From contig CADAHQ010000007.1 of assembly GCA_902787715.1 (NCBI GenBank), positions 12,255-76,254 of the forward strand: a DNA stretch of 64,000 nt, in the 5' to 3' direction. The first letter of the stretch is position 1. Every line of letters begins with the position of its first letter. The position numbers were made by a program, and so were the translations under genes. Of this stretch, positions 1 to 64,000 are shown piece after piece. The notes under the pieces are model-generated. The model did not search any database. It was given only the letters and a program-made list of their open reading frames with translations, and was not told the origin of the DNA. The DNA comes from an uncultured Lachnospiraceae bacterium (GTDB lineage Bacteria; Bacillota; Clostridia; Lachnospirales; Lachnospiraceae).

Positions 1-1
1 G

Positions 2-502
2 TTACTCCCCATCCAGATAGTTCACTTCGGAATCCAGTTTGAACGACTTCTGCAATTCTCCGGCAAGGAACCGTACATTGCCGGAATCGGGGTAAAGGAC
101 GACATCCGAAGCAGAATATGTGTCCACATCCAGGTACACCACGGGGGCGTCCGACACGTTGGTCAGCATGTGCCCTCCGTTTTCGTTCGGCGGAATGACG
201 AAGACATCTCCCTCCTTCACCTTGACGTCCCCGTGGGACGTCTTCAAGACCGCCTCGCCGGAGATGATGTAGAAGACTTCCTCTTTCCCGAAATGCTGGT
301 GATAGGGATAGTTGCTCTTTCCGGGCATCAGGGTATAGAAATTCACGGTAAGCTGCCCCTCTCCGCTTCGGTACGGGGAGAACACCTCTTTTTTCGAAAA
401 CTCGTATGACCGCTTATGCTCCCCGTCCGGGTCGTAAAACTGATTCAGGTTTTTGTTTTCATATCCCGGATCGTTCATGTTTTTTATGATTATATCCCTC
501 AT
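2..502 (-). CDS. Cupin-fold protein
   Basis: A 166-residue single-domain cupin, probably a soluble cytoplasmic small-molecule binder or sensor. Cupin motif 1 is visible at about residues 68-83, with metal-ligand-like His and Glu residues (HQHFGKEEVFYI). Motif 2 lies at about residues 98-112 (GDVFVIPPNENGGH). The middle of the protein (SGEAVL, VKEGDVFVIP) matches the usual beta-barrel pattern. The start codon overlaps the stop of the upstream methyltransferase remnant in an ATGA arrangement, so the two were co-translated. The stop codon is at bases 2-4, so the gene is complete. The substrate cannot be told from sequence. Sugar-phosphate isomerase-like or dioxygenase-like activity is possible, but the short length favours a binding role. 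Confidence 0.85.
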   Translation of the reverse strand: MRDIIIKNMNDPGYENKNLNQFYDPDGEHKRSYEFSKKEVFSPYRSGEGQLTVNFYTLMPGKSNYPYHQHFGKEEVFYIISGEAVLKTSHGDVKVKEGDVFVIPPNENGGHMLTNVSDAPVVYLDVDTYSASDVVLYPDSGNVRFLAGELQKSFKLDSEVNYLDGE

Positions 503-657
503 GTGTCTCTCCTCTGCGGCTTTTTTGCCAGATAAAGAATATAGGTGTCCCGGAACTCGACCCGGTCACCGAACCGGAGCACGGTATCCCGAAGCGCGTT
601 GAAAAAGATCGTTTTGTCCGGTTCCGGAATTGTATCAAAAATCTTTCTGTAATCCAT
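499..657 (-). pseudogene. Internally deleted SAM methyltransferase remnant
   Basis: A 52-codon open frame whose first 12 residues (MDYRKIFDTIPE) resemble the N-terminus of class I SAM-dependent methyltransferases. Its last 25 or so residues (RFGDRVEFRDTYILYLAKKP) resemble the C-terminal strand pair of the same family. The whole Rossmann core, including the SAM-binding glycine loop, is missing between them. The frame stays open across the junction, so it reads as an in-frame internal deletion and not as a frameshift. It sits 2 bp after the YjbR-MGMT gene and overlaps the cupin start by 4 bp, so it may persist for translational coupling. No catalytic function is expected. The family assignment rests on recalled terminal motifs and is moderately sure. 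Confidence 0.6.
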
Positions 658-659
658 TG

Positions 660-1292
660 TTATTCTCGCGTCTTCCACTGATATTTCTGCAGGTCCACTT
701 TCCCGCCTTCAACCTTCACACCTTCTTTTCGAAGCAGTTTCTCCTGCGCGCCGGCTCCGCCAAAGGCGAAACTCCCGGAGCATTCTCCGTTCGCATTCAC
801 AACGCGGTGGCACGGAATGACTCCCGGCTCGGGATTCTTGTGAAGCGCATTGCCGACGGCGCGGGCCATCTTCCGGTCCCCTGCCAGTTCCGCAATCTGC
901 GCATAAGTTGCAACTTTTCCGCACGGAATCTTCTTAACGGCTTCGTAAATCCTTTTCGCCGGACTGTCGCTTATAAGGTCATAGCTTTCGGCAATCATCA
1001 CCCGGATATCCTCATCGGGAATACTCCCGTCAAGAATGACCGTGTTCCAATGCTCCTTGTTCTGATGGTATCCCGGCTGTACGGACGGATATATCTTCCG
1101 CCAGAACATGGCCCGCATCGGTTCCGCTTTCAGGTTCAGATTGACGTAGCCGTCCTTCTCATAGGTCCAGAGAAACGCCTTTTTATTCCCCTTAAAACGT
1201 ACGAGTTGCCAGTTCGCATCATGAAACGGAGCCTCCTGGTACGTGTCCGGAAAGGACAGTCCGTATTGCAGTGCTTCCTCTCTGGTTCTCAT
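660..1292 (-). CDS. YjbR/MmcQ domain fused to O6-alkylguanine-DNA alkyltransferase
   Basis: A 210-residue fusion. Residues 1 to about 110 look like the MmcQ/YjbR fold (conserved FPDTYQEAPFHDANW and FLWTYEKDGYVNLNLK patterns). Residues 120-200 are a methylated-DNA-protein cysteine methyltransferase domain with the active-site motif PCHRVV, the helix-turn-helix region (KVATYAQIAELAG) and the recognition stretch ARAVGNALHKNP. The C-terminal part would transfer alkyl groups from O6-alkylguanine to its own cysteine and so repair DNA directly. The YjbR part may help DNA binding. Standard MGMT proteins are about 160-180 aa with a different N-terminal domain, so the YjbR domain seems to replace it here. 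It is the first gene of a tight minus-strand run with the methyltransferase scar and the cupin. Confidence 0.88.
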   Translation of the reverse strand: MRTREEALQYGLSFPDTYQEAPFHDANWQLVRFKGNKKAFLWTYEKDGYVNLNLKAEPMRAMFWRKIYPSVQPGYHQNKEHWNTVILDGSIPDEDIRVMIAESYDLISDSPAKRIYEAVKKIPCGKVATYAQIAELAGDRKMARAVGNALHKNPEPGVIPCHRVVNANGECSGSFAFGGAGAQEKLLRKEGVKVEGGKVDLQKYQWKTRE

Positions 1293-1329
1293 TTAAGCAT
1301 CCTCTCCTCCCTCAACCGAACACAATTCA

Positions 1330-1869
1330 CTAAATAGCTTTGCAGAACTCCTCAATCTCCTGCCTTCTCGGTTCGACATTCTCCTTATACTCGATGGCGG
1401 TGAGCCCGAGGTGGCCGGTGCAGGCGATGTGAAGATGCCCGTAAAAATGCTCTATGCTTTGAATGATTCTGTCACATTCATGCATGCCGGGACCGGTACG
1501 CAGAGCGACAGCATAGCCTCTCTTCCCCTCGCGGATCGTCGCATGGGGTTCGTGGGTATCGCACCACGGCGTGCGTCTGTCGATAAATGCCTTGAATTGG
1601 CCGGGAATGTCCGCCCAATATGAAGGCGCCACCGAAACAATCACATCCGCCGCGTCCAATTCATCCATAATCCGATTGACGTCATCATCCATGACGCACC
1701 GGGCTGTTTTGTGGCAGGTCCGGCACCCCTTGCAAAACTCAAACGAATAGTCATCGATACAGATGCTTTTGGTATCATATCTCGCGGAGAGCTGCCCTTC
1801 TGCGATGCGAACAATCTCCGCCGTAGCGCCGGTTCTGACCGGGCTGCAATTAATGATTAGCGCCTTCAA
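1330..1869 (-). CDS. Flavodoxin-fold NAD(P)H-dependent oxidoreductase
   Basis: A 179-residue protein with the flavodoxin-like FMN phosphate-binding loop at the N-terminus (NCSPVRTGATAEI, residues 7-19). It has a cysteine pair region CKGCRTCHKTARC (about residues 46-58) of the kind seen in iron-sulfur flavoproteins and related FMN reductases. The second flavin-contacting loop is SVAPSYWADIPGQFKAFIDR. It probably binds FMN and reduces small molecules or quinones, or acts as an electron carrier. The C-terminal half is short for the iron-sulfur flavoprotein family, so a cluster is uncertain. It is separated from the next minus-strand gene by about 30 bp. Confidence 0.82.
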   Translation of the reverse strand: MKALIINCSPVRTGATAEIVRIAEGQLSARYDTKSICIDDYSFEFCKGCRTCHKTARCVMDDDVNRIMDELDAADVIVSVAPSYWADIPGQFKAFIDRRTPWCDTHEPHATIREGKRGYAVALRTGPGMHECDRIIQSIEHFYGHLHIACTGHLGLTAIEYKENVEPRRQEIEEFCKAI

Positions 1870-1899
1870 TCTCTTCCTCCGAATTCCTGCCGCAGCACC

Positions 1900-2223
1900 T
1901 TATTTAAATACAAATCCGCAGATTGCCATTCCTATAACGACCAGGGTGGAAAAGGTCCAATTTATGTACCAGTCCATGTATTTAAAGCCGGACGGCTCCA
2001 CGTCGTCCCCTGCATTTTCCGTGTTTATGGCAATACCGAACTGAAAGCCCACCTTCGCAAATGCGATGCTGAAGCAATTTATAAAAGAAATCAGGATTCC
2101 GATGGCAAAAAAATCCATGTTGCCGGCGCCGGAAAACAGCAGAACAAACAAAGCGACAGCCAAAACCACGTTAATGATAAGCAGGATTTTCTGGCCCGTC
2201 TTAAGTTCTTTAAACCACTTCAT
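1900..2223 (-). CDS. Small membrane protein of unknown function
   Basis: About 107 residues with three hydrophobic segments: LLIINVVLAVALFVLLFSG, FAIGILISFINCFSIAFA, and a last one near the C-terminus (TLVVIGMAICGFVF). It is a predicted integral membrane protein. The ATG at 2223 is chosen because a GGGGGG tract lies 7 bp upstream. An in-frame ATG at 2238 would add five residues. No family is recognised. It lies between the flavodoxin gene and another small exported protein, and may share a transcript with them. Confidence 0.65.
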   Translation of the reverse strand: MKWFKELKTGQKILLIINVVLAVALFVLLFSGAGNMDFFAIGILISFINCFSIAFAKVGFQFGIAINTENAGDDVEPSGFKYMDWYINWTFSTLVVIGMAICGFVFK

Positions 2224-2270
2224 TTTGTGTCCCCCCATGGTTCTCCCCGAGTCCGAATATTTGGAATTGA

Positions 2271-2543
2271 TTACTTTGCTCCGGGAAATGCTATTCTACG
2301 TAATTCATTGATTGATTTGCGGTTGGTCGGAAACCAGAACACCGATTTCTTTATTGTTACGATACCGTCTGTCGGATTCGAAATATCGATGCCCTTCCAC
2401 TCGACACACGTGTACATGACCGCGGTATACACCGTAGAGCCGCCGTCCTCCAAGATGTCAACCTTGTACGGGACGAACAAAACTCCCACCAGGATCAGCG
2501 CCGCCAACACAACACACACGACAAATACTCTCTTCTTTTTCAT
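2271..2543 (-). CDS. Small exported protein, unknown
   Basis: About 90 residues with an N-terminal hydrophobic segment preceded by KKKR (VFVVCVVLAALILVGVLF), followed by a polar extracellular part. It is a probable membrane-anchored or secreted protein. No lipobox is obvious. The ATG at 2543 follows a GGGAG. An upstream in-frame GTG at 2552 is an alternative start with AGGAG in front. The C-terminal half (DILEDGGSTVYTAVMYTCVEW) resembles small uncharacterised Lachnospiraceae membrane proteins, but no function can be given. Confidence 0.6.
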   Translation of the reverse strand: MKKKRVFVVCVVLAALILVGVLFVPYKVDILEDGGSTVYTAVMYTCVEWKGIDISNPTDGIVTIKKSVFWFPTNRKSINELRRIAFPGAK

Positions 2544-2562
2544 TTCTCCCACACTCCTTTCA

Positions 2563-3909
2563 CTATTCGGTTAGTATTTCAAGAGCGGTCTCCATGACCT
2601 TGTCACGACCCTCCTTGAAATCGTCTATGGTGACGTCAACCCTGACGTCCGGCGAGAAGCCCTTGTTGTAAATGTCCTCGCCGTTTTGCGCGATGCAGCG
2701 CCTTGTGCAGATGCGGTAGTTGCCGCCGCTTTCCAGGAATACAAAGTACGGCTGGCCGGACGTTCCCGCAGTGTTGCTACCGACGAACGTCGCCTTTGTG
2801 TGCATCTTCATAACGTCCACAAAATCTTCCGCAGCCGACACCGTATCTCCGTTCATAAGCACCGCAACGGGGCCTTCCAGAAGGCCCGGCGCAATGTTCT
2901 CCGCTATATTAGTCTCTTTTTGAAAGGAAATGTGTCGGCACATCCGGTAGGATTTGAGGCTGTCCTCGTCCCACTGCATCTTGGCTGCATCCTCCGGCGA
3001 GACATTTTTAAAATCCTCCCGGAACAGCCCCCACGCCTTGTAAGTGGGCTCATACACCTGCGTCTCCGCTGCACAGCTTGTAAACTGCCCGGAGATAAAC
3101 ATGGCTGCAACGGCATCGGCGTTACCGCTGTTTCCGCCGCCGTTTCCGCGGACGTCGATGATGTAGCCTTTCGCCTTGCGAAGCTCCTCAATCTTCCCGT
3201 AGATTTTGCCGGGAACGGAATCATCCATGAAGGTGGTGATTGTGATTACCGCGATGCCGCTCTCCGCGATTTTTATTTTGACGTTGTCCTCGTTAAGAAT
3301 CATCTCGCCGGGCGCAGCTTTCGCCTTCGGCATCCCGGAATCGCACCATTTGATTTTGGTTGCATCCACCCGGCGCATGCTCACGTCGAAGGTCTTTCCG
3401 TCCTTCTCAAACGTAAGCACCGCCTTGCTGTCAGCCCTTCCGTACAAAAGCTCGATCATAACCGCCTTGCTGCAGGCGTTTTCGTTGGCATGCCAGATGT
3501 AGGGGTAGCATTTGCCGCGAATATACTCTGCGATGTCAACGCCGTCGAACTTCGTAAGGACGCCGAACATCGGAATCGTGTCCCTGTACTCCTCGGCCAT
3601 GCTGAGCACGACATACGAGCCGCCGACCTGCGCAAGATACACCGGAAGCATCGAAAAATACTCCGGGCTCTGCATGAATTCCATGGGGAACGTGACTCCC
3701 GTGTGCCCGTCCCCGAGCAGCGCCACGAAACGGGCAAGCTCGCGGTAGTAATCAAATACATCTTCGGTCGCAAGCACCCGCGGCAGGGCCTTTTTGTACT
3801 CCGCGTCCCAGTCGATGTCCACCTTGTCCCAGTAGACAAAATTGTACTCCGCGTCCTTCCAAATCCGCGACAACTCGTAGATCTTCTGTTCATCCGATAT
3901 GGTTCTCAT
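2563..3909 (-). CDS. S41-family peptidase
   Basis: A 448-residue C-terminal-processing-type protease. The N-terminal helical part (residues 1-80) resembles the TSP-type cap (ISDEQKIYELSRIWKDAEYNF). The S41 core holds IDVRGNGGGNSGNADA at about residue 250 and NGDTVSAAEDF at about residue 355, whose Ser is the expected nucleophile, with downstream TSGQP and the FSPDV loop. No signal peptide is present, so it appears cytoplasmic, unlike many S41 enzymes. The ATG at 3909 is preferred (GGGGAG 8 bp upstream) over an upstream in-frame ATG at 3930. It is the last gene of a run that starts with the esterase at 6956. The substrate is unknown. Confidence 0.88.
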   Translation of the reverse strand: MRTISDEQKIYELSRIWKDAEYNFVYWDKVDIDWDAEYKKALPRVLATEDVFDYYRELARFVALLGDGHTGVTFPMEFMQSPEYFSMLPVYLAQVGGSYVVLSMAEEYRDTIPMFGVLTKFDGVDIAEYIRGKCYPYIWHANENACSKAVMIELLYGRADSKAVLTFEKDGKTFDVSMRRVDATKIKWCDSGMPKAKAAPGEMILNEDNVKIKIAESGIAVITITTFMDDSVPGKIYGKIEELRKAKGYIIDVRGNGGGNSGNADAVAAMFISGQFTSCAAETQVYEPTYKAWGLFREDFKNVSPEDAAKMQWDEDSLKSYRMCRHISFQKETNIAENIAPGLLEGPVAVLMNGDTVSAAEDFVDVMKMHTKATFVGSNTAGTSGQPYFVFLESGGNYRICTRRCIAQNGEDIYNKGFSPDVRVDVTIDDFKEGRDKVMETALEILTE

Positions 3910-3943
3910 TCTGTTTCTCCCCGTTATCATTTATATCATTTTC

Positions 3944-4165
3944 TCAGTACTCCACCTTCACGGTGTCAAGCCCGTAGGTTTCCTTGAAGTACTTCTCATC
4001 ATCGGCATTCCGGATAAGCATCACTTCCGTAAAATGCCCGTCCTTCCGGTTCTTAAACCCCGCAACCTTCTCGCCCGTGCAGATGGAGCTCCGAATGACG
4101 GCGAACTGGGTTTCCGGGTCAAACTTGATTTCTGCGGAATGGTCCTTACGCTTTTTTCTAAACAT
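3944..4165 (-). CDS. Small hypothetical protein
   Basis: A 73-residue charged soluble protein (start MFRKKRKDHSAEIKFD) without transmembrane segments or known motifs. It has a strong ribosome site (GGAGGAG, 6 bp before the ATG). Its start overlaps the stop of the DUF6320 gene by 8 bp, so it is translationally coupled to the acyltransferase trio upstream. Its sequence (AVIRSSICTGEKVAGFKNRKDG) suggests a small beta-rich domain. It could be an accessory protein of the neighbouring enzymes, but that is inferred from position only. Confidence 0.65.
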   Translation of the reverse strand: MFRKKRKDHSAEIKFDPETQFAVIRSSICTGEKVAGFKNRKDGHFTEVMLIRNADDEKYFKETYGLDTVKVEY

Positions 4166-4847
4166 GAAATCTCCTCCGAAGCTCTTCCGCTACGGCTCGC
4201 CCGCGGAAGATGACAGCGCCCGCAAACAGAACGACGCTCACCATCAGGCAGACCGCCCAGGCAAGCGGCATCTTGGCTCTTGCGAAGAAACAAATGACAC
4301 TCGGCACGACTCCCATGGCAAGTCCCGAGAGAAGGTAGGCCATGGTATTGCCGTTTTTGTCAATCAGCGCAAGCACGAAATTGACCGCGATGGTAGCAGC
4401 CAAAGCGCTCGGGACCACCAGGTCGATTGTTATCTTCATAAAGCCGAAGAAATAGGCCGTGACACACCAGCTTACGATGGTCATGAGCACCATCCAAGTC
4501 ACCTTGCCGGCCGACCCGGTACCCGGCTTAAACTGCCGCATGATTCCGAACTCAAACACCATAAGCCACATGGCCAAAAGCAGGCTCCAGTGCAGGTTCG
4601 GATAGCCCGGCAGCCGGAGCCCGACCATGAAGTCGAGGCCGATTCCGACAATCAAAAGGCCCCAGGCTAGGAACAACTGCGCCTTGTAAAAGAACGACCG
4701 CTTCTTCTGCGCCTCAAACTGCGGATAGCACGGGTCCTCGCCGCTCCCCATCAGCTTGCTCTGGCAAAGGGGGCATTTGCCTAAATCCCCCGCGATTCCG
4801 ACTTTGCAATAAGGACATCGTCTCATTTGATTACCTCCGTCGCACAC
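4158..4847 (-). CDS. DUF6320-type zinc-ribbon membrane protein
   Basis: A 229-residue protein with an N-terminal zinc ribbon formed by two CxxC pairs (CPYCKVGI and CPLC, residues 10-30), followed by about six transmembrane segments. In Lachnospiraceae and relatives, DUF6320 proteins are encoded beside alcohol-acetyltransferase-like proteins and alpha/beta hydrolases, and the same order is seen here. Its start overlaps the end of the acyltransferase gene by 25 bp, so the two are translationally coupled. It may anchor the soluble acyltransferase to the membrane. That is an inference, and no activity is established from sequence. Confidence 0.75.
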   Translation of the reverse strand: MCDGGNQMRRCPYCKVGIAGDLGKCPLCQSKLMGSGEDPCYPQFEAQKKRSFFYKAQLFLAWGLLIVGIGLDFMVGLRLPGYPNLHWSLLLAMWLMVFEFGIMRQFKPGTGSAGKVTWMVLMTIVSWCVTAYFFGFMKITIDLVVPSALAATIAVNFVLALIDKNGNTMAYLLSGLAMGVVPSVICFFARAKMPLAWAVCLMVSVVLFAGAVIFRGRAVAEELRRRFHV

Positions 4848-6073
4848 ACGGTGATATCCACTCCGGACGCGGAGAGGAACCGCACAAAATTCTTCACGAC
4901 ACCGGTGTTCATGTACGCCGAGGAAACCCCGAGGGTCAGCCGGTCCCCGTAGCCGAACATGGTGGAAAACAGGGTGTTGGTACTGCAGAAGCCGCTGTAA
5001 TTCTCAATATGCTCCCCCATGGATTTCGGGGGCTTCTGAACGCCCATGTTGGAGAAGGTCATGGACACCTTTCGGTTCGCCTTTTTCGTAAAATGCCTTA
5101 CCACCCACTGCTTGATAAACAGCGGCACCACCCGGACCGGAGCCACGTACTCCATGGTCTCGAAGGTGTCCATCTGCTTTTTGACGTTCTCCTCCGTCAA
5201 CTGGCTTTTCAAAGAAGCGTCAAATTCAGCCGCCAACTCTTCCAGCGGAATCTCCCGGTCAAAGACATGGGACACATTCACGCTGTTGAAGAAGTTCCGC
5301 GTCGTCTTCGACGGGAAGTAATTCCGAAGGTTAACCGGCAGGGAGATGGTCACCGGGAGATGGCTCTTCCGGGCGGGCATCTCTGCGCGGAGCGCAAGCA
5401 TCCAAAGGGCTCCCAGGTAGCTGGTCAGGGAAACGTTTAGTTCCTTCGCCTTCGGAAGAATCTGCGCGGTAGGCATATGAATTTCAAAGAACTGCAATTG
5501 ATGGTAGGGAAGCTTTAGTCCGCCCGGGTGATACGCCTTCGTGCGTGCAGTCACGTGCGGGAGGTTTTTGCCTCCGAAGAACTGCCGGTAGCTGTCCTGT
5601 CGCAGGTCTCCCTCGGAGGCTCCGGAGTGAACGGTCACGTCCGCAAATTCCCCGGGGTATCTTCTGCGGAGATACTCCAACACAATGATATTCAGAAACT
5701 CCATCGCGCCGGTTCCGTCAGCCAAAACGTGCGAGATATCAAGATTGATTCGCTTGCCGAAGTAGGTCACCTGGTAGTGAAGCATGGTCTTCGACGGAAC
5801 GTAAAGAAGCGGACAGATCCGATCGTCCTCCTGCTTGACCACCGGCATGAGGTCGGTATCCTCCATGTAATGCCAGAAGAACCCCCGCCGGATTCTCACC
5901 TGCACCTGCGGGCGGTCTTCGATGGCTGAATTTACCGCCTGCTGCAGAAGCTCCGGGTCCACATCCTCCGTTAACGTACAGCTGAGGCGAAAGGACCGGG
6001 TGTCCCGCTTTCCCACCGTAGCCAGAAAAACCTTCGCCACGTTGTCAATCTTGTACCAATTAGCGCTTCCCAT
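4823..6073 (-). CDS. Condensation-domain-like alcohol acetyltransferase family protein
   Basis: About 416 residues with the chloramphenicol-acetyltransferase/condensation fold. The active-site motif appears as SHVLADG (about residue 137), so the second His and the Asp of the usual HHxxxDG are kept and the first His is Ser. Other family landmarks are the N-terminal NWYKIDNVAKVF and a later SMTFSNMG. Such proteins acylate alcohols or amines from an acyl-CoA donor. The ATG at 6073 matches the family N-terminus. An upstream ATG at 6091 is possible. It overlaps both neighbours (esterase and DUF6320), so the trio forms one operon. The substrate is unknown; a lipid or cell-envelope ester is plausible. 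Confidence 0.8.
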   Translation of the reverse strand: MGSANWYKIDNVAKVFLATVGKRDTRSFRLSCTLTEDVDPELLQQAVNSAIEDRPQVQVRIRRGFFWHYMEDTDLMPVVKQEDDRICPLLYVPSKTMLHYQVTYFGKRINLDISHVLADGTGAMEFLNIIVLEYLRRRYPGEFADVTVHSGASEGDLRQDSYRQFFGGKNLPHVTARTKAYHPGGLKLPYHQLQFFEIHMPTAQILPKAKELNVSLTSYLGALWMLALRAEMPARKSHLPVTISLPVNLRNYFPSKTTRNFFNSVNVSHVFDREIPLEELAAEFDASLKSQLTEENVKKQMDTFETMEYVAPVRVVPLFIKQWVVRHFTKKANRKVSMTFSNMGVQKPPKSMGEHIENYSGFCSTNTLFSTMFGYGDRLTLGVSSAYMNTGVVKNFVRFLSASGVDITVCATEVIK

Positions 6074-6956
6074 AAACCGTATACGACACATGCTCCGCCA
6101 GGCGCTTCATGGCCTCTCTGGCCATGGAGCCCGGCATCTGCTGATACACGTGCCATCCTTTCTCTTCAATGTCAAGCTCCGCCGTCCCACCGGCCTGATC
6201 GATTCGCTCCTTGAGCTTGACACTGTCATCCAATAAAATACCGTTTCTTCCCGCCATAATGTAGACCGGCGGAAAATTCTCAAAGCTCCCGAACAACGGG
6301 CTGAATGCCGGGTCTTCCGGGTTCCCGTCCCCCATGTACGCCCGGGCGGAATTTAACACAAACTCCCGGGACAGAATCGGGTCAATGTCCCGATTGGTTT
6401 CATAGGATTCCGCCGTTCCGGTCATGTCTGTCCAGGGACTGAACAACAGAAGCTCCCGCGGTACGGGCTTTCCCTCCGCAAGCAGCCTCTGGGTAAGACA
6501 CAACGCCATGTTGCCACCCGCCGAATCCCCGGCTAAGAGCACGTGATCAGCCTCTGCTGCATTTTCCGTAAGATACTCCCACACGACATCCACGTCTTCC
6601 TGCGCCGCCGGGTACGGATGCTCCGGCGCTAAGCGGTACGCAAAGGAATAGACCGTGAAGCCTGTGGCCATGGCAAGCTTTACCGAGAGATTCCCGGCGT
6701 AATCGAGACCGCCGCTCACATATCCGCCGCCGTGGCAGTAGAGAATCACGTAATCGGGATTGTGCGCAAAGAAAGGCTTGACCTCCTCGCAGCGAATCTT
6801 CCCGAGCCGGAATCTCCGCCGCTCCACATCGCCCTTGGGCGTCGCAAGGCGGCCGGCCCAGTCGGCAAGCTTCCGATGGCGCTTGATCTCCTCCGCGGTA
6901 TTGGCCTTGCCGGCTATGAAATTCGCGGCTTTCAAAGTTTTAATCAATGCATTCAT
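6060..6956 (-). CDS. HSL-family alpha/beta hydrolase (esterase)
   Basis: A 298-residue hormone-sensitive-lipase-type esterase. The oxyanion motif HGGGYVSGG is at about residues 75-83. The nucleophile elbow GDSAGGNMA has Ser at about residue 144. The acid is in LLDDSVKL (about residue 243) and the catalytic His in KGWHVYQ (about residue 270). It would hydrolyse short-chain esters or deacetylate a small substrate in the cytoplasm. It is the first gene of the trio with the acyltransferase and DUF6320 membrane protein. An acyltransferase paired with an esterase suggests reversible acylation of one substrate (inference). The ATG at 6956 has GTGGGG 7 bp upstream. Confidence 0.9.
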   Translation of the reverse strand: MNALIKTLKAANFIAGKANTAEEIKRHRKLADWAGRLATPKGDVERRRFRLGKIRCEEVKPFFAHNPDYVILYCHGGGYVSGGLDYAGNLSVKLAMATGFTVYSFAYRLAPEHPYPAAQEDVDVVWEYLTENAAEADHVLLAGDSAGGNMALCLTQRLLAEGKPVPRELLLFSPWTDMTGTAESYETNRDIDPILSREFVLNSARAYMGDGNPEDPAFSPLFGSFENFPPVYIMAGRNGILLDDSVKLKERIDQAGGTAELDIEEKGWHVYQQMPGSMAREAMKRLAEHVSYTVYGKR

Positions 6957-7005
6957 AATTTACCCCACTCAACTCGGACCGTTTCGAAGATTATACCATA
7001 AAAAA

Positions 7006-7054
7006 GCCCCTCCTGACAAGGAAAAAGGGGCCTGTCGCGAAAACGACAAACCCC
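7006..7054 (-). terminator. Two overlapping Rho-independent terminators after the peptide-export operon
   Basis: Read on the minus strand, a hairpin GGGG-TTTGTCG / CGACAGG-CCCC (7054-7027) is followed by TTTTT. Its right arm CCCC then starts a second hairpin, closed by GGGGC at 7006 and followed by TTTTTT. The two structures are mutually exclusive but both end in U-tracts, giving tight termination of the HlyD-exporter transcript before the esterase gene. Confidence 0.8.
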
Positions 7055-7098
7055 TTCCCCTGCTACACCGTGAAGCACATGTATCCTTGAAGCGAAGT

Positions 7099-7875
7099 TT
7101 AGCGAATTTTTTCCCAGACGTAAGGCAAAACCTTCATCCGGTCGGTAATAATTTTCACCGTGCACACCAGGCCGCTCTTGAGCGGAACGGTCTTGTTCTT
7201 GCTGTCGGTAAGCTCTGTTGCGTCAAATTCCACCCACGCCGAGCAATACGACGTCCCGCTCTGGGGATCGAACTCCACCGCGTCCGAAATCTTGCGGACG
7301 CGCCCCGTAACGGTCCCGTATTCACTGGCGGGAAATGCCACAAACTCGAGGCTGACCTCCTGCCCTTCCGTTACCTTTCCGATGTCACCGCCGGTGACGT
7401 AAATCTGGGCCTGGAAGGATTTCTGCGGCTTCGGGAAGAGATACCCGACGCGGCTGTCGGCCTGCAGAACAGTGCCTACCCCGCCGTCCAAAGCGGTATA
7501 AAAGTAACCGTCCCCTTTTGCCTTGATGACCAGCTGCTCGTCCTCAAGCTCCTCATCCTTCGGGGTCTTGTCGCCGCCCACGACCTTCAGCTCATACAGG
7601 ACGGTTCCATCCCACACGAACTGTCCGTCGGCGACGTTGCATTTGGTGACTTTTGCGTTGTATGCGCAGGTAACCTCAGTGACATCGCTTGTGTAAGAGA
7701 TCGTGCCGCCGGCCTCCGCGACGATGTCAATCTCGGTGGTTGCCATCCAGATGATGCTTATCACAATTATTGCAAGCAGAACATAAACAAACCATACAAT
7801 GGCCGGATTCGGCTTCTTCTCGTAGATTTCCGTGCTTTCCGACAGGTCCTTCATATCGATTATGACCGGTTTCAT
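7099..7875 (-). CDS. HlyD-like accessory protein of peptide exporter
   Basis: A 258-residue membrane-fusion-like protein with one N-terminal transmembrane segment (IVWFVYVLLAIIVISIIW, residues 22-39). It is followed by a lipoyl/barrel-sandwich domain (AEAGGTISYTSDVTEVTCAYNAKV) and a beta-barrel part with GDIGKVTEGQEVSLEF. It has no long coiled coil, so it is shorter than the 400-plus-residue LcnD/HlyD proteins. It would sit beside the C39 ABC exporter in the cytoplasmic membrane and help thread peptides through the envelope. The ATG overlaps the exporter stop (ATGA, 7872-7875) and a GGAGG lies 10 bp upstream. It is the last gene of the peptide operon. Confidence 0.85.
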   Translation of the reverse strand: MKPVIIDMKDLSESTEIYEKKPNPAIVWFVYVLLAIIVISIIWMATTEIDIVAEAGGTISYTSDVTEVTCAYNAKVTKCNVADGQFVWDGTVLYELKVVGGDKTPKDEELEDEQLVIKAKGDGYFYTALDGGVGTVLQADSRVGYLFPKPQKSFQAQIYVTGGDIGKVTEGQEVSLEFVAFPASEYGTVTGRVRKISDAVEFDPQSGTSYCSAWVEFDATELTDSKNKTVPLKSGLVCTVKIITDRMKVLPYVWEKIR

Positions 7876-10085
7876 ACCGTTGCCACCTCCGTTCCGCACT
7901 CATCCAAAGACTGCTGTTTCACAAGCTCGGCGTATCGGCCGTTTTGGGCAATCAGCTCTCTGTGGGTACCCTCTTCGATGATTCTGCCCTTCTTCATGAC
8001 GAAGATCTTGTCGCAGTTCTTAATAGTGCTTAAGCGATGGGCGATGAAGATTGTCGTGACGTCCTTGGCGTACTCGTGAATGGTGGCATCCAGCGCCCGC
8101 TCCGTGATGGAATCCAGGTTGCTGGTGGCCTCGTCGAGAATCAGGATGTCGGGCTTTTTGAGCATCGCTCTGGCGATGGCAAGGCGCTGTCTCTGACCGC
8201 CGGAAAGGTTGGCACCGTTCTCCTCCAGCATCGTGTCGTAACGAAGCGGGAGTTCGTTGATGAAATCGTGGGCCTGCGCCATCTTGGTGGCCTCAACCAC
8301 GTCTTCCATCTTCACATTGTCCATGCCGAGCGTGAGGTTATCGTAAATGCTGCCGCTGAAGAGGAAAGTCTCCTGAGGAATGTATGCAATCCGGTCGCGA
8401 AGCGCCTCAATCCGGATGTCTTCGATGTTCCGGTCGCCGATCAGAATCTCGCCCTTCTCAGGGGCATACAGATGCAACAGAAGCTTGACAAGGGTCGTCT
8501 TGCCGGAACCGCTCTCCCCGACAAATGCAACGTTTCCCCCGCGGGGTATCCGCAGTGAAATGTCTTCCAAAACAAGCGCTCTCGTACCATACCGGAAATC
8601 CATGTTGCGGATGGTGATGTCGTCCTTGAGATTCTCCGGCACAACCTTGCGGAGCTCCTTGTCGGTTTTCTCGGCTTCCAGGTCGAGAATTTGCCCCAGA
8701 CGTTCCGCTGCCACAACCGCCGTCTGCATCTGCGGCTGAAGGTTGATCAGGTTCTTGATGGGGTCGAGGAAGTAAACCAACAGGGCGTTGAAAGTAATCA
8801 AACCGCCGATGGTCATCTCGCCGTGAATCACGCTGAGACCGCCGACCCACAGAATAATCACGCCGCCGATGAGCTCCACGGTACCCTTCAGACCTTCCTG
8901 GGCATTGCCCACCCACGTCAGCGAGAAGATGCTCTTTAAGAGCCGTACAAACTTCGACTCCATCTCCTGCTTGGCTTTGCGCTCCGCGTTAAATGCCTTC
9001 ACCGTCTGGATTCCGTTGAGGGATTCCACCATGTAGGAAGTCAGCTGTGCGCTGTTCTCCATGACGGTCTCATTCAGCTTGCGGTACCGGTTTTTGAAGG
9101 CCAGCACAATGATACCGTAGAGAACCAGCATAAAGACCGCGATCAGAAAAAGCTTTGTATTTTGCGAACAGAGAATGATTGCGCCAAAGACTGCCATCAA
9201 CGTATCAACCATGATGGTCAGGGTTGCCCCCGAGATGGCATCCCGCACATTACCGGCATCGGAGAAACGGGAGATAATCTCACCGACTTTTCTCGTTCCG
9301 AAGAAGTTCATGGGAAGGTCCATGACATGCCGGTAATAGCCTAAAAGCAGGGAAATGTCCAGCTTCTGGCTCAGATACAGCATCATCTGCGAACGCACGA
9401 TACCAAGAGCCACCCGGAAGAGGCTTAAGAGGATCATGCCCACAGACAATGTCGTCAATGTTTTCGTAAGGCTGTTCGGCAGTACCGAGTCAATCAACGC
9501 CTTGTAGTAAAAGGCGCCCAGCATGCCGAGGAACGTCAGGATCAGGGACGCAAAAAAGATGTGCAGAATCAGATTCTTCTGCGGCAGGAGAAGCGAGAAG
9601 AACCGGCTGAAAAGGCCTTTGGTCTCCACGCCCTTCTTGAAGGATGCATTTTTCGTGAGGAGAATCAAAACGCCGGTCCACTGATACTCCGGGTTTTTCC
9701 CCTCGGCCGCCGTCTCCCCGCAAAATTCTTCCGGCTTCAGCTTCACAATCCCCTTGCCGGGGTCGGAGATTATAATTTCTTTTTTGGTAATCTTCTGCAC
9801 CACCACATAGTGCAGCACTTCTCCCTTGACGATCATATGTGCGATGCAGGGCAAAGGAAACTCGGAGAAGAGGTCCTCCTTGTCTCCCTGGACGCATTTG
9901 GCAGTGAAGCCCAGGCGCTCCGCAGCAAGAACCATACCGTAGGCATTGGTTCCCTGGGTGTCCGTTCCCGCAGCTTCACGAATTTTCGTAATTCCGATTT
10001 TATACCCATTTTGACGGCATATTGTGGCCAGGCATGCCGCACCGCAATCCGTCATGTCGTACTGTTTCACACAATAGTATTTCAT
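7872..10085 (-). CDS. Peptidase-containing (C39) ABC exporter for double-glycine peptides
   Basis: A 737-residue PCAT transporter that cleaves double-glycine leaders and exports the core peptide. The C39 peptidase domain (residues 1-130) has the catalytic Cys in QYDMTDCGAACLA, the His in VLHYVVVQK and the Asp in ISDPGKG. The transmembrane domain spans about 160-430. The nucleotide-binding domain has Walker A GESGSGKTT, signature LSGGQRQR, Walker B ILILDEATS and the switch His in IAHRLS. All catalytic residues look intact. It follows four genes whose products carry matching GG leaders, after an intercistronic hairpin. The ATG at 10085 is chosen by the usual start of the C39 domain. A GTG at 10100 is possible. 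Confidence 0.95.
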   Translation of the reverse strand: MKYYCVKQYDMTDCGAACLATICRQNGYKIGITKIREAAGTDTQGTNAYGMVLAAERLGFTAKCVQGDKEDLFSEFPLPCIAHMIVKGEVLHYVVVQKITKKEIIISDPGKGIVKLKPEEFCGETAAEGKNPEYQWTGVLILLTKNASFKKGVETKGLFSRFFSLLLPQKNLILHIFFASLILTFLGMLGAFYYKALIDSVLPNSLTKTLTTLSVGMILLSLFRVALGIVRSQMMLYLSQKLDISLLLGYYRHVMDLPMNFFGTRKVGEIISRFSDAGNVRDAISGATLTIMVDTLMAVFGAIILCSQNTKLFLIAVFMLVLYGIIVLAFKNRYRKLNETVMENSAQLTSYMVESLNGIQTVKAFNAERKAKQEMESKFVRLLKSIFSLTWVGNAQEGLKGTVELIGGVIILWVGGLSVIHGEMTIGGLITFNALLVYFLDPIKNLINLQPQMQTAVVAAERLGQILDLEAEKTDKELRKVVPENLKDDITIRNMDFRYGTRALVLEDISLRIPRGGNVAFVGESGSGKTTLVKLLLHLYAPEKGEILIGDRNIEDIRIEALRDRIAYIPQETFLFSGSIYDNLTLGMDNVKMEDVVEATKMAQAHDFINELPLRYDTMLEENGANLSGGQRQRLAIARAMLKKPDILILDEATSNLDSITERALDATIHEYAKDVTTIFIAHRLSTIKNCDKIFVMKKGRIIEEGTHRELIAQNGRYAELVKQQSLDECGTEVATV

Positions 10086-10121
10086 TCTGTATTTCCACAC
10101 GCTTTCTTTCGGTCTTAATGT

Positions 10122-10160
10122 ATGCGGGCCAAGTTATGCCGAAGCAAACTCAGCCCGCAT
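10122..10160 (-). other. Intercistronic hairpin between peptide genes and exporter
   Basis: Perfect 8-bp arms ATGCGGGC / GCCCGCAT enclose 23 bases between the last peptide stop (10201) and the exporter start (10085). No U-tract follows on the minus strand, so it is more likely a processing site or partial attenuator than a full terminator. It could keep exporter levels below peptide levels. Confidence 0.55.
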
Positions 10161-10200
10161 AGAGTCAATCCAAATATACTCGCTTAAGGGGCGTCAGGTA

Positions 10201-10425
10201 TTAGACGTGAACGTATCTGTACTCGCTGCCGCCGTTGATGGACTTGATGCCGCTGCCGCTGGCAACCCACCGCGTACCTACAGTCTTTCTGCCGTCATAC
10301 GTCGTATTAACGATCTGTCCGGTAGCATCAAGGATGTAACGGGTATACATATAAACATAAACGGGAACATAGTATCCACCACCGTTTACAGTCATCATTT
10401 CTTTCTTGTTCAAAGTCTTTAACAT
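10201..10425 (-). CDS. Double-glycine leader peptide, copy 1 (bacteriocin or pheromone precursor)
   Basis: A 74-residue precursor. The leader MLKTLNKKEMMTVNGG (residues 1-16) has the pattern of C39-cleaved leaders: hydrophobics at positions -12, -7 and -4, and GG at -2/-1. The predicted core is 58 residues, starts GYYVPVY, is rich in Tyr, Val and Thr, and has the conserved motif WVASGSGIKSI near the C-terminus. It has no Cys and no long glycine zipper. There is a strong AAAGGAG 8 bp before the start. It is the last of four related peptide genes and closest to the exporter. Together with copy 4 it forms the WVASGSGI subtype. The role (antimicrobial, signal or both) cannot be told from sequence. 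Confidence 0.85.
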   Translation of the reverse strand: MLKTLNKKEMMTVNGGGYYVPVYVYMYTRYILDATGQIVNTTYDGRKTVGTRWVASGSGIKSINGGSEYRYVHV

Positions 10426-10538
10426 AGTATTTTCTCCTTTACTCTTATAGTTTTTTGCTTTGGTCTTATCGACGTGAAATATTTAAAACACTTTCCTTTT
10501 GGGAATTAACCTACATAGTCTTCTTGTTTTTCCACTTA

Positions 10539-10778
10539 TCAAACGTCGATGCGAATGACGCCGGGAAGCCAAAAGTCATGGTATATAGCAGTTATACCGC
10601 TGTCGCTGGCTACCTGCTGCGTTCCCAAATAATCTTGTTTAATTACTTTTCTTCCTGTGCCGACCTTTCTACCTTTATGAAAGTATTCGACATGTCTTAA
10701 ATAACGGTTGTATTCCGGAACGTAGTAGAAACCGCCGTTAACGGTCATCATCTCGTTCTGATTCAATGTCTTGAACAT
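10539..10778 (-). CDS. Double-glycine leader peptide, copy 2
   Basis: A 79-residue precursor with leader MFKTLNQNEMMTVNGG and a 63-residue core that begins FYYVPEY and carries QVASDSGITAI. The core is basic (HKGRKVGTGRKV) and ends in a hydrophobic tail (WLPGVIRIDV). It is cysteine-free. There is an AAAGGAG about 10 bp upstream of the ATG. With copy 3 it forms the QVASDSGI subtype, so the four genes group as two plus two, which would fit a two-peptide arrangement. A 113-bp AT-rich gap separates it from copy 1 and shows no hairpin. Confidence 0.85.
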   Translation of the reverse strand: MFKTLNQNEMMTVNGGFYYVPEYNRYLRHVEYFHKGRKVGTGRKVIKQDYLGTQQVASDSGITAIYHDFWLPGVIRIDV

Positions 10779-10820
10779 GATGTTTTTTCTCCTTTTTCAA
10801 TTACACTATCGTCGGTTTTC

Positions 10821-11054
10821 CTATACGTTCACATAAGTATAGAAGAAGTGATCATTATAGAATGCCTTTATGCCACTATCGCTTGCTACCTGTCGTTCAT
10901 ACAAGAATATAGTGCTGACAAGTTCAACCTCTTGATCAACTATCTCGCCGTTATGTCTATACAGTATCACTCTCCAATAACGTCTGTATACCGGAACGTT
11001 GTAGAATCCGCCGTTAATGTTTAGCATCTCTTTTTCAGTCATTACTCTGAACAT
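10821..11054 (-). CDS. Double-glycine leader peptide, copy 3
   Basis: A 77-residue precursor with the most diverged leader (MFRVMTEKEMLNINGG), still ending in GG with hydrophobics at the expected positions. The core starts FYNVPVY and contains RQVASDSGIKAF. The middle (HNGEIVDQEVELV) is more acidic than in copy 2, so the two QVASDSGI cores have opposite charge tendencies. The ribosome site is weaker (GGTAGG) than for the other three, so it is perhaps the least translated. It lies in the same transcript as its neighbours, with intergenic gaps of about 42 and 49 bp. Confidence 0.82.
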   Translation of the reverse strand: MFRVMTEKEMLNINGGFYNVPVYRRYWRVILYRHNGEIVDQEVELVSTIFLYERQVASDSGIKAFYNDHFFYTYVNV

Positions 11055-11103
11055 GAGTTTATACCTACCATTGCAGAATCAATCACCGTGAGAACGATGT
11101 TGC

Positions 11104-11298
11104 TTACCAATAGATGTCCTCATATCTCGTAATGGAAGTGATGCCGCTGCCGCTGGCAACCCACTCGGTGCCAACGTACGTCGTGGAGGATCCGCGAAGG
11201 ACGCCCTGAACGTAGTAGCGCTTGCAAAGGTAAACGGGAACATAGTAACCGCCGCCGTTAACGCTCATCATCTCGTTCTGATTCAATGTCTTTAACAT
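11104..11298 (-). CDS. Double-glycine leader peptide, copy 4 (promoter-proximal)
   Basis: The shortest precursor, 64 residues. Leader MLKTLNQNEMMSVNGG, then a 48-residue core starting GYYVPVYLCKRYYV with the single Cys found in the four cores, and carrying WVASGSGITSI before a C-terminal DIYW. The ATG at 11298 is chosen because AAGGAG lies 10 bp upstream and the other leaders start at the same point; an upstream start at 11352 would add 18 unrelated residues. It is first in the operon, about 120 bp after the mapped-by-eye promoter. Its small size and first position make it the best pheromone candidate, but that is inference. Confidence 0.85.
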   Translation of the reverse strand: MLKTLNQNEMMSVNGGGYYVPVYLCKRYYVQGVLRGSSTTYVGTEWVASGSGITSITRYEDIYW

Positions 11299-11392
11299 GA
11301 TACGTTTTCTCCTTTTTTTTGATTGATTTACCCAAATGCCTGCGCATGACAATTGGATATAGTTTGGCTATTTGTTAACAAAACCACCCCAA

Positions 11393-11417
11393 CAGGATAA
11401 AAGATTTTTTCATCCTG
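11393..11417 (-). other. 5'-end hairpin of the peptide operon transcript
   Basis: Arms CAGGAT / ATCCTG enclose an A/T-rich loop. The predicted transcription start from the -10 box at 11425-11430 falls at about 11418, so the hairpin would sit at the extreme 5' end of the mRNA, a position typical of stabilising caps. Confidence 0.45.
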
Positions 11418-11424
11418 CAAAATC

Positions 11425-11495
11425 ATTATAACGATGCACATTTGGGGAAGTCAATCACTTATGGATGAACGACATAATTTTTTGATGAACGACAT
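11425..11495 (-). promoter_or_regulatory. Peptide operon promoter with twin 12-bp activator boxes
   Basis: On the minus strand, -35 TTGACT (11454-11449) and -10 TATAAT (11430-11425) are separated by 18 bp. Upstream lie two identical direct repeats ATGTCGTTCATC (11495-11484 and 11475-11464), with starts 20 bp apart and the nearer ending 9 bp before the -35. Two direct half-sites about two helical turns apart, next to the -35, are typical of LytTR-type regulators such as AgrA, PlnC or ComE. The same layout recurs at 12834-12903. The adjacent LytTR gene is the obvious candidate ligand. Confidence 0.8.
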
Positions 11496-11499
11496 ATTT

Positions 11500-12219
11500 T
11501 TAGTTATTTCTGTCGATTGTGGCCTTCTTGATGAACGAAAAATAGGCCTCTTTGACGGCGTAGAAGTATTTTCTGCCGATGGGCACGATTGTGCCGTTTG
11601 TCATGATAAGACCATCAGTATTCACTTTTTTGACATACTGAAGGTTTGCAAGATAGGACTTGTGAGTCCGAATGATGGTCGTCCCTTTGGTCATTCCCTC
11701 GATTGCTTTGATGCTCTCGTATCCGGGAATCTCTTCCTGCTCGAAGCAGATGTTGACATAGTTGCCCCGGGCCTGCACGGAGATGATCCGGTCAAGCCGC
11801 ACGTGGTCTATGCCCTGGAACGTCCGGTAAGAAATATCGATATTTTCCTGGTGCTCGCGAAGAACGGTTTTCAGGCAGGTCTCCACACCGATCTTGTCCA
11901 GCGGCTTCTCCAAAAAAGCCAGCGTCTTCAGATCGATGGTGTCCCAGCGGAGCTCCTTATGGCTTGTCACAAAAACAATACGCCAGAACAAATCATTCCA
12001 ATGAAGCTTTGCAAGGACCTCAAGGCCGTCAACTCCGGGCATTTCAATATCAAGGAACAGAAGGTGAATCTTCTCTCCCTGATAGGCAAGCACATCCTCG
12101 CCGGAGGTGAACACAACGAACCCGCACTCCTGGTTTTGCGCATCAAAAAAAGCGCTGCAGAGCGATTTTATCTGCGCGCGGTACATTTCTTCGTCATCGC
12201 AAATGCCAATGAAGATCAT
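11500..12219 (-). CDS. LytTR-family response regulator (AgrA/PlnC type)
   Basis: A 239-residue response regulator. The receiver domain (1-120) has acidic pocket residues CDDEE, the phosphorylated Asp in LLFLDIEMPGVDG (about residue 58), and conserved Thr and Lys equivalents (VFVTSH, LEKPL). The C-terminal LytTR DNA-binding domain (about 135-235) contains VRLDRIISVQARGNYVN and TIIRTHKSYLANL. It should bind tandem direct repeats next to the -35 box, matching the twin boxes found at two promoters here. The ATG at 12219 follows GGAGGGG. A longer frame to 12294 lacks a ribosome site. Its partner is probably the GHKL kinase at 12915-14204. It lies between the two peptide transcription units. Confidence 0.92.
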   Translation of the reverse strand: MIFIGICDDEEMYRAQIKSLCSAFFDAQNQECGFVVFTSGEDVLAYQGEKIHLLFLDIEMPGVDGLEVLAKLHWNDLFWRIVFVTSHKELRWDTIDLKTLAFLEKPLDKIGVETCLKTVLREHQENIDISYRTFQGIDHVRLDRIISVQARGNYVNICFEQEEIPGYESIKAIEGMTKGTTIIRTHKSYLANLQYVKKVNTDGLIMTNGTIVPIGRKYFYAVKEAYFSFIKKATIDRNN

Positions 12220-12301
12220 TGTCCCCTCCGAGCTCAGAGTATATGAATTTTTGCTATATATGCCGCAGAATCGGTCCAACCGATATCTTCCCAAAATGCC
12301 C

Positions 12302-12337
12302 TAGGGCCATAGACATGGGTAGTGTCTTATGGCCCTA
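12302..12337. repeat. Near-perfect inverted repeat between the regulator and the immunity-like gene
   Basis: Arms TAGGGCCATAGACA and TGTCTTATGGCCCTA pair with a single bulge around a 7-base loop. No U-tract follows on either strand, so it is not a classical terminator. It lies in the 260-bp gap between the 73-aa membrane protein and the LytTR gene and may act as a processing site or partial terminator. The rest of that gap shows nothing codable. Confidence 0.5.
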
Positions 12338-12479
12338 ATATAGAAAGCGCGTTGTCCGGACTTCCATAGATTGTAATTGTTTGCGTCGAGCCTTAATCGG
12401 AACTGGTAAAACGTCCTAAAAGAACGCCACCGGACTATACAGCTATTTCTCCGATTACCTTTGCCCGATCACCATGGCT

Positions 12480-12701
12480 TCATTTGTCAGATTCATAGCG
12501 GTTATTCTTCAGCCCACCATGTTTCTGCTCTTTTAATTCCATCACAAAACTGACTGATGCAATAAATGCTCCTATTGCAGTCAAAACACAGGCTGCCAGG
12601 ACTTTGTTGAACGGGGATTGATTCATCACAAATAAAACAATCTCGACCACAACAAGCACCGCCAAGATAGCTATGAGGCAACGCCTTACCGTCTTATTCA
12701 T
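12480..12701 (-). CDS. Small two-helix membrane protein, candidate immunity protein
   Basis: A 73-residue protein with two hydrophobic segments (CLIAILAVLVVVEIVLFVM and VLAACVLTAIGAFIASVSFV), a positively charged N-terminus and a charged C-terminal tail. Small two-helix proteins directly after peptide genes often confer self-protection in class II bacteriocin loci. The start overlaps the stop of the 36-codon peptide (ATGA, 12698-12701), so the two are translationally coupled and share the twin-box promoter at 12834-12903. There is no sequence similarity to a known immunity family that I recognise. The role is inferred from size, topology and position. Confidence 0.6.
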   Translation of the reverse strand: MNKTVRRCLIAILAVLVVVEIVLFVMNQSPFNKVLAACVLTAIGAFIASVSFVMELKEQKHGGLKNNRYESDK

Positions 12702-12808
12702 CCTTTTACCCCTGTTCTTGTAAAACCCGCTAAGTGGTTATTCCCGAAAAGACGGCGAAGCCACTCCCAAAAATCGTACTCATACAAAATGATGTCATTG
12801 TCACTCAT
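12698..12808 (-). CDS. 36-residue aromatic-rich peptide without a GG leader
   Basis: A short peptide starting MSDNDIILYEYDFWEWLRRL, acidic at the N-terminus and with a basic, glycine-containing C-terminal half (FGNNHLAGFTRTGVKG). The ATG at 12808 has AAGGGGG about 11 bp upstream and lies about 20 bp after the predicted transcription start. A 90-codon reading of the same frame would begin upstream of the promoter boxes and is rejected. There is no double-glycine motif and no signal peptide, so if exported it would have to be leaderless or use another route. It is coupled to the two-helix protein. Candidates are a leaderless bacteriocin, an intracellular signal, or a leader ORF for translational coupling. 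Confidence 0.55.
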   Translation of the reverse strand: MSDNDIILYEYDFWEWLRRLFGNNHLAGFTRTGVKG

Positions 12809-12833
12809 GTTTGCTGCACCCCCTTCTGATTCC

Positions 12834-12903
12834 ATTATGAGAACAATCTTCGGAAAATGCAACCACTTTTGGATGAACGACATATTTTTTTGATGAACGA
12901 CAT
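12834..12903 (-). promoter_or_regulatory. Second promoter with the same twin activator boxes
   Basis: On the minus strand, -35 TTGCAT (12862-12857) and -10 CATAAT (12839-12834) are 17 bp apart. Two copies of ATGTCGTTCATC lie at 12903-12892 and 12883-12872, again 20 bp apart with the nearer ending 9 bp before the -35. The bases next to the boxes also match the first promoter (CATAAGTGA against CAAAAGTGG). The weak -35 fits an activator-dependent promoter. It drives the 36-residue peptide, the two-helix protein and possibly the regulator. Confidence 0.78.
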
Positions 12904-12914
12904 ATTTTCGGGGT

Positions 12915-14204
12915 TTACAACACAATTTCGGCGGTAAAAATGCCGTTTTCTTCCTGAATTGTGAACTCACCGTTCGCCTTCGCGACGGTGTTCCGGATGT
13001 TCATAAGACCGAATCCATGGTTCTGAAAATCACTTTTTGTGGTCCCGTGACGCTTCTTCGACCCTTCCGAAATTCGACACGTGTTGGAGACGCGAATGCA
13101 GATTCGCTCGCGGAAGGAACCGCAGGAGATCGAAATCTTCCGTTCTCTCCCCTCCTCCACCTGCTCCGCCGCTTCCACGGCATTGCTTAAGAGGTTTGAA
13201 AAGATGACGCAGAGGTCGAACGCCTCGATGTCCGTATCCCCGAGGAGGCCGCCGTCCCATTTCCATTGAATGTTGCCTGCATTTGCCTTTTGATACCACT
13301 CGCTGATGATGGCATCCACGACGCCGATGCCGGTAAATTTCTGAATTTCCAACTTCCGCGTTTCCGCGCGCATCCGCTCCACATAGGATTTCAGCTGCTC
13401 CATATCGTTGGTTTGTATGCATTGCTCAAGGGCCGTGAGATGAGCGCTCACGTCGTGGCGGAACCGGCGAATCTTCTGATCGTTCTCGACAATCTCCCGG
13501 ATATGCGTTTCCTGACGTTTTAAACACATTTGATAATAATCGTTTTCCATCTTGTAGCGAATCGCTTTTTTCTCAATGCCGGACTGCCATAAAACGAGGG
13601 CGACAAAGACAATCCCCACAATCACGAGGGAAACTGAAAACGCGTCGTTCCATTCGAGAAGCTCGGCTTCTCCTTTCATCATGCCCTGGGATACGCCGAT
13701 GATAACAAAGAGGCACACGGACCCGAGAAGCGCCAGCATATATTGCGGAATGCTGAAGGTTACAGGCTCGCGCTCCTCGCGAAGTCGCTTGTCGAAGAGG
13801 AAGAATATGAAAAAGAGAGCCGGGAAAACACATTCCGCGACCACCCCTCGCCAGGAAGATTCCATGAACTCGGAATAGGGCATGTTGGCTGCAAATGCCC
13901 AAAGATATGTGACAAGAATCGCAATGAAGCCCGAAGCGAAAAATACAATCGGAAAAACAAGCAGAACACGTATACGCGATTTAATCACAAGGATCATAAA
14001 TGCAGACAGAACGACAAGATGGATTCCGAATCTGTCATAGTAAAGCACTTGGAAATGTTGGAGTGCGATAACTACCGGGCACAGAGCGACCGGTACGCAA
14101 ATGTGCCACAGAACGTTCTTGCGGAACGGCACACTGAGGATCCACCGATAAGCGATATAATATGTCAAAAAATTAATAAGATAATCCGCCACCCACGTAA
14201 CCAT
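12915..14204 (-). CDS. GHKL sensor histidine kinase (AgrC/ComD/BlpH type)
   Basis: A 429-residue polytopic kinase. About six or seven transmembrane helices fill residues 1-210. A dimerisation helix carries the HPK10-type His motif RRFRHDVSAHL (His at about residue 248). The GHKL ATPase part has the N-box FSNLLSNAVEAAE and the G-box NHGFGLMNIRN, and lacks the longer G1/F boxes of ordinary kinases. This type senses secreted peptides at the membrane and phosphorylates a LytTR regulator. It lies upstream of the twin-box promoter and has its own promoter without the boxes, so the receptor appears not to be under the same loop. The start has GAGAGG 7 bp upstream. Confidence 0.92.
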   Translation of the reverse strand: MVTWVADYLINFLTYYIAYRWILSVPFRKNVLWHICVPVALCPVVIALQHFQVLYYDRFGIHLVVLSAFMILVIKSRIRVLLVFPIVFFASGFIAILVTYLWAFAANMPYSEFMESSWRGVVAECVFPALFFIFFLFDKRLREEREPVTFSIPQYMLALLGSVCLFVIIGVSQGMMKGEAELLEWNDAFSVSLVIVGIVFVALVLWQSGIEKKAIRYKMENDYYQMCLKRQETHIREIVENDQKIRRFRHDVSAHLTALEQCIQTNDMEQLKSYVERMRAETRKLEIQKFTGIGVVDAIISEWYQKANAGNIQWKWDGGLLGDTDIEAFDLCVIFSNLLSNAVEAAEQVEEGRERKISISCGSFRERICIRVSNTCRISEGSKKRHGTTKSDFQNHGFGLMNIRNTVAKANGEFTIQEENGIFTAEIVL

Positions 14205-14288
14205 GATTAACCTCTCTCAGAAGGGGGAAAACCCGTCCCCGGATAACAGTTTGTCCTACGAAATAACTACTTCAAAAATCATGTAACA

Positions 14289-14316
14289 TTATTACACATT
14301 TTCGGCAAACCGTCAA
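14289..14316 (-). promoter_or_regulatory. Promoter of the sensor kinase gene
   Basis: On the minus strand, -35 TTGACG (14316-14311) and -10 TAATAA (14294-14289) have a 16-bp spacer. A small palindrome TGTAA-N5-TTACA (14282-14296) overlaps the -10. No copy of the ATGTCGTTCATC box is present. The remaining sequence from 14205 to 14383 shows no gene. Confidence 0.6.
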
Positions 14317-14383
14317 TAAAAAGAGGTTACATTTCTGTAAGATTAGGCCCCGTAAGAGGGTTTTCACACTGCTGCCGCAAGTG

Positions 14384-14920
14384 TTACCGCAGCACCATCT
14401 CGTTGATGAGTTTGGCCAGCGCTTCGGGGGATTCGCGGTCCTCCTTGTTGAGCCAGACGCACACCACGCGATAGACCCCGTAGGTGATGTAGTTGTAGAA
14501 ATACTCAAGAGCCTCCTCGGTCGTTTCCGGTGAGTAGCGGTTCACAAAGGAAGTGGTGACGGCGTCGGCGGAAAAGAGACGGTTCGGAAAGGCCGGATCC
14601 ACGTTGTTGTTTATAATCAGCCTGGCAAATTCCAGGTTCTCCTCCAGGTACCTGCATGCGGCCGTCAGAATCTTCTCGGAGTCGGTATGGTTCTTCTCGA
14701 TGGTGCTTGAGATAAAGCCGATCAGGTCATCCTCCATGTCCGAGAGCAAATCAAACTGGTTGCCGTAATACTTGTAAAAGGTGGTCCGGTTCACATCGGC
14801 GGTTTCGCAGAGCTCCCGGATGGAAATATGATAAATGTCTTTGGTCTTCAAAAGCTCAATCAAAGCGTCCTTCAGCATGCGCTTTGTAACCCGGACGCGG
14901 CGGTCTTCCTTCTTCTCCAT
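14384..14920 (-). CDS. TetR-family transcriptional regulator
   Basis: A 178-residue regulator with an N-terminal TetR helix-turn-helix (residues 10-55: RVTKRMLKDALIELL, then IRELCETADVNRTTFYKYYGN). The C-terminal ligand part is all-helical with the YNYITYGVYRVVCVWLNKE signature of TetR_C domains common in Firmicutes. It lies divergent to an MMPL/RND transporter gene with 150 bp between them, the usual layout of a repressor controlling a pump. A GGAGGG lies 6 bp upstream of the ATG. The ligand is unknown; lipophilic or drug-like compounds are likely given the neighbour. Confidence 0.92.
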   Translation of the reverse strand: MEKKEDRRVRVTKRMLKDALIELLKTKDIYHISIRELCETADVNRTTFYKYYGNQFDLLSDMEDDLIGFISSTIEKNHTDSEKILTAACRYLEENLEFARLIINNNVDPAFPNRLFSADAVTTSFVNRYSPETTEEALEYFYNYITYGVYRVVCVWLNKEDRESPEALAKLINEMVLR

Positions 14921-14972
14921 GATACCCTCCGTAAGTTTTTTCCGTGAAATGTCAACACTTCTCCGTCGGAAC

Positions 14973-15019
14973 GTTGATTATCTTTCAAAAAGCAAAAATC
15001 TGTCGGTTGTATAATCAAC
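14973..15019. promoter_or_regulatory. Inverted repeat in the tetR/pump intergenic region
   Basis: Perfect 9-bp arms GTTGATTAT (14973-14981) and ATAATCAAC (15011-15019) are separated by 29 bp between the two divergent genes. It is a candidate operator for the TetR protein. Each arm could also be a half of a degenerate site. A direct repeat AACACATGT follows at about 15017 and 15045. Confidence 0.45.
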
Positions 15020-15070
15020 ACATGTTTATTATATTGTTCCTGCAAACACATGTCAAGTGAGGTAGTTTTT

Positions 15071-17239
15071 GTGAAAAAGATTGCAGGATTTTTAGTCGAC
15101 CGCCGTTACCTTCTTCTGGCGGTTCTCTTAGCATTTACCGCCGTGTGCGGTCTCTTAATTCCGAAGGTTGCGATCAACAAGGACCGCACGGAATATCTCG
15201 CCGATGATTCCAACATGAAGCAGGGCATCGCCATCATCAATTCCGATTTCCCCGAGGAAAGCGAGAAGTCTTCCATCCGCGTCATGTTCGACGATCTGAC
15301 GCCGGAGGACATCCCTGAAATTAAAGCCCGTATTGCGGCGATTCCGAATGTCAGCAGCGTAACTTACGAAGCGGCAAATGCGGATTACAACAAGGACAAC
15401 CATACCCTGTTCATCGTGAAAAGCGCCTACGATTACAGCTCCGATGAGGAGAAGACTATTGAAGCCGCGATTGCGGATGGATTTGCCGAATATACCATGG
15501 CTTTTCAGAACGACGACATCCCGGCCACCGAGGTGCCGCTCACGCTGATTCTGATTGTATTTCTCTTCGGTATCGTGGTGCTCACGCTGATGTCCCACTC
15601 GTGGCTGGACCCGGTTGTGTTCCTCACCACCATCGCGGTGGCGGTGGTCATCAACATGGGGACCAACCTCTGTCTGCCCCACATCGACGAGCTGACCACA
15701 GCCATCGGGCCGATTCTTCAGTTCGTCCTCTCCATGGATTACTCCATCATTCTGATGAACCGTTACCGTCAGGAAAAGGCCCGCTTCGAGAGCAAAACCG
15801 ACGCCATGAAAGCGGCCCTTGCGGGGTCCATCTCCTCCATCGCCTCCAGCTCCCTCACCACGGTGGCGGGGCTTCTCGCCCTTGTTTTCCTAAGCTTTAA
15901 GCTGGGACCGGAGCTCGGAATCGTGCTCGGGAAGGGTGTATTTGTCAGTATGCTGTGCGTGTTCACGTTCCTCCCTGCCCTGATTCTGTTAACTGACCGC
16001 TGGCTGGAGAAAACGAGGAAAAAGGCGCCTGCCGTTCCCATGGCCGCTCTTGCAGGGTTCAGCCACAAGGTAAGGATTGTGATGCCTGCGGTTTTCGTGG
16101 TGCTGCTGGCGGGCTCGTTCCTTCTTCAGCGCACCACCGCCATCTCCTTCACGGAGAAAAGTGAAGACCCTCTCGCGGGGGTCTTTCCGAAGCAGAATAT
16201 CGTTGTGGTGATTTACGAAAACGAGGACAAAGCAAAGCTTCCCGGAATCATCGGGGAACTTTCGAAGGACGCCCAGATTTCGGAGATTGTCGGCTATACC
16301 AACACCCTTGGGAAGGAGCTGACGGCCGCGGAGATGAGCGCTGCGCTTGGGGGATTTGCCGCAGGACAGACCATCGATGAGTCCATGGTGCAGACGCTGT
16401 ACCTCGCCTACGGTTATTCCACCGGAAAGGGCGTTGTCAATGCCATGACGATTCCGCAGCTTTTTGATTACGTGTGTGACGATCTGATGCAGGACGAGCA
16501 ATACGCCGATTTCTTCAATACCGCGACGAAGCTTGCCGTCCGCATGGGAAGGTCGGCGATTGACGCCTCCGTCGCGCAGATGAAGGGCGACCGCTACAGC
16601 CGCCTCGTGCTCACCTCGGATTACCCCGACGAGTCGCCGGAAACCTACGACTACATCGCACGTGTCAAAGCTCTGTGCGAGGAAAACTTAGGCAAATTCT
16701 ACCTCGTCGGCAATTCGGTGATGGTTAGCGAGATGAACGAAACCTTCGAGCACGAATATCCGGTCATCACGCTGATAACCGCCCTCTCAGTATTCCTGGT
16801 GGTGTTGGTTGCCTTCCGCAATCCGATGCTGCCGCTGCTTCTCACACTTTTGGTGCAGTGCGGCGTATTTATCACCGTGGCGATCTACGGCGCCTACAGC
16901 GGCACAATCTACTATCTCGCCCTTCTGGTGGTCCAGAGTATCCTGATGGGCGCCACCATCGACTACGGCATCGTATTCTGCAACTTCTACCGCGACAGCC
17001 GAAAGACCGCCGACGTAAAGGCATCCCTGAAGAACGCCTACGAGGGCTCCATCCACACCATCATGACCTCGGGCGCCATTCTGGTGTTCTGCCTGGCCTC
17101 CCTCGGCATCTTCGCCACCGCGGTGATGGTCTCCGAAGTGTGCATGACGCTCTTTTTGGGAGTCGTCATCGCCCTGCTATTAATCCTGTTTGTGCTGCCA
17201 GGGCTTGTGGCCTGCTCCGACAGAGCGGTGATAAGATAA
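15071..17239 (+). CDS. MMPL/RND-superfamily exporter
   Basis: A 722-residue transporter with two repeats of an MMPL/SSD-like domain. Each has one helix, a large extracellular loop and five further helices. The first repeat has FVLSMDYSIILMNRYRQEK (proton-relay Asp in the fourth-helix DY motif) and the second has MGATIDYGIVFCNFYRDSR, which carries the same DY motif. It would use the proton gradient to export lipids or hydrophobic drugs. The GTG at 15071 is preferred (TGAGG about 10 bp upstream) over an ATG at 15050 without a ribosome site. It is divergent to tetR and probably repressed by it. Confidence 0.92.
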   Translation: MKKIAGFLVDRRYLLLAVLLAFTAVCGLLIPKVAINKDRTEYLADDSNMKQGIAIINSDFPEESEKSSIRVMFDDLTPEDIPEIKARIAAIPNVSSVTYEAANADYNKDNHTLFIVKSAYDYSSDEEKTIEAAIADGFAEYTMAFQNDDIPATEVPLTLILIVFLFGIVVLTLMSHSWLDPVVFLTTIAVAVVINMGTNLCLPHIDELTTAIGPILQFVLSMDYSIILMNRYRQEKARFESKTDAMKAALAGSISSIASSSLTTVAGLLALVFLSFKLGPELGIVLGKGVFVSMLCVFTFLPALILLTDRWLEKTRKKAPAVPMAALAGFSHKVRIVMPAVFVVLLAGSFLLQRTTAISFTEKSEDPLAGVFPKQNIVVVIYENEDKAKLPGIIGELSKDAQISEIVGYTNTLGKELTAAEMSAALGGFAAGQTIDESMVQTLYLAYGYSTGKGVVNAMTIPQLFDYVCDDLMQDEQYADFFNTATKLAVRMGRSAIDASVAQMKGDRYSRLVLTSDYPDESPETYDYIARVKALCEENLGKFYLVGNSVMVSEMNETFEHEYPVITLITALSVFLVVLVAFRNPMLPLLLTLLVQCGVFITVAIYGAYSGTIYYLALLVVQSILMGATIDYGIVFCNFYRDSRKTADVKASLKNAYEGSIHTIMTSGAILVFCLASLGIFATAVMVSEVCMTLFLGVVIALLLILFVLPGLVACSDRAVIR

Positions 17240-17245
17240 AGTTAA

Positions 17246-17273
17246 CCCGGCGGACCCTTGCGGGTGCGCCGGG
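17246..17273 (+). terminator. Terminator after the MMPL gene
   Basis: A G+C-rich hairpin, CCCGGCGGACCC with GGGTGCGCCGGG around a TTGC loop, starts 6 bp after the stop codon. Only a weak T-tract (CTTGT) follows. It may also work for the convergent gene ending at 17284. Confidence 0.65.
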
Positions 17274-17283
17274 CTTGTATCGC

Positions 17284-17844
17284 TCAGTCACCGATGGAAT
17301 GATACAACTCCATCATGGTTTGAATTTCCTTTCGGTTCTCCTCGATGTAGGTGCGGACAAAGGCCTTCTCCTCCTTCGACAGTTCCAGCTCCTCAAACTT
17401 CTTCTGATCGATTTCCCCCCGTTCGGTCAACTCAATCAAATACGCCCGGATTCCGGATCCGCTGTAGTCGCAAATCATGAGGCCGAAGTCTGTAGACCGC
17501 ATCTTCCGCCAGGCCATAAGACCGCAGGTTGTTTTCAGCTCTTCCTCCGAATTGAAAACAATTCTGTTGCTTCCGGTTCGCTGGATGTGGATCTCCCCGT
17601 AAAAGCGATTCCACTTCCAGGTCTTCGCCTCCACGGTGTAAACACCGCTCTCAAACTTGTACCACCGGCCGTCGTATTCCCCCTTCAAGAAAGGCTTCAT
17701 GGTCTTCTCGGCGCACGCATGATGCACCAGCAGATAAACGCCGGCCAGCACGAACGCGATAAATGCAACAAAAGCAAGAACATGGAGTATGCTGTTCTCA
17801 TTTTTCCCGTCATCCTGCCGAGTATCGTCCGATTCTTTTCTCAT
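17284..17844 (-). CDS. Membrane-anchored hypothetical protein
   Basis: A 186-residue protein with a polar N-terminus, one transmembrane helix (VLAFVAFIAFVLAGVYLLV, about residues 26-44) and a soluble domain of about 135 residues rich in charged residues (WKWNRFYGEIHIQRTGSNRIVF, IELTERGEIDQKKFEELELSKEEKAFVRTY). It looks like a beta-rich domain followed by a helical tail. No family is recognised. The start follows GAGGGGG closely, and the gene lies 9 bp after the 108-aa gene upstream, so the two form an operon. Confidence 0.7.
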   Translation of the reverse strand: MRKESDDTRQDDGKNENSILHVLAFVAFIAFVLAGVYLLVHHACAEKTMKPFLKGEYDGRWYKFESGVYTVEAKTWKWNRFYGEIHIQRTGSNRIVFNSEEELKTTCGLMAWRKMRSTDFGLMICDYSGSGIRAYLIELTERGEIDQKKFEELELSKEEKAFVRTYIEENRKEIQTMMELYHSIGD

Positions 17845-17853
17845 CTTACCCCC

Positions 17854-18180
17854 TCACTTTCTTCTCCTTGTCGGTTCCGCCGCGCGGGCGGCAATCTCCG
17901 AAGCCTCATATGCATCCACAATCCCGCGGACATCGAAACGTCCGCCCCGGGCATCCATGATGCCCTTCACGTACACCTGCCCGATGTGCTGAACGCAGGC
18001 GTGACAATCGTAAATATCCGCAAGCACCAAAGCAGGCCCGATGTCCGGCTCATCCGGCTCGCCGCGCACTGATAGAAGCCACTCGTGCACAAGCCGGGCC
18101 GCAGTCTTCCGCGCAGCCCCCGTAAGCGCCCTCGAAAGGTCGCCCACCGGGTTCTCTTTTGACCAGCCGGTATCAAACAT
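17854..18180 (-). CDS. Small soluble hypothetical protein
   Basis: A 108-residue protein, mostly helical, with a conserved-looking patch DIYDCHACVQHIGQVYVKGIMD and an N-terminal GDLSRALTGAARKTAARLVHEW. The Cys-His pairs (CHAC..H) could bind a metal, but there is no clear zinc-finger spacing. AGGGG lies about 9 bp before the ATG. It is followed 9 bp later by the membrane-anchored gene. No family is recognised. Confidence 0.65.
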   Translation of the reverse strand: MFDTGWSKENPVGDLSRALTGAARKTAARLVHEWLLSVRGEPDEPDIGPALVLADIYDCHACVQHIGQVYVKGIMDARGGRFDVRGIVDAYEASEIAARAAEPTRRRK

Positions 18181-18216
18181 GCGTCTTTCCCCTCGTAGAA
18201 TTGTAATCCGCTGACC

Positions 18217-20079
18217 TCAGCGCACCGGTCTCACTCGAAGCGTCACGTTGTCGCAGGGCGCAAGCTCACTAACGGCAAATCCACCCTTCTCAGCAACAAC
18301 CTCTTCCCCGCTCCAGACATCCTTCACAAGAAAACTCTCCGCTTTCTCCCACGCCTCGCGGTTTTGGAGCTTATCGCCGATGGCCGCAAGAATCTGCGGT
18401 ACCGTCACGCAGTAACCGTCGTCCTTTGCCTGTTCGCTTACGTTAACAAACGAAATCGCAACACTGCCGTCCGCAAGGGGCTTCGCCAAGATGTCCACGC
18501 GGTTAATGTCCGTGATGTATGCGCGGTCCGGGGCCTCGTCGCAGGCCAAAGCCGTATTGTCGCTGCAATCGGACACCGCCTCCCCGTCCAGCAGACTCGA
18601 CCACACTCTCTTCGCCTGCACGCCGAGGGCATCCTGGTTAAATGCAATCAAATCGCGGTTTGCAATGATTCGGTAAATCCAGTCACCAACCTCCACTCGG
18701 CGCAAATCAAGCCCCAGCATGAGGGGCGCGTTCATCATGCACCACATGGCCATGTGGGTGCGGCACATGGTCTCAGTCAGGCCGTTCATGCCGATCATCA
18801 GCATGTCGGGGTCGTTCCAGCCCCGCTCGAGCCCTGCGAAGGAGTCCATGATGACAGCCTTGTTGTATTGCGACGTCACACTCGGAGTGTAATCGTCCTT
18901 CCACGCGCCGTAGCCAGGGTCGCCGTCGCGGCCCACGCGGAAGGTGATGTCGTTTAAGATGCGCCAGGAATCGCCCACCTTGTAGCCCCAGTTCTGCGGC
19001 TGGGTCTTGCCCCACTCGCACAGCGAGAGGAAGATGTCGTGCCCGGGTCTTGTCTTGTTTAACTCCGAAAGAAGCGTTGCGTAGGAGCAGAGAGTATTCT
19101 CCTGGCGGCGATGGTTCATAAGGCGAATCGTGTTCTCACCGGCAGTCAAAGCAACCGGAATCTCCGCGGTGCGAAACACCGTACTTCCGGGCGTCTCCGG
19201 CAGGAAGCCGTCGAACACAACCGCGTCGGCGCCAAAGCCCACAGCCACCTGCAGCCAACTGCCCTGACCCTCCGTTTTCGCTGTGGCATACTCAATATAT
19301 AGGGTATATTTGCCGGCCGCGGGGACCTCCGCCGAAAGCACGAATTCGCCGCTCCGATCGCCCACCGGCGAAGCCGCAGTCCCCGTCCCGTCGAAGGTGC
19401 CGATGTCGGTCACGCAGCCGTTGCGAATCGCAGCTCTCTCCCCGCGAAGCGCACCGTCCGAAACGGAGAACGTACGGTCAAAGCCATCCCCGCAGAGACG
19501 CACACTGCGAATCGCCGGGGCGAAGACGTAGCGCGCATTCTTCCCGTCGGAAAATGTGGCATTGTCCCAGAGATAATAGCAATTGTCCACCTTCAAAAAG
19601 TCAATCTTCCATTCGGCGTAGGACTTCGCATCGTCCTCCTCATGCCCGCAGGTTCCGACGTACGCGCCGCTGCACAGATGGGATCCGACGTCGTTGTACA
19701 TGCCAAACAAAAGGCCCTTCCCGTGGATGTAATCACGGATGGCGGGGAAGCCTTGCGGGAAGCGCTCTGCATTTGCCGCAAGACGACCGTTAACGCGCAC
19801 ATTCTCATAACAACCGTCGTCCAGAACCACGTAGCGGTACCCGAGCTTGTCAAGCCCAAGCCGCACAAGCGCGTCCGCAATCTCGCGAGTGAGCGTCTCG
19901 TTATTGTTCGTGCCGAAAGCGTTCCAGCTGTTCCACCCCATGGGCGGCAGATGGCCCTTCTTCTTGCCGCACACGGTCTCGCCGTTATCAAACGCATCGA
20001 ACCGGAATTCCGGCGGAATGGGCCGCGGGCCCTTCGCGATGAGCGCCGCCAGCTCCTCCTTGATCTCCTGCTCAGTCAT
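18217..20079 (-). CDS. GH27 alpha-galactosidase with an inserted carbohydrate-binding-like domain
   Basis: A 620-residue glycosidase. GH27 landmarks are MGWNSWNAFG (47-56), YVVLDDGCY (83-91) and the nucleophile strand IDFLKVDNC (Asp165). After the insertion comes SLCEWGKTQPQNWG, then GDSWRILNDI with the acid/base Asp. Residues about 175-325 form a beta-sandwich-like insert (AAGKYTLYIEYATAKTEG, VALTAGENTIRLMNH) resembling CBM35-type modules, placed inside the barrel and not at an end. The C-terminal beta domain starts near residue 500. There is no signal peptide, so it acts on imported galactosides. The ATG at 20079 has GGAGG 5 bp upstream. Confidence 0.9.
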   Translation of the reverse strand: MTEQEIKEELAALIAKGPRPIPPEFRFDAFDNGETVCGKKKGHLPPMGWNSWNAFGTNNNETLTREIADALVRLGLDKLGYRYVVLDDGCYENVRVNGRLAANAERFPQGFPAIRDYIHGKGLLFGMYNDVGSHLCSGAYVGTCGHEEDDAKSYAEWKIDFLKVDNCYYLWDNATFSDGKNARYVFAPAIRSVRLCGDGFDRTFSVSDGALRGERAAIRNGCVTDIGTFDGTGTAASPVGDRSGEFVLSAEVPAAGKYTLYIEYATAKTEGQGSWLQVAVGFGADAVVFDGFLPETPGSTVFRTAEIPVALTAGENTIRLMNHRRQENTLCSYATLLSELNKTRPGHDIFLSLCEWGKTQPQNWGYKVGDSWRILNDITFRVGRDGDPGYGAWKDDYTPSVTSQYNKAVIMDSFAGLERGWNDPDMLMIGMNGLTETMCRTHMAMWCMMNAPLMLGLDLRRVEVGDWIYRIIANRDLIAFNQDALGVQAKRVWSSLLDGEAVSDCSDNTALACDEAPDRAYITDINRVDILAKPLADGSVAISFVNVSEQAKDDGYCVTVPQILAAIGDKLQNREAWEKAESFLVKDVWSGEEVVAEKGGFAVSELAPCDNVTLRVRPVR

Positions 20080-20119
20080 ACGCACCTCCGAAACATTTTT
20101 CCGAACCAAACGCGGCGCC

Positions 20120-21688
20120 CTACGAGAGCACCACGTTGGAAATATACAGCATCACAATCATCAAAACGCACCACAGAATCATCGCGGCAAATGCAACCGC
20201 ATGCCGCTTCTTCTCCGCCTGCAGCGTCGCGACAAATTCCCGAATAAACGCATTAATCCAAAAGTACGGTTTCGTGCGGCTGCCGATGCCCTCGACCTGA
20301 AGCCCGAGCCGTGTCGCGAGAAGCCCTGCGCGGAACACATGGTAGTTCGTGGTGGCGAAGGCAATCTTCGCCCCGCCTGCAGTTTCCGCCGTAGCAGCAT
20401 CCTCCGCCTGCCGCTCCGCCTCCTTCGCGGCAATCAGCTCCGCCGAGAACCGGAGGTTTTCCTCCGTACTCACGGACCGGTCCTCCGGAAGAATCTGCTC
20501 CGTAGGGATGCCCGAAGCCACGAGATAGCGGCGAATCGCCTCAGCCTCAGAGATAACCTCGTCACTGCCCTTGCCGCCGGAAGGAACGTAGATGATGTCC
20601 TTGCCGGTGGCCTCTTTTTGCATCCGCCCAAAGGCCATGGCACGGTCCGCCCGCGCCTGCAAAAGTTTCGTTAACGACCCGTCCTTACGGATCATGGAGC
20701 CGTGAATCACAATGTAGTCTTTGTCAAACTTCGGAATGCGCCGCGCCGCCTTGATGCCGACAATGATGGTGCCGATCAGGATGCACTCGAGGTACGTCGC
20801 CACGAGGGCACCTGCATTTTCCAAAAACATGCCGATAAAGCGGCCGGAGCCGTCCCACCGATGGACATCAATCAGCTGCGAATTATCCAAAAACCGGCCG
20901 ACAATCTCCGGCGAAAGGCACAGAAGCGCCAGAAGAATCCCCAGGAAAAAGCCCAGCATGTTGCGCCACGTGCGGCCCTCCCTGCGGATCAGTTGAATGT
21001 GAGTAATCGACACAAGAATCGACACGATGACAATCAAAGGGAACGAGAATACGGCAAATGTCTTCACCGTCCCAAGGAGATTCTCCACAATCCGCACAAC
21101 GCTCCTGCGGTTTTGGAACAGCGCGACAATCTGCGAGAGAAGCATCATCGCAAAGAACACAATCACGCCGTAATACAGGATGTTGCGGTACTGGTAGAGG
21201 TTCTCCCGAAGGCTTCTGCGAAGCTTCGCAATGAAAGCCGCGAGAACGAAAGCAAGATACACGCATACGCCGATTTGAATCCTGCGCATGCCCGTGCAGT
21301 CACCGAAGAAATCATCGAACGTAATCACGCCGTTTCGGTGCACGTAAAACATGACCATGAAGCTGTTGTCGCTGCCGTACCCGAACTCCATAAGGACACG
21401 ACCGGGACGTCCGGCCGTAAGCTCCGCAGAGAAGATGCCTTTCTCAAGGGAAAGCGACCTCACAAAAAGCTTGTCCTTATCTTCCTCATCGCAAACCTGT
21501 GCCGTGGGCTCGCCCGTGAGTTCCACCCCCGGCAGAAGCTCCGTCCGGTACTGATATGTGCCGCCGACGCTTACCACATACAGATACCCGAGGCAGGCAA
21601 GAAGCACACCGACACAGAGCACAACCGCGGTGGAATACCACCGGATCCCGCCAAACAAACGCCGCACAATTTGTTTCAACGCATTCAT
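20120..21688 (-). CDS. Polytopic membrane protein with a YdcF/ElyC-like (DUF218) domain
   Basis: A 522-residue protein. One helix near the N-terminus is followed by an extracellular beta-rich domain (residues 40-140) and about five further helices. A cytoplasmic DUF218 domain (about 325-480) carries VIHGSMIRKDGSLTKLLQARADRA, VPSGGKGSDE, SVSTEENLRFS and TTNYHVFRAGLLA, and a final helix closes the protein. DUF218 proteins such as SanA/ElyC act in envelope or peptidoglycan homeostasis. The HGSMI, GG and NYH motifs are intact. The ATG at 21688 starts the conserved part; an upstream in-frame ATG at 21706 adds six residues. Confidence 0.85.
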   Translation of the reverse strand: MNALKQIVRRLFGGIRWYSTAVVLCVGVLLACLGYLYVVSVGGTYQYRTELLPGVELTGEPTAQVCDEEDKDKLFVRSLSLEKGIFSAELTAGRPGRVLMEFGYGSDNSFMVMFYVHRNGVITFDDFFGDCTGMRRIQIGVCVYLAFVLAAFIAKLRRSLRENLYQYRNILYYGVIVFFAMMLLSQIVALFQNRRSVVRIVENLLGTVKTFAVFSFPLIVIVSILVSITHIQLIRREGRTWRNMLGFFLGILLALLCLSPEIVGRFLDNSQLIDVHRWDGSGRFIGMFLENAGALVATYLECILIGTIIVGIKAARRIPKFDKDYIVIHGSMIRKDGSLTKLLQARADRAMAFGRMQKEATGKDIIYVPSGGKGSDEVISEAEAIRRYLVASGIPTEQILPEDRSVSTEENLRFSAELIAAKEAERQAEDAATAETAGGAKIAFATTNYHVFRAGLLATRLGLQVEGIGSRTKPYFWINAFIREFVATLQAEKKRHAVAFAAMILWCVLMIVMLYISNVVLS

Positions 21689-21752
21689 CCCAAGTAACAC
21701 CCTCACATCCGCAAATATTCAAGAAGCGGTCGGCAAATGCCGCCGAAAAAAA

Positions 21753-22121
21753 CTACTCTTCCCCGCCGGACCAGTGATAGCGCCCGTTGGCAACACTTAG
21801 GAACCGCTTTCCGAACTGGGACTGAATCTGGAAACCGTCGAAGCGCTGGTTCATCTCCTCCGCCTCCTCCGGCCCTTCCACCGGAAAATAGTCCGTGTAG
21901 AAGGAATCCTCATCGGCAAAGGAGTGAAACTCCGACCACTGACACAAAATGTAACCGCCGCATTTGACACATCTGCGAAGCTTCCGCGAGCCGTCATCCC
22001 ACGTGTGCAGACTGTGTCCGTAGGCTGAGCTGCCGTAGTCCTCTATATTCTCCCAGCCGGCGCCCCAGTGCTCCTGCGCATCCTCCACGGAATTCATCCA
22101 AAAAGCAATACAAGCTGCCAT
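21753..22121 (-). CDS. Small hypothetical protein with a CxxC motif
   Basis: A 122-residue soluble protein with one CxxC (RRCVKCGGYILCQW, about residues 50-63), many aromatic residues and acidic stretches. The C-terminal RFDGFQIQSQFGKRFLSVANGRYHW suggests a compact mixed fold. It may bind zinc with a third Cys (ILCQW). The start follows GGAGG. It lies 40 bp after the ADP-ribosylglycohydrolase gene on the same strand and may be its partner. Function unknown. Confidence 0.65.
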   Translation of the reverse strand: MAACIAFWMNSVEDAQEHWGAGWENIEDYGSSAYGHSLHTWDDGSRKLRRCVKCGGYILCQWSEFHSFADEDSFYTDYFPVEGPEEAEEMNQRFDGFQIQSQFGKRFLSVANGRYHWSGGEE

Positions 22122-22160
22122 ACCGAAGTCCTCCGATCCTTGACGTCAATCTCAACTTTT

Positions 22161-22961
22161 TCAGAAGATTGCGTTGAAAAAACGTTTGATCACATCCTGC
22201 ATCTCCCGCGGTAGTCTCTTCTTGCACTCCGCAACCATCGCGGCCGGGACCCCGTAGTAGCTTTCCGCCATACTTCCGGCAATGCAGGTAAGCGTGTCGC
22301 AGTCGCCGCCTAAGGACACCGCAGTGCGGATGACATCCTCAAAGCTGTTCCCCTCAAGGAACGCCGTGATGGCCTCCGGAACCGTCTCCTGGCAGGACTC
22401 CACATGCCGATAGTTCGGACGAATCTCATCGCAGGTGCGGGACAAATCGTACCCGAATTCCTTCACGATGTAGTCCTTAATCTGCTCCTTGCAGCTGCCG
22501 GTTCTCGCGAGGAAGATTGCCGACGCAACCGCCTCCGCGCCCTTGATACCCTCCGGATGATTGTGGGTCACATCCGCCGAAAGCCGGGCCATATGCCGCG
22601 TCTTCGCAAGCGTCGGATAGAGCCATCCGACCGACGCAACGCGCATCGCGGACCCGTTTCCGAAACTCCCGTAAGGCTTCGGCTCCGCCCCCGAGAACAG
22701 CCATCCGTAAAACCGTCCGCCGTACCCGGCGTCGGGATACCGATGCCCCCACTTCTGCATGGACTCCGTCAAAGCCTTCCGAACCTCATCGTCCGACGCC
22801 TCCGGCGAAACCGACAGAAGCGCCTCCGCCACAGCGATGGTCATCACCGTGTCATCCGTAAACTGCGACTCCTCGCTAAACATCGCAAAATCCTTCGTCT
22901 TCTCTCCCCTGTCAAATTCAAACGGCGCACCGATCATGTCGCCCAAAATCGCTCCGTACAT
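22161..22961 (-). CDS. ADP-ribosylglycohydrolase family protein
   Basis: A 266-residue DraG/ARH-type hydrolase. The magnesium-binding acidic motifs are GAILGDMIGAPFEF at the N-terminus, FTDDTVMT (about residues 32-39) and GGDCDTLTCIAGSMA near residue 225. The His motif is THNHPEGIKGAEAVA. It would remove ADP-ribose from proteins, small molecules or nucleic acids. The ATG at 22961 follows AAGGAGG with good spacing. A longer frame to 23063 lacks this. It sits downstream of the Nudix and helicase genes on the same strand, so it may belong to a defence-type run. Confidence 0.9.
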   Translation of the reverse strand: MYGAILGDMIGAPFEFDRGEKTKDFAMFSEESQFTDDTVMTIAVAEALLSVSPEASDDEVRKALTESMQKWGHRYPDAGYGGRFYGWLFSGAEPKPYGSFGNGSAMRVASVGWLYPTLAKTRHMARLSADVTHNHPEGIKGAEAVASAIFLARTGSCKEQIKDYIVKEFGYDLSRTCDEIRPNYRHVESCQETVPEAITAFLEGNSFEDVIRTAVSLGGDCDTLTCIAGSMAESYYGVPAAMVAECKKRLPREMQDVIKRFFNAIF

Positions 22962-23019
22962 ATGTCTGTCCTCCTTATACACATTTCTGCCGTGTCCCCG
23001 CCTGGTTCGGCAACTCCCG

Positions 23020-23649
23020 CTACATTTCTTTAGGGATTCCTCCGTTTTCGCGGATGCACTCAATCAGCTCCCGATCCGCCGGAAGCCATTTCACGTCGTC
23101 CAACTCTCCTTCCGAAAGCCACCTCGCGTCCTCCGCTTCCTTCAGAAGAAGATGCCCTTTCGTAACCTTCGCCCAGAAACAATCCATCGACAGATGAAAC
23201 CCCGGATAATCATACTCCACGGTCTTAATCAACTCGCCCACGGCAATCGTTGCCGTCAACTCCTCCCGAATCTCCCGTACCAGCGCCTGCTGCGGCGTCT
23301 CGCCGGCTTCCATCTTTCCGCCTGGGAACTCCCACCAGCCTTTATACTCGCCGTACCCGCGTGCTGTCGCAAAAATCCTCCCCGCATGGTGCTTCGGATC
23401 GCGGATCACCGCCGCCACGACACGCACGTACTTCCGAATGCTTCCATCCTCGGCAAAGCAAACCTTCTTGCCCTCCGAGATCCCCTGCTTCGCAAGCACA
23501 CTCTCGGGCACTTCTTTATACCGAACACACTCCTCCCCGCCATCGCAATCAAGCGGCTCCAGCTTCAAAAGAGCCATCGGCTCCTCCCGCATCGATTCCT
23601 CGCAGCCGAAGTCGGCCTCGGTGATGGCGGCTACACTGTAGATTTCCAT
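23020..23649 (-). CDS. Nudix hydrolase with an N-terminal extension
   Basis: A 209-residue protein. Residues 75-205 form a MutT-like Nudix domain with the box GGKMEAGETPQQALVREIREEL and preceding WWEFPGGK. Residues 1-70 are an extra acidic domain that I cannot identify (VAAITEADFGCEESMREEPMALLKLEPLDC). The family hydrolyses nucleoside diphosphates linked to another moiety; 8-oxo-dGTP-type substrates are suggested by the WWEFPGGK pattern. It is separated from the large helicase gene by 19 bp on the same strand, so they are probably co-transcribed. Confidence 0.88.
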   Translation of the reverse strand: MEIYSVAAITEADFGCEESMREEPMALLKLEPLDCDGGEECVRYKEVPESVLAKQGISEGKKVCFAEDGSIRKYVRVVAAVIRDPKHHAGRIFATARGYGEYKGWWEFPGGKMEAGETPQQALVREIREELTATIAVGELIKTVEYDYPGFHLSMDCFWAKVTKGHLLLKEAEDARWLSEGELDDVKWLPADRELIECIRENGGIPKEM

Positions 23650-23668
23650 GAACTATAAAACTCCTTCA

Positions 23669-26653
23669 TCAAGCATTTACAATATACTCGTAGATATCTT
23701 CTCGCACAGGGGCATCCAACAGCCATTCAATCTCGACTGCCGTTTTGTCCGTATTGGCCATTGTAAATTCCTCCGCCTGACCACTTGCGGTCATTCCGCC
23801 CAAATAGTAAAACTCTTTGGAAATACGATCGTCCTTGTTTTTCCGAACAAACAGTTCAACCTGGATACCTCGCTCTTTTGCTTTCAGGAAATTCTGGACA
23901 TCTTCTGAAGACTTGCTTCGTCCTGATTTCGAAATGGCAATCAGCGTCTGTCGATTGACAAAGTGGTCCTCGTATTTTGTTGTATCACTGATATCCTCAG
24001 CCTTTTCATAGTTGATAAACACCGGAAATGTTTTTGTCTTACTGTCAAACTTGTAACCGCCGATGTTCAAGGGCACTTCATTATGTTCCCAGTTAAGAAG
24101 CCGGCAAACATCCTCATACGTGTACTTTTGATACAGCACAAGATCTGTGTTACCATAGCTCTTGCTGTAGTCTCGCTCGTATCGACTGATTCCAAAAGCA
24201 ATCAATTCGTCCAGGATATTATAAAAGTCATCGTTGGCGAGCATACGCAGGAACAGCTCCGACGGCTTATAGTCATCCCCGTCTTTTTCGATGAACACGC
24301 ACTTAGCATATGTGTTCTTGCTCGATCCGGCGGCAAAGTCATTCGTGAGGATATTGACGATGCATCTCTTCTGCTCTTCGCTGAGTACTTTCCCCTGAAC
24401 TTTCATATCGTCGGACAGTCCGGCGAACAGTGCCAGTCTTCCATACCCTCGAGAATAAGCCAGGATTCGCTTTAATACCTGAAGCTCCTGCAGTCGCTTT
24501 CCACTTGCGAGTTTCTTGGAGATAAACTCCACGATCTGTTCCTCGTTTTGGGAAAGGCGAATCGAATAATCCTTCTCGTATTTAACCAGGAATTTGTAAT
24601 AAGACCCGAGACTTCCGTTGTCAAAAATCCTAAGGACGTCCATCTCGCCGTAGTCGTCAAAATCTTTCAAAGCCGGTATTCTACCGAGCTTGTTTTTCAG
24701 TGTGAGATAGTTCTCTTTTATCAGCTTGATATCACTGAAATTCGCATTGTCTACCGAAGCAAAAATCTTCTTCCGGCTGATCTCATCAAAATGAATCGTA
24801 GATTCTCCCGGAATGACTCGACAGCCCTCCATCACGAATCTGCGCACATTGTCCTTATTGTACGTACGGTCACCGGAGAGCGCAATCGGAATCATGAAAT
24901 TGTTTTCGTAGTTTCCGATGAAGTCAAGTATTACAACATACTCCTTGCCCTCGGCTTTACGCAGGCCTCGGCCAAGCTGCTGGATAAACACAATCGGGGA
25001 CTCTGTCGGGCGCAACATCATGACCTGGTTCACCTCAATGATGTCTACGCCTTCGTTAAGGATTTCCACCGAAAGGATGTAATCCAACGGTTCAATCGAA
25101 TCACCTTCATTCGCCGCAAGACGCTCAAACGCAGCTTGACGAGCCTCTTCCGAGGCATCTCCATTCAGCGCTATTGTACGATAATACCGCCCGGTTTCCG
25201 GATTAATGGTGTTGTTCAATTTCTCAGAAAGAACCTTGGATTCTTCGATTCTGCTGCAAAAGATTAATCCCTTGACTTTGTCACCGCTATAGCCATAATA
25301 GTTTGCTTGTTCAACAATATGCTTCACACGCTCATCACTTGTAAGAAGACTGAAATCCCGGTCGCCGACTTCCGCATCGCCGATAATCGAAAGATCGGAA
25401 ATTCCGAAATAATGGAACGGGCACAGCAGATTCTCCTCCATTGCCTGCTGCAACCGAATCTCATGAGCGATGTTATAGTGGAACAATTCGTAAACGTTCC
25501 GGCCTTCAATGTTGTCATCCCGTTTGTCCGGTGTTGCGGTCATGCCGAGCCATAACTGCGGCTTAAAGTAGTTCATAATCTTCTGATAGGACGCTGCCGG
25601 GCTATGGTGAGTTTCGTCCAGCACTATCGCATCGAAATCATCGGGCGCGAACACTTGCAGATTATCCTCCCGCGAAAGTGTCTGCACCATCGCAAAAACA
25701 AAATCCTTATCTTTAACCTTTAAAAGGGAGTCTCTTCCGCTTGCAATCCCCATGGTCGCCGAAGCGGAAAATACTCTCTCATAAGATTTCATAGCTTGCA
25801 CCGCGAGCTGATTTCTGTGCACAATAAAGAGCACGCGACGGAATCCGATTTCGCGCATGCCAAATGCCGAGGCATATGTCTTTCCTGTTCCGGTAGCACT
25901 GATTAACAACGCACGGTTTTCGCCGGCATCGAGAATTCTCCGAAGGCCCAAAACGAACTGCTCCTGCATGGAATTCGGCTGAAGATTGTATTTTTCAAGA
26001 GAGATCGGGCTCTCACTTTTTGCAATTTGTCTCTGGTGTTTTACGATCTCATACCGCGCCGAATACTGCTCAATAAACTTGCTGTAATCAAGCGAATACG
26101 GACTGTTCCACAACTCCTGAAACTCATTCAAGATCTCAGTAGTAACTTCTCCCTGTTCCGTCGAAACAAGCTTTGTGTTCCACTCACGGTTGCTTGTCAA
26201 AGCACTGTTTGTTATATTCGAACTGCCGATAATGATACGGAACACCCCATGATCCTGGAAAATGTATCCCTTGGTATGAAATCCTGTTTCGGCGGCTTCT
26301 GTCTGAAACATCTTGATGGTCAAGTTTTTCAATTCGTGCAATTTTCGCAAGGCTTTGGGCTCACTGAAGCAGAGGTAATCAGTAGTCAAAATCTGACCCT
26401 GAATGCCTCTTTTTTCCAGCTCTCGTAAAGTCTGCAACAACGGTGTAATTCCACTCTCGGTGATGAATGCAACGCTTATCTTAAAGCTTTCACAGCGCAG
26501 CAATTCATCCTCGATTGTTGAGATAACTTTGCGACCCTCGCGGGGATTGTTCGAGACAAACCCTGGTTTATATGTAACATCGGCTGCGAGCGAACCATTG
26601 ATGTACGCTGTCTCAAACCCGGCTCTCAATTTATCTTGAATATCCTCAACCAT
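23669..26653 (-). CDS. PLD nuclease - superfamily II helicase - DUF3427 fusion
   Basis: A 994-residue multidomain protein. Residues 30-200 form a phospholipase-D-like nuclease domain with H126-x-K128 and GSSNITNSAL. Residues about 240-640 are a DEAD/DEAH helicase: Walker A SATGTGKT, motif II DETH, motif III GMTATP and motif VI QQLGRGLRKAE. The C-terminal third matches DUF3427 (VCRLLNWEHNEVPLNIGG, PVFINYEK). Such proteins are thought to act in DNA repair or defence. The gene is visibly richer in A+T than its neighbours, a sign of transfer. Its start overlaps the stop of the upstream membrane-protein gene by 8 bp, and a Nudix gene follows. Confidence 0.92.
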   Translation of the reverse strand: MVEDIQDKLRAGFETAYINGSLAADVTYKPGFVSNNPREGRKVISTIEDELLRCESFKISVAFITESGITPLLQTLRELEKRGIQGQILTTDYLCFSEPKALRKLHELKNLTIKMFQTEAAETGFHTKGYIFQDHGVFRIIIGSSNITNSALTSNREWNTKLVSTEQGEVTTEILNEFQELWNSPYSLDYSKFIEQYSARYEIVKHQRQIAKSESPISLEKYNLQPNSMQEQFVLGLRRILDAGENRALLISATGTGKTYASAFGMREIGFRRVLFIVHRNQLAVQAMKSYERVFSASATMGIASGRDSLLKVKDKDFVFAMVQTLSREDNLQVFAPDDFDAIVLDETHHSPAASYQKIMNYFKPQLWLGMTATPDKRDDNIEGRNVYELFHYNIAHEIRLQQAMEENLLCPFHYFGISDLSIIGDAEVGDRDFSLLTSDERVKHIVEQANYYGYSGDKVKGLIFCSRIEESKVLSEKLNNTINPETGRYYRTIALNGDASEEARQAAFERLAANEGDSIEPLDYILSVEILNEGVDIIEVNQVMMLRPTESPIVFIQQLGRGLRKAEGKEYVVILDFIGNYENNFMIPIALSGDRTYNKDNVRRFVMEGCRVIPGESTIHFDEISRKKIFASVDNANFSDIKLIKENYLTLKNKLGRIPALKDFDDYGEMDVLRIFDNGSLGSYYKFLVKYEKDYSIRLSQNEEQIVEFISKKLASGKRLQELQVLKRILAYSRGYGRLALFAGLSDDMKVQGKVLSEEQKRCIVNILTNDFAAGSSKNTYAKCVFIEKDGDDYKPSELFLRMLANDDFYNILDELIAFGISRYERDYSKSYGNTDLVLYQKYTYEDVCRLLNWEHNEVPLNIGGYKFDSKTKTFPVFINYEKAEDISDTTKYEDHFVNRQTLIAISKSGRSKSSEDVQNFLKAKERGIQVELFVRKNKDDRISKEFYYLGGMTASGQAEEFTMANTDKTAVEIEWLLDAPVREDIYEYIVNA

Positions 26654-27119
26654 TCGGATTATCTCCTAACATTTTACCCGCGGGCTTTTTCTTCCTCCAG
26701 TCGTGGTTCCACACCATGGCGATTGTGCTAAGTGTCATGCACCAAAGCAGGAAGATGGCCGGGATGATAATGAAGAATAAGAGCTTTACGTAGAAGGCCA
26801 AGCACGTTGCGTAGAACGGCAGTCCGAGCAGCACGCAGAGCACCAGATGAACGATGACTGCGACGCGGCTTTTGCGCCACAGAAGCGTGAGCACGACGTC
26901 CGCGACGTAGATTGGAATCAATACATACAGACGGCCGAAGAAGCCGACCACCCCGCCGAACTCATCGAATGCATGCCCGCTCCACACACGATTTGCGATA
27001 AAAATGAGCGCAATCATAAACAGCTTGCAGTAGTTGAAGAAGATCATCATGCGCAGGTTGGTTTCTGCATTTGCCGCTTTGTGTTCTTCTTTGGTGAGGC
27101 TGTCTTCCTTCTCTTGCAT
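26646..27119 (-). CDS. Polytopic small membrane protein
   Basis: A 157-residue protein with a charged N-terminus and four hydrophobic segments (MIFFNYCKLFMIALIFIA; FFGRLYVLIPIYVADVVLTL; VAVIVHLVLCVLLGLPFY; FFIIIPAIFLLWCMTLSTIA). The C-terminal tail is basic (WRKKKPAGK). No family is recognised. Its stop overlaps the helicase start, so the two are translationally coupled. A membrane component coupled to a nuclease-helicase would fit an abortive or DNA-entry-blocking system, but this is only positional inference. Confidence 0.7.
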   Translation of the reverse strand: MQEKEDSLTKEEHKAANAETNLRMMIFFNYCKLFMIALIFIANRVWSGHAFDEFGGVVGFFGRLYVLIPIYVADVVLTLLWRKSRVAVIVHLVLCVLLGLPFYATCLAFYVKLLFFIIIPAIFLLWCMTLSTIAMVWNHDWRKKKPAGKMLGDNPNG

Positions 27120-27194
27120 CGGGCAGGCTCTCCCTTCGTCGAAATACTGCTTTCATTGTACCGCCGAAAGCCCCTGTTTTCAACCTCTTTCTTG

Positions 27195-27590
27195 TCAGAA
27201 ATCAACGAGGAAAATGCTGATGTTAATCTGCCGGAAGGACCCCTTCTCCTCCATGCGGACGACCTTGGCGATGAGGTATTTGCCGGCGTCCATGAGGCGG
27301 GCGAAAACGATGTTGTCCTTCTCGGGGATGTAGCCGGCCTTGCGCTTCTGCGCGTCCAGCACCAGAATCGCGTTGCCGTCGAAGCGGTTCTCCGGCTCCC
27401 GCTGCAGCACGAGGCGGTCGCCGACCTTCATCTCGGCAAATACTTCCTCGTCCTTCACATACCCTGTCCCCGCCACATACGAGTCAAACAGCAAAATCTC
27501 GTGCGTTAACGGCTTGATCAGCCGATCAAGAGTCGCTCCACTCGCGACGGAGAGCTCGTCCTTTGTTTTGATGATTACTTCGTTTGCCAT
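27195..27590 (-). CDS. HIRAN-domain protein
   Basis: A 131-residue protein whose residues 35-125 match the HIRAN fold: FDSYVAGTGYVKD, GDRLVLQREPENRFDGNAILV and KAGYIPEKDN. HIRAN domains bind DNA 3' ends or stalled forks and are usually fused to SNF2 helicases or nucleases. Here the domain stands alone, with a short N-terminal segment (SVASGATLDRLIKPLTHE). It lies 75 bp upstream of the membrane-protein/helicase pair and 29 bp after the J-domain-like gene, all on the same strand. The start has AAAGGAG upstream. Confidence 0.88.
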   Translation of the reverse strand: MANEVIIKTKDELSVASGATLDRLIKPLTHEILLFDSYVAGTGYVKDEEVFAEMKVGDRLVLQREPENRFDGNAILVLDAQKRKAGYIPEKDNIVFARLMDAGKYLIAKVVRMEEKGSFRQINISIFLVDF

Positions 27591-27619
27591 CGGAGTCTCC
27601 TTTCTTCGTTCCTCTCACG

Positions 27620-28387
27620 CTACACGCTCATCACAAGCTTCGCGCCGCCCTCGGCAAGCATTGCTTCGAGGGTCTTCCGCAGTTCCGCGAGATACCTCGT
27701 AAGATCCTCGTGCTCTTCCTCAAGTTCCGCGCGGTGCGCTTTCTTCTTCTCCTCGTCCTCCAAAAGCGCGCGATACGTGTACGGCTCCGTAGTCAGTATT
27801 TCGTTGATCTCCCGTTCCACGCGCTCGATGCGCTCCTCAATATCGTCGAAGGCAATCTCCCAGCCGTCATCGCCGAGTTTCTCAAGCTCTGCGCGCGCCA
27901 ACACCTCGAGTTCCGCAAGGGCCTCCGGGTCACTCTTATGGTACGCGATGACGATACGATTCCAAAGGTCCTTAAGCGTCTCCGTTGTCGCGGTCTTTGC
28001 GTTGATATCCGGATGCAGCTTTTTCGCAAGCCGGCGGTAGATTTTCTTCGAGCGGCTATATTGATACTCCGAAACCGTCTTGGCCTCTTTCGCCGCCGCG
28101 GTCTCCCTCTTCATCTCCGACAGCTGCGTATAGTAAAGCGTCATCTCCTGCTCGATCTCGCCCTGCATCCGCGCCACATCCACCGCCAGCCCGCGGTTCA
28201 TCCGCCGCCGGCAATAGCTGATGGTTTTCTTCTCCTTGATGCACGCCACCTTCAGCTCAAAGTTGGCGTCAATCAACTCGCCGAACTCACTGATATACAC
28301 GGTCTGGTACGACGCTGCCTCCTTGTAGTACTGATCCCGCTTCACCAGGAGCTCCTCGTATTCCTTCAATGTTTGTTCGGTTGTCAT
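27620..28387 (-). CDS. Coiled-coil protein with a J-domain-like segment
   Basis: A 255-residue, highly charged helical protein. Residues about 125-175 resemble a J domain (SKKIYRRLAKKLHPDINAKT with the HPD tripeptide, then LWNRIVIAYHKSDPEAL). Long coiled coils flank it on both sides (EQTLKEYEELLVKRDQYYKEA; DDIEERIERVEREINEIL; EEKKKAHRAELEEEHEDLTR). The HPD motif would stimulate a DnaK-type ATPase, although the flanks differ from classical DnaJ and there is no Gly/Phe or zinc region. It lies 29 bp upstream of the HIRAN gene. The start follows GAGGAGG. Confidence 0.75.
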   Translation of the reverse strand: MTTEQTLKEYEELLVKRDQYYKEAASYQTVYISEFGELIDANFELKVACIKEKKTISYCRRRMNRGLAVDVARMQGEIEQEMTLYYTQLSEMKRETAAAKEAKTVSEYQYSRSKKIYRRLAKKLHPDINAKTATTETLKDLWNRIVIAYHKSDPEALAELEVLARAELEKLGDDGWEIAFDDIEERIERVEREINEILTTEPYTYRALLEDEEKKKAHRAELEEEHEDLTRYLAELRKTLEAMLAEGGAKLVMSV

Positions 28388-28504
28388 TTTTTCTACTCCT
28401 CCTCGCTGGATTTTTTATTCTGTTAACCCCAAAATATCCGAAACCTTGTCCGATAAAAACACCTCAAAAGTCAATAAGATGTCAAATTTCGAATGCAACA
28501 AAAA

Positions 28505-28524
28505 AGCCGCACCCTTGTGCGGCT
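28505..28524 (-). terminator. Terminator after brnA
   Basis: On the minus strand, the hairpin AGCCGCAC-AAGG-GTGCGGCT is followed by TTTTTTG, 13 bp downstream of the antitoxin stop. This is a clear Rho-independent terminator for the BrnT/BrnA pair. Confidence 0.88.
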
Positions 28525-28537
28525 GATTGACACTATA

Positions 28538-28840
28538 TCAGATGCATCTCCGTACCAGTTCTTCATCGTTGATTGCTGCATCCAGCAGTCTGCTGAGAAG
28601 GCCGGTGTAGCCCTTTCCGTACTGTTTTGCCTTTCGCAAAGTAGCCGGCGAGATTCGCAGAGAAACCGTTGGCTTTGTTCTGTTCTCACGATTGATGCGT
28701 TTAAACTGCATCAACTGCTCCTGCGTCATCAAAGGACTGTCTTCATCAAGAACATATGGCTTCTTTTCAGCCGCTTCCAGTTCCTTCAACTCTTCATCGG
28801 TCAATTGAGTATTCAAATCCCTCAAAGTTGTCTTCACCAT
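28538..28840 (-). CDS. brnA: BrnA-type antitoxin
   Basis: A 100-residue protein whose C-terminal third is a ribbon-helix-helix-like DNA-binding segment (TVSLRISPATLRKAKQYGKGYTG, then LLSRLLDAAI), as in BrnA antitoxins. The acidic N-terminal half (LTDEELKELEAAEKKPYVLDED) would contact the toxin. BrnA binds BrnT and represses the shared promoter. The start lies inside the toxin gene with a 47-bp overlap, the toxin-first order typical of BrnTA. The length and motifs match the family; the copy looks intact. Confidence 0.85.
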   Translation of the reverse strand: MVKTTLRDLNTQLTDEELKELEAAEKKPYVLDEDSPLMTQEQLMQFKRINRENRTKPTVSLRISPATLRKAKQYGKGYTGLLSRLLDAAINDEELVRRCI

Positions 28841-29132
28841 AATCGTACCTCGCTTTCTCCTCTGTACTCGCGATGCGCGCTGAGATAAGACGTATCACAT
28901 TCTGCTCTCTAAATGCGCACACTACAAACAAAACCTTTCCGACTCTTCCTAAGACATCATATCGCTTTTCCTCCGGATGTTCTTCGTCTTCCCGAATCAA
29001 TTTATTTGGGTCAAGAAAAACTTTCGCGGCGGTTTTGAAATGAATGCCATGCTTCGCAAAATTCCTTCTGTCCTTTTCCTCATCCCACTCAAAGGAGATT
29101 TTCTCCGGATCAATCTCGAAACTATCGTACAT
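28794..29132 (-). CDS. brnT: BrnT-type ribonuclease toxin
   Basis: A 112-residue toxin with the family signature at the N-terminus (ISFEWDEEKDRRNFAKHGIHF, about residues 12-32), then VFLDPN, RYDVLGRVGKVLFVVCAF and RLISARIASTEEKARYD. The His and Arg residues of the BrnT RNase-like active site (KHGI, ISAR) are present. It cuts RNA and stops growth when not bound by BrnA. The ATG at 29132 is chosen because AGGAG lies 7 bp upstream. The pair is A+T-rich relative to its neighbours and sits at the edge of the defence-like run. Confidence 0.88.
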   Translation of the reverse strand: MYDSFEIDPEKISFEWDEEKDRRNFAKHGIHFKTAAKVFLDPNKLIREDEEHPEEKRYDVLGRVGKVLFVVCAFREQNVIRLISARIASTEEKARYDYGEDNFEGFEYSIDR

Positions 29133-29274
29133 CACAATCTCCTCTCTTTAAGAATATACCATTGAAACACTTTTTGCAATACTTTTTGTATTTCTTTTCG
29201 TCATACTTATATTATTTGTTGGGCCAGCAAGTTTCCGCCCCAAAAACAATGCTAACAGTTGAAAGTATATACAT

Positions 29275-30171
29275 TTACATGGTTCTACAATTGTAGAACT
29301 CATCATACACCGCAGTAAACTTTGCGCCGTTGTGCTCTGCCTTGCTGCAGAAATCTTCGAAGCTGCGGAAGAATTTGCCGTCATAGCCGATGGCCCTCTC
29401 TCCGTTTTCTTCCGTCACCTCAATCGTGACGGTTTCCCCTGCGCGGGTCATCTCGTACCTTCCCGGCGTTTGCGTCAAGTAGAACATGTCGTAGAAGTCC
29501 GCATCCTCCTCATCAAACGGAATCAGCTTGTACAGAAACCGCACGATTCTGCCCATCACCTCGATGTGGCCCCAGAACGGCTCGTAGGAAAGTCGCTCGG
29601 CCATAAAATCCTTCGCATTCAGAAGTAAAAACACCGCCTCTTCCGTCTCGCCCTGCTCGGAACGAATCCCGGCAAGCCGCAGGCAGATCTCCGGGTACGG
29701 GTCGTTCAAAAGTTTTGGATTCTGAACCTCCCTGTAGGCCTCCTCAATCATGGCGCAGTATTTGCCTTCGTCCTTCGGCACGGCGCACCCAAAGCGATAC
29801 ATGTCCGCGAGCTTATATTTGCACCACAGGCTCCCCTTGTTGCCGAAGCGGTCCGGCTGGGCGCCCTTGGTGTAGTATTCGAACGCCTTCGCGTAATCCT
29901 TCTCCCCGTGCTGCCCGTAGTACCACATATACCCCAGCTCTTCGTACGCCGGCCCGTAGCCGCACTCCGCCGCCATCTCGAGATACTTGATCTCCAGGTC
30001 GAACCGCTTCTTCTCGCAATAGTGCCATGCCAGCTCGCACATGTATTTCGGGTTCTTTGTCTCCGTGATCAACGTCCCCAGCGCCTCCGTAAACATAAAC
30101 TCATCGTCCTCCGTTCTCTCCGTGCTGTCCCAATACTCCCGCACCGCTTTCAAAGCATCACTGATTATCAT
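29275..30171 (-). CDS. Sel1-repeat protein
   Basis: A 298-residue protein. Residues 45-170 contain several Sel1/TPR-like repeats (YEELGYMWYYGQHGEKDYAK, YKLADMYRFGCAVPKDEGK). The C-terminal 90 residues form a separate domain (YEMTRAGETVTIEVTEENGERAIGY) that resembles immunity- or Imm-like beta domains, though no assignment can be made. Sel1 repeats bind proteins. No signal peptide is seen, so it is cytoplasmic. The ATG at 30171 has AAGGAG upstream; a longer frame to 30225 does not. Confidence 0.8.
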   Translation of the reverse strand: MIISDALKAVREYWDSTERTEDDEFMFTEALGTLITETKNPKYMCELAWHYCEKKRFDLEIKYLEMAAECGYGPAYEELGYMWYYGQHGEKDYAKAFEYYTKGAQPDRFGNKGSLWCKYKLADMYRFGCAVPKDEGKYCAMIEEAYREVQNPKLLNDPYPEICLRLAGIRSEQGETEEAVFLLLNAKDFMAERLSYEPFWGHIEVMGRIVRFLYKLIPFDEEDADFYDMFYLTQTPGRYEMTRAGETVTIEVTEENGERAIGYDGKFFRSFEDFCSKAEHNGAKFTAVYDEFYNCRTM

Positions 30172-30328
30172 GGCAGGCTCCTTTCTGTTCTTCTCGCCCT
30201 TCGCTGCTCCCGAGGGATTCCGCACTCTTCCTTTGCTCCTGCTCCCAGAATATCAAATCACGTGTACAATAAAAGCACCTTTCGGGGACAAAAAAGCTCA
30301 CAAACTGCATTTCAAGGCGCAAAAAAAC

Positions 30329-30360
30329 AGCCCGGCAAGGCGATATCGCCCTGTCGGACT
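30329..30360 (-). terminator. Terminator after the 163-aa membrane protein
   Basis: On the minus strand, a long hairpin (AGTCCGACAGGGCGAT pairing with ATCGCCTTGCCGGGCT) is followed by GTTTTTTTG. It ends the transcript that comes from 30885 or further upstream. Confidence 0.88.
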
Positions 30361-30393
30361 GCTGCATTTTACGTATTAAATCGCGTCCTGCAC

Positions 30394-30885
30394 TTACAGG
30401 ATGATCCAGTGTTTGCGCTTCGCATCGTACCCCGCGATGTGCTGCTTCCCGGCGTATTGTTTCTCATCAAAAAGGGAGAAGACGCCCTGGGTTTTCACGT
30501 CGATTGTTTTGCCTTCACAGACAACCCGGAGCTTAAACTTCCTGTTCTTCGTCTTAAACGGATCAGCCGTAGGCACAACATCCTGCACATACGTAAGCAC
30601 CACCTTGCGGTAGTAAAGGAACTGAACTAAACTGTAGACAATCAAAATCGCGAAGACAACCAACAGATACGGTGCCCGCACATTCCAAAAGCTGTTCTTT
30701 CCGCGAAGGATAAATGCAACCGGCACCGCGATTGCCATTATAATCACCGCGGAGATTATGATCGCACGATAATACTTCGAAACCGTGTTGGGCCCGCAGT
30801 AGTCCGGATACATTTTCCGCTGCTCTGCGCCGTCTCCGGTGTTCGCGCCGCTGCCGTAAGCCGCATTGTTGTTATAGTTTTCCAT
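30394..30885 (-). CDS. Two-helix membrane protein, unknown
   Basis: A 163-residue protein with an Asn/Gly-rich polar N-terminus (NYNNNAAYGSGANTGDG), two transmembrane helices (IIISAVIIMAIAVPVAFILR; YLLVVFAILIVYSLVQFLYY) and a C-terminal soluble domain of about 65 residues (KLRVVCEGKTIDVKTQGVFS). It resembles the small DUF3592-like membrane proteins common in Clostridia. It follows the YD-repeat-like gene on the same strand after 26 bp, so the two probably form an operon. Function unknown. Confidence 0.7.
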   Translation of the reverse strand: MENYNNNAAYGSGANTGDGAEQRKMYPDYCGPNTVSKYYRAIIISAVIIMAIAVPVAFILRGKNSFWNVRAPYLLVVFAILIVYSLVQFLYYRKVVLTYVQDVVPTADPFKTKNRKFKLRVVCEGKTIDVKTQGVFSLFDEKQYAGKQHIAGYDAKRKHWIIL

Positions 30886-30911
30886 TTTTAATCCCCCTGT
30901 TTTTATATCAA

Positions 30912-32222
30912 TTAGTAGTACGTGTACTCTGCAACAATCTCTTCTGTGATATTTCCGTCAGCGTCCATCGTCACATCCCTTACCATACTGCCGTGCTCGT
31001 TGTAATAAGAGATCGATTCTTCGCCATTGGTGCCGAAAGACGTCTTTGTGTGATATTCCTTCATCTTTCCGTCATCGTAGAAGACGGTTCTGACTTCTTC
31101 AACCCATTTGCCGTCCTCAAGCGCATTCCAGTAATATACATGAGGCCGGGTGTTTTGATACTGCAGCGGAAAATCCGCCATAAAGCCCGGGATAAGCTTC
31201 TGCCGTACCTCGGCTACCAACACACGGTTGCCGTTCTCATCAAGCTCGTATCGTTTGGTGATTGTTATCTTTTCGCCCGGAAAATCAGGATCCTCACCAT
31301 CGTAGTCGGTTTCGGAGATTCGGGTTACCACTCCCTCATCATAGTATTTGATCTCAATTTCCCGTCCTTCCTTGTCGTAAACCCAGCAGGAAGACGGTGT
31401 ACCGTCCTCATTGTACGCGAATTCTTCGTAGTCGATTTTCTCGTCCTCCGGGTGATAAACGTATCTTCCGTGCGTGCACATTATCGTCTCATACTCTTCG
31501 GTTTCATCGTTATACCGCGTTTTGTTAGCTTTGATCTCAACGATTCTTCCGTTCTTATCGAGAACATCGATTGCGTCTACATTTCGCACGCCGAAATTTT
31601 CGCCTTCCCGATACCAACCGTTCGCTTCCTGGTAGCGCGTCACCTCATTGGTCTCCGGATTATACTCGGCAACCACAATGGTCTGTCCCTCGATGGTGAT
31701 CGACTTGGAGATCATCGTGCCCTGCTCATTGTATTCCGTCCTGGTGATTGTTTCTACATCGTCGACGGTTTCCTTGCGGTAAATCTCCCTGCCGGCATCG
31801 TCATAGTCATAGGTGCTGAGGTTTATAACCTTCCCTCTTCTGTTCTCGGACCGGTACTCGATAACCTCCTCGGTATCCCGGAAGTACTTCGTATAAAGGG
31901 TTCCCACCAGCCGCTCGCCGAAAAATGTTTTCTCATATTCCCTGGTAACAATAATTCTTCCGAGGTCATCGTACTCATAGCGGGCAATCGCCGGAGCGGC
32001 GTCCTTCTGCTTCCGGAACTCGTAGACCACATGGCCCTTGGAATCAAAGAAATACGTTTCCTCGGTCTGCAGCTCTTTTTTACCGTTTTCCACGGTATAC
32101 ATGCGCCCGGTGAAGCTGCCCTTTTCCCGCGGGTCCTTTTTCTTCAAAAGGAAAGTTAAAAGCACTGCGGCGGCCAATACAGCCGCAACGATTCCGACCC
32201 CAATCAGAATTTTCTTTTTCAT
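30912..32222 (-). CDS. Membrane-anchored YD/RHS-like repeat protein
   Basis: A 436-residue protein with an N-terminal signal-anchor (KKKILIGVGIVAAVLAAAV), then an outside domain made of short degenerate repeats with the pattern Y-D-[DE]-x-G-[RK] (YDDLGRIIVTREYEKT, YDDAGREIYRKETV, YNEQGTMISKSI, YDKEGREIEIKYYDEG). These recall YD/RHS or YwqK-type repeats, which form beta-hairpin stacks. It has no toxin tip, protease site or hyper-conserved RHS core. It may bind the cell wall or a polymer. The ATG at 32222 has GGGGGAG upstream. Its neighbours are small membrane proteins of unknown function. Confidence 0.75.
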   Translation of the reverse strand: MKKKILIGVGIVAAVLAAAVLLTFLLKKKDPREKGSFTGRMYTVENGKKELQTEETYFFDSKGHVVYEFRKQKDAAPAIARYEYDDLGRIIVTREYEKTFFGERLVGTLYTKYFRDTEEVIEYRSENRRGKVINLSTYDYDDAGREIYRKETVDDVETITRTEYNEQGTMISKSITIEGQTIVVAEYNPETNEVTRYQEANGWYREGENFGVRNVDAIDVLDKNGRIVEIKANKTRYNDETEEYETIMCTHGRYVYHPEDEKIDYEEFAYNEDGTPSSCWVYDKEGREIEIKYYDEGVVTRISETDYDGEDPDFPGEKITITKRYELDENGNRVLVAEVRQKLIPGFMADFPLQYQNTRPHVYYWNALEDGKWVEEVRTVFYDDGKMKEYHTKTSFGTNGEESISYYNEHGSMVRDVTMDADGNITEEIVAEYTYY

Positions 32223-32250
32223 AACTTCTCCCCCTTGTTTTTCTCCCACC

Positions 32251-32601
32251 TTACTTTTTCGTTACAATCTTTCCTCGTTTTCCGTTGATAAAGCACATCT
32301 CCGGGTCATTCGGATTATACTTCACCTCGACCTCGAGAGGAAACACATCGTAGGACTGCTCCATCCCTTCGACGATGGTCATGTAGAGCTTGTTGTCTAC
32401 CGTGTATTCATACACCGGAACCAGGTTGATTTTGCCGTTCCCCGGCATCTGCGCGGTATAGTAGCCTTCGCAATACACATAATGGCCCGGCGCCGTGGCG
32501 CTGCATTTGTTTTTCACAAACCAAAGACTTCCGAAAGGCCGGTAATACAGTATACATGCGACCAGGACAATTCCTATGACAACTGCAAGTCTCATATACA
32601 T
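32251..32601 (-). CDS. Small membrane-anchored hypothetical protein
   Basis: About 116 residues: one N-terminal helix (MRLAVVIGIVLVACILYY), then a beta-rich outside domain (PGHYVYCEGYYTAQMPGNGK, LVPVYEYTVDNKLYMT, EVEVKYNPNDPEMCFI). The pattern resembles DUF3592-type domains. The start is either the ATG at 32601 or at 32595; AGAGG is 8 bp before the second. The stop is 28 bp upstream of the YD-repeat-like gene start. A longer frame to 32865 has no ribosome site and is not used. Confidence 0.65.
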   Translation of the reverse strand: MYMRLAVVIGIVLVACILYYRPFGSLWFVKNKCSATAPGHYVYCEGYYTAQMPGNGKINLVPVYEYTVDNKLYMTIVEGMEQSYDVFPLEVEVKYNPNDPEMCFINGKRGKIVTKK

Positions 32602-32877
32602 AACCTCTTTCTCGTGCACCTTCGACTTGATATATCGAGGTAAAAGCAGAAAACTCCGGTAAATTGTATTTACCGATATTGTATCAAAGTTAAATGGTAC
32701 TGTCAAGAGGGTTTTGTAACTCTTTCGGAATCTTCCTTTGTCTTCCTTCGGAATCTCCGTGGAACTGTGTGGAATCCTGTAGGATTCTTTCGCAAGATAT
32801 TGTGAATTGCCTTGTGCTTCCGGAGCGTTTGTGATGTTATGGTATTGCAGTAACCGACACATCACGGAGGTTTTCTT

Positions 32878-33858
32878 ATGGGATTCCGTTTATCGAATTA
32901 CAAGCACGGCATCGTAGCCGCAATACTACTCATGCTTTTCACCGGATACGCGCTTCTTGACGTATTCGTGATTCCCCACGCCTATCGGGGCGCCGTGGCA
33001 GCGGCCCCCACGATCAGCGTCGTCGACAACTCCGGAAAACAATCCGGGGACGGCGACTGGCATGCGGACACTGACGGACAGACTGACGGTGACGGTTCCG
33101 ACACGACATATACTGAGCCGGTGATTACCGACACCTCGTACCGGGACGCGAACATTGAAGTTACACTTACGGAATACCGCGTGAACGACACAGACGTGTA
33201 TGTCGCGGATGTGAAGGTGGCATCACCGAAATATCTTTTCACGGCATTTGCCAAAGACACGTATGGAAGAAATGTGAAGGAAGCGACTTCGGAGACGGCG
33301 AGCCGCGTGGATGCGATTCTGGCTGTGAACGGTGATTTTTACGGGTCGCGCACCAAGGGCTACGTCCTTCGAAACGGCACACTGTACCGCCAAGCCTCCT
33401 CTGACAACGAGGACCTCGTCCTCTATGCGGACGGGCGTCTGGAGGTTGTGAACGAGCAGGATGTCTCCGCGAAGCAGCTGCTCTCAGACGGCGCCGTGCA
33501 GGTTTGGTCCTTCGGCCCCGGGCTTTTGGAAAACGGCGAGATTACGGTTTCCGCCAAGACGGAGGTCGGTCGCGCCATGGCGTCCAATCCCCGCACCGCC
33601 ATCGCCCAGATTTCGGAAGGCCACTATCTTTTCGTGGTCAGCGACGGCCGCACCGGCGACAACGACGGTCTGACGCTTTACGAGCTGGCGCAATTTCTGC
33701 AATCCCTCGGCGCGCAGACCGCCTACAACCTCGATGGCGGCGGTTCCTCCACGATGGTTTTCCTCGGAAAAGTCATCAACAATCCGACCACATCCGGCCG
33801 GAACACAAGCGAAAGGAGCGTGAGCGACATTGTCTGCATCGGATATCAAAAAAACTAA
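32878..33858 (+). CDS. Phosphodiester glycosidase (NAGPA/DUF2233) family exported protein
   Basis: A 326-residue protein with an N-terminal signal-anchor (IVAAILLMLFTGYALLDVFV), a Thr/Asp/Gly-rich linker (residues 45-85) and a NAGPA-type domain. Family landmarks are VDAILAVNGDFYG, NPRTAIAQISEGHYLFVVSDGR, and YNLDGGGSSTMVF with the metal-binding Asp. The group hydrolyses phosphodiester-linked sugars and is found in cell-wall or exopolysaccharide turnover. The ATG has GGAGG about 10 bp upstream. It is one of the few plus-strand genes here and overlaps the next gene by 29 bp. Confidence 0.88.
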   Translation: MGFRLSNYKHGIVAAILLMLFTGYALLDVFVIPHAYRGAVAAAPTISVVDNSGKQSGDGDWHADTDGQTDGDGSDTTYTEPVITDTSYRDANIEVTLTEYRVNDTDVYVADVKVASPKYLFTAFAKDTYGRNVKEATSETASRVDAILAVNGDFYGSRTKGYVLRNGTLYRQASSDNEDLVLYADGRLEVVNEQDVSAKQLLSDGAVQVWSFGPGLLENGEITVSAKTEVGRAMASNPRTAIAQISEGHYLFVVSDGRTGDNDGLTLYELAQFLQSLGAQTAYNLDGGGSSTMVFLGKVINNPTTSGRNTSERSVSDIVCIGYQKN

Positions 33859-34252
33859 CCCGCGGGAAAACTTCCTGCGGGTCGGCAAAAACTATGTTCT
33901 CATCGCCATCGGCCTCGCCGCCTTCGGTGCTGTCTACGAGCACTTCAGCTTCGGGGTGTACTCAAACTACATGGTGTATGGATTTGCCGTGCCGTTACTG
34001 CTGGGCGCGCTGCCGGCGCTTCTGTTCGCCTGCAGTAAACGACCGCCCATGATCTCCAACCTTGCAAAGAAACTCTGGCGCGACGGCATCGCCGTGCTCA
34101 CGGTGGGCTCCCTGTTTACGGGCGTCATCAAGATCTACGGCACCGACAGTAACCTGTGTTACGTCTACGCCGTCGCCGGCGGCTCGCTGCTTCTCGCGGC
34201 AGCCTGTGTCGCCCTGTTTGCGCGCCAACTCCGCACGCGCCCCACGGCCTGA
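33830..34252 (+). CDS. Small polytopic membrane protein with TTG start
   Basis: A 140-residue protein with four hydrophobic segments (NYVLIAIGLAAFGAVYEHF; YMVYGFAVPLLLGALPALLF; GIAVLTVGSLFTGVIKIYG; YVYAVAGGSLLLAAACVALF). The TTG at 33830 is preceded by AAGGAG and lies inside the end of the phosphodiester glycosidase gene, so the two are translationally coupled. A hairpin with arms ACCCGCGGGA / TTCCTGCGGGT lies within the first codons after the upstream stop and could regulate expression. Family unknown. The hairpin array begins 46 bp after the stop. Confidence 0.7.
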   Translation: MSASDIKKTNPRENFLRVGKNYVLIAIGLAAFGAVYEHFSFGVYSNYMVYGFAVPLLLGALPALLFACSKRPPMISNLAKKLWRDGIAVLTVGSLFTGVIKIYGTDSNLCYVYAVAGGSLLLAAACVALFARQLRTRPTA

Positions 34253-34298
34253 AATCAGGGGGGAAGCTTTTCTTTGCGCAGGAATTCTGTCAAAAAAC

Positions 34299-34684
34299 AG
34301 CGGAATTCTTGTTTTTCCAATTTCCGCTGTCTTCGCTCAGGAATTCCGCCCAAAACAGACAGCGGAATTCTTGTTTTTCCAATTTCCGCTGTCTCAAACA
34401 GACAGCGGAATTCTTGTTTTTCCAATTTCCGCTGTCTCCGCCCGGGTATTCCGACAAAAACAGACAGCGGGATTCTTGTTTTTCCAATTTCCGCTGTCTT
34501 CGCTCAGGAATTCCGCCCAAAACAGACATCGGAATTCTTGTTTTTCCAATTTCCGCTGTCTCCGCCCGGGTATTCCGCCCAAAACAGACAGCGGAATTCT
34601 TGTTTTTCCAATTTCCGCTGTCTTCGCTCAGGAATTCCGACTAAAACAGACAGCGGAATTCTTGTTTTTCCAATTTCCGCTGTC
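34299..34684. repeat. Seven-unit tandem array of hairpin repeats
   Basis: Seven copies of a unit with arms GACAGCGGAA / TTCCGCTGTC around a nearly invariant T-rich loop (ATTCTTGTTTTTCCAAT). Units start at 34299, 34361, 34404, 34466, 34528, 34590 and 34652. The period is 62 bp, with one short step of 43. The 28-bp linkers alternate between two types (TTCGCTCAGGAATTCCG and TCCGCCCGGGTATTCCG). Because 62 is not a multiple of three, all three plus frames stay open by chance and no protein is implied. It sits in the 500-bp gap between convergent genes. Confidence 0.9.
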
Positions 34685-34752
34685 TCCGCCCGGGTATTCC
34701 GACCAAAAGCCTCCAAAAGCCTCCCAAAGCCCCCACGGCCCTCCAATAGCGC

Positions 34753-36060
34753 CTATTCCCCTGACCGCTTAACGTAAATCACGACATACTCTGACTTGGT
34801 GCCGGTCTTAAAGTCCGTCGCCCAGGTTCCGACGCCGGAGGAAACCACGAAGGTGGTGCCTCCGCGTTTTTCTGTTCCGCTCAGAAGATCGGCCTCGCCC
34901 AGCAAGCCCGGCATCCACGTTGCAATCAACTGCAAAGGCATCAAAAAGCCGCCGTGGGTATGGCCGCAGAGCACCAAATCGATTCCTTCCCGCGCCTCGG
35001 CATCGAAGTCGTTGGGCTGATGATCAAGCAGGATATTAAATCGGGTTTTGACATCCAGCACGTTATTTTCGTAATTCCCGGAATCGGAATCCTCCGTCAC
35101 ATCGATATCGGCGCCGTAAAAAATGGATCCCAATCCGAAAGAGCCCTCATACTCCTTCCAAAATTCCCCCATACTGCTTCGCGAAACCGACCGGTCTTTT
35201 CTGCCGAGAACGCCAATGTTGAGCGCGGGACAAGCAAACTCATCCTGCAGCGTCCTTACGCTGTGTTTCTGCAGATTTTCCTGCAGTTCCCCCGGCGTAA
35301 ATTTCCCCTCTTCCGAATCATGGTTCCCGGGCACGTAATAGATTGCGCACTCTCTCGGCAGCCTGTCAAAGGCCTCGCATGCGCGGGCCATGTCCTCACG
35401 GCTTGTGCTGCTGTCCGTAAAGTCTCCGGTGATCACAACCATGTCCGGCTTCTCATTCGCAACCCGTGCCAAAAGCCGCTCCCAGTCCTTAAGGTCAACC
35501 GTCGTCCCCAGATGCACATCAGAAAGCTGCACGATGCAGTACGACGTCCCGTTCTGTCCCACCGGAATATTTTTATCAGTCGTTACGGTAATCTCGGTCC
35601 GCACGATGTGGTTCGCCGAGAAAAGCCCCGCCGCCAGATACAACGCGCATCCGACCGATGCAGCCGCAATCCGGCAGACACGTCCGCGCGTTGCAGGGGT
35701 CCATCCGGGCAAGCCTGTAACTCCGTAGGCCGACGATTCTTCCGTCGCCACGTAAGCCGGCGATTCTTCCACCTCCCCGTAGGCCGGAAGCCCTGCCGCG
35801 ACTCTCTTCCGCCGCTCCCCAGCCGTGAGGATGCCGTCGGCGACAATCGCCACCAGCACAAACACCGTCATGTGCAACAAAATGACGGCCAGATTCATGG
35901 GATGCTTCACGGTGAAGATAATCGTCAGCACGAGCCCCACGGCAAATGCGGACATGCCGAACATGCGAAGCATGGTTTCCGGAATTTGCCGAAGAAGCAC
36001 AAGCGTCACCACCGTAATGACAAAGGCTGCAATCACAATTCCAATCCACAAAAGTGTCAT
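34753..36060 (-). CDS. Membrane-anchored metallophosphoesterase (YkuE-like)
   Basis: A 435-residue protein with three or four N-terminal helices (about residues 1-80), a linker with imperfect repeats (YGEVEESPAYVATEESSAYGVT), a further helix (VGCALYLAAGLFSANHI), and a calcineurin-like phosphoesterase domain. The metal motifs are LSDVHLG, GDFTDSS, VPGNHD and CGHTHGG. This family hydrolyses phosphodiesters, often of lipids or nucleotides, at the membrane surface. The ATG at 36060 follows GGGGGAG. It is convergent with the genes that end before the hairpin array. Confidence 0.9.
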   Translation of the reverse strand: MTLLWIGIVIAAFVITVVTLVLLRQIPETMLRMFGMSAFAVGLVLTIIFTVKHPMNLAVILLHMTVFVLVAIVADGILTAGERRKRVAAGLPAYGEVEESPAYVATEESSAYGVTGLPGWTPATRGRVCRIAAASVGCALYLAAGLFSANHIVRTEITVTTDKNIPVGQNGTSYCIVQLSDVHLGTTVDLKDWERLLARVANEKPDMVVITGDFTDSSTSREDMARACEAFDRLPRECAIYYVPGNHDSEEGKFTPGELQENLQKHSVRTLQDEFACPALNIGVLGRKDRSVSRSSMGEFWKEYEGSFGLGSIFYGADIDVTEDSDSGNYENNVLDVKTRFNILLDHQPNDFDAEAREGIDLVLCGHTHGGFLMPLQLIATWMPGLLGEADLLSGTEKRGGTTFVVSSGVGTWATDFKTGTKSEYVVIYVKRSGE

Positions 36061-36142
36061 GGTTCTCCCCCTTCGAAATACCGCCGGACAGAAAACCATC
36101 CGGCGGCATTTGTCGCATATTTATTTCTGATTTGTTCCGACC

Positions 36143-36799
36143 TTATACGGGCGGAAGGTAGGTCACGTTGGAAGGAAGCACAAGCTCAAACTGCTTGCCG
36201 TCCTGCTGAAGCTGCATGGAAACCTCGCTCAGGGCGGCAACATCCCAAACAACCGTCAGCTCCAGATGCTCAAAGTCAATGATGTTGCGGGATCTCCCCG
36301 TCACGCCGGTGTACTCGAAGGACTTGGGGTTGCGGGTCATCTTGACACCGTTGAGACGCGGTGTGAAATCGACGAGGGCGAATCTCTTGTCGTAGGAAAT
36401 GCGCACATTGAGGGACGTGGGCATCTCGCGGGAGGTCGCCATCACGCGCTCCACCGTGGCGTTCTGGTTGAGGAGTCGCGTCTTCTGCTCCGAAATCTTG
36501 CTCGTCTTCTTAATCACGTTGTACACATCCCAAGCCAAAAGTCCGAACGCCACGACCAAAAGCGCCGTGCTGCTGTTCGTTCCGCGGAGCACAAGTCTGC
36601 CGCTGAGAGCGCCGATAATCAAAAAGATGGAGATGAGGATTGCGAGGACTTCCCCGCCGAATCCGGTCTTCGGTACTCCGACATACCCCGCTTTTGACTT
36701 CACCTTAATCGGCTGCGGAGGTGTCACCACCGGCGTCGCCGCGGGAGTTGCGGTCGCGCCCTGATCGGTCATCTGTGTTACATTGCCGTTCTCTTCCAT
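36143..36799 (-). CDS. Membrane-associated hypothetical protein
   Basis: A 218-residue protein. Thr/Pro/Ala-rich N-terminus (TDQGATATPAATPVVTPPQP), two transmembrane helices (EVLAILISIFLIIGALSG; LLVVAFGLLAWDVYNVI), a short helical linker and a beta-rich C-terminal domain (DKRFALVDFTPRLNGVKMT, FEHLELTVVWDVAALSEV). No family is recognised. The Thr/Pro N-terminus recalls linkers of the lipoproteins at the right end of the window. AAGGAGG lies before the start. Confidence 0.7.
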   Translation of the reverse strand: MEENGNVTQMTDQGATATPAATPVVTPPQPIKVKSKAGYVGVPKTGFGGEVLAILISIFLIIGALSGRLVLRGTNSSTALLVVAFGLLAWDVYNVIKKTSKISEQKTRLLNQNATVERVMATSREMPTSLNVRISYDKRFALVDFTPRLNGVKMTRNPKSFEYTGVTGRSRNIIDFEHLELTVVWDVAALSEVSMQLQQDGKQFELVLPSNVTYLPPV

Positions 36800-36911
36800 T
36801 TTCCTGCCTCCTTATTCTCTCTTTCTCCGGGGCATCCTCCGAATCGGAGCCGCCCGTCCTCTACAACATAGCAGATTGCGGGATGGAAATCAATGTTTAA
36901 TTCTGCGATTC

Positions 36912-38654
36912 TCAGGTCTTATCGTTAAGCCGAAGCGTCCGACCCAGCTGGTCGGCCACAAGCTCGCCGCGGTTCGCGGATTCATCGTTTAGAGACGCCA
37001 GAAGCATGCCGTATATTCTACTGCCGTAGAATACTGGTATTGCGGCAAATCCATTGCTCTTCGGCAGTTCCGTCCGCTCCAGAATTCCGCTGAGCGGGCA
37101 GAGCCTTCGCTCCGGCGAAATCACGCGCAATTCGCCGTCCCGCACAGAGCACATCAGCCGGATACTCGTGGGAATCTCCGTCTTTTCGTCCTCCTTATAA
37201 TCAATCGGCTTCTCAAACAAAAGCACCGCGATATTCGGAAGTCCGAGGCGGTCACACCGTCTTGCGATGGTCTCCTCATTTACCTCCTCAAGCTCGTCAA
37301 ATTCCATACAATGGATGAAGAAATCCTGCAGCCGCTCGCGGCCCTTCTTGAGCACTTCGTTGCTCTGATTAATCTCACCCGAGAGCGCCATGATTGCGCG
37401 GTCCTTCATGTACGAGAAGCACCGGTTGTTCATCAGGTTGGCGGTCGGCGACTTCTGCGACTTGTTCATGCCGCCCTGCAGCCTCTCGATGCTCCGCACA
37501 AGCCGGGCCGGGTCGGTGTAGCGCATCGCGCCGTTCTCGAAGAAGATGTAAATTAAGCGCCGCAGTTCTACGTATTCCTCCTGCGTCATGGCGCTGGTCA
37601 CCATCGACTTAAGCATCCGCGAGATGAATTCAAAGAACAGGCGCTTTAAGTTCACCTCGTCCGCATCGTGCGACTCGCTGTTATAGCGATAGAAGCAGTC
37701 GTCGAACATGCGGTTGATGAAGGCCGAATCCACCTGCAGCATCTCCAAGGTGGTGTACTCATACATCTCGTACTCCAACGACTCCTTGCCGTAGAGTCTC
37801 GTGGGAAGCACCACGGACTCCACCTCGCGCCCGTCCATCTTCGCTAACAAAAGCTCAAGCGCCTGCTGGCCCAGGGTTACATTTGCCGCGCCCACGGAAG
37901 CGAGCGGCGGAACCATCGAGCCGGAAAATTTGGTGTTGTCGAAGCCGAAGACCTGCACGTCGCGGCCGGGCATGAGCCCGCGCTCCTTCAGCACTTCGTA
38001 CAGCGGCACCGCCACCTGGTCGTTGACGCAGAAGATGGCTTCGGTGTCGGGGTTTCGGTCCATCAAACGCTCCGCCTCGGCCTTCGCCTCGATGGACATG
38101 TCGGTCTTTTCGTACATGTCCTCCGTATAGTTGAGCCGGTTCTCCGTCAGGCAACGGATGAAGACCTGCTTGCGCTCCTGCGCATCCGCATTGTCCTCGC
38201 GGCCGCCCAGCATACAAAGCTTCGTGACGCCCTTGACGTTCACCAGGTAATCGATGGCCTCGCGCACGCCCTTTTCGTTGTCGTACCGAACCGTCGTGCA
38301 GTTCTCAACACCGGTGGAGATAAACACCTTCGGCACCTTCGCAAAATTCGGATACCCCTCATCCATCACTTCCTCTCCGCTGACGCCGCAGATGTTCGGA
38401 AGCGTCAAAATCAGGCCGGACAGGTTGAGGGACTCCTCAAGCCGGTAGATGGTGTTGTGCACGGTTTTATACCAGTAGCTGGCGTCATCCTTGCGCTTCT
38501 CCTCATCGTGGATGCCCGCAAGCACAACAAGCCGCAGATCGCTGTAGCCTGCCATGGCGGTCTGCACGCTGTTTATGATTTCCTTGGAATAGTCCACGGA
38601 AAGATCTTCGATGATCAGTCCGATGGTGCGTTTTCGATCCCCGTAATATGCCAT
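36912..38654 (-). CDS. Periplasmic-binding-type sensor protein lacking an output domain
   Basis: A 580-residue cytoplasmic protein. Residues 8-300 form a LacI/PurR-type sugar-binding domain (TIGLIIEDLSVDYSKEIINS; VSGEEVMDEGYPNFAKVPKVF; NDQVAVPLYEVLKERGL; QVFGFDNTKFSGSMVPPLAS) with no DNA-binding N-terminus. Residues 310-580 are a helical domain plus a GAF-like part. In Lachnospiraceae this arrangement normally precedes a GGDEF domain. Here the protein stops where GGDEF would begin (GELVADQLGRTLRLNDKT). It follows the EAL gene by 41 bp in the same direction and could control that enzyme. The ATG at 38654 has GGGAGGGG upstream. Confidence 0.8.
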   Translation of the reverse strand: MAYYGDRKRTIGLIIEDLSVDYSKEIINSVQTAMAGYSDLRLVVLAGIHDEEKRKDDASYWYKTVHNTIYRLEESLNLSGLILTLPNICGVSGEEVMDEGYPNFAKVPKVFISTGVENCTTVRYDNEKGVREAIDYLVNVKGVTKLCMLGGREDNADAQERKQVFIRCLTENRLNYTEDMYEKTDMSIEAKAEAERLMDRNPDTEAIFCVNDQVAVPLYEVLKERGLMPGRDVQVFGFDNTKFSGSMVPPLASVGAANVTLGQQALELLLAKMDGREVESVVLPTRLYGKESLEYEMYEYTTLEMLQVDSAFINRMFDDCFYRYNSESHDADEVNLKRLFFEFISRMLKSMVTSAMTQEEYVELRRLIYIFFENGAMRYTDPARLVRSIERLQGGMNKSQKSPTANLMNNRCFSYMKDRAIMALSGEINQSNEVLKKGRERLQDFFIHCMEFDELEEVNEETIARRCDRLGLPNIAVLLFEKPIDYKEDEKTEIPTSIRLMCSVRDGELRVISPERRLCPLSGILERTELPKSNGFAAIPVFYGSRIYGMLLASLNDESANRGELVADQLGRTLRLNDKT

Positions 38655-38695
38655 TTCCTTCCCCTCCCTATACCATTCGGTCTTTTTTCCTCGTA

Positions 38696-41311
38696 TCACA
38701 CCGCTATATTCGGCGACGGTTTCGAGAACAGATACCCCTGCGAGAAATCGATGCCGTACTTCATAAGCATCGTCTGAATCTCCTCGTTCTCCACAAACTC
38801 CGCGACGATGCGGATCTTCTGCGCGCTCAGCTTTTTCCACCCCATGATCAGCGTGATGATGTATTCGGCCTCGCGGCTCTCGCAGCATTTGCGGATGATG
38901 GAGCCGTCAATCTTCAGATAATCGGAATTGATGGCGACGATGTGCTGCAGATTCGAATACCCGCTGCCGAAATCGTCGATGGATATCTTGCCTCCCAGCT
39001 GGTGCACGCGGTCGACAAAGTTTTCAATGACCTCATACGCATCCACATCCTCGTTCTCCAGAATCTCAAACACAAAATTCTCCGGATGCTTCACGCTCGC
39101 CAGGAAGTCGTACACATACTCCATCGTCTCGCGGTTTTTGATGTCGCGGATGCCCAGATTGATGCTCACGCTCACATCCTCCGCGTTGCGGAACCGCTCA
39201 AACACCTTACGAATCATAATTGCGGACGCCGAGTCGTACAAAAGCCCGTACGAGCGAGCTACGTCGAGGAATCGGTACGGCGAATACACATTTCCTTCCT
39301 CATCCTCAAGCCGCATCAACGACTCGTAATGGTGAATCGTCCCCGTCGCATTGTCGTGGATTCCCTGGTAATACGGGATAATGCGGTCATGGGCAATCGC
39401 GTAGTTAATGAGGTTCAGCATGCGATACCGCTCGCGGATGCTCTCCTCGTCCGACTGGTAGGATCTCGCATCACACACATGGAACTGGATGTTTTTGTTT
39501 AACATCTCAAGTCTCGCGGAGCTGTATACCGTGTTTATGTTGTCCACCGTACAGCCGCTGATGATACAGAACGTCGGCACGATGGCAATCAGCCCCTCCG
39601 CCGATGCAAACAACTCTTTCTGCAGAAGTTCCATATCGCGTGTCATCGTGCGCACTGCCACGGTGTAGGACGGCGCACCGATGGCGATTCTCCAGTCCTC
39701 GAGCACGTACGCGCGATAGTTCCGGCGCCTTGCGAACTCGACGCATTTGGCGATAAATGCGCGTCTCGTCAGCTGTATCGTCGATTCGTCGAAGACTATC
39801 TTCATGCTCGACGTATCCAGCACGTTGACGATGCAGATGCGGTCGTACCCCTTCAGTTTCATGTCCATGTTGAGGGCCGCCTCGTTGGGGATGTCTTCAT
39901 TTTCCGAGTACAGAAGCTTGAGCTCGCAGTCGCGCACAAACGACCGAAGCCCCTCGGCAACGCTGGCCTCCGGCCCCGCTTTTTGCACCATGCTTTCGAT
40001 GTCCACGAGGTAATTTAAAAGCGCCTTGTTGTCGGCTGCAAGGGAGTCCGTCTTGGAAAATGCATACGGATTGTACTCCTGCGTCGACTCCGCCTCGCCG
40101 ATTACCGCCACGGCAAATGCGCTGTCCGCGAGCGTGTTCCGCCCGTTCGCGTACACAATCTCGCCGGCCGTGACGCAGCCGCTCATATTCGAGTTTTCGT
40201 ATGCCGAAAGCTCCCATTTGGCGCAGTTGGAATAGATGAGCGACCGGATCTCGCCGGAGTATCCGAAGAGCGTCTCCGCCTTCTCGAAATTCTCCACATG
40301 TAAGAACATGGCGTGATTGTCTGCGATAATCTTCCGGTCATAGAGGAATGCCCGCCGAAGCTTCCGCCCGACGGTGACGTTATGATTGGTTTGAATGTAT
40401 GCTTTCCGCTCTGCGGGATTCAGATCGGGCCTTGCGGCGTACCGCTCCGCGTTTGCGGGGTCGTCCTTCGGATAGAGCTCTTCCAGGCTGCAATTCTCCC
40501 GGAATCGTATCGGCACCGGGATGTCCGGCATGTCGGCGTAGACCAGCGGAAAGAGGTCCGCAAGCTCCTGCCGGTGCGTGAGCGCCTCGCCGATTCCCGT
40601 GTGGTATTCCTTTGCTGCATCGATCCCCGCAAGCCCCAGAATGCAGTTGCCAAACGCATCCGTGATCTCATACTCGTCCCCGATAGCCTGCACACCGGTC
40701 GCGTACGTGCAGAAGCTCTCCACTTCGCTTCCGCCGATGGTCGCAATCAAAAGCCCCTCGGACGTCCAGCCGTTCTCATCGAAGATGAACCCCGACTTGC
40801 ACGCGGCCTGCTGCCCGATTCTCGCGGCATTTACGATGCCGCCGATCATCTGCACGCCCGGCGCGCACTCATTGCTTCGGTCTACCATCTTCTGGATATC
40901 CAGATAGTCGCCCGCAAGGAACGTCAAGATCAGTTTCGTGTCCTTCGAGAAAACCCGGCATTGCGCCGTATGGCACACATCATCCACCGTAATCGGCAGC
41001 CCGGTCTCCCTGTCCCTCGTCGGAATAATCGCCGTATTCACATGCCCGCCGTCCATCTGCGTGACCGAGATGACACACTGATTCATCGCCAGCTTCCCCC
41101 AGTTGATAACCGCGGACGTGCTGGTCCCCACAATCTTGGCGCTTGGCACAATCGTCTTTATGAATCTGGCAAGCTCCACCGCCTCGTCCTCAAGATGAAT
41201 CGCCGTGTGAATCCGCACCAGAATATCTCCCTTCTCCGGATCCAGCATCATCTGCAAAAACGCCTGCGCAAGCCTTGCCTTTGATATGTATTGGTAATTC
41301 CAGGTAAACAT
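38696..41311 (-). CDS. FIST-sensor c-di-GMP phosphodiesterase (EAL)
   Basis: An 871-residue soluble protein. Residues 1-400 are FIST N and C sensory domains (VGTSTSAVINWGK; MIGGIVNAARIGQQ; YLDIQKMVDRSN). Residues 400-620 form a connector. Residues about 630-870 are an EAL domain with the key motifs ESLMRL, SINLG, FEILENED, DDFGSGYSN, LKIDGSI and QGYLFSKP. The glutamates, aspartates and lysine needed for metal binding and catalysis look intact, so it should hydrolyse c-di-GMP. FIST domains are thought to sense amino acids or other small ligands. The ATG at 41311 follows AGGAGGG. It is first in an operon with the GGDEF-less sensor and has a long structured leader. Confidence 0.92.
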   Translation of the reverse strand: MFTWNYQYISKARLAQAFLQMMLDPEKGDILVRIHTAIHLEDEAVELARFIKTIVPSAKIVGTSTSAVINWGKLAMNQCVISVTQMDGGHVNTAIIPTRDRETGLPITVDDVCHTAQCRVFSKDTKLILTFLAGDYLDIQKMVDRSNECAPGVQMIGGIVNAARIGQQAACKSGFIFDENGWTSEGLLIATIGGSEVESFCTYATGVQAIGDEYEITDAFGNCILGLAGIDAAKEYHTGIGEALTHRQELADLFPLVYADMPDIPVPIRFRENCSLEELYPKDDPANAERYAARPDLNPAERKAYIQTNHNVTVGRKLRRAFLYDRKIIADNHAMFLHVENFEKAETLFGYSGEIRSLIYSNCAKWELSAYENSNMSGCVTAGEIVYANGRNTLADSAFAVAVIGEAESTQEYNPYAFSKTDSLAADNKALLNYLVDIESMVQKAGPEASVAEGLRSFVRDCELKLLYSENEDIPNEAALNMDMKLKGYDRICIVNVLDTSSMKIVFDESTIQLTRRAFIAKCVEFARRRNYRAYVLEDWRIAIGAPSYTVAVRTMTRDMELLQKELFASAEGLIAIVPTFCIISGCTVDNINTVYSSARLEMLNKNIQFHVCDARSYQSDEESIRERYRMLNLINYAIAHDRIIPYYQGIHDNATGTIHHYESLMRLEDEEGNVYSPYRFLDVARSYGLLYDSASAIMIRKVFERFRNAEDVSVSINLGIRDIKNRETMEYVYDFLASVKHPENFVFEILENEDVDAYEVIENFVDRVHQLGGKISIDDFGSGYSNLQHIVAINSDYLKIDGSIIRKCCESREAEYIITLIMGWKKLSAQKIRIVAEFVENEEIQTMLMKYGIDFSQGYLFSKPSPNIAV

Positions 41312-41468
41312 ATCATCCCTCCTGTTTTCTCTCCTCTGTATCACGAGCTCTGCGGCGCCGTGGCGAAGCCAAGGGCCCGGCGCCGGTTTCTCGGCGCCGG
41401 CTGCCATGCGCCAACTGCTTGGCGGCGCTGCTTTTCCCAAGCATAGAAAAGCCCACGATATAATTATA
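41312..41468 (-). promoter_or_regulatory. Promoter and structured leader of the FIST-EAL gene
   Basis: A -10 box TATAAT lies at 41468-41463 on the minus strand with no good -35. The predicted 145-base leader is very G+C-rich and holds nested hairpins: CCGGCGCC / GGCGCCGG around GAGAAACC, a GCCAA / TTGGC stem, and GGC-TTC-GCC. It lacks the conserved core of c-di-GMP-I riboswitches that I could check. It may still be a regulatory leader. Confidence 0.5.
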
Positions 41469-41617
41469 CTCTACTGCGGGTCGAAAAGCGATATATTCTT
41501 GCTTTTAGAGCCAAAAGTGCCTATGACAAGCATATTTTTCGCAGTCTTTGCAAGATAATCCGCCATCTGCCCTGCGCAGGTTGTTTTTCCCGGAAGCTAA
41601 CGGAACTCAAGGAAGGA

Positions 41618-42033
41618 ACTACGGCCCGGCAACCGATTTCACGGTGGCCGGGCCGTAGTCGTACCTGTCTCGCGGTTGTTGTTCCCTCGTTTTTTCCATT
41701 TTCGAGAAGTCGGCTACGGCCCAAAAAGTAAGTTTTCGTTGCCAGGCCGTAATTGTACCTGTCTATCAATTGCGGCCACTTGCTTTCCTTCGTGGTTGTG
41801 AAGGTCGCCTACGGCCTGAAGTCCGTTTTATCAACCTCAGGCCGTAATCCCTTGATTTCAAAGCATCGAAATGAGGTGACCATCCCCTGAGACAGATAAG
41901 GACTACGGCCTGCGGCGAAAAAAACGCCGCTGGGCCGTAGTCACTTGATTCAAAAAGCCTAAAATGAGGTATAGCTGGGGCCCCCGATAAAGCACTACGG
42001 CCCGCAACCGACTTCGCGGTCGCTGGGCCGTAG
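41618..42033 (-). repeat. Multi-hairpin array A (five hairpins)
   Basis: Five hairpins of 36-38 nt closed by TACGGCC / GGCCGTA, starting at 41620, 41715, 41810, 41904 and 41996, with linkers of 57, 58, 57 and 56 bp. The inner stems differ in sequence but remain complementary. Read on the minus strand, hairpins at 41904, 41810, 41715 and 41620 correspond in order, spacing and linker sequence to array B at 45739-46060. It begins about 70 bp after the kinase stop codon, in that gene's sense. The rest of the 41460-42106 interval shows no gene. Confidence 0.92.
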
Positions 42034-42106
42034 CTCCGCTTCAGATAAAGCCTTCCAACCTTATCGAGAAAAACCAAAGCAACTCGGGAGCGCAGTCGCC
42101 AACCGA

Positions 42107-43549
42107 CTAGACTTTCCTCAGGTACAGATCAACCGTGAAACCATGGTCGTTGTAAACCTCGACGCCGCCGCCCTGCTTCTCCATGTAGGAGCGCACCAGA
42201 TAGAGGCCCAACCCGAAACCGGTCTTGCCTTTCGCGGCATTGCCGCGATAATACTTCTCCATGAGCATCGGAAGCTCATCCTCCGGCGCCCCGGGGCCGT
42301 CATCATGAACGCGGATGCGAAGGAACTTCGCCTCCTCGCTGTCCGCAGCCTTCATCGCAATCTCATCAAACCGCACATGAATATCGGTGCCGGCGTATTT
42401 GTGGGAGTTGCCCACCACGTTGTCGATGACTTGCTCCATTCGCAGTCGGTCCATAAAAACAAGGCACTGCGGAATGCTGTTTTCCAGAATGATATTGCCG
42501 TAATTCCGCAGATTCCGAAAATACTCCTCCACCATCCCGGAGCTCTCCTCCGCCCGGTTCACTTCAATGCGGTCGAGCTCCTCAAGCGTTGTCTGGAACA
42601 CGTTGTCCATCAGCTGCTGAATCGTCTCGGTCTTGTGCGCAATCGTCTGTGCCTTCTCCAAAACATCCCGCGCCTCCGCAATCGCCTGCGCTTTCTTCGA
42701 AGAATCCTGCGTCTCCGCAATCGCACCGGCATTGCCGGTCGCCCCGGCAGCTTCCGTTGTTTTCAATCCACCGACAACTGCTGTTGCATTGCCGGCCGCT
42801 TCGGCGGCTGCGGCCTCCGCCGCGACGCTGTCTACGCTCAGCTTTTCGATTAGTCGCCGCTGCCGGAGCTCCATCACTTCGCACGTGGCGCGGATGGTCG
42901 CGACAGGCGTTTTGATATCGTGGGCAAGCTCCGCCACAAGCTCCTTTTTGGCCTTCTCCGCCTCGGCCTCACGCATGCGCGACGCCTTCAGCTCCTCGCG
43001 CATCAAGTCGAACCCTTCGACCAGATTTCCGAAGGGATTGTGCTTCCGAATCGGAAGCGGAACGTCCAGATTGCCTTTCGCAATCTCGCCCGCGAAGCCG
43101 CGCATTTCCCGCGTTGGACGCAGAAGGAACCAGTCGATGGCCATGAGAAACAAAAGCCCCCCGACGAACACCACAGCCCAGAAGATCAGGAACGTGCGGC
43201 GGAAGGTATTTCGCGACCCCTGAAAATCCCCCCCGACATCGTGCCAAATCACCTTGCCGATGACTTCGCCCTCCGGCGCAAAATCCATCACCAGCCCATA
43301 CTCCGAATACGCCCGCATCACCTCGGCCTCCGGCTCGCCGGCGAGCACGAGTTTGCAACTGAACTGCTCCTCAATCGACTCCCTCGCCTGCCCCTCGAGA
43401 TACGCCTTCCCGATGCGGTGAAGCTCATCATTGTACGCCACCATATCCCGCTTGGGCGCGGTTTTCCCGCCGGTGGTGAACCACAGCCCCGCCAGCGCCC
43501 CAAGCATGATCAGGATATAGACAATCACGATTCCGTTTCGGTATTTCAT
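42107..43549 (-). CDS. Sensor histidine kinase with an Ala/Gly-rich insertion
   Basis: A 480-residue HisKA-type kinase. One helix at residues 8-24, an extracellular domain (25-115), a second helix (118-140), then HAMP (145-195). The DHp His is in ELAHDIKTP (His210). ATPase motifs are NVVGNSHKYAG, VHDDGPGAPEDE and GKTGFGLGLYLVRSYM. Residues about 241-297, between the two DHp helices, are a low-complexity insert rich in Ala, Gly and Thr (AAEAAAAEAAGNATAVVGG), which is unusual inside a dimerisation hairpin. Its partner is the regulator at 43640, 90 bp upstream, which carries a similar insert in its linker. The ligand is unknown. Confidence 0.92.
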   Translation of the reverse strand: MKYRNGIVIVYILIMLGALAGLWFTTGGKTAPKRDMVAYNDELHRIGKAYLEGQARESIEEQFSCKLVLAGEPEAEVMRAYSEYGLVMDFAPEGEVIGKVIWHDVGGDFQGSRNTFRRTFLIFWAVVFVGGLLFLMAIDWFLLRPTREMRGFAGEIAKGNLDVPLPIRKHNPFGNLVEGFDLMREELKASRMREAEAEKAKKELVAELAHDIKTPVATIRATCEVMELRQRRLIEKLSVDSVAAEAAAAEAAGNATAVVGGLKTTEAAGATGNAGAIAETQDSSKKAQAIAEARDVLEKAQTIAHKTETIQQLMDNVFQTTLEELDRIEVNRAEESSGMVEEYFRNLRNYGNIILENSIPQCLVFMDRLRMEQVIDNVVGNSHKYAGTDIHVRFDEIAMKAADSEEAKFLRIRVHDDGPGAPEDELPMLMEKYYRGNAAKGKTGFGLGLYLVRSYMEKQGGGVEVYNDHGFTVDLYLRKV

Positions 43550-43639
43550 ATCAAGTCTCCAAACATTTTGCCCATGCCACGGGCAGCCTTTGCAGCTCCC
43601 ATTCTCCGGGCCTGAGCCCGTATTACGGACGTCTTTCCA

Positions 43640-44392
43640 TCAAACCTCGAGGATGTATCCGGTGCCCCAGACGGTCTTAATCAGCGTCGGTGCGTTCGGG
43701 TCGTCCTCAAGCTTCTCCCGAAGCTTGCGGATGTGCACATTCAGCGTCCCATCGCTGTAAAATGCATCCCCCCACACCTCGTCGAACAATACTTCCTTCG
43801 TGACAATCGTATTGCGTCGCTCATACAGACAATGCAACAGCGCGTATTCCTTCGCCTTCAGCGGAACTCTCCGTCCGTTCCGCACCGCCGACATCGTCGC
43901 CGCATCCAGCGTCAATATAGCATTCTTTGCAGTCGTGCCGGCGTCGCTAGGTGTGCCGTTGCCGGCTACCCCTGTTGCGGCGCCATTTGCGGCGCTTGTT
44001 GTCGCGCCCTTCTCTGCGTCGCGGAGCTCCGCGACGCGTTTTAGGTTGACTTTTACCTTCGCCAAAAGCACCGACAGGCTGTAAGGCTTTTTGATATAAT
44101 CATCGCCGCCGATGGTCAGCGCCGCGAGCACGTCGTCATCGCTCTGCCGCGCGCTTATGAAAAGTATCGGCAGGTTGTATTCTCCGCGCAGTTTCTTGCA
44201 CACGGCGAACCCGGAACCGTCTCCGAGATTGATGTCAAGCAAAATGAGTTCGGCTGAATTTACCGCAAAAAAGTCATAGCACTCCGCGGCGCTGTACACG
44301 CAGGCTGTCGATATATCGAACATCTGCAGGTACTCCGCCGTCATCTTCGCCAAATCCTTCTCATCGTCAACGATTAAAACCTGATATTGCAT
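43640..44392 (-). CDS. OmpR-family response regulator with an extended linker
   Basis: A 250-residue regulator. The receiver domain (1-118) has DDE at 9-11, the phosphorylated Asp53 in LLDINLGDG, and IKKPYS with the conserved Lys. The winged-helix DNA-binding domain (155-250) has VPLKAKEYALLHCLYERR, TLNVHIRKLREKL and TVWGTGYILEV. The linker (about 122-155) is expanded by a Thr/Ala/Gly-rich stretch (GATTSAANGAATGVAGNG) where most relatives have 5-20 residues. It is first in the two-gene operon with the kinase and divergent from the nuclease gene at 44720. The target could be the nearby FtsX transporter, as in Bce-like modules, but this is inferred. Confidence 0.93.
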   Translation of the reverse strand: MQYQVLIVDDEKDLAKMTAEYLQMFDISTACVYSAAECYDFFAVNSAELILLDINLGDGSGFAVCKKLRGEYNLPILFISARQSDDDVLAALTIGGDDYIKKPYSLSVLLAKVKVNLKRVAELRDAEKGATTSAANGAATGVAGNGTPSDAGTTAKNAILTLDAATMSAVRNGRRVPLKAKEYALLHCLYERRNTIVTKEVLFDEVWGDAFYSDGTLNVHIRKLREKLEDDPNAPTLIKTVWGTGYILEV

Positions 44393-44595
44393 ATTTTCTC
44401 TCCTCTTCAGAGATTTCTTTCCTCTCCCGCTCTTTGTATTGTATCACAGATGCCGCCGCTCCGCCACCGGAATTCGCTTGCTCCCGCAGGATAGAGACGT
44501 GATGCGGCCCCGCAGGTCAGGCCGCGGTGCCGTCGCGTTTCGCGATTTTCGCGATTATGGTAAAACTATACAAAAAACGGGGGTGGTTTTTCTAC

Positions 44596-44625
44596 TTGCA
44601 TTTGCCGGGGGGATTGGCTTATACT
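44596..44625 (+). promoter_or_regulatory. Promoter of the nuclease-like gene
   Basis: -35 TTGCAT (44596-44601) and -10 TATACT (44620-44625) with 18 bp between, giving a start near 44632 and a leader of about 90 bases. A copy of the frequent GCATTTGCC nonamer overlaps the -35. The remaining bases from 44393 to 44595 show no gene. Confidence 0.6.
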
Positions 44626-44719
44626 CAGCGTACAATCGCATCTTTTCTCTGTTTTTTCTTTCATTCTTCTCACCGGCCCGACTCTCTTTTCTCATTTTCT
44701 CATGAAAGGCGGTATCACC

Positions 44720-45538
44720 GTGGATTTTTACCAATTGGAACTCAACAGACTCAGTCTTTTAGACCTTCTTCAGAATCGTCGCAGATTTCTCGCACAGCTG
44801 ATTGAAGAATCTGACAGTCGGATTCGAAAAAGGCCTCCGGGTATGCTACGTACAACCACAAGCAACAAATGTCCTCAGTATTACTGGAAGGCGAAACCAA
44901 GCGATTCCTGGAAGTATCTTCCTAAAAACGAGCGCGACATTGCATGCAGAATCGTCGATTCTGAGTATTATGCTCTGGTGAGGGAGCATGCTGAATCCGA
45001 GCTAAAGATAATTGATAAACTCATCACCGGCAACAGTATTTCAGACTTCCGACATTGCCTCTCAAAGCTCACCCCCGGCCGTCAAAATCTTGTTGACAAG
45101 ATTTTCCCTTCGGACGAAGAAATCTTGCAGTCCTTTCTTTCTGAGAATTATGATTCTTACGATTCTTACACTGAATCAATGATGTACGATACACCTCAAG
45201 GAGAATCCGTTCGCTCCAAGAGTGAATGGATGATTGCTGAAACTCTCTCCCGGTATAACATCCCCTACCAGTATGAGTATCCTCTGTATCTTGACGGACT
45301 GGGTCTTGTTCACCCGGATTTCCGATGTCTGAATCTCCGGAAAAGACAGATTATCATTTGGGAACATCAGGGACGAATGGGCGACCCGGATTATGCCGCC
45401 CACGCAATTCGTAAGATTCAGGTCTACGAGGAAAACGGCTTCAACATCGGAGAAAACCTCATCGTTACAGAAGAATCTCTGGAGTGTCCTTTGCGTACAG
45501 AGACCATCGAACGCTGGATTCAGAGATTGTTGGTATAA
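44720..45538 (+). CDS. PD-(D/E)XK-like nuclease family protein
   Basis: About 272 residues. The C-terminal half has the pattern of a PD-(D/E)XK fold: a helix with SKSEWMIAETL (metal-ligand Glu), IPYQYEYPLYLDG, then HPDF (core Asp) and IIIWEHQGRMGD, where Glu-x-Gln replaces the usual (D/E)xK. The N-terminal half is helical and charged and of unknown role (LQNRRRFLAQLIEESDSR). The GTG at 44720 has AAAGGCGG 7 bp upstream; an ATG at 44702 has none. The gene is A+T-rich compared with its neighbours. It is followed by a 42-bp tandem repeat and then array B. Similar proteins are common but uncharacterised in Clostridia. Confidence 0.72.
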   Translation: MDFYQLELNRLSLLDLLQNRRRFLAQLIEESDSRIRKRPPGMLRTTTSNKCPQYYWKAKPSDSWKYLPKNERDIACRIVDSEYYALVREHAESELKIIDKLITGNSISDFRHCLSKLTPGRQNLVDKIFPSDEEILQSFLSENYDSYDSYTESMMYDTPQGESVRSKSEWMIAETLSRYNIPYQYEYPLYLDGLGLVHPDFRCLNLRKRQIIIWEHQGRMGDPDYAAHAIRKIQVYEENGFNIGENLIVTEESLECPLRTETIERWIQRLLV

Positions 45539-45588
45539 AAAGGCTTTACTTGAATGTTGGCTTGCTTTTTTCCGGTAATTCTTCTCAG

Positions 45589-45700
45589 TCCGATATCTAC
45601 ATGTTTGCTCTTTTCGGGGAATCTTCCCGGTCCGATACCTACATGTTTGCTCTTTTCGGGGAACCTTCCCGGTCCGATACCTGTATGTTACTCCTCCCAC
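45589..45700 (+). repeat. 42-bp tandem repeat after the nuclease gene
   Basis: Two full and one partial copies of a 42-bp unit starting TCCGATACCTACATG at 45589, 45631 and 45673, each with a small inverted repeat (CGGGGAA / TTCCCGG). The period is a multiple of three, so a minus-strand frame reads a 14-residue repeat, but no start site supports that as a gene. Confidence 0.8.
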
Positions 45701-45738
45701 CGGAAAAATACCTCATTTCGGAGTTTTGAATTCTAGTG

Positions 45739-46060
45739 ACTACGGCCTTGCGGCACGTTTTTTTGCCGCAGGCCGTAGTCATTATCTGTCTCAGTGGAAG
45801 CATACCTCATTTTGAAGTTTTGAAATCAAGCGATTACGGCCTGACTTCGCTAAACCGGAATTCAGGCCGTAGGCGATCTTCGTAACTATGGGGTAAAGCA
45901 AGTGACCACAATTGATAGATAGGTACAATTACGGCCTGTAGGTAGGAACTTGCTTTTCAGGCCGTAGGCGTCCGCGAAATCAAGGTCAAAATCAAGTAAC
46001 CACGACTGTTAGACAGGTACAATTACGGCCTGGAAGTGAAAAACTACTTCTCAGGCCGTA
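45739..46060 (+). repeat. Multi-hairpin array B (four hairpins)
   Basis: Four 37-nt hairpins closed by TACGGCC / GGCCGTA at 45741, 45835, 45930 and 46024, with linkers of 57, 58 and 57 bp. It is the inverted counterpart of array A: linker text such as ATACCTCATTT and GATAGATAGGTACAATTACGG matches, and linker lengths are identical. It follows the nuclease gene in the same sense that array A follows the kinase gene. The stretch from 46061 to 46265 shows only short palindromes before the convergent transporter gene. Confidence 0.92.
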
Positions 46061-46265
46061 GTCACGCAAATACACCACAAAAAGCGCGACACGGTGTCCG
46101 CAAACCGGGGCACTTCCTGCACCCGGAAACACAAGATTACCGCCCAAGCGCGCATTCCATGCGCGCCGGGCGGTATATTCGCAGCACAAGAGAACCTGCC
46201 AACAAGTACTCCCCATGCTCAGCACAAGAGAACCTGCCAACCGCAGCATCCCTGCGGCGCTCCCC

Positions 46266-48665
46266 CTACTCCTCCGTAATCATCGCCACGGGGTTGCAGC
46301 GGCGGACGCGGAGGCCCATCAGGGCGGCGGTGATCAGGGCCATCAGGATGATGCTCAGGGCGCTTACGGCCTTGAAGAAGAAGGATGCACCGAAGACAAC
46401 CTTCTTCATGCCGAACAGGCTGAAGATGACGCGGCACAGGGCGCTGCCGGCGGGGCCGGCAAGCAGAACGCCGAGGATGCTGCCGAGGATTACGGCAGGA
46501 AGGTTGGAGAGCATGATCTGGACGATCTGCTGACCGCTGGTCATGCCGAGGGCCTTGTCGATACCCATGGCGCGCCATTCGCGGGTGATCTTGCCGCGGA
46601 CGATCAGGGCGATGGTGAAGGCTACGATGAAGATGGTAATCAGGGAAACTACGGCGCAGACTGCTTTCATGGCCATGGATACTGTACCGGTGGTAACCTT
46701 CATATACTTTTCGCTGTTGACGATAACGTAGTCATCGCAGTCATGGGCCGCAAACACATCCTTTACGCCCTTCTCCATGTCGGAGAAGCCGTAGCCGTCC
46801 TTGGCGGTGATGATATAAGTCACTTTATCAATGGAACCGAGAATCTTCAGAGCTCCCGGAAGGGTCATGTTGGCGGTTCTGCCCATGCGCTCCATGCGCT
46901 GGTCAAAGCCCGTCACGATGAACTCTGCGGACTTCTTGCCGAGGGTCACGGTCACAACGTCGCCGATGCCGCATCCCAGCTCTTCGGCGAGGGCTTGGGT
47001 CAGAAGAATTTCGTTGTCGTGGACCTCCACACGGCCCTTGAGCATCATGAGATTCAGGCGCTTGTTGGTGTCTTCGTCGGCGAAGGTGTAGGCCGAATAT
47101 TCCTTGTCGCCGAAGCGGATGATGGGCTCGAAACCGATGTACATCAGGCTGTTGTCCACACCCTCCATGTTCTTCAAGTCTTCCTCGCAGGCCGGATCCG
47201 CGTTCATCACCTGGATGGTGCCGATTTCGAAAGCGAACATCTCGCCCATGGCGTTTTTGTTCATGCCGAAGGACTCGTAGAGCGCGAAGCCGCAGGTCAT
47301 GGCGATAGCAAGAATCGCTGAGATGGCAACAAGAAGGATGCTTCTCTTCTTTCCGCCGAGGGTGCTCTTGAGGGACATGGCAACCGGAAGCGGCATCGCC
47401 GACTTGTCAAGCGGAACGAAGTTTTTCTTGTAATTGTGGGTATTGATTCCGCCGCGAAGCGCGTCGAGAACCGTGATCTTCTTGTAGCGGCCGCCGAGAA
47501 GCCATGCAATCAAAAGCGTGGTAAGGGAAAGCCCGAGGAGCGTGCCGATGGCTGCGCCCATGTTGATCGGCTGGTTCCAGGAGATACCGAGGATTCCGCT
47601 TACGAGGTTACCGAAGGGCCTCTGCGTCAGAAGACCCGCATAGATTCCGATCTTACTTCCGACAAATGCAACCGTCACAATCTGCACGCACAATGCTGCG
47701 CGAAGCGTCGCGGTGGTGTAGCCGGCGGCCTCCAGGATACCGGTGTTCTTCATATTTCGGATGATGAAATCCCGCACGCCGTACGCGATGATGACAAATG
47801 CAACCACCAGGATAATGACCGCGAACAAAAGCACAACCGCCATCACAACCTGCGGGAGGAATTGTCCGCCGCCCCGCATCATCTGCCAGTTCACGGCCGT
47901 AAAATTGTTGTAATCCCGCTCTGGATGTGCCTCTTCCGCGGGAGCGATCAGTCTGTGGTAGGCAGTTGTAATCGACTTCTCCAAGTCAAGTGTCAAAAGC
48001 CCGTTTTCCATGGCTGTCGGGTCAGCTTTGCCGCGGAGAACAACGCCCATGCCCGCAAGGCCGGGATTGTTGTCCGCAATCGTATCAATCCACGATTGTG
48101 CCATGTAGCAATAGTAGATGGTGACATTGATGGAGGAAGAAAAATAAGGGTCCTCCGTGTAGCCCGCAACGCGGAAGGAATACACGGTGTCGTTGAACTT
48201 CAGCTCCATCGTATCGCCGACGGCGAAACGGCTCTTGAGAAACATCGGAAGGAGAATATCGTTCTCCCCGAGATCGGACGAATCGATTCCGAGGTTCATG
48301 TACTTCGGATTGACCGTGTACGGCTCTACGTAGAACTCGTACTCCTCAAACTCCTCATCCTTCGTGTTCCGATACGAGCAGTACAGCCGCAGGAACGGAG
48401 TCTTCTCCACGTCGACAATGTCTTTTGTCTCGGCAAATGCCGCCTCCCAAGCTTCGACTTCCTCCTCGTATTTGTCGGCGAAGATGAGAACTTCGGCGCC
48501 GTTGATATCCTCAAAACGACTGTCCATGACTTTGCCCATTCCAAGCAGTGCGGAGGCGCACTGGAAAATCAAGTAGGAGGCAAGCATTGTAAACAAAAGA
48601 AACGTAATCATATCGCCCTTTTGCTTTTTGATATTGTTCCAGGCAATAAAGAAAAGTTTATACAT
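46266..48665 (-). CDS. FtsX-like ABC transporter permease
   Basis: A 799-residue permease with an N-terminal helix, a large extracellular domain (40-250), three central helices, a second extracellular domain (about 470-640) and three C-terminal helices. FtsX/MacB features include the C-terminal EWRAMGIDKALGMTSGQQIVQIMLSN. It starts right after the ATPase stop (TAAGATG), so it is translationally coupled. Such pairs expel peptides or lipoproteins, or transmit envelope stress to a kinase. The two-component system lies 2.7 kb further on the same strand, so functional linkage is possible but not shown. Confidence 0.88.
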   Translation of the reverse strand: MYKLFFIAWNNIKKQKGDMITFLLFTMLASYLIFQCASALLGMGKVMDSRFEDINGAEVLIFADKYEEEVEAWEAAFAETKDIVDVEKTPFLRLYCSYRNTKDEEFEEYEFYVEPYTVNPKYMNLGIDSSDLGENDILLPMFLKSRFAVGDTMELKFNDTVYSFRVAGYTEDPYFSSSINVTIYYCYMAQSWIDTIADNNPGLAGMGVVLRGKADPTAMENGLLTLDLEKSITTAYHRLIAPAEEAHPERDYNNFTAVNWQMMRGGGQFLPQVVMAVVLLFAVIILVVAFVIIAYGVRDFIIRNMKNTGILEAAGYTTATLRAALCVQIVTVAFVGSKIGIYAGLLTQRPFGNLVSGILGISWNQPINMGAAIGTLLGLSLTTLLIAWLLGGRYKKITVLDALRGGINTHNYKKNFVPLDKSAMPLPVAMSLKSTLGGKKRSILLVAISAILAIAMTCGFALYESFGMNKNAMGEMFAFEIGTIQVMNADPACEEDLKNMEGVDNSLMYIGFEPIIRFGDKEYSAYTFADEDTNKRLNLMMLKGRVEVHDNEILLTQALAEELGCGIGDVVTVTLGKKSAEFIVTGFDQRMERMGRTANMTLPGALKILGSIDKVTYIITAKDGYGFSDMEKGVKDVFAAHDCDDYVIVNSEKYMKVTTGTVSMAMKAVCAVVSLITIFIVAFTIALIVRGKITREWRAMGIDKALGMTSGQQIVQIMLSNLPAVILGSILGVLLAGPAGSALCRVIFSLFGMKKVVFGASFFFKAVSALSIILMALITAALMGLRVRRCNPVAMITEE

Positions 48666-48666
48666 C

Positions 48667-49506
48667 TTACCACCCCATTTCCTGAAGGAATGCCTTCAGC
48701 TTTGCGTGACGCTCCTTTGCCTCGGCAAGTTTTTCGTTGCTCTCATCGCGGTAGTCGCCGGCGTAGGAACCGAGGTCGATCTCTGCGGTGATCACACCGT
48801 CGGCGAGGTAGAGGATGCGGTTTCCTCGCTCGGCAGCCTTGATTGTGTGGGTTACCATGACGATGCTCTGACCGTCGTTGTTTAGGTCGGAGAGAATGTT
48901 CAGAACGTTCTCTGTATTTTGCGAGTTAAGTGCGCCGGTGGGCTCATCCGCGTAGAGGATCTCGGGCTGGTTGATGACGCCGCGAACCACGGCGACGCGC
49001 TGCTGCTGGCCGCCCGAAAGCTGCGTCGGGAATTTGCGCTGGTCGCGCTCCTCAATCTCCACGCTTGAAAGAAGTTTCTTCGCGCGCTCCGCCAAAGCCT
49101 TGCGGTCCTTGTTCTTAAGAAGTCCGCACACCATCACGTTGTCGAGTGCGCTCATGGAATCGTTTAGGTAGTTCTGCTGGAACACGAAGCCCGCGTGGTC
49201 GCGTCGGAATCTCGCGAGGGCGTCGTTACTGTACTTCGAGATTTCCACACTCTCACCGCCGAAGCAGTAGGTTACGGTTCCGAGGGTCGGCCGGTCCATA
49301 CCGGAGAGCGTGTAAAGAAGTGTGCTCTTGCCCGATCCGGAGTTTCCCATGATGACGGTGAAGTCGCCCTTGTAGATGGAAAGGTTCAGATTTTTCAGTA
49401 CGTGCTGCTGCACGGACTCGTTGGAAAATGTCTTCGACAGGTCCTTCGCGGTCACTACCGCTTCCCTGCGAACTGTGGTCTCAATGATTTCTCCCTGCTT
49501 TGCCAT
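48667..49506 (-). CDS. ABC transporter ATPase (MacB/LolD/BceA type)
   Basis: A 279-residue ATPase. Walker A GNSGSGKST, Q-loop FVFQQNYL, signature LSGGQQQRVAV, Walker B EILYADEPTGAL, switch VTHTIKAAERGNR. The N-terminal 20 residues are an extension. The C-terminal part (YRDESNEKLAEAKERHAKLKAFL) is a coiled coil. It energises the FtsX-type permease encoded immediately downstream. The ATG at 49506 has AAGGAG upstream; a longer frame to 49620 lacks one. Confidence 0.93.
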   Translation of the reverse strand: MAKQGEIIETTVRREAVVTAKDLSKTFSNESVQQHVLKNLNLSIYKGDFTVIMGNSGSGKSTLLYTLSGMDRPTLGTVTYCFGGESVEISKYSNDALARFRRDHAGFVFQQNYLNDSMSALDNVMVCGLLKNKDRKALAERAKKLLSSVEIEERDQRKFPTQLSGGQQQRVAVVRGVINQPEILYADEPTGALNSQNTENVLNILSDLNNDGQSIVMVTHTIKAAERGNRILYLADGVITAEIDLGSYAGDYRDESNEKLAEAKERHAKLKAFLQEMGW

Positions 49507-49713
49507 GATTTGTTTTCTCCTTTTCTTTGTGTGTGCGCATTTGCCGCCGGCCGCTGCCGCGCTCCCCCTGTCGCGGTCCCGCTGCCCAGCTTCTGAGCTT
49601 ACTATACAACATGGGAGCACACAAGTCTTTACGCAACTCTTGCAAGATTCTTAAACGTTTCTTAATTCGCAACCGCCGCTTCGCGTCGTTTGCTCATTGA
49701 GGGGCGCTCGAAA

Positions 49714-49871
49714 CCATCCCCGTGCGCTGTCGCGCACTCCCCAAACGTAAAGGAAAGCCCGCCGGAAACCGGGTTTCCGCGGGCCTTCCTTTGCGTTTGG
49801 CCGGCTCTCGCCGGGGATGATTCCTCGCTTAGGCAAAGCAAAGGGTCAAATCCGAGGATTTGGCCCTTTGC
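49714..49871. repeat. Large nested inverted repeat and adjacent hairpin
   Basis: The inner palindrome 49741-49800 has long near-perfect arms (CCAAACG...CGTTTGG, with AAAGGAAAGCCCGC pairing to GCGGGCCTTCCTTT). It lies within outer arms CATCCCCG / CGGGGATG (49715-49819). A second hairpin, GCAAAGGG / CCCTTTGC, spans 49838-49871. No U-tract follows. The 530-bp interval 49507-50039 holds no gene. Confidence 0.8.
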
Positions 49872-50039
49872 TATGCTGGTACTCTATTCTTTGGAAGGAG
49901 CTGTTCTGTATAGTCTGATTGTATATTTTTGCGGGTGCCGTGTCAACCGCCAATCCCTGCAGAATTCGGCTCTGCGGGACTTTTGACAGAATATGCGTCG
50001 CTTCTCATCACTTTTATGCATTCGCAAATGTATATTGCG

Positions 50040-53000
50040 TCAGGACTTCTCCGAAGGCTTCGGATTCTCCCCTGCAACGGCCTCTGTGGACGCCTCTGCC
50101 GACACCTCCGCAGCAGCCTCTGCCGGAGCTTCCGCAGTAGCCTTTGCGGATACATCTGCAGCCGCTGCCGCTTGTTTCTCCGCAAGCGCCTTGAGCGCTG
50201 CGGCGCCGACTTCCTTGGCGCGGGTGAAGCTCTTGTGGATGTTGTCGATGTCTTCGGTGGAACCGCCGCCCTCATCGTCGGGCGCGCGGAAGTAGCCCTT
50301 GTCCACGAGGCGCAGGAACGCGTCCACGACCTCGGAGGAAAGCTGGGTTCCGGCAGCGTCGCGGATGATGCTGACCACCTTGTCAAAGTTCATGCGCTTG
50401 CGGTACGGACGGTCGGAATACATCGCGTCGAAGGTGTCCGCCACCGCAATGATCTGCGCGACGAAAGGAATCTCGTCGCCCTTTAAGCCGTTCGGATAGC
50501 CCTTGCCGTCCGGGCGCTCGTGGTGGGCGCCGGCGCCTATGGCCAGCTCCGGCATGATGGAGATATCCTTCAGAACGCGGTAGCCGAGGGTCGTGTGGGA
50601 CTTAATCTGCTTGAATTCGTCGTCCTCGAGCTTGCCTTCCTTCTTCAGCACCTTGTCGTCAACGCCGATCTTGCCGATGTCGTGCAGGAGGGCGATGTTG
50701 TGGTATTTGTCGATGTCTTCCTCGCTGCAGCCAAGCTCCCGCGCGAGGATGGTGGTGTACTTGGCGACACGCATGGAATGACCGTTGGTGTAGCTGTCCT
50801 TCATATCGATGGTCTTGGCAAATGCTTCCGTCATCTCATCGATAAAGATCTTCTGTTCGCGCTGCTTTTCCATCAGCTTCTGCGTCTTCTTCTGCACGTA
50901 GCGCACCACCGCGAGGCAGATAACAGCGACGGCGAGAAGAACCATCAGAAGCTTAAACCACCACAGTTCGTACACGGCGTGCACCTTGACGATGCGAATC
51001 CGGTAGGTCCGGCTTCCGGTGCCCGACGGGTCGTGGATCTCCATGTTGAAGTAGTAGGTGCCGCCGCTTAAGTTCGTGTAGGTGACCGGCCCGAGCTCAC
51101 TTCGCTTCAGGGAGGTCTTTCTCTGCTCAAAATTCTCCAGCCAGTACGTAACCTGCGGATTGGTCATGGAGTAAGTGAACACGAAGCTGTGGATGACGAC
51201 TTTCTTGGCGCTCGCGGGAACGCGGATGGTTCCGTCGCCCTCCGGATAAATTTCCTTGCCGTCCGCAACCACGTAGGGTACGGAAATCTTAAGGTCCGCC
51301 ACCTTCTCCACCGGGTCCTCGATGTTCACCATCGTCACGCCGTTGTTGCACGCGATATACAAATCGCCGCTCTCCGTGACCGTGCTGAAAGAGTTGGACT
51401 TCGAAATTCCGGGAAGGCCGTTGTACATGTTGTAAAAGACCGGGTTGATATCCTTGCCGGAGAGCATGTCTTCCGTGGGCAGCACGTAGATACCGTTACT
51501 GCTGAGCACCCACATCTCGTCGCGGCTGTTCTGGTAAATATCGAAGTTGTTCGAGTACGGAAAATTCTTCACCGTCGTTATCCGGTACTCCGAATCCATG
51601 TATGCGATGGAGTTGCTGGTGACAATCCAGTAGATGTCGCGGATGTGGTCCTTTTTGATGCGCATCACGATGTCGGACTGCAGGCCGTGCTCCGTGTTGC
51701 GCTTTACCGTCGGTCCCCAGGAGCGGACGATGAAGATACCGCCGCCGTCGGTGCCGAGGATGTAATCGCCGTTGGTCGCCTCTTCCACTGTCAGGACTTC
51801 GATGTTGTCCAGATCGCCCTTGTCCGGTTCGTCGTTGTAGACGCGGGTGACGCGCTCCCCCCGGATGACAACCATACCGCCGGTGCAGGCCACAAGAATC
51901 GTGCCGTCGCTGCACTCGTGAATCGTGCGGGCACGCTCCTTCGGAAGCATGCCGTCCGCAACGGTGTAGCAGGTGAGTTTATGACCGTCAAGGCAAATCA
52001 GCGGATACTTGCTGTACGTGGAAAGCCACAGCCGTTCCTTGCTGTCGCGGATGATGGAGCGGATGCGGATACCCTTCAGGAAGGAAATCAGGTTGCCGGT
52101 GTCCACGCGAACGCCGCCCGCCGTTTTCGCCTCGGTGATGATCCACCGGTCCATAACCGTATCGCCGTCAAGTATCGTGAGGCCGTTGGCCGTGCCGATC
52201 CAGATACGCCCGCGATATTCGCAGGTGGTATTTACCACGGTAGGTTCGAGGCCGTACCATTCAAAAACGTCGGAGAAGGGGTTCGGGACAATCTTCATTA
52301 CACCCTGGTCCGAGGACGTGAACCAGAGATTGCCCTGGTAGTCCGTAAGCATGTGGTTTACGGAAACCGTCATCGGAACCTTGGAAAGCACCTGCGTTTT
52401 GTCGTTGTCCACAACGCCGATGCCGCCGTCCGCGCACACCCAGAGTTTGCCGTCGAGAAGCATGAAGGAATTGATTGCTGCAAGAGATGTGTTGAGGGTC
52501 GTGTAGCGCCGCACACTGGACACCAGGTCCATGTGATAAATCTCTCCGTACTGGGACCCGAGGTAGACATAGCCCGGATTGTCCGGGTCCGGGTAGACCG
52601 ACACAACATTCGGCACATCCTCGTTCGGAAGGTCATAAAAACATTCCAGCGCACCCTGCTTGAGCGTAAACAGCTTCCCGTCCTGCGTGATACCGTAAAT
52701 CATTCCGTCCGCGCCGCAGGTGAGGTTGCGGACGAATTCGTCGCGAATCAGCTTCGCCTCAATCGTACGCACATTCATGGCTTCGTTGATTTCCACGATA
52801 CCGCGGGTGGTGGCCACGTAGATATTGCCGTCCGGGTCCTCCGTGACAGCGCGGACGGAAAGCGCTTTCAGACCGTCCTCCAGGCGGAAGAACCGCGTCT
52901 TGCCCTTTTCAATCACCGCGACGCCGCTGTCGTTGGTGCCGACCCAGAGCCGCTGCTTGCTGTCCACGAAGAGACTCACCACGCTGGCGATACCTTCGCT

Positions 53001-53483
53001 GGAGTCCATACGTTCAAACACATTGCCGTCATAGCGCACAAGACCGCTGTAGCTTCCGATCCACAGAAAGCCGTCCGCCGTCTGCGCGATGGTGTTGGCC
53101 TCCGACGTCGGCAGTCCGTTGCCGTCGTCATACAAAATCGCCGCATACCCCGCCCCGGGATGCGTGGGGTCCACAGCGAGAATCGCTGCCTCATCGTCGG
53201 CTTCGCCGCTCTCCCCTTCCGAAGTGCCGGCCGTACCTTCCAATGAACTGCTCGTTTCATCGGCTGCATTTTCCGAAGTCCCGGCAGCCGCTGCCGTTTC
53301 TGCGGCTCCCGCGGTGCGAAGGAAGCCGTTTTCCGGAAGACATCCGAGGAATAAAACAAGACACAGTAACAGGCACACACCAATCCCGTGTATGCCGCCA
53401 CTGTGTCTCAAAAATCCACTCGGCGATGTACTGAAATAACGCGGCCGCCTGCCGCTTCCCCGAATCGCTCTTCCCTTTTTCAT
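50040..53483 (-). CDS. Two-component-propeller sensor with HD-GYP output
   Basis: A 1147-residue membrane protein. A signal-anchor at about residues 35-55, an Ala/Glu/Ser-rich linker, then about 14 propeller repeats (TADGFLWIGSYSGLVRYDG, DSKQRLWVGTNDSGVAVIE, DPDGNIYVATTRGIVEI). Then a Y_Y_Y domain (LKISVPYVVADGKEIYP, VFTYSMTNPQVTYWLENF), one helix (WFKLLMVLLAVAVICLAVV) and an HD-GYP domain: HSMRVAKYTTILA, LLHDIGKIGVDDKVL, HHERPDGKGYPNGL. All metal ligands look present, so it should break down c-di-GMP. The last 50 residues are Ala-rich low complexity. The ATG at 53483 is uncertain; GTG at 53492 is an alternative. A promoter-like TTGCCG-N17-TATCAT lies about 90 bp upstream. Confidence 0.93.
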   Translation of the reverse strand: MKKGRAIRGSGRRPRYFSTSPSGFLRHSGGIHGIGVCLLLCLVLFLGCLPENGFLRTAGAAETAAAAGTSENAADETSSSLEGTAGTSEGESGEADDEAAILAVDPTHPGAGYAAILYDDGNGLPTSEANTIAQTADGFLWIGSYSGLVRYDGNVFERMDSSEGIASVVSLFVDSKQRLWVGTNDSGVAVIEKGKTRFFRLEDGLKALSVRAVTEDPDGNIYVATTRGIVEINEAMNVRTIEAKLIRDEFVRNLTCGADGMIYGITQDGKLFTLKQGALECFYDLPNEDVPNVVSVYPDPDNPGYVYLGSQYGEIYHMDLVSSVRRYTTLNTSLAAINSFMLLDGKLWVCADGGIGVVDNDKTQVLSKVPMTVSVNHMLTDYQGNLWFTSSDQGVMKIVPNPFSDVFEWYGLEPTVVNTTCEYRGRIWIGTANGLTILDGDTVMDRWIITEAKTAGGVRVDTGNLISFLKGIRIRSIIRDSKERLWLSTYSKYPLICLDGHKLTCYTVADGMLPKERARTIHECSDGTILVACTGGMVVIRGERVTRVYNDEPDKGDLDNIEVLTVEEATNGDYILGTDGGGIFIVRSWGPTVKRNTEHGLQSDIVMRIKKDHIRDIYWIVTSNSIAYMDSEYRITTVKNFPYSNNFDIYQNSRDEMWVLSSNGIYVLPTEDMLSGKDINPVFYNMYNGLPGISKSNSFSTVTESGDLYIACNNGVTMVNIEDPVEKVADLKISVPYVVADGKEIYPEGDGTIRVPASAKKVVIHSFVFTYSMTNPQVTYWLENFEQRKTSLKRSELGPVTYTNLSGGTYYFNMEIHDPSGTGSRTYRIRIVKVHAVYELWWFKLLMVLLAVAVICLAVVRYVQKKTQKLMEKQREQKIFIDEMTEAFAKTIDMKDSYTNGHSMRVAKYTTILARELGCSEEDIDKYHNIALLHDIGKIGVDDKVLKKEGKLEDDEFKQIKSHTTLGYRVLKDISIMPELAIGAGAHHERPDGKGYPNGLKGDEIPFVAQIIAVADTFDAMYSDRPYRKRMNFDKVVSIIRDAAGTQLSSEVVDAFLRLVDKGYFRAPDDEGGGSTEDIDNIHKSFTRAKEVGAAALKALAEKQAAAAADVSAKATAEAPAEAAAEVSAEASTEAVAGENPKPSEKS

Positions 53484-53669
53484 ATCACGCACCGTAAAAA
53501 ACGAAAATCCTCAGCGAGGGAACCGCCGTTCCCTGCTATTACGCACAACTACCTCATGCAGTAAATGATACCACAACCGTCCGCATTCGGCAAATGTTTT
53601 TTACAGCGGGGAAACCGATTTTAAATCTGCAATTATATACCGCAAAAAGAGCCGTAATTCCCGCATTTT

Positions 53670-55796
53670 TTACCGCAGGAAGAACCAATTGAACAGGAAA
53701 TTCCGCAGCAGCCCGCTGTCAAACAGCCCGAGCAAAAGCGGGCCGACTAAGATGACCATGCTGCCCAGGGCGGCGAAGAGGAAACTTCGCACCTTGCGGA
53801 TGACAAGAACCGACACCGCGGCGCCGAGCAAAAGCCCCGCGAAACGCTTTACGTACGTAAGAATCAAAAAGCCGCGAAGGGACAGCCACGACGAAATATC
53901 CCGGAGGTCCTGAACGCTGTAGGCGGCGCTTCCGATGCCCACCGTACCATAGCTCCGGGTCACGCGGAAGACGTGTCTGCCGTAGATTGCCGCAAAAATG
54001 AGCAACGCAGAAAGGAACAAAAGAACCAGCTTCCATACATGCACGCGCACGCGCCCGACGTAAGAGATGCGAATCATCTCGTGCATGCCCGTGCGGTATT
54101 CGATGTAGTAAAGAGACGTGGCGCAAAGGATGACCAGAAGAAGCGCCGCGGCGCCCATCACGATGTTTTGCTTCGTGTCGTTGTAAAGAAGCTCATACCC
54201 CTTCTCATTGACCGCCGTCGCGCCGTCAAGGGGCTCCAAGTAAGCCGCGTAAGCCTCAATCTTCTCAAGGGCTTCGCGCCGTTCGGAGAGCGTGGACGGA
54301 TCGGCCGACTGCGCTGTCTTCTCGAAATCTGCGCGAAATGCAGCCACCTTCGCCGCATACTCCTCCTTCGGCACCTCCTGCAGCTGCAGAAGGAAGGATT
54401 CGTAGTGCATGTCCTCGATGGTGTAGGATTTGCCGTAAGGGCCCGTGAACAGAAGAACCCACAAAACAAGCGCGAGCAACACAAGCCCGACGCGCTCAAG
54501 GCGCAGGTACTTGTAGGCCTCGTGCAGGAACAAAAAGCCGTGGGAACCGCCGCGCCGTGTGCGCCCGGCAAGTTCCGCCAAAAGCCGCTTCGCCGCCCGC
54601 TTCCGAACGCTCATGCCGATGCCCTTCGCAACGCAGCAGACAATCGCCGCAACGCCGAGGACGCCCGTTATAAGAAGCACCGCCGCCCCGACTTTCCACT
54701 CGCCCACCGGCGTTCCGAACACGTAGATGTTGCGGTAGCGCCCGAGCCTCTCGGGCACATCGGCAAATGCCACCACATTCACCCGGCGAAGCTTCGCCAG
54801 ATACGATAAATCATCGATCCGCAGGTACAGAATCCCCTCGATTCCCACCAGAAGAAACATCACAAGATACACCGCGCGGGACGAGGCAAATACAACCGTA
54901 AGAAGCGCGGTAAGCACCGCAAACCACAGGGAAACAAGGAGCGAGCCGAGGTAAACCAGCAGTAAAAATCCGAGGATGCTCACGGAAAGCGCCGCACCCT
55001 TGTACCCCACAAGGGCTTGTAACGGCTGCGTCCAATCACCGGCATCGGGCATGCCGTACAAAAGGCATCCCGTGAGAATCGTTGTGCCGAGAAGCACCAG
55101 GTTGGAGACGGCGATGCCGAGGGCAACGGCGCCGAATTTGGCGAAGATTAAGCGCGTGCGGCCGTTTGGCATGGTGGCGTAAAGGCTCAAAAGGTCCTGC
55201 TCCTTCTCGCGGCTTAGAACAACCGTCATGTACAGAACCGCAAGCAGAATCTCCAGGAAAATAAGGCTCGGCAAAGCAAGCGCCTCGCTGATGCCCTTAG
55301 TCCTCGTGTGCTGTAGCGTTAGCTCCGCCAGGGGCTCATAGTCCTTCGCGGTCTTCTCCACGTTCAAAAGTTCCCGGCTGCTGTTTCCCTCCCGGTAGAA
55401 CGACTGCAGGAGGCGGTAGGTCGCGGGCGCCTTCAGGATCTTTCCGACGTACTCGGAATAGTTGATAACCTCAAGGTATTCCTTGTGCGCCATCTCATAC
55501 AGGCTCATCTCAGTCCACAGGCTTTTGCAGTATACCGGGTAATTCTTCTCAATCACCTCGGTGCCGTCACCGTAGAACGGTGCTCTCGCGTTTTTGTATT
55601 CCCGCTCGAGGTACTCCTCTGCCTCGGTATCGGACATGTCGCGGATGTCCGAAGCCAGCTGCCGGTACTCGGAAGCCTTCGGGGCTGCATTTGCCGCACG
55701 GTAAACAAAATAGGCGCAGTTCACCACGGCCAGCAGCAGGAAAACTGCCACTAACCGGCGACTGTGCCATAACTTGTACCACTCATGCCGAAACAT
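53670..55796 (-). CDS. ABC-2-type transporter permease
   Basis: A 708-residue permease with a duplicated layout. The first half has one N-terminal helix (LVAVFLLLAVVNCAYFVYRA), a long extracellular segment (30-170) and five helices with the sequence SREKEQDLLSLYATMPNGRTRLIFAKF typical of ABC-2 permeases. The second half repeats this (YLRLERVGLVLLALVLWV ... EYRTGMHEMIRISYVGRVRVHVWKL). It pairs with the ATPase 15 bp upstream. The substrate is unknown; a lipid, polymer or peptide is possible. It ends the operon that starts with the lipoprotein gene at 57883. Confidence 0.87.
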   Translation of the reverse strand: MFRHEWYKLWHSRRLVAVFLLLAVVNCAYFVYRAANAAPKASEYRQLASDIRDMSDTEAEEYLEREYKNARAPFYGDGTEVIEKNYPVYCKSLWTEMSLYEMAHKEYLEVINYSEYVGKILKAPATYRLLQSFYREGNSSRELLNVEKTAKDYEPLAELTLQHTRTKGISEALALPSLIFLEILLAVLYMTVVLSREKEQDLLSLYATMPNGRTRLIFAKFGAVALGIAVSNLVLLGTTILTGCLLYGMPDAGDWTQPLQALVGYKGAALSVSILGFLLLVYLGSLLVSLWFAVLTALLTVVFASSRAVYLVMFLLVGIEGILYLRIDDLSYLAKLRRVNVVAFADVPERLGRYRNIYVFGTPVGEWKVGAAVLLITGVLGVAAIVCCVAKGIGMSVRKRAAKRLLAELAGRTRRGGSHGFLFLHEAYKYLRLERVGLVLLALVLWVLLFTGPYGKSYTIEDMHYESFLLQLQEVPKEEYAAKVAAFRADFEKTAQSADPSTLSERREALEKIEAYAAYLEPLDGATAVNEKGYELLYNDTKQNIVMGAAALLLVILCATSLYYIEYRTGMHEMIRISYVGRVRVHVWKLVLLFLSALLIFAAIYGRHVFRVTRSYGTVGIGSAAYSVQDLRDISSWLSLRGFLILTYVKRFAGLLLGAAVSVLVIRKVRSFLFAALGSMVILVGPLLLGLFDSGLLRNFLFNWFFLR

Positions 55797-55811
55797 TGTA
55801 CGTTTCTCCCC

Positions 55812-56534
55812 CTACTTCTCAAGCTGCATGTATATCTTCTCGATCGACGGCTCCTCCATGGTCTCCGCGTATCTTGCGAGGAGCTCTTCCATGGTTCCGC
55901 TCTCGATGATATGGCCGTGGTTTAAGAAAATGATTTCCGACGCAAGCTTCTCTAAGTCGCTTACGATGTGCGTTGCGATAATTACGATGCGATCCTCCGC
56001 GATGGAGGACACAAGCTCCCGGAAGTTGACGCGCTCCCGCGGATCGAGGCCCACCGTGGGCTCGTCCATGATTACAATCTGCGGGTTTCCGAGGATGGCC
56101 TGCGCAAGAAGCGCCCGCTGCCGCATGCCGCCCGAGTAGGTGCCGATGGGATCGTCCTTCGCCTCCCAGAGGTTCACGGCCCGCACGGTTTTCTCAATCT
56201 CGGCAGAAGCCTCCGCCCGCGGGATGCCCTTAAGCGCCGCGATATAGTATAAAAAGCGCACGAAGGGAAAGCCGTCATACAGCTTCTGCTGTTGCGGCAT
56301 GTACCCGATGTAACGGCGGTACTCTTTCCCCATCTCGCGGATGTTTTTCCCGTCCAGCAAAAGTTCCCCTGCGGTGGCCTTCAAGTTGGTGGTCATCACG
56401 CCCATCAGGGTGGATTTGCCGGCGCCGTTCGGCCCCAAAAGCCCGTAGATTCCCGGGTGAAATGCATACGAAAAGTCCACCAGCGCGGCCTTCTTCCCGT
56501 AGTATTTCGTCACTCCCTTCGCTTCCAAAATCAT
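55812..56534 (-). CDS. ABC-2-type transporter ATPase
   Basis: A 240-residue ATPase. Walker A LLGPNGAGKSTLMG, Q-loop GYMPQQQKLY, signature YSGGMRQRALLAQA, Walker B IVIMDEPTVGLDP, switch IATHIVSDLEK. It overlaps the lipoprotein stop codon (ATGA, 56531-56534) and is 15 bp before the permease, forming a three-gene operon. The GVTKYYGKKAAL start is typical of the EcsA/NatA type. Confidence 0.95.
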   Translation of the reverse strand: MILEAKGVTKYYGKKAALVDFSYAFHPGIYGLLGPNGAGKSTLMGVMTTNLKATAGELLLDGKNIREMGKEYRRYIGYMPQQQKLYDGFPFVRFLYYIAALKGIPRAEASAEIEKTVRAVNLWEAKDDPIGTYSGGMRQRALLAQAILGNPQIVIMDEPTVGLDPRERVNFRELVSSIAEDRIVIIATHIVSDLEKLASEIIFLNHGHIIESGTMEELLARYAETMEEPSIEKIYMQLEK

Positions 56535-57883
56535 TCCTGTCCCTCCCGTCCGACGTGGAACACCACCTTGTTCTCAAAGTTGTTGTTCCAGAAATCCTCC
56601 TCCGAAATATATGCCCGGCGCATTCCGTCTGTCCAAGGGCCGTTTACAAGACCATAATAACTCTTTCCTGCCGCAATATGCAACACAAAACCGCTTTGCC
56701 CGAAGGAAGTTTGCCGCAGTATCTGATCCTTTTCCACGTCGTACATGATAAAGGCGTATTTCCCGTCCTCCCAAACCTGGAAGATCGGCGTGCCGTCCGT
56801 ACAGACCAGTTCGCCTGCCGCAAAGGGCAGATTCCGGACAAATTCGCCCTTCAGGTTGTACAAAGCCGCCGGTACACCCAGCGTAGCGTTGGCGGCCTGA
56901 AGGATAAACCCGTTGCCGAACCGTATTTCGCCCACATACTCGTCCTTCCCGTCTCTCTCCCAGATTTTCGTGAGCTCGTCGGTAGCGATGTTGTAATCGT
57001 AGATTGCCACCCGAACATGCTTTCCCTGTTCCAGGGCAAACTCCTCCCAGTCGCTGCCATCCTCCTTCGGCTGCGGCAGCTGGTCGAAGGGCAGATCCCA
57101 GGAATGATGCGTAAAATACAAGTGCCCGTCATAGACATATATAGACGTCGTGGAGGAGCTGTAATCCTCGCCGTTTTTGAAGATGAATTTGCCTTTGCCG
57201 TCCTTTAGCGACATCATGTAAATGCCCGCAATCTGCTTCTCAAGCCGGTCCCCCATAACCCAGCGCTCGGTGCCGTCAGGGTCCTTCACCTTCGTGTGCT
57301 CATAACAAATCGTCACTGAGGTAAACCAGTAATCCTCCGTATACAACTCCGCGTAATGAAAATCCATGGGCTCGTCCGCGGTGCCGATGACCTTCTGGTT
57401 CATGCCCTGCCGGTCGGTCTTTACCATGTTCGGCCACTCAAAGTAGTACCCGCAGTCCTCCCGCAGCGAAAAATCCATGTTCCCAAGATTGTATGCGGGA
57501 CAATTGTCATTGATAACGGTCTTCTGAGCCGCACTCCAAGTCGGGCCCTGATGCTCGCAGCTCGGGTCAAAGCAATACAAAACGTCCGTGCGGGACGCCA
57601 CGTCGAAATACCTTGCCCCGCCGCCGTTTCGAGCAGTCAGGAATGCCCAATCCTCCGCGAACGTTCCTCCCCCGGAGAAAATGTCGTTGAATACATGCAA
57701 CCGTTTCTTATATTCCTCGTCCTCCGTCACATCGCCGCCGGGCACGCCGGTAGGCCCGTTGTCCGGGCCGGTGCCGTTCCCTGGCGTACCCTGCCCGGGC
57801 GTACCGTTCTTCCCATTGCCGCATCCGGCAAGGAGAAGGGTTGCAAGGACAAGGAGGAGGATTTGCCGAAATGTTTTTCTCAT
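56531..57883 (-). CDS. Exported lipoprotein, WD-like/DUF5050-type
   Basis: A 450-residue lipoprotein. The lipobox LLLAGC lies at the end of the signal peptide, followed by a Gly/Thr/Pro-rich linker (GTPGQGTPGNGTGPDNGPTGVPGG). The mature domain has repeated beta-strand patterns with Tyr and Trp (YFDVASRTDVLYCFDPSCEH, YVYDGHLYFTHHSW, YNIATDELTKIWER), as in DUF5050-like propellers. It would sit on the cell surface. It is the first gene of the operon with the ABC-2 transporter and may be its substrate-binding or sensory partner. The ATG at 57883 has AAGGAG upstream. Confidence 0.78.
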   Translation of the reverse strand: MRKTFRQILLLVLATLLLAGCGNGKNGTPGQGTPGNGTGPDNGPTGVPGGDVTEDEEYKKRLHVFNDIFSGGGTFAEDWAFLTARNGGGARYFDVASRTDVLYCFDPSCEHQGPTWSAAQKTVINDNCPAYNLGNMDFSLREDCGYYFEWPNMVKTDRQGMNQKVIGTADEPMDFHYAELYTEDYWFTSVTICYEHTKVKDPDGTERWVMGDRLEKQIAGIYMMSLKDGKGKFIFKNGEDYSSSTTSIYVYDGHLYFTHHSWDLPFDQLPQPKEDGSDWEEFALEQGKHVRVAIYDYNIATDELTKIWERDGKDEYVGEIRFGNGFILQAANATLGVPAALYNLKGEFVRNLPFAAGELVCTDGTPIFQVWEDGKYAFIMYDVEKDQILRQTSFGQSGFVLHIAAGKSYYGLVNGPWTDGMRRAYISEEDFWNNNFENKVVFHVGREGQE

Positions 57884-57941
57884 AAGTGATCTCCTTTTTT
57901 GCGTCATGCGGCTGCTTTTTGCGTCGGCCGCACCCCGATAA

Positions 57942-59690
57942 TCATTGCTTCACCGCCAGGAATTCCGCAATCTGGCGGTTGATCTCCGCCATCAGTTCAT
58001 TCTGTTCCTGCCCGGCGAGCTGTCCGAACACCTTCGCCGCGTTAAAGTCCTTCGCAAGCTTTGTGACTCCGCTGTTTGCGTGAGTATACAAAAGTCCGTA
58101 TTGCAGACTCGTATCAAACTTTTTCGAGGTGTCGATGAAAAGCTTCCATTGCGCATCTGTAAGATTCGGAATAAAGCCCGCAAGTTCCGGAGCTTTCTCT
58201 TCTTTCCGAAGCGCAATTCCCTCCGCGTAATCCTGCGCCTTCCAATAATGCCCGCGCAGCATTTCCACGATCTCCGGATCCGACATGCAGACGGCGATTA
58301 CCCGAAGTGCCAGCTCCTTCTGTTGCGAATCCTTATACACGCCGAGCTGACCGGAAAAGTTAGGAGAATAAGCATCCGATGAAAGCCGGATTACCGTGTA
58401 ACCCTTCGGCGGATTCTTCCACTCGCTCACCACCTCCGCAAGGATTTTGTCCTCCTTGATATTCGCGGCGGAAGCCGTGGTATAGCGGTCCAGAATCGTG
58501 CCGTCCGTCACATCCCTAAACAGCCGATTCCAGATTTTCACGCCGTCCTCGTAGCCTCCGAAGGGAATCAGCTGATGCGTCTTCGTGTCGTAAGAATACT
58601 GCAGGTACGACGAGTACCCAAGCATGGCGCTTGCGAGCTTGTTGTCGATGCCGCTTATGACAATCTGCAGCTCAGGATTGCCGATGGAATCGCGAATCTT
58701 AAGAAGCGAATCGTACGTGCCGTCGAAGTTCGCGAACCGGTTCGCATATTCATCCTTCACCCACAGGAAGTACCCTCTGGAATAGTGAGTCGGAATCGTG
58801 TAATTGACCCCCGCAATCTCCGCGCCCTTCCACTGCATCTCCGGGAAGCAATCATACAGCTTCGCTCCCTCCTGCGTTGCAAGGTAATCGTTTAACGGCA
58901 GAAAATGCGCCTTGATATACGCGGTGCTTCCGACGATTCCCGGCATATCGCCGTAATCGTCCCAGATGCCGGTGTTCAAAATGTCCGGAACCATCCCGGC
59001 CTTCTCCATCTTTTTAAACCAGAATGCGGTTTCCTCCCCGGAATAGGTTTCCATGGGCACAAAATCAATCGCACAGTCAAGCCCCAGTTCATAGAGCTTC
59101 TTATTGATGGCAAGCTGGTCCTCGTTATCCGGCATAAAGCTCGAAAAATGCGTCCCCCAGGTGATATGATTGCTCACCGGGTACACCACCGGCGTCGGCG
59201 ACGGCGTCGCTGTCACAATCGGCGTGTTGGAGGGCGCCGCCGTGGGCGCTGTCGTCGGTGACGGTACCTTCGCAGGCATGTTCCACTTCCAAACCATTTT
59301 CGAGTTCGTGCTGAGAACCCCCTCGTCCCGACCGTTCTGATTCAACTTCTTTGTCTCATCTTTATAATTCAGCTGATAGAGGAATTCGCCGCCTGCGGCA
59401 CGAACCACGAAGGCTGTACCGTTGCCGTCCTCCCCCTGCTCAACCCGCGCGGTCTTGCGCACCTCGCCGGTCAGCGGATCAATAGCGTAGGCAACCACGG
59501 AAATGCTCCAGGCATCGACGTTCTGACTCGCCCACAGCGATGCATACGCCGCGCTCCCGTCCCTCTCCAGGTTGTAGGAAGACTCAACATTGATATCATT
59601 CATGGCGCTGGTGTAGGTGTCCGCGAGGGCAATCCCCGCAAATGCAATCAAACACAGGCATATAAGCGGTAACCAAATTCGTTTCTTCAT
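57942..59690 (-). CDS. Solute-binding protein paralogue 1, with extra N-terminal domain
   Basis: A 582-residue secreted protein. The signal peptide (WLPLICLCLIAFAGIALA) has no lipobox. Residues 25-140 are a beta-rich domain (AYAIDPLTGEVRKTARVE), then a Thr/Pro linker (PTTAPTAAPSNTPIVTATPS). Residues 170-580 are a bacterial extracellular solute-binding fold (LYELGLDCAIDFVPME, VPDILNTGIWDDYGD, DGTYDSLLKIRDSIGN, LTDAQWKLFID). The solute-binding part is clearly related to the next gene, so the two arose by duplication. No sugar permease genes are nearby. The start overlaps the stop of the upstream paralogue (59687-59690). Confidence 0.82.
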   Translation of the reverse strand: MKKRIWLPLICLCLIAFAGIALADTYTSAMNDINVESSYNLERDGSAAYASLWASQNVDAWSISVVAYAIDPLTGEVRKTARVEQGEDGNGTAFVVRAAGGEFLYQLNYKDETKKLNQNGRDEGVLSTNSKMVWKWNMPAKVPSPTTAPTAAPSNTPIVTATPSPTPVVYPVSNHITWGTHFSSFMPDNEDQLAINKKLYELGLDCAIDFVPMETYSGEETAFWFKKMEKAGMVPDILNTGIWDDYGDMPGIVGSTAYIKAHFLPLNDYLATQEGAKLYDCFPEMQWKGAEIAGVNYTIPTHYSRGYFLWVKDEYANRFANFDGTYDSLLKIRDSIGNPELQIVISGIDNKLASAMLGYSSYLQYSYDTKTHQLIPFGGYEDGVKIWNRLFRDVTDGTILDRYTTASAANIKEDKILAEVVSEWKNPPKGYTVIRLSSDAYSPNFSGQLGVYKDSQQKELALRVIAVCMSDPEIVEMLRGHYWKAQDYAEGIALRKEEKAPELAGFIPNLTDAQWKLFIDTSKKFDTSLQYGLLYTHANSGVTKLAKDFNAAKVFGQLAGQEQNELMAEINRQIAEFLAVKQ

Positions 59691-61162
59691 GACTTCCCCT
59701 CCCCTGCTTTAGCGGCAAGCTTCGAAAGCTGCTCGTTCAACTCTTTGATCACGTTCTTGTATTTGTCGTCGGTAAACCCTTCCGTCCACGTCTTCGCGGC
59801 AAATTCATCCGCGAGATACGCGCCCTGATAATTCGCCGTGTACACTGCATTTTCCAGGGCTGCGATGCCGTCCTTAAGCTCCCGTACCGTGTTCCACTGT
59901 GCATCCGTAAGCTCCGGAATCCAGCCGGCCAGAGCGCCGGATTTCTTCTCCGCCATCAAGCTGCGATATGTTTTCACTGTTTCCGCTGTTTCCATGCGCG
60001 GGAACAAAAGAGCGACCAGCTCCGGGTCCGTCAGGCAGGCGCCGAGCACCGCGACGGCAAGCTCCTTCTTCGCACTGTCCTTTCCGATTCCGTAGCAACC
60101 GTTGAGAACCGGTTCTCCGAGGTCTGCGGCAAGGCAGATGTCGGTGTAACCGGCCTTCTTCTCCCGCAGGCCGCAGTAAACTTCGGCGATTACGGTTGCA
60201 TCTTTCGAAGCGTTTGTGAGGGAGGCGTCGAGAACCTTCCCCGCCCGAATGTCTTTGTACAGCGTGTCGTAAAGTGCTGAAATCGCTTCGCAGTTGTTCC
60301 ACTGCAGAACCTCCCCCGTCTTCGGGTCCACGGGCATACCTTCGTATGTCGTGTATCCGGCGAGCGCCGCCACAACGCGGAAGCGGCTGTGCGGGATGCT
60401 TAGAACTGCACCGGAGGCATTTGCCGCAAGTTTATCGCAGATGCTCCGAATCGAAGCATAGGTTCCGTCGCAGTTTGCAAAGGCTGCGGCGTCCGCGTCC
60501 TTCACCCGCAGATACACGCCGAGGTCGCCCGCGGTGCTGTCCCAGATGCGCGGGAGCACGTAGGTTCCGCCCGGGAGCCGCACGCGGCTCCACTCGCTCT
60601 CGGAGAACGCTGATTTCAGGGCCTTTCCGGCCTCCGTCGAGAGCACCTCGTCGAGGTTATAAAAATGCTTCGCGGCGAAGACGGCCGCGTCCCTTTGCGT
60701 GTACCAGTTGCCGGTGCTCACGATGTCCGGCGCCTTGCTTTTGGACTCCAGCTTGGAAAGCCAGTTCTCGTACTCTTTGTCCGTAAGCACATCGGCATTC
60801 ACGAAATTGATGACGCAGTCGATCCCCTTCTCCTGAAGTCTCCTGTTGATTTCCGTGCGGGCCTCCTCGTCCGGGCCGTTAAAGAAGGGAACATACCACG
60901 TTAAGACCTTCGCATTCTCCGCCGAGGGCGTCGGCGTGGGCGTCGACGTCGCAGGCTTCGGCTCTCCGCTCACATCCGGTGTCACTGTCCCTCCCGGTGT
61001 CATTTCACTTCCGGGCGTCCCCTGCCCGGGCCCGGTCACCGAAGGCGTCCCCGCGGGCTCCTTCGGGTCTTTCCCGCAGGAAACCGCAAGCATACAAATC
61101 ATGCACATCGCAGCAACAGCCGCGAGCGCTGTAAAAACTTTTTTTCCTTTGAATCCCCTCAT
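59687..61162 (-). CDS. Solute-binding lipoprotein paralogue 2
   Basis: A 491-residue lipoprotein with signal peptide and lipobox-like LAVSC, a Gly/Pro/Thr linker (PSVTGPGQGTPGSEMTPGG; a second Thr/Pro stretch follows), and a solute-binding fold related to paralogue 1 (INRRLQEKGIDCVINFV, APDIVSTGNWYT, DGTYASIRSICDKLAANA, WIPELTDAQWNTVRELKD). The ligand is unknown; carbohydrate is the usual cargo. It is the first gene of the pair, 135 bp downstream of two palindromes. The ATG at 61162 has AAAGGCAGG 6 bp upstream. Confidence 0.84.
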   Translation of the reverse strand: MRGFKGKKVFTALAAVAAMCMICMLAVSCGKDPKEPAGTPSVTGPGQGTPGSEMTPGGTVTPDVSGEPKPATSTPTPTPSAENAKVLTWYVPFFNGPDEEARTEINRRLQEKGIDCVINFVNADVLTDKEYENWLSKLESKSKAPDIVSTGNWYTQRDAAVFAAKHFYNLDEVLSTEAGKALKSAFSESEWSRVRLPGGTYVLPRIWDSTAGDLGVYLRVKDADAAAFANCDGTYASIRSICDKLAANASGAVLSIPHSRFRVVAALAGYTTYEGMPVDPKTGEVLQWNNCEAISALYDTLYKDIRAGKVLDASLTNASKDATVIAEVYCGLREKKAGYTDICLAADLGEPVLNGCYGIGKDSAKKELAVAVLGACLTDPELVALLFPRMETAETVKTYRSLMAEKKSGALAGWIPELTDAQWNTVRELKDGIAALENAVYTANYQGAYLADEFAAKTWTEGFTDDKYKNVIKELNEQLSKLAAKAGEGKS

Positions 61163-61299
61163 ACACAACCTGCCTTTCCTTTCGATGGACATGAAATCAA
61201 CGAACCTACATTTGCGAATCACACTGCCTGTTGCTGTTGCCTGTTACCCAATGCCAGATGCCTGATGTCTATCTTAGGCAGACAGTGTGTTTGACTGTA

Positions 61300-61343
61300 G
61301 TTTATCGCAATAAACCTCTTTGCTGTAGTTTATCACAATAAAC
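61300..61343 (-). promoter_or_regulatory. Twin palindromic operator upstream of the solute-binding genes
   Basis: Two copies of GTTTAT-N4-ATAAAC (61300-61315 and 61328-61343), 28 bp apart, within a repeated CTGTAGTTTATCRCAATAAACC context. They lie about 140 bp upstream of paralogue 2. Strict dyad symmetry and tandem arrangement suggest a dimeric repressor site. No regulator gene is adjacent. Confidence 0.68.
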
Positions 61344-61435
61344 CAACTAAGTCAACCCTTCAAAACTTGATTCCCGGCATTTTTTCATCGGAATCTCCAC
61401 ATGCCCACATACCCCCACACTCCCACACAAAAAAA

Positions 61436-61472
61436 CCGCACGTAGCCGGTGTATATCACCGGCCGCGTGCGG
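61436..61472 (-). terminator. Terminator after the Thr/Pro-linker lipoprotein
   Basis: On the minus strand, a long hairpin (CCGCACGCGGCCGGTG pairing with CACCGGCTACGTGCGG) is followed by TTTTTTTG. It starts about 25 bp after the stop of the lipoprotein gene. Confidence 0.9.
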
Positions 61473-61496
61473 CCTGCAAATCTTTCACAACTTGTT

Positions 61497-62657
61497 TTAC
61501 AGCCAATCGAAGGAGCCCCCGATATACACAAGGTAGCCATTTACGTAGAGGTAGTAATCTTCCTCAGCGGCTTTGGTTTCTCCAAAATCCTCGGTATGAA
61601 GCGTGATTACCTTCGCGTCGGAATTGATTTCCGACAGCGTCCAGGTCACTTTTTTACCGCCGAACGGCCAGCCTGCAACTTCCTCGGAAAGGAAACCGGA
61701 GCCTTCCTTCAGTTTCTTGAGGGAATCAATCGAAAACTCCGTGCCGTCACCTAAGAAGTATTCCTCGCCGAAGTGTCCGCCGTCGTTCCCCATGATGACA
61801 AACTGTCTGGTGGTTATCACCGGCACAGTACTTTCGCCGATATAGGTGGCATCGTGCTGAAGGGTAAGAGAAAAATTCACCCTGGTTTCCGAAGTAACGT
61901 TTCTTACGGCTACCTCCGACTTTTCGGAAGAAAGGCCCACCATTTTACACACAGCTTCCCGGAAAAGTTCGCTTTCGGATGACCAGGTTGCAATACCGTA
62001 AATCTGCGTGCTGCCGTAGCCGAAGTCTCCGGCGTATTTGGCGCCGGTGTCCGAGACATACTTCCCATCCTCAAGAAGGCGGGCGATGATTCGGTAATCG
62101 TAAAGTTCCTTTGTCTTATCGATTCCTGCGTACTCCGGATTGCTTTCTTCTCCCTTCCATGTGGAAGCGTAACCGAAGACGGCAAATTCATAGAGTTCCA
62201 CGGTTTTGTGTTCGTCCACCGGGCATGTAGCTAACAGCGCGAACTTCTCGTTCGGCACCCCGGCGAACTTTGCGCGAAGCTCCGCAAGGTACTGATCCTT
62301 GTGTGCCGCAATCTCGGACGCATGCTCCGCGGCGTATGCCTGAAGATAATACTCCGGTGTCCCGGGTTCCGCCGGCGTCGGCGTGGGCTCCGGCACTTCC
62401 GTAGCAGTCGGCGCCGGCGTAGGCGTTTCGGTCGCGGTCGGTGCCGGTGTGTCCGTAGCGGTCGGTGCCGGTGTTTCGGTTGCGGTGGCCGCCGGTGTCT
62501 CCGGCTTCGCATCGGTGCCGGTAGGAGTCACCTCGTTGGCCGGCTTTGTGTCATTGTTCTTCTTTGTTCCGCACGCTGCCAGTGCCATAACAAGCAACAG
62601 CGCGGCAAGCAGCACAATCATCTTCTTCACAGAAAAAGTTTGTTTGATAAGGTTCAT
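61497..62657 (-). CDS. Exported lipoprotein with Thr/Pro repeat linker
   Basis: A 386-residue lipoprotein. The signal peptide and lipobox (MALAAC) are followed by a 65-residue linker of repeats of the type TETPAPTATDTPAP. Next comes a helical stretch (YAAEHASEIAAHKDQYLAEL) and a beta-rich C-terminal domain (YELYEFAVFGYAST is a partial match in spacing only; RNVTSETRVNFSLTLQHDATYIG; YYLYVNGYLVYIGGSF). The linker would span the cell wall. Function unknown. The start has GGGGGG upstream. The gene is monocistronic, with its own terminator. Confidence 0.8.
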   Translation of the reverse strand: MNLIKQTFSVKKMIVLLAALLLVMALAACGTKKNNDTKPANEVTPTGTDAKPETPAATATETPAPTATDTPAPTATETPTPAPTATEVPEPTPTPAEPGTPEYYLQAYAAEHASEIAAHKDQYLAELRAKFAGVPNEKFALLATCPVDEHKTVELYEFAVFGYASTWKGEESNPEYAGIDKTKELYDYRIIARLLEDGKYVSDTGAKYAGDFGYGSTQIYGIATWSSESELFREAVCKMVGLSSEKSEVAVRNVTSETRVNFSLTLQHDATYIGESTVPVITTRQFVIMGNDGGHFGEEYFLGDGTEFSIDSLKKLKEGSGFLSEEVAGWPFGGKKVTWTLSEINSDAKVITLHTEDFGETKAAEEDYYLYVNGYLVYIGGSFDWL

Positions 62658-62779
62658 ACAGTTACCCCCCGATTATTCGCAGTGTCCGGAATTCTCATAT
62701 CGTTCTCCGAATCGATGTCCAAATCATAACAAATAAATGTTACAAAACAACGTCCTTTTGTGTTACGTTTTTCTTAAAT

Positions 62780-62977
62780 CTACTCATTGTCCCAAAACAG
62801 CTCGTCCAGGGTCTTCCCGAGCACCTTGCAAATGGCGATGCAAAGGTTGATCGTCGGGTTGTAATCGCCCTTTTCGATGGCGCTGATGGTCTGGCGGGAC
62901 ACGTTGCAGCGGTCCGCCAGTTGCTCCTGGGAAAGGTCCATCGCCGCCCGCGCAGCCTTCAGTTTAAGATTCTTCAT
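62780..62977 (-). CDS. XRE-family small transcriptional regulator
   Basis: A 65-residue Cro/CI-type helix-turn-helix protein that is almost only the DNA-binding domain (LSQEQLADRCNVSRQTISAIEKGDYNPTINLCIAI). The family usually pairs with a small membrane protein gene upstream, as here. Its start overlaps the end of that gene by 14 bp. The ATG at 62977 is chosen for ribosome-site spacing (GAGG); ATG 62983 is adjacent. Confidence 0.92.
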   Translation of the reverse strand: MKNLKLKAARAAMDLSQEQLADRCNVSRQTISAIEKGDYNPTINLCIAICKVLGKTLDELFWDNE

Positions 62978-63527
62978 CGTCATCCTCCTCTTTGCGGTTT
63001 ACGATGATCTTAATCACAAGCACAATCGACACCACGAAAAATACGGCGGCCATCATCGCGTTGCCGAAAGGCGTCATGGTCGCCTTGCCGTCCACAAAAA
63101 GCGTCCCCTTTTCTACGAGATCGCGAATCACCACCGCCAGGTTGCAAAGCATCGCCGCGATGCTTAAGGTCAGGTACGATGACGCCCTCTCATTTCTGCG
63201 CAAGAAAGCGTCATGGGTGATGCAATAGATTGCAAACACCAGAAACGCAATCATAACCGTTCCGACCAGCGTGACCATGGTGTCCACCCGATCCACCCAC
63301 GGCTGCCAGGAGAAAAGAACCATCATCGCAATCACGCTCCCCAGCATGCACATAAAACCGATTCGATACGCATCTGCCCTCACACGAAGCTGCCGTTCGT
63401 CAAATTCATCCTTCGCCTGTCGGCGATCCGCCCACAAAATCGCGACACTTCGCGAAATCAAAACGAGAAAAATCGCAGCACACAGCAAACCCAAAATAGC
63501 CAGAACCATAATACTTGCAGGACTCAT
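62964..63527 (-). CDS. Membrane partner protein of the XRE regulator
   Basis: A 187-residue protein with five hydrophobic segments (MVLAILGLLCAAIFLVLISR; MCMLGSVIAMMVLF; MVTLVGTVMIAFLVFAIYCI; LTLSIAAMLCNLAVVIR; MMAAVFFVVSIVLVIKIIV). A cytoplasmic segment KDEFDERQLRVRADAYRIGF is typical of the DUF2178/DUF3796-like families encoded next to small XRE regulators. It ends in an acidic tail (RKEEDDDEES). Role unknown; it may sense the membrane or sequester the regulator. Confidence 0.85.
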   Translation of the reverse strand: MSPASIMVLAILGLLCAAIFLVLISRSVAILWADRRQAKDEFDERQLRVRADAYRIGFMCMLGSVIAMMVLFSWQPWVDRVDTMVTLVGTVMIAFLVFAIYCITHDAFLRRNERASSYLTLSIAAMLCNLAVVIRDLVEKGTLFVDGKATMTPFGNAMMAAVFFVVSIVLVIKIIVNRKEEDDDEES

Positions 63528-63702
63528 AATAAAACCTCACTTTCTTTTTGGCGGAGCCCCCCTGCCGGCCCATCCGGTCAGCGCTCCGTTCCTTTGATGG
63601 TTTGGATTGTACACTATTGTTTTCTGTTTGTCAAGTATATTTTACAAATTTCTTTCACGAAATGAATTTTTCTATTATAGTGCGTCATTGCGCGCAAAAA
63701 GA

Positions 63703-63740
63703 CGACCCGGCAAGCACCCCTTCGGAGTCCTGCCGGATCG
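63703..63740 (-). terminator. Terminator after the Dabb-domain gene
   Basis: On the minus strand, CGATCCGGCAGGACTCC pairs imperfectly with GGGGTGCTTGCCGGGTCG and is followed by TCTTTTTG. It begins about 20 bp after the stop of the partial gene. Confidence 0.85.
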
Positions 63741-63759
63741 CTTTATCTACGCTCCGCTG

Positions 63760-64000
63760 TTATACCTCAAAATCAAAGCAGCTTCTCGTCGCCACAAACG
63801 GCCGCACCTTTCCGGTGGCCACCGCCACGTGCTCCGGGTGAACCGTGTAGCCGTTCAGGGCGCTCTCGCTCTCGAACGTGGAATCCAGAATCAGATCCGC
63901 GTTAGAGCTTGCCAGTCCCTCCGTGAAGACACGGATACTGAGAAGCCCGGGAATTTTCCCCTGAAGGCCCTCCAGGCCTTCCTTGATTCCCTGCTTGATG
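63760..64000 (-). CDS. Dabb-domain protein, 5' end outside the window
   Basis: The C-terminal 79 codons of a stress-responsive alpha-beta-barrel (Dabb) protein: IKQGIKEGLEGLQGKIPGLL, IRVFTEGLASSNADLILDST, then ESESALNGYTVHPEHVAVA and FVATRSCFDFEV before TAA at 63762-63760. The start lies beyond position 64000, and about 20 residues are missing compared with the usual 95-100. Dabb proteins are small dimeric barrels of varied function. The conserved His in VHPEHV is present. Confidence 0.88.
   Translation of the reverse strand, partial: IKQGIKEGLEGLQGKIPGLLSIRVFTEGLASSNADLILDSTFESESALNGYTVHPEHVAVATGKVRPFVATRSCFDFEV

Follow-up and report, generated by a model that had tools for sequence, protein, structure and literature searches.

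A candidate autoinducing two-component locus of Lachnospiraceae with a Trp-rich short peptide as putative signal and double-glycine peptides as a putative exported output

With an estimated probability of about 0.6, the Lachnospiraceae locus described here is an autoinducing two-component signalling system in which a Trp-rich short ORF, hereafter designated as sp, provides the signal, and the double-glycine (GG) peptides encoded nearby belong to the exported products of a larger regulon, with a plausible bacteriocin-like role. This reading draws on features visible in the DNA itself, namely the gene order, the conservation of sp, a set of direct-repeat boxes with their promoter geometry, the regulon sites, and the linkage of GG leaders with an exporter. 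Lachnospiraceae are a major family of the gut and the rumen, and to our knowledge their cell-to-cell signalling has been little described outside Agr. As its signal candidate can be recognised, its box is well delimited and the members of its regulon can be counted, the locus is directly testable.

Genetic organization of the locus

All features of the locus occur on the minus strand of the window, the term used here for the whole 64,000-nucleotide stretch of DNA analysed. The sensor kinase (429 aa; 12915..14204) is of the GHKL type (HPK10/AgrC-like), with hydrophobic segments in a multi-span N-terminal sensor half and a C-terminal HATPase_c_5 domain (Pfam, 4.3e-23); its match to AgrC is weak (6.4e-8, far under the cut-off). 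Next come the LytTR-type box A (12872..12901), with its -35 TTGCAT (12862-12857) and -10 CATAAT (12839-12834), and sp (12698..12808), a 36-aa candidate autoinducer (MSDNDIILYEYDFWEWLRRLFGNNHLAGFTRTGVKG) devoid of a GG leader and preceded by the ribosome-binding site AAGGGGGTG. The sp stop overlaps the start codon of a 73-aa two-span membrane protein (12480..12701), immunity-like or accessory, for which no Pfam family was found at cut-off. Look-alikes of this protein were noticed by eye behind boxes elsewhere (L169 and L174). The response regulator (11500..12219) combines REC and LytTR domains (Pfam Response_reg, 3e-12; LytTR, 3.2e-15), its ATG start at 12219 being set by homology in place of the TTG at 12294 of the ORF list. 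The GHKL kinase and LytTR regulator reported in the first-pass annotation were thus both borne out by Pfam matches, and they form an HPK10 GHKL kinase and REC-LytTR regulator pair whose gene order is kept in related loci except L033 and L040.

The peptide operon begins downstream of box B (11464..11493; -35 TTGACT, 11454-11449; -10 TATAAT, 11430-11425) and comprises four GG peptides, P4 (64 aa; 11104..11298), P3 (77 aa; 10821..11054), P2 (79 aa; 10539..10778) and P1 (74 aa; 10201..10425), followed by an ABC exporter (742 aa; 7872..10100) and an HlyD-like accessory protein (7099..7899), which at 266 aa is smaller than is usual in its family. The earlier description of the exporter as a complete C39 transporter holds, with Peptidase_C39 (3.1e-34), ABC_membrane and ABC_tran domains all present, a TIGR01193 score of 694.8 bits (cut-off 523.85), and intact catalytic motifs, with Cys, His and Asp in their expected contexts, as well as Walker A and LSGGQ. 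The HlyD-like assignment was likewise supported (HlyD_3, 5.4e-7), its TIGR01843 score of 104.5 bits being under the cut-off of 208.65. The CxxxCxxC motif was found in none of the listed non-overlapping ORFs of at least 120 aa in the window.

Direct-repeat boxes and the regulon

Both transcription units are preceded by a direct-repeat box, GTCGTTCATC-N10-GTCGTTCATC, that had been overlooked in the first-pass annotation. Box A has 0 mismatches, with 0 such boxes expected in shuffled sequences, and this genome contains 10 boxes, compared with 0 in the backwards control. Across the genus, 53 boxes with 0-1 mismatch were counted, by hand and with a recount, in the 12 genomes with the kinase versus 1 in the 10 genomes without it, and the backwards-read box matched once in the 22 genomes (G003); six listed matches with 3 mismatches look like chance or decayed sites. 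A -35-like TTG occurs exactly 9 bp downstream of the box in 50/52 cases, and a -10-like element follows in 47/52 (a figure without control).

Boxes mostly precede secreted or membrane proteins, the former including CAP, VWA/CBM2 and Listeria-Bacteroides-repeat proteins, as well as lipoproteins. Outside the locus, the first ORF after the box has an N-terminal hydrophobic stretch in 23 of 30 cases, not all of them independent since several regulon sites are orthologous to each other, as compared with 332 of 2418 random positions.

A family of GG peptides linked to the exporter

As previously noted, the four small ORFs share a 16-residue GG leader, a core start and a late motif: in the numbering of P2, all four have Y18, V20, P21, Y23, V56-A57-S58 and S60-G61-I62 without variation. 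P1 and P4 have cores of the GYYVPVY...WVASGSGI type (48 aa in P4), the P3 core is FYNVPVY...QVASDSGI, and that of P2 is 63 aa long. AGGAG ribosome-binding sites precede P1, P2 and P4, that of P3 being weak; the P4 start was placed at 11298, which has such a site, the ORF-list start at 11352 being too far upstream. The "two plus two" grouping proposed for these peptides extends to 26 collected members, in which the first core residue covaries with the residue before the late V: Gly1 occurs with W in 5/5 and non-Gly1 with non-W in 21/21 (p = 1.5e-5), and Phe1 with Q in 18/18.

That the family could not be recognised at first sight is also upheld, the cores having no match to any bacteriocin family in the libraries tried. 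Bacteriocin models in NCBIfam were matched by 0/26 cores, PHROGs returned no match for P1-P4, and the best E-value in a PDB sequence search with the cores was 0.32. Matches at the level of the peptides were marginal: for TIGR01847, P2 exceeded the 15.7-bit cut-off with 16.5 bits, P1 fell slightly short of it (15.6), and P3 and P4 were under it, and matches to PF10439 (P2 and P4 only) and TIGR03949 were all under cut-off. By these searches, the cores would constitute a new family.

An AlphaFold2 model of the P2 core displays three long beta strands (pLDDT 96.9, pTM 0.70). The cores are probably antiparallel beta-sheets, confidently modelled from 26 sequences, and the G-W and F-Q covariation fits the predicted hairpin. 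No fold relative was found in PDB or BFVD at E <= 0.001. If the cores are confirmed as stand-alone beta-sheets, their shape would be uncommon among GG peptides that are exported.

The co-occurrence of peptides and C39 exporters in other genomes, put forward earlier as a check, was found: at E <= 0.01 for the peptide profile and E <= 1e-150 for the exporter, both occur in exactly the same 10 of the 22 genus genomes (Fisher p = 1.5e-6), so that the linkage is not due to chance. Relaxing the peptide threshold to E <= 0.1 brings in G004 as an eleventh genome, with an E-value of 0.06. The alignment used for the stricter peptide search, and for those of the family genomes and viral contigs below, contains three window rows lacking the first Met. 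Among 397 genomes of the Lachnospiraceae family, strong peptide matches are confined to G000 and G018, both of the same genus, with four weak matches elsewhere (E 9.9e-5 to 0.009), and the idea of a widespread peptide family was rejected on that ground. A mobile or phage-borne origin was also discarded, 0 of 25 pattern-matching stretches in viral contigs being related, and a tblastn search for plasmid-borne copies with P2 yielded nothing beyond 9 weak matches in Roseomonas that are attributable to chance. Variations on the locus include L033, in which GG peptides and exporter occur with divergent boxes (1-2 mismatches) and kinase, regulator and sp had no match within the 16 kb examined.

Leaders and cores evolve at different rates. 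In four gap-free pairs, leaders have a pN of 0.07-0.15 vs a pS of 0.50-0.67, and the cores diverge fast, occur in 1-5 copies and range from 34 to 63 aa. This combination suggests an effector role for the GG peptides, most likely of a bacteriocin-like kind, in preference to that of signal. The proposal of a multi-component bacteriocin stands as a possibility, with two reservations: no ORF resembling a dedicated immunity gene was seen among P1-P4, the sole candidate being the 73-aa two-span protein encoded next to sp, and the models of the cores show beta-sheet instead of helices. The same observations, together with the many secreted proteins in the regulon and the extra GG peptide of G015 located immediately ahead of a 1434-aa secreted VWA/CBM2 protein (L040), would also suit a role without antibacterial activity, whether at the surface, in colonisation or in secondary signalling. 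We regard this alternative as a serious one, with a lesser but real chance of being right: slow leaders, fast cores and a varying number of paralogues are typical of bacteriocins, and at L186 (G191), different GG peptides, which resemble class II bacteriocins though under Pfam cut-offs, are associated with an exporter sharing 70% identity along the 481 aa compared.

The Trp-rich short ORF sp

Also overlooked in the first-pass annotation, sp is located beside the kinase and conserved as EYDFWEWLCHILGI. Within the genus, each of the 10 genomes with the exporter has it (a search detected 9, and G012 was added by eye), as does G011, and it is located directly 3' of a box in each; in L041, it lies between regulator and peptides as a separate unit away from LytTR. 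Differences per site across 11 loci (synonymous 0.64 vs non-synonymous 0.19) indicate that sp is under purifying selection. After WL/WF, the window and L041 have R, eight loci have C and L084 has K. Two traits speak against a signalling role: the C-terminus of the window copy is extended, and the aromatic core of sp is more uniform between species than that of many pheromones.

In about 20 other genera, related kinases are likewise followed by similar Trp-rich ORFs, with 23 of 68 loci retained by rule (the 68 being the best of a longer match list) and 1/68 on the antisense strand. The two sets of loci gave 11/28 and 12/40, versus antisense 1/28 and 0/40 and shuffled 1.8% and 1.9%. For the 28-locus set, random segments reached 8.3%, a control that includes true sp-like ORFs because it was drawn from the same loci; random segments of the window gave 0. 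By the same rule, 45/68 related kinases have no sp-like ORF, and four matches are doubtful (L201, L214, L244 and L255). Direct repeats with a period of 20-22 occur upstream of 23 sp-like ORFs (combined p = 1.9e-10, post hoc), 23 of 24 peptides having been located for this test and for charge; this set includes a doubtful L203 ORF on the strand opposite the kinase. We raise tentatively, at slightly less than even odds, the broader idea that leaderless Trp-rich peptides of 14-36 aa, encoded beside HPK10 kinases across Lachnospiraceae and driven by LytTR boxes, are an undescribed class of autoinducers needing neither a GG leader nor AgrB, whose regulon outputs in this genus include the new beta-sheet GG-peptide family.

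As a short, aromatic, box-driven product with no export signal in its sequence and no known exporter, sp might alternatively be an antimicrobial or toxic peptide made without a leader, or a small protein that regulates the kinase from within the membrane, rather than a signal. The overlap with the gene of the two-span protein, possibly an immunity protein, and the charge of sp-like peptides in other genera (-6.5 to +2.5) are compatible with that explanation. We nevertheless consider it unlikely, as sp is tied to the kinase and not to exporters, and is acidic in 13/13 loci examined around the genus (net charge -0.5 to -5.4), unlike cationic leaderless bacteriocins.

Which peptide is the signal, and a proposed mechanism

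The locus had initially been interpreted as a regulated peptide-signalling or bacteriocin set. The exported, unrecognised GG-peptide family and its link to a C39 exporter withstood analysis; the reading of the GG peptides as the signal was not supported. One or several of them might still act as the pheromone, with sp as an accessory protein: GG peptides, C39 exporter, GHKL kinase and LytTR regulator compose the classical set, the peptide operon has a box of its own, and the kinase is more variable among 11 relatives in its sensor half (45-59% identity) than in its catalytic half (73-83%). The rapid divergence, varying number and uneven length of the cores argue against it, as do two loci. L084 (G011, on a contig ending just past the kinase start, that side being unseen) keeps kinase, sp, box and regulator in a genome with no GG-peptide or exporter match, and L186 keeps an sp-like ORF beside its different GG peptides. 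Since the kinase keeps sp under both circumstances, it is improbable that the GG peptides act as the signal, and a GG pheromone seems slightly less likely still than a non-signalling sp. An ordinary class IIb bacteriocin locus is very improbable: the leaders weakly match TIGR03949 and TIGR01847, with P2 passing the latter cut-off, but none of the 26 cores matches a bacteriocin model in NCBIfam, they model as beta structures rather than helices, and sp and the regulon fall outside that description.

With sp as the signal, we infer that the peptide would be made without a removable leader, reach the cell surface by some route and be detected there by the GHKL kinase through its multi-span half. 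The phosphorylated LytTR regulator would bind the boxes 9 bp upstream of -35 elements and raise the expression of sp, in a positive feedback, and that of the regulon, to which the GG-peptide operon belongs together with genes for further secreted proteins and for small membrane proteins. Once cleaved after GG, the GG peptides would leave the cell through the C39 transporter and the HlyD-like protein, adopt a small antiparallel beta-sheet fold and possibly act against other bacteria. If sp does act from outside the cell, the exit of a leaderless peptide becomes a question.

Comparison with known systems

Regulated class II bacteriocin systems of the Com/Blp/Pln type comprise an HPK10 kinase, a LytTR regulator, a C39 exporter and GG peptides. 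The present locus resembles them by its gene set, GG leaders and LytTR direct-repeat promoters, and differs by its candidate inducer, a short Trp-rich peptide, by a new core family modelled as beta-sheet and by a wide secreted-protein regulon. GG peptides are present, but the constant partner of the kinase, sp, lacks the GG leader of ComC/BlpC-type inducers. With Agr (AgrBDCA), it shares an AgrC-like GHKL kinase with a LytTR regulator, an adjoining small peptide gene and, as proposed here, autoinduction from its own promoter. In contrast to AgrD, sp is shorter and has no invariant Cys. An AgrD reading of sp was rejected, as none of the 12 genomes with the kinase gave a match to AgrB (PF04647); 2 of the 22 genus genomes have a match, one over cut-off (G004), neither with this kinase.

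The streptococcal ComS/XIP and SHP pheromones are also short, leaderless or nearly so, and aromatic (DWW-like) or hydrophobic. They act inside the cell on Rgg/ComR, whereas the partner of sp would be a membrane GHKL kinase, and the neighbours of sp in the window are the kinase, the two-span protein and the LytTR regulator. In open-licence literature, no title or abstract start dealt with this GG-peptide family or with Trp-rich short ORFs beside LytTR kinases, weak evidence of novelty as it covers open-licence papers only.

According to the part of the source consulted (PMC6193735), the HdrRM/BrsRM LytTR Regulatory Systems involve a membrane inhibitor and 9 bp repeats mostly 12 bp apart; they resemble the present locus by LytTR-family direct repeats just upstream of the -35, positive autoregulation and bacteriocin targets, and differ from it in that the latter has a GHKL kinase and 10 bp repeats 10 bp apart.

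Locus organization

The GG-leader peptides (P1-P4) were correctly described in the first-pass annotation, from which the 36-aa Trp-rich ORF (sp) and the LytTR-type direct repeats (boxes) were absent. All components are found on the minus strand. Read in the direction of transcription, the GHKL kinase (14204-12915) is followed by box A (12901-12872), sp (12808-12698), a 73-aa two-span protein (12701-12480) with a start codon overlapping the stop of sp, the LytTR regulator (ending at 11500) and box B (11493-11464), downstream of which are P4, P3, P2, P1, the C39 exporter and the HlyD-like protein. This anatomy is established, and the locus is classed here with HPK10-LytTR peptide signalling, as a new form of it, rather than with the Agr or ComC/BlpC systems.

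The sp ORF as candidate autoinducer

In the loci of the genus, the sp ORF (consensus EYDFWEWLCHILGI) is preceded by a box and mostly found directly after the kinase, or after the regulator in L041. A search at E <= 1, whose list includes chance matches, reported sp in 10 of 22 genomes, and it was recognised by eye in G012. This makes 11 of the 12 genomes that have the kinase; in the twelfth (G017), a contig end cuts the kinase. Two loci, L034 and L035, carry a divergent form, MFGESIISAQLDWWELLWILLGGGK and a near twin, and neither kinase, regulator nor sp was seen within the 16 kb of L033. Pooled over all pairs from 11 loci, differences per site are 0.64 at synonymous versus 0.19 at non-synonymous positions. 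The conservation of sp is established. We put the probability that sp acts as an extracellular ligand at roughly 60%, and LytTR-mediated autoinduction is likely. In G018, the kinase reading frame is broken by a frame change (L030:4687-5966), possibly reflecting an assembly error or decay.

The kinase-box-sp-LytTR module is retained in G011 (98% complete), where searches detected no GG peptide at E <= 0.01 and no exporter at E <= 1e-150. In L186, from another genus, the sp-like 15-mer MIASIDWSWLWKLFG is preceded by a box in which GTCGTTCATG stands twice with a period of 20. It is flanked by a kinase of 31% identity on one side and by two GG peptides of a different kind on the other, and the exporter is 70% identical across the 481 aa present on the contig. 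Taken together, these two cases show sp as the kinase's constant partner, with the GG peptides resembling exchangeable cargo. The G011 module is followed by a 370-aa protein (L084:8005-9117), radical-SAM/SPASM-like by its Cys motif alone.

The kinase profile was positive in 189 of 397 family genomes. Among the top matches outside the genus, sp-like ORFs were sought by rule (13-40 codons, located on the coding strand no more than 700 nt past the kinase, preceded by a strong RBS and containing Trp, with aromatic residues making up 20% or more). Such ORFs occurred in 11/28 loci (antisense, 1/28; shuffled, 1.8%; random segments from the same loci, 8.3%) and, in a second set, in 12/40 (antisense, 0/40; shuffled, 1.9%); examples are MSTYSWEFWEWLKQFFK, MAVPYGWIDIFLEWLFG, MHFFYANIFDDIWKKLFG and MEAYNSSEWWYEIWKWIFNH. 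Four hits (L201, L214, L244 and L255) are of doubtful look, and three loci (L191, L219 and L247) have an sp-like ORF though the rule overlooked them; by hand count from genus labels, the 19 undoubted hits span 18 genera, or 20 with these three loci. Direct repeats with a period of 20-22 precede many sp-like ORFs (combined p = 1.9e-10 for 23 ORFs chosen post hoc, L203 among them). Since 45 of these 68 top-ranking loci were rule-negative, other kinases probably use other ligands. In L189 (G275), one kinase is followed by three near-identical sp-like ORFs (1038, 1828 and 3660; MVFYICDLTDWLKWILGIHK and two variants), each having its own upstream region, similar among the three. Downstream of a related kinase in G052 lie two very short Cys-rich paralogues, MRYIRRPENVYVVGECYNCPCNKNCTNNH and MKYLVKPADKYVYGYCYSCRCNSKCTCNGGSSYFF (L185:7589-7845).

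Boxes, promoters and regulon

Two zero-mismatch copies of the box, GTCGTTCATC-N10-GTCGTTCATC, occur in the window, where A and B were the only boxes found; shuffles gave 0. With at most one mismatch, this genome has 10 boxes, the backwards-read control giving 0 there and 1 across all 22 genomes. The distribution of these boxes is established, with 53 in the 12 kinase genomes versus 1 in the 10 kinase-less genomes (G006). The L161 locus of G006 has a perfect box although this genome lacks a kinase match at 1e-40; it may be a relic or the site of another regulator.

The fetched loci contain 52 distinct boxes. A TTG stands exactly 9 bp downstream of 50 of them, and for 47, as a raw count, a -10-like hexamer (at least 4/6 match) lies 16-19 bp beyond the TTG. 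This arrangement is that of LytTR-activated promoters. As described in one LytTR study (PMC6193735), these have 9-mer repeats 4-11 bp upstream of the -35, with a bias to 10 bp; the position shortly upstream of the -35 is alike, whereas the N10 spacing found here differs from the 12 bp mostly separating the repeats there.

The first ORF within 600 nt had an N-terminal hydrophobic stretch after 23 of 30 non-locus boxes versus 332 of 2418 random positions; some of the 30 sites are orthologous, and the set excludes L161 of the kinase-less G006 and two sites too near contig ends. Box targets include a CAP-domain protein, a Listeria-Bacteroides-repeat protein, lipoproteins, small two-span proteins and, in L040, a VWA/CBM2 protein behind an additional GG peptide. 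Pfam gave no family for 6 of the 10 target proteins submitted, and two of this genome's eight other boxes (L150 and L152) had no convincing target downstream. In G007, a box precedes a Cys-rich peptide of 71 aa and a radical-SAM protein of 498 aa (L155:1704-3531), which probably form a modified-peptide cluster controlled by the same regulator. Two-span membrane proteins of 58-73 aa (VEIVLF...F.K), alike by eye, stand behind boxes in the window (12480-12701), L169 and L174, and are possible immunity or accessory proteins. A 186-aa membrane protein of the window (17284-17844) resembles by eye proteins downstream of boxes in L147 (2653-3174, this genome) and L166 (from 14023, G009).

The GG-peptide family

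The part of the peptides recognised by libraries is the leader, weakly matched by the TIGR01847 and TIGR03949 models. None of the 26 cores (the part after GG) matched the NCBIfam bacteriocin models, PHROGs returned nothing for P1-P4, and the best E-value of the cores in a PDB sequence comparison was only 0.32; within the libraries used, the family is new. The peptide profile was positive in 10 of the 22 genus genomes, the same 10 in which the exporter is at least 81% identical, and linkage to the exporter is established. Among the 397 family genomes, strong matches were confined to G000 and G018. A contig scan found eight peptide loci (labelled Lachnospiraceae, 5; Lachnoclostridium, 2; Acetatifactor, 1), three with water-buffalo forestomach compartments as named source. 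The 26 peptides collected, 1 to 5 per locus, have cores of 34-63 aa which, in four pairs compared, change faster than the constrained leaders. The C39 transporter likely exports the cores; an antibacterial role is proposed tentatively, at slightly under even odds. In L034 and L035 (10570-11655), the HlyD-like match is split in two with ca. 300 bp between the parts, possibly an insertion or a longer variant.

In AlphaFold2 models based on the 26-row peptide alignment, the P2 core consists of three long strands in antiparallel arrangement (residues 2-18, 21-40 and 49-62; pLDDT 96.9, pTM 0.70), and the shorter, divergent L037 core of four short strands (pLDDT 92.3, pTM 0.67). Fold libraries gave zero matches to the core models at E <= 0.001. 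Residue 1 of the core covaries perfectly with the residue preceding the late Val, as G-W (5/5) or F-Q (18/18), the remaining pairs being V-C, Y-R and I-M, one case each. Judging from the strand limits (i + j of about 39-40), the two positions would be opposed in the predicted P2 hairpin, and their covariation thus lends independent support to the predicted fold; a beta fold of the cores is likely. The variable middle of the core would form the tip of the hairpin, accounting for the changes in core length.
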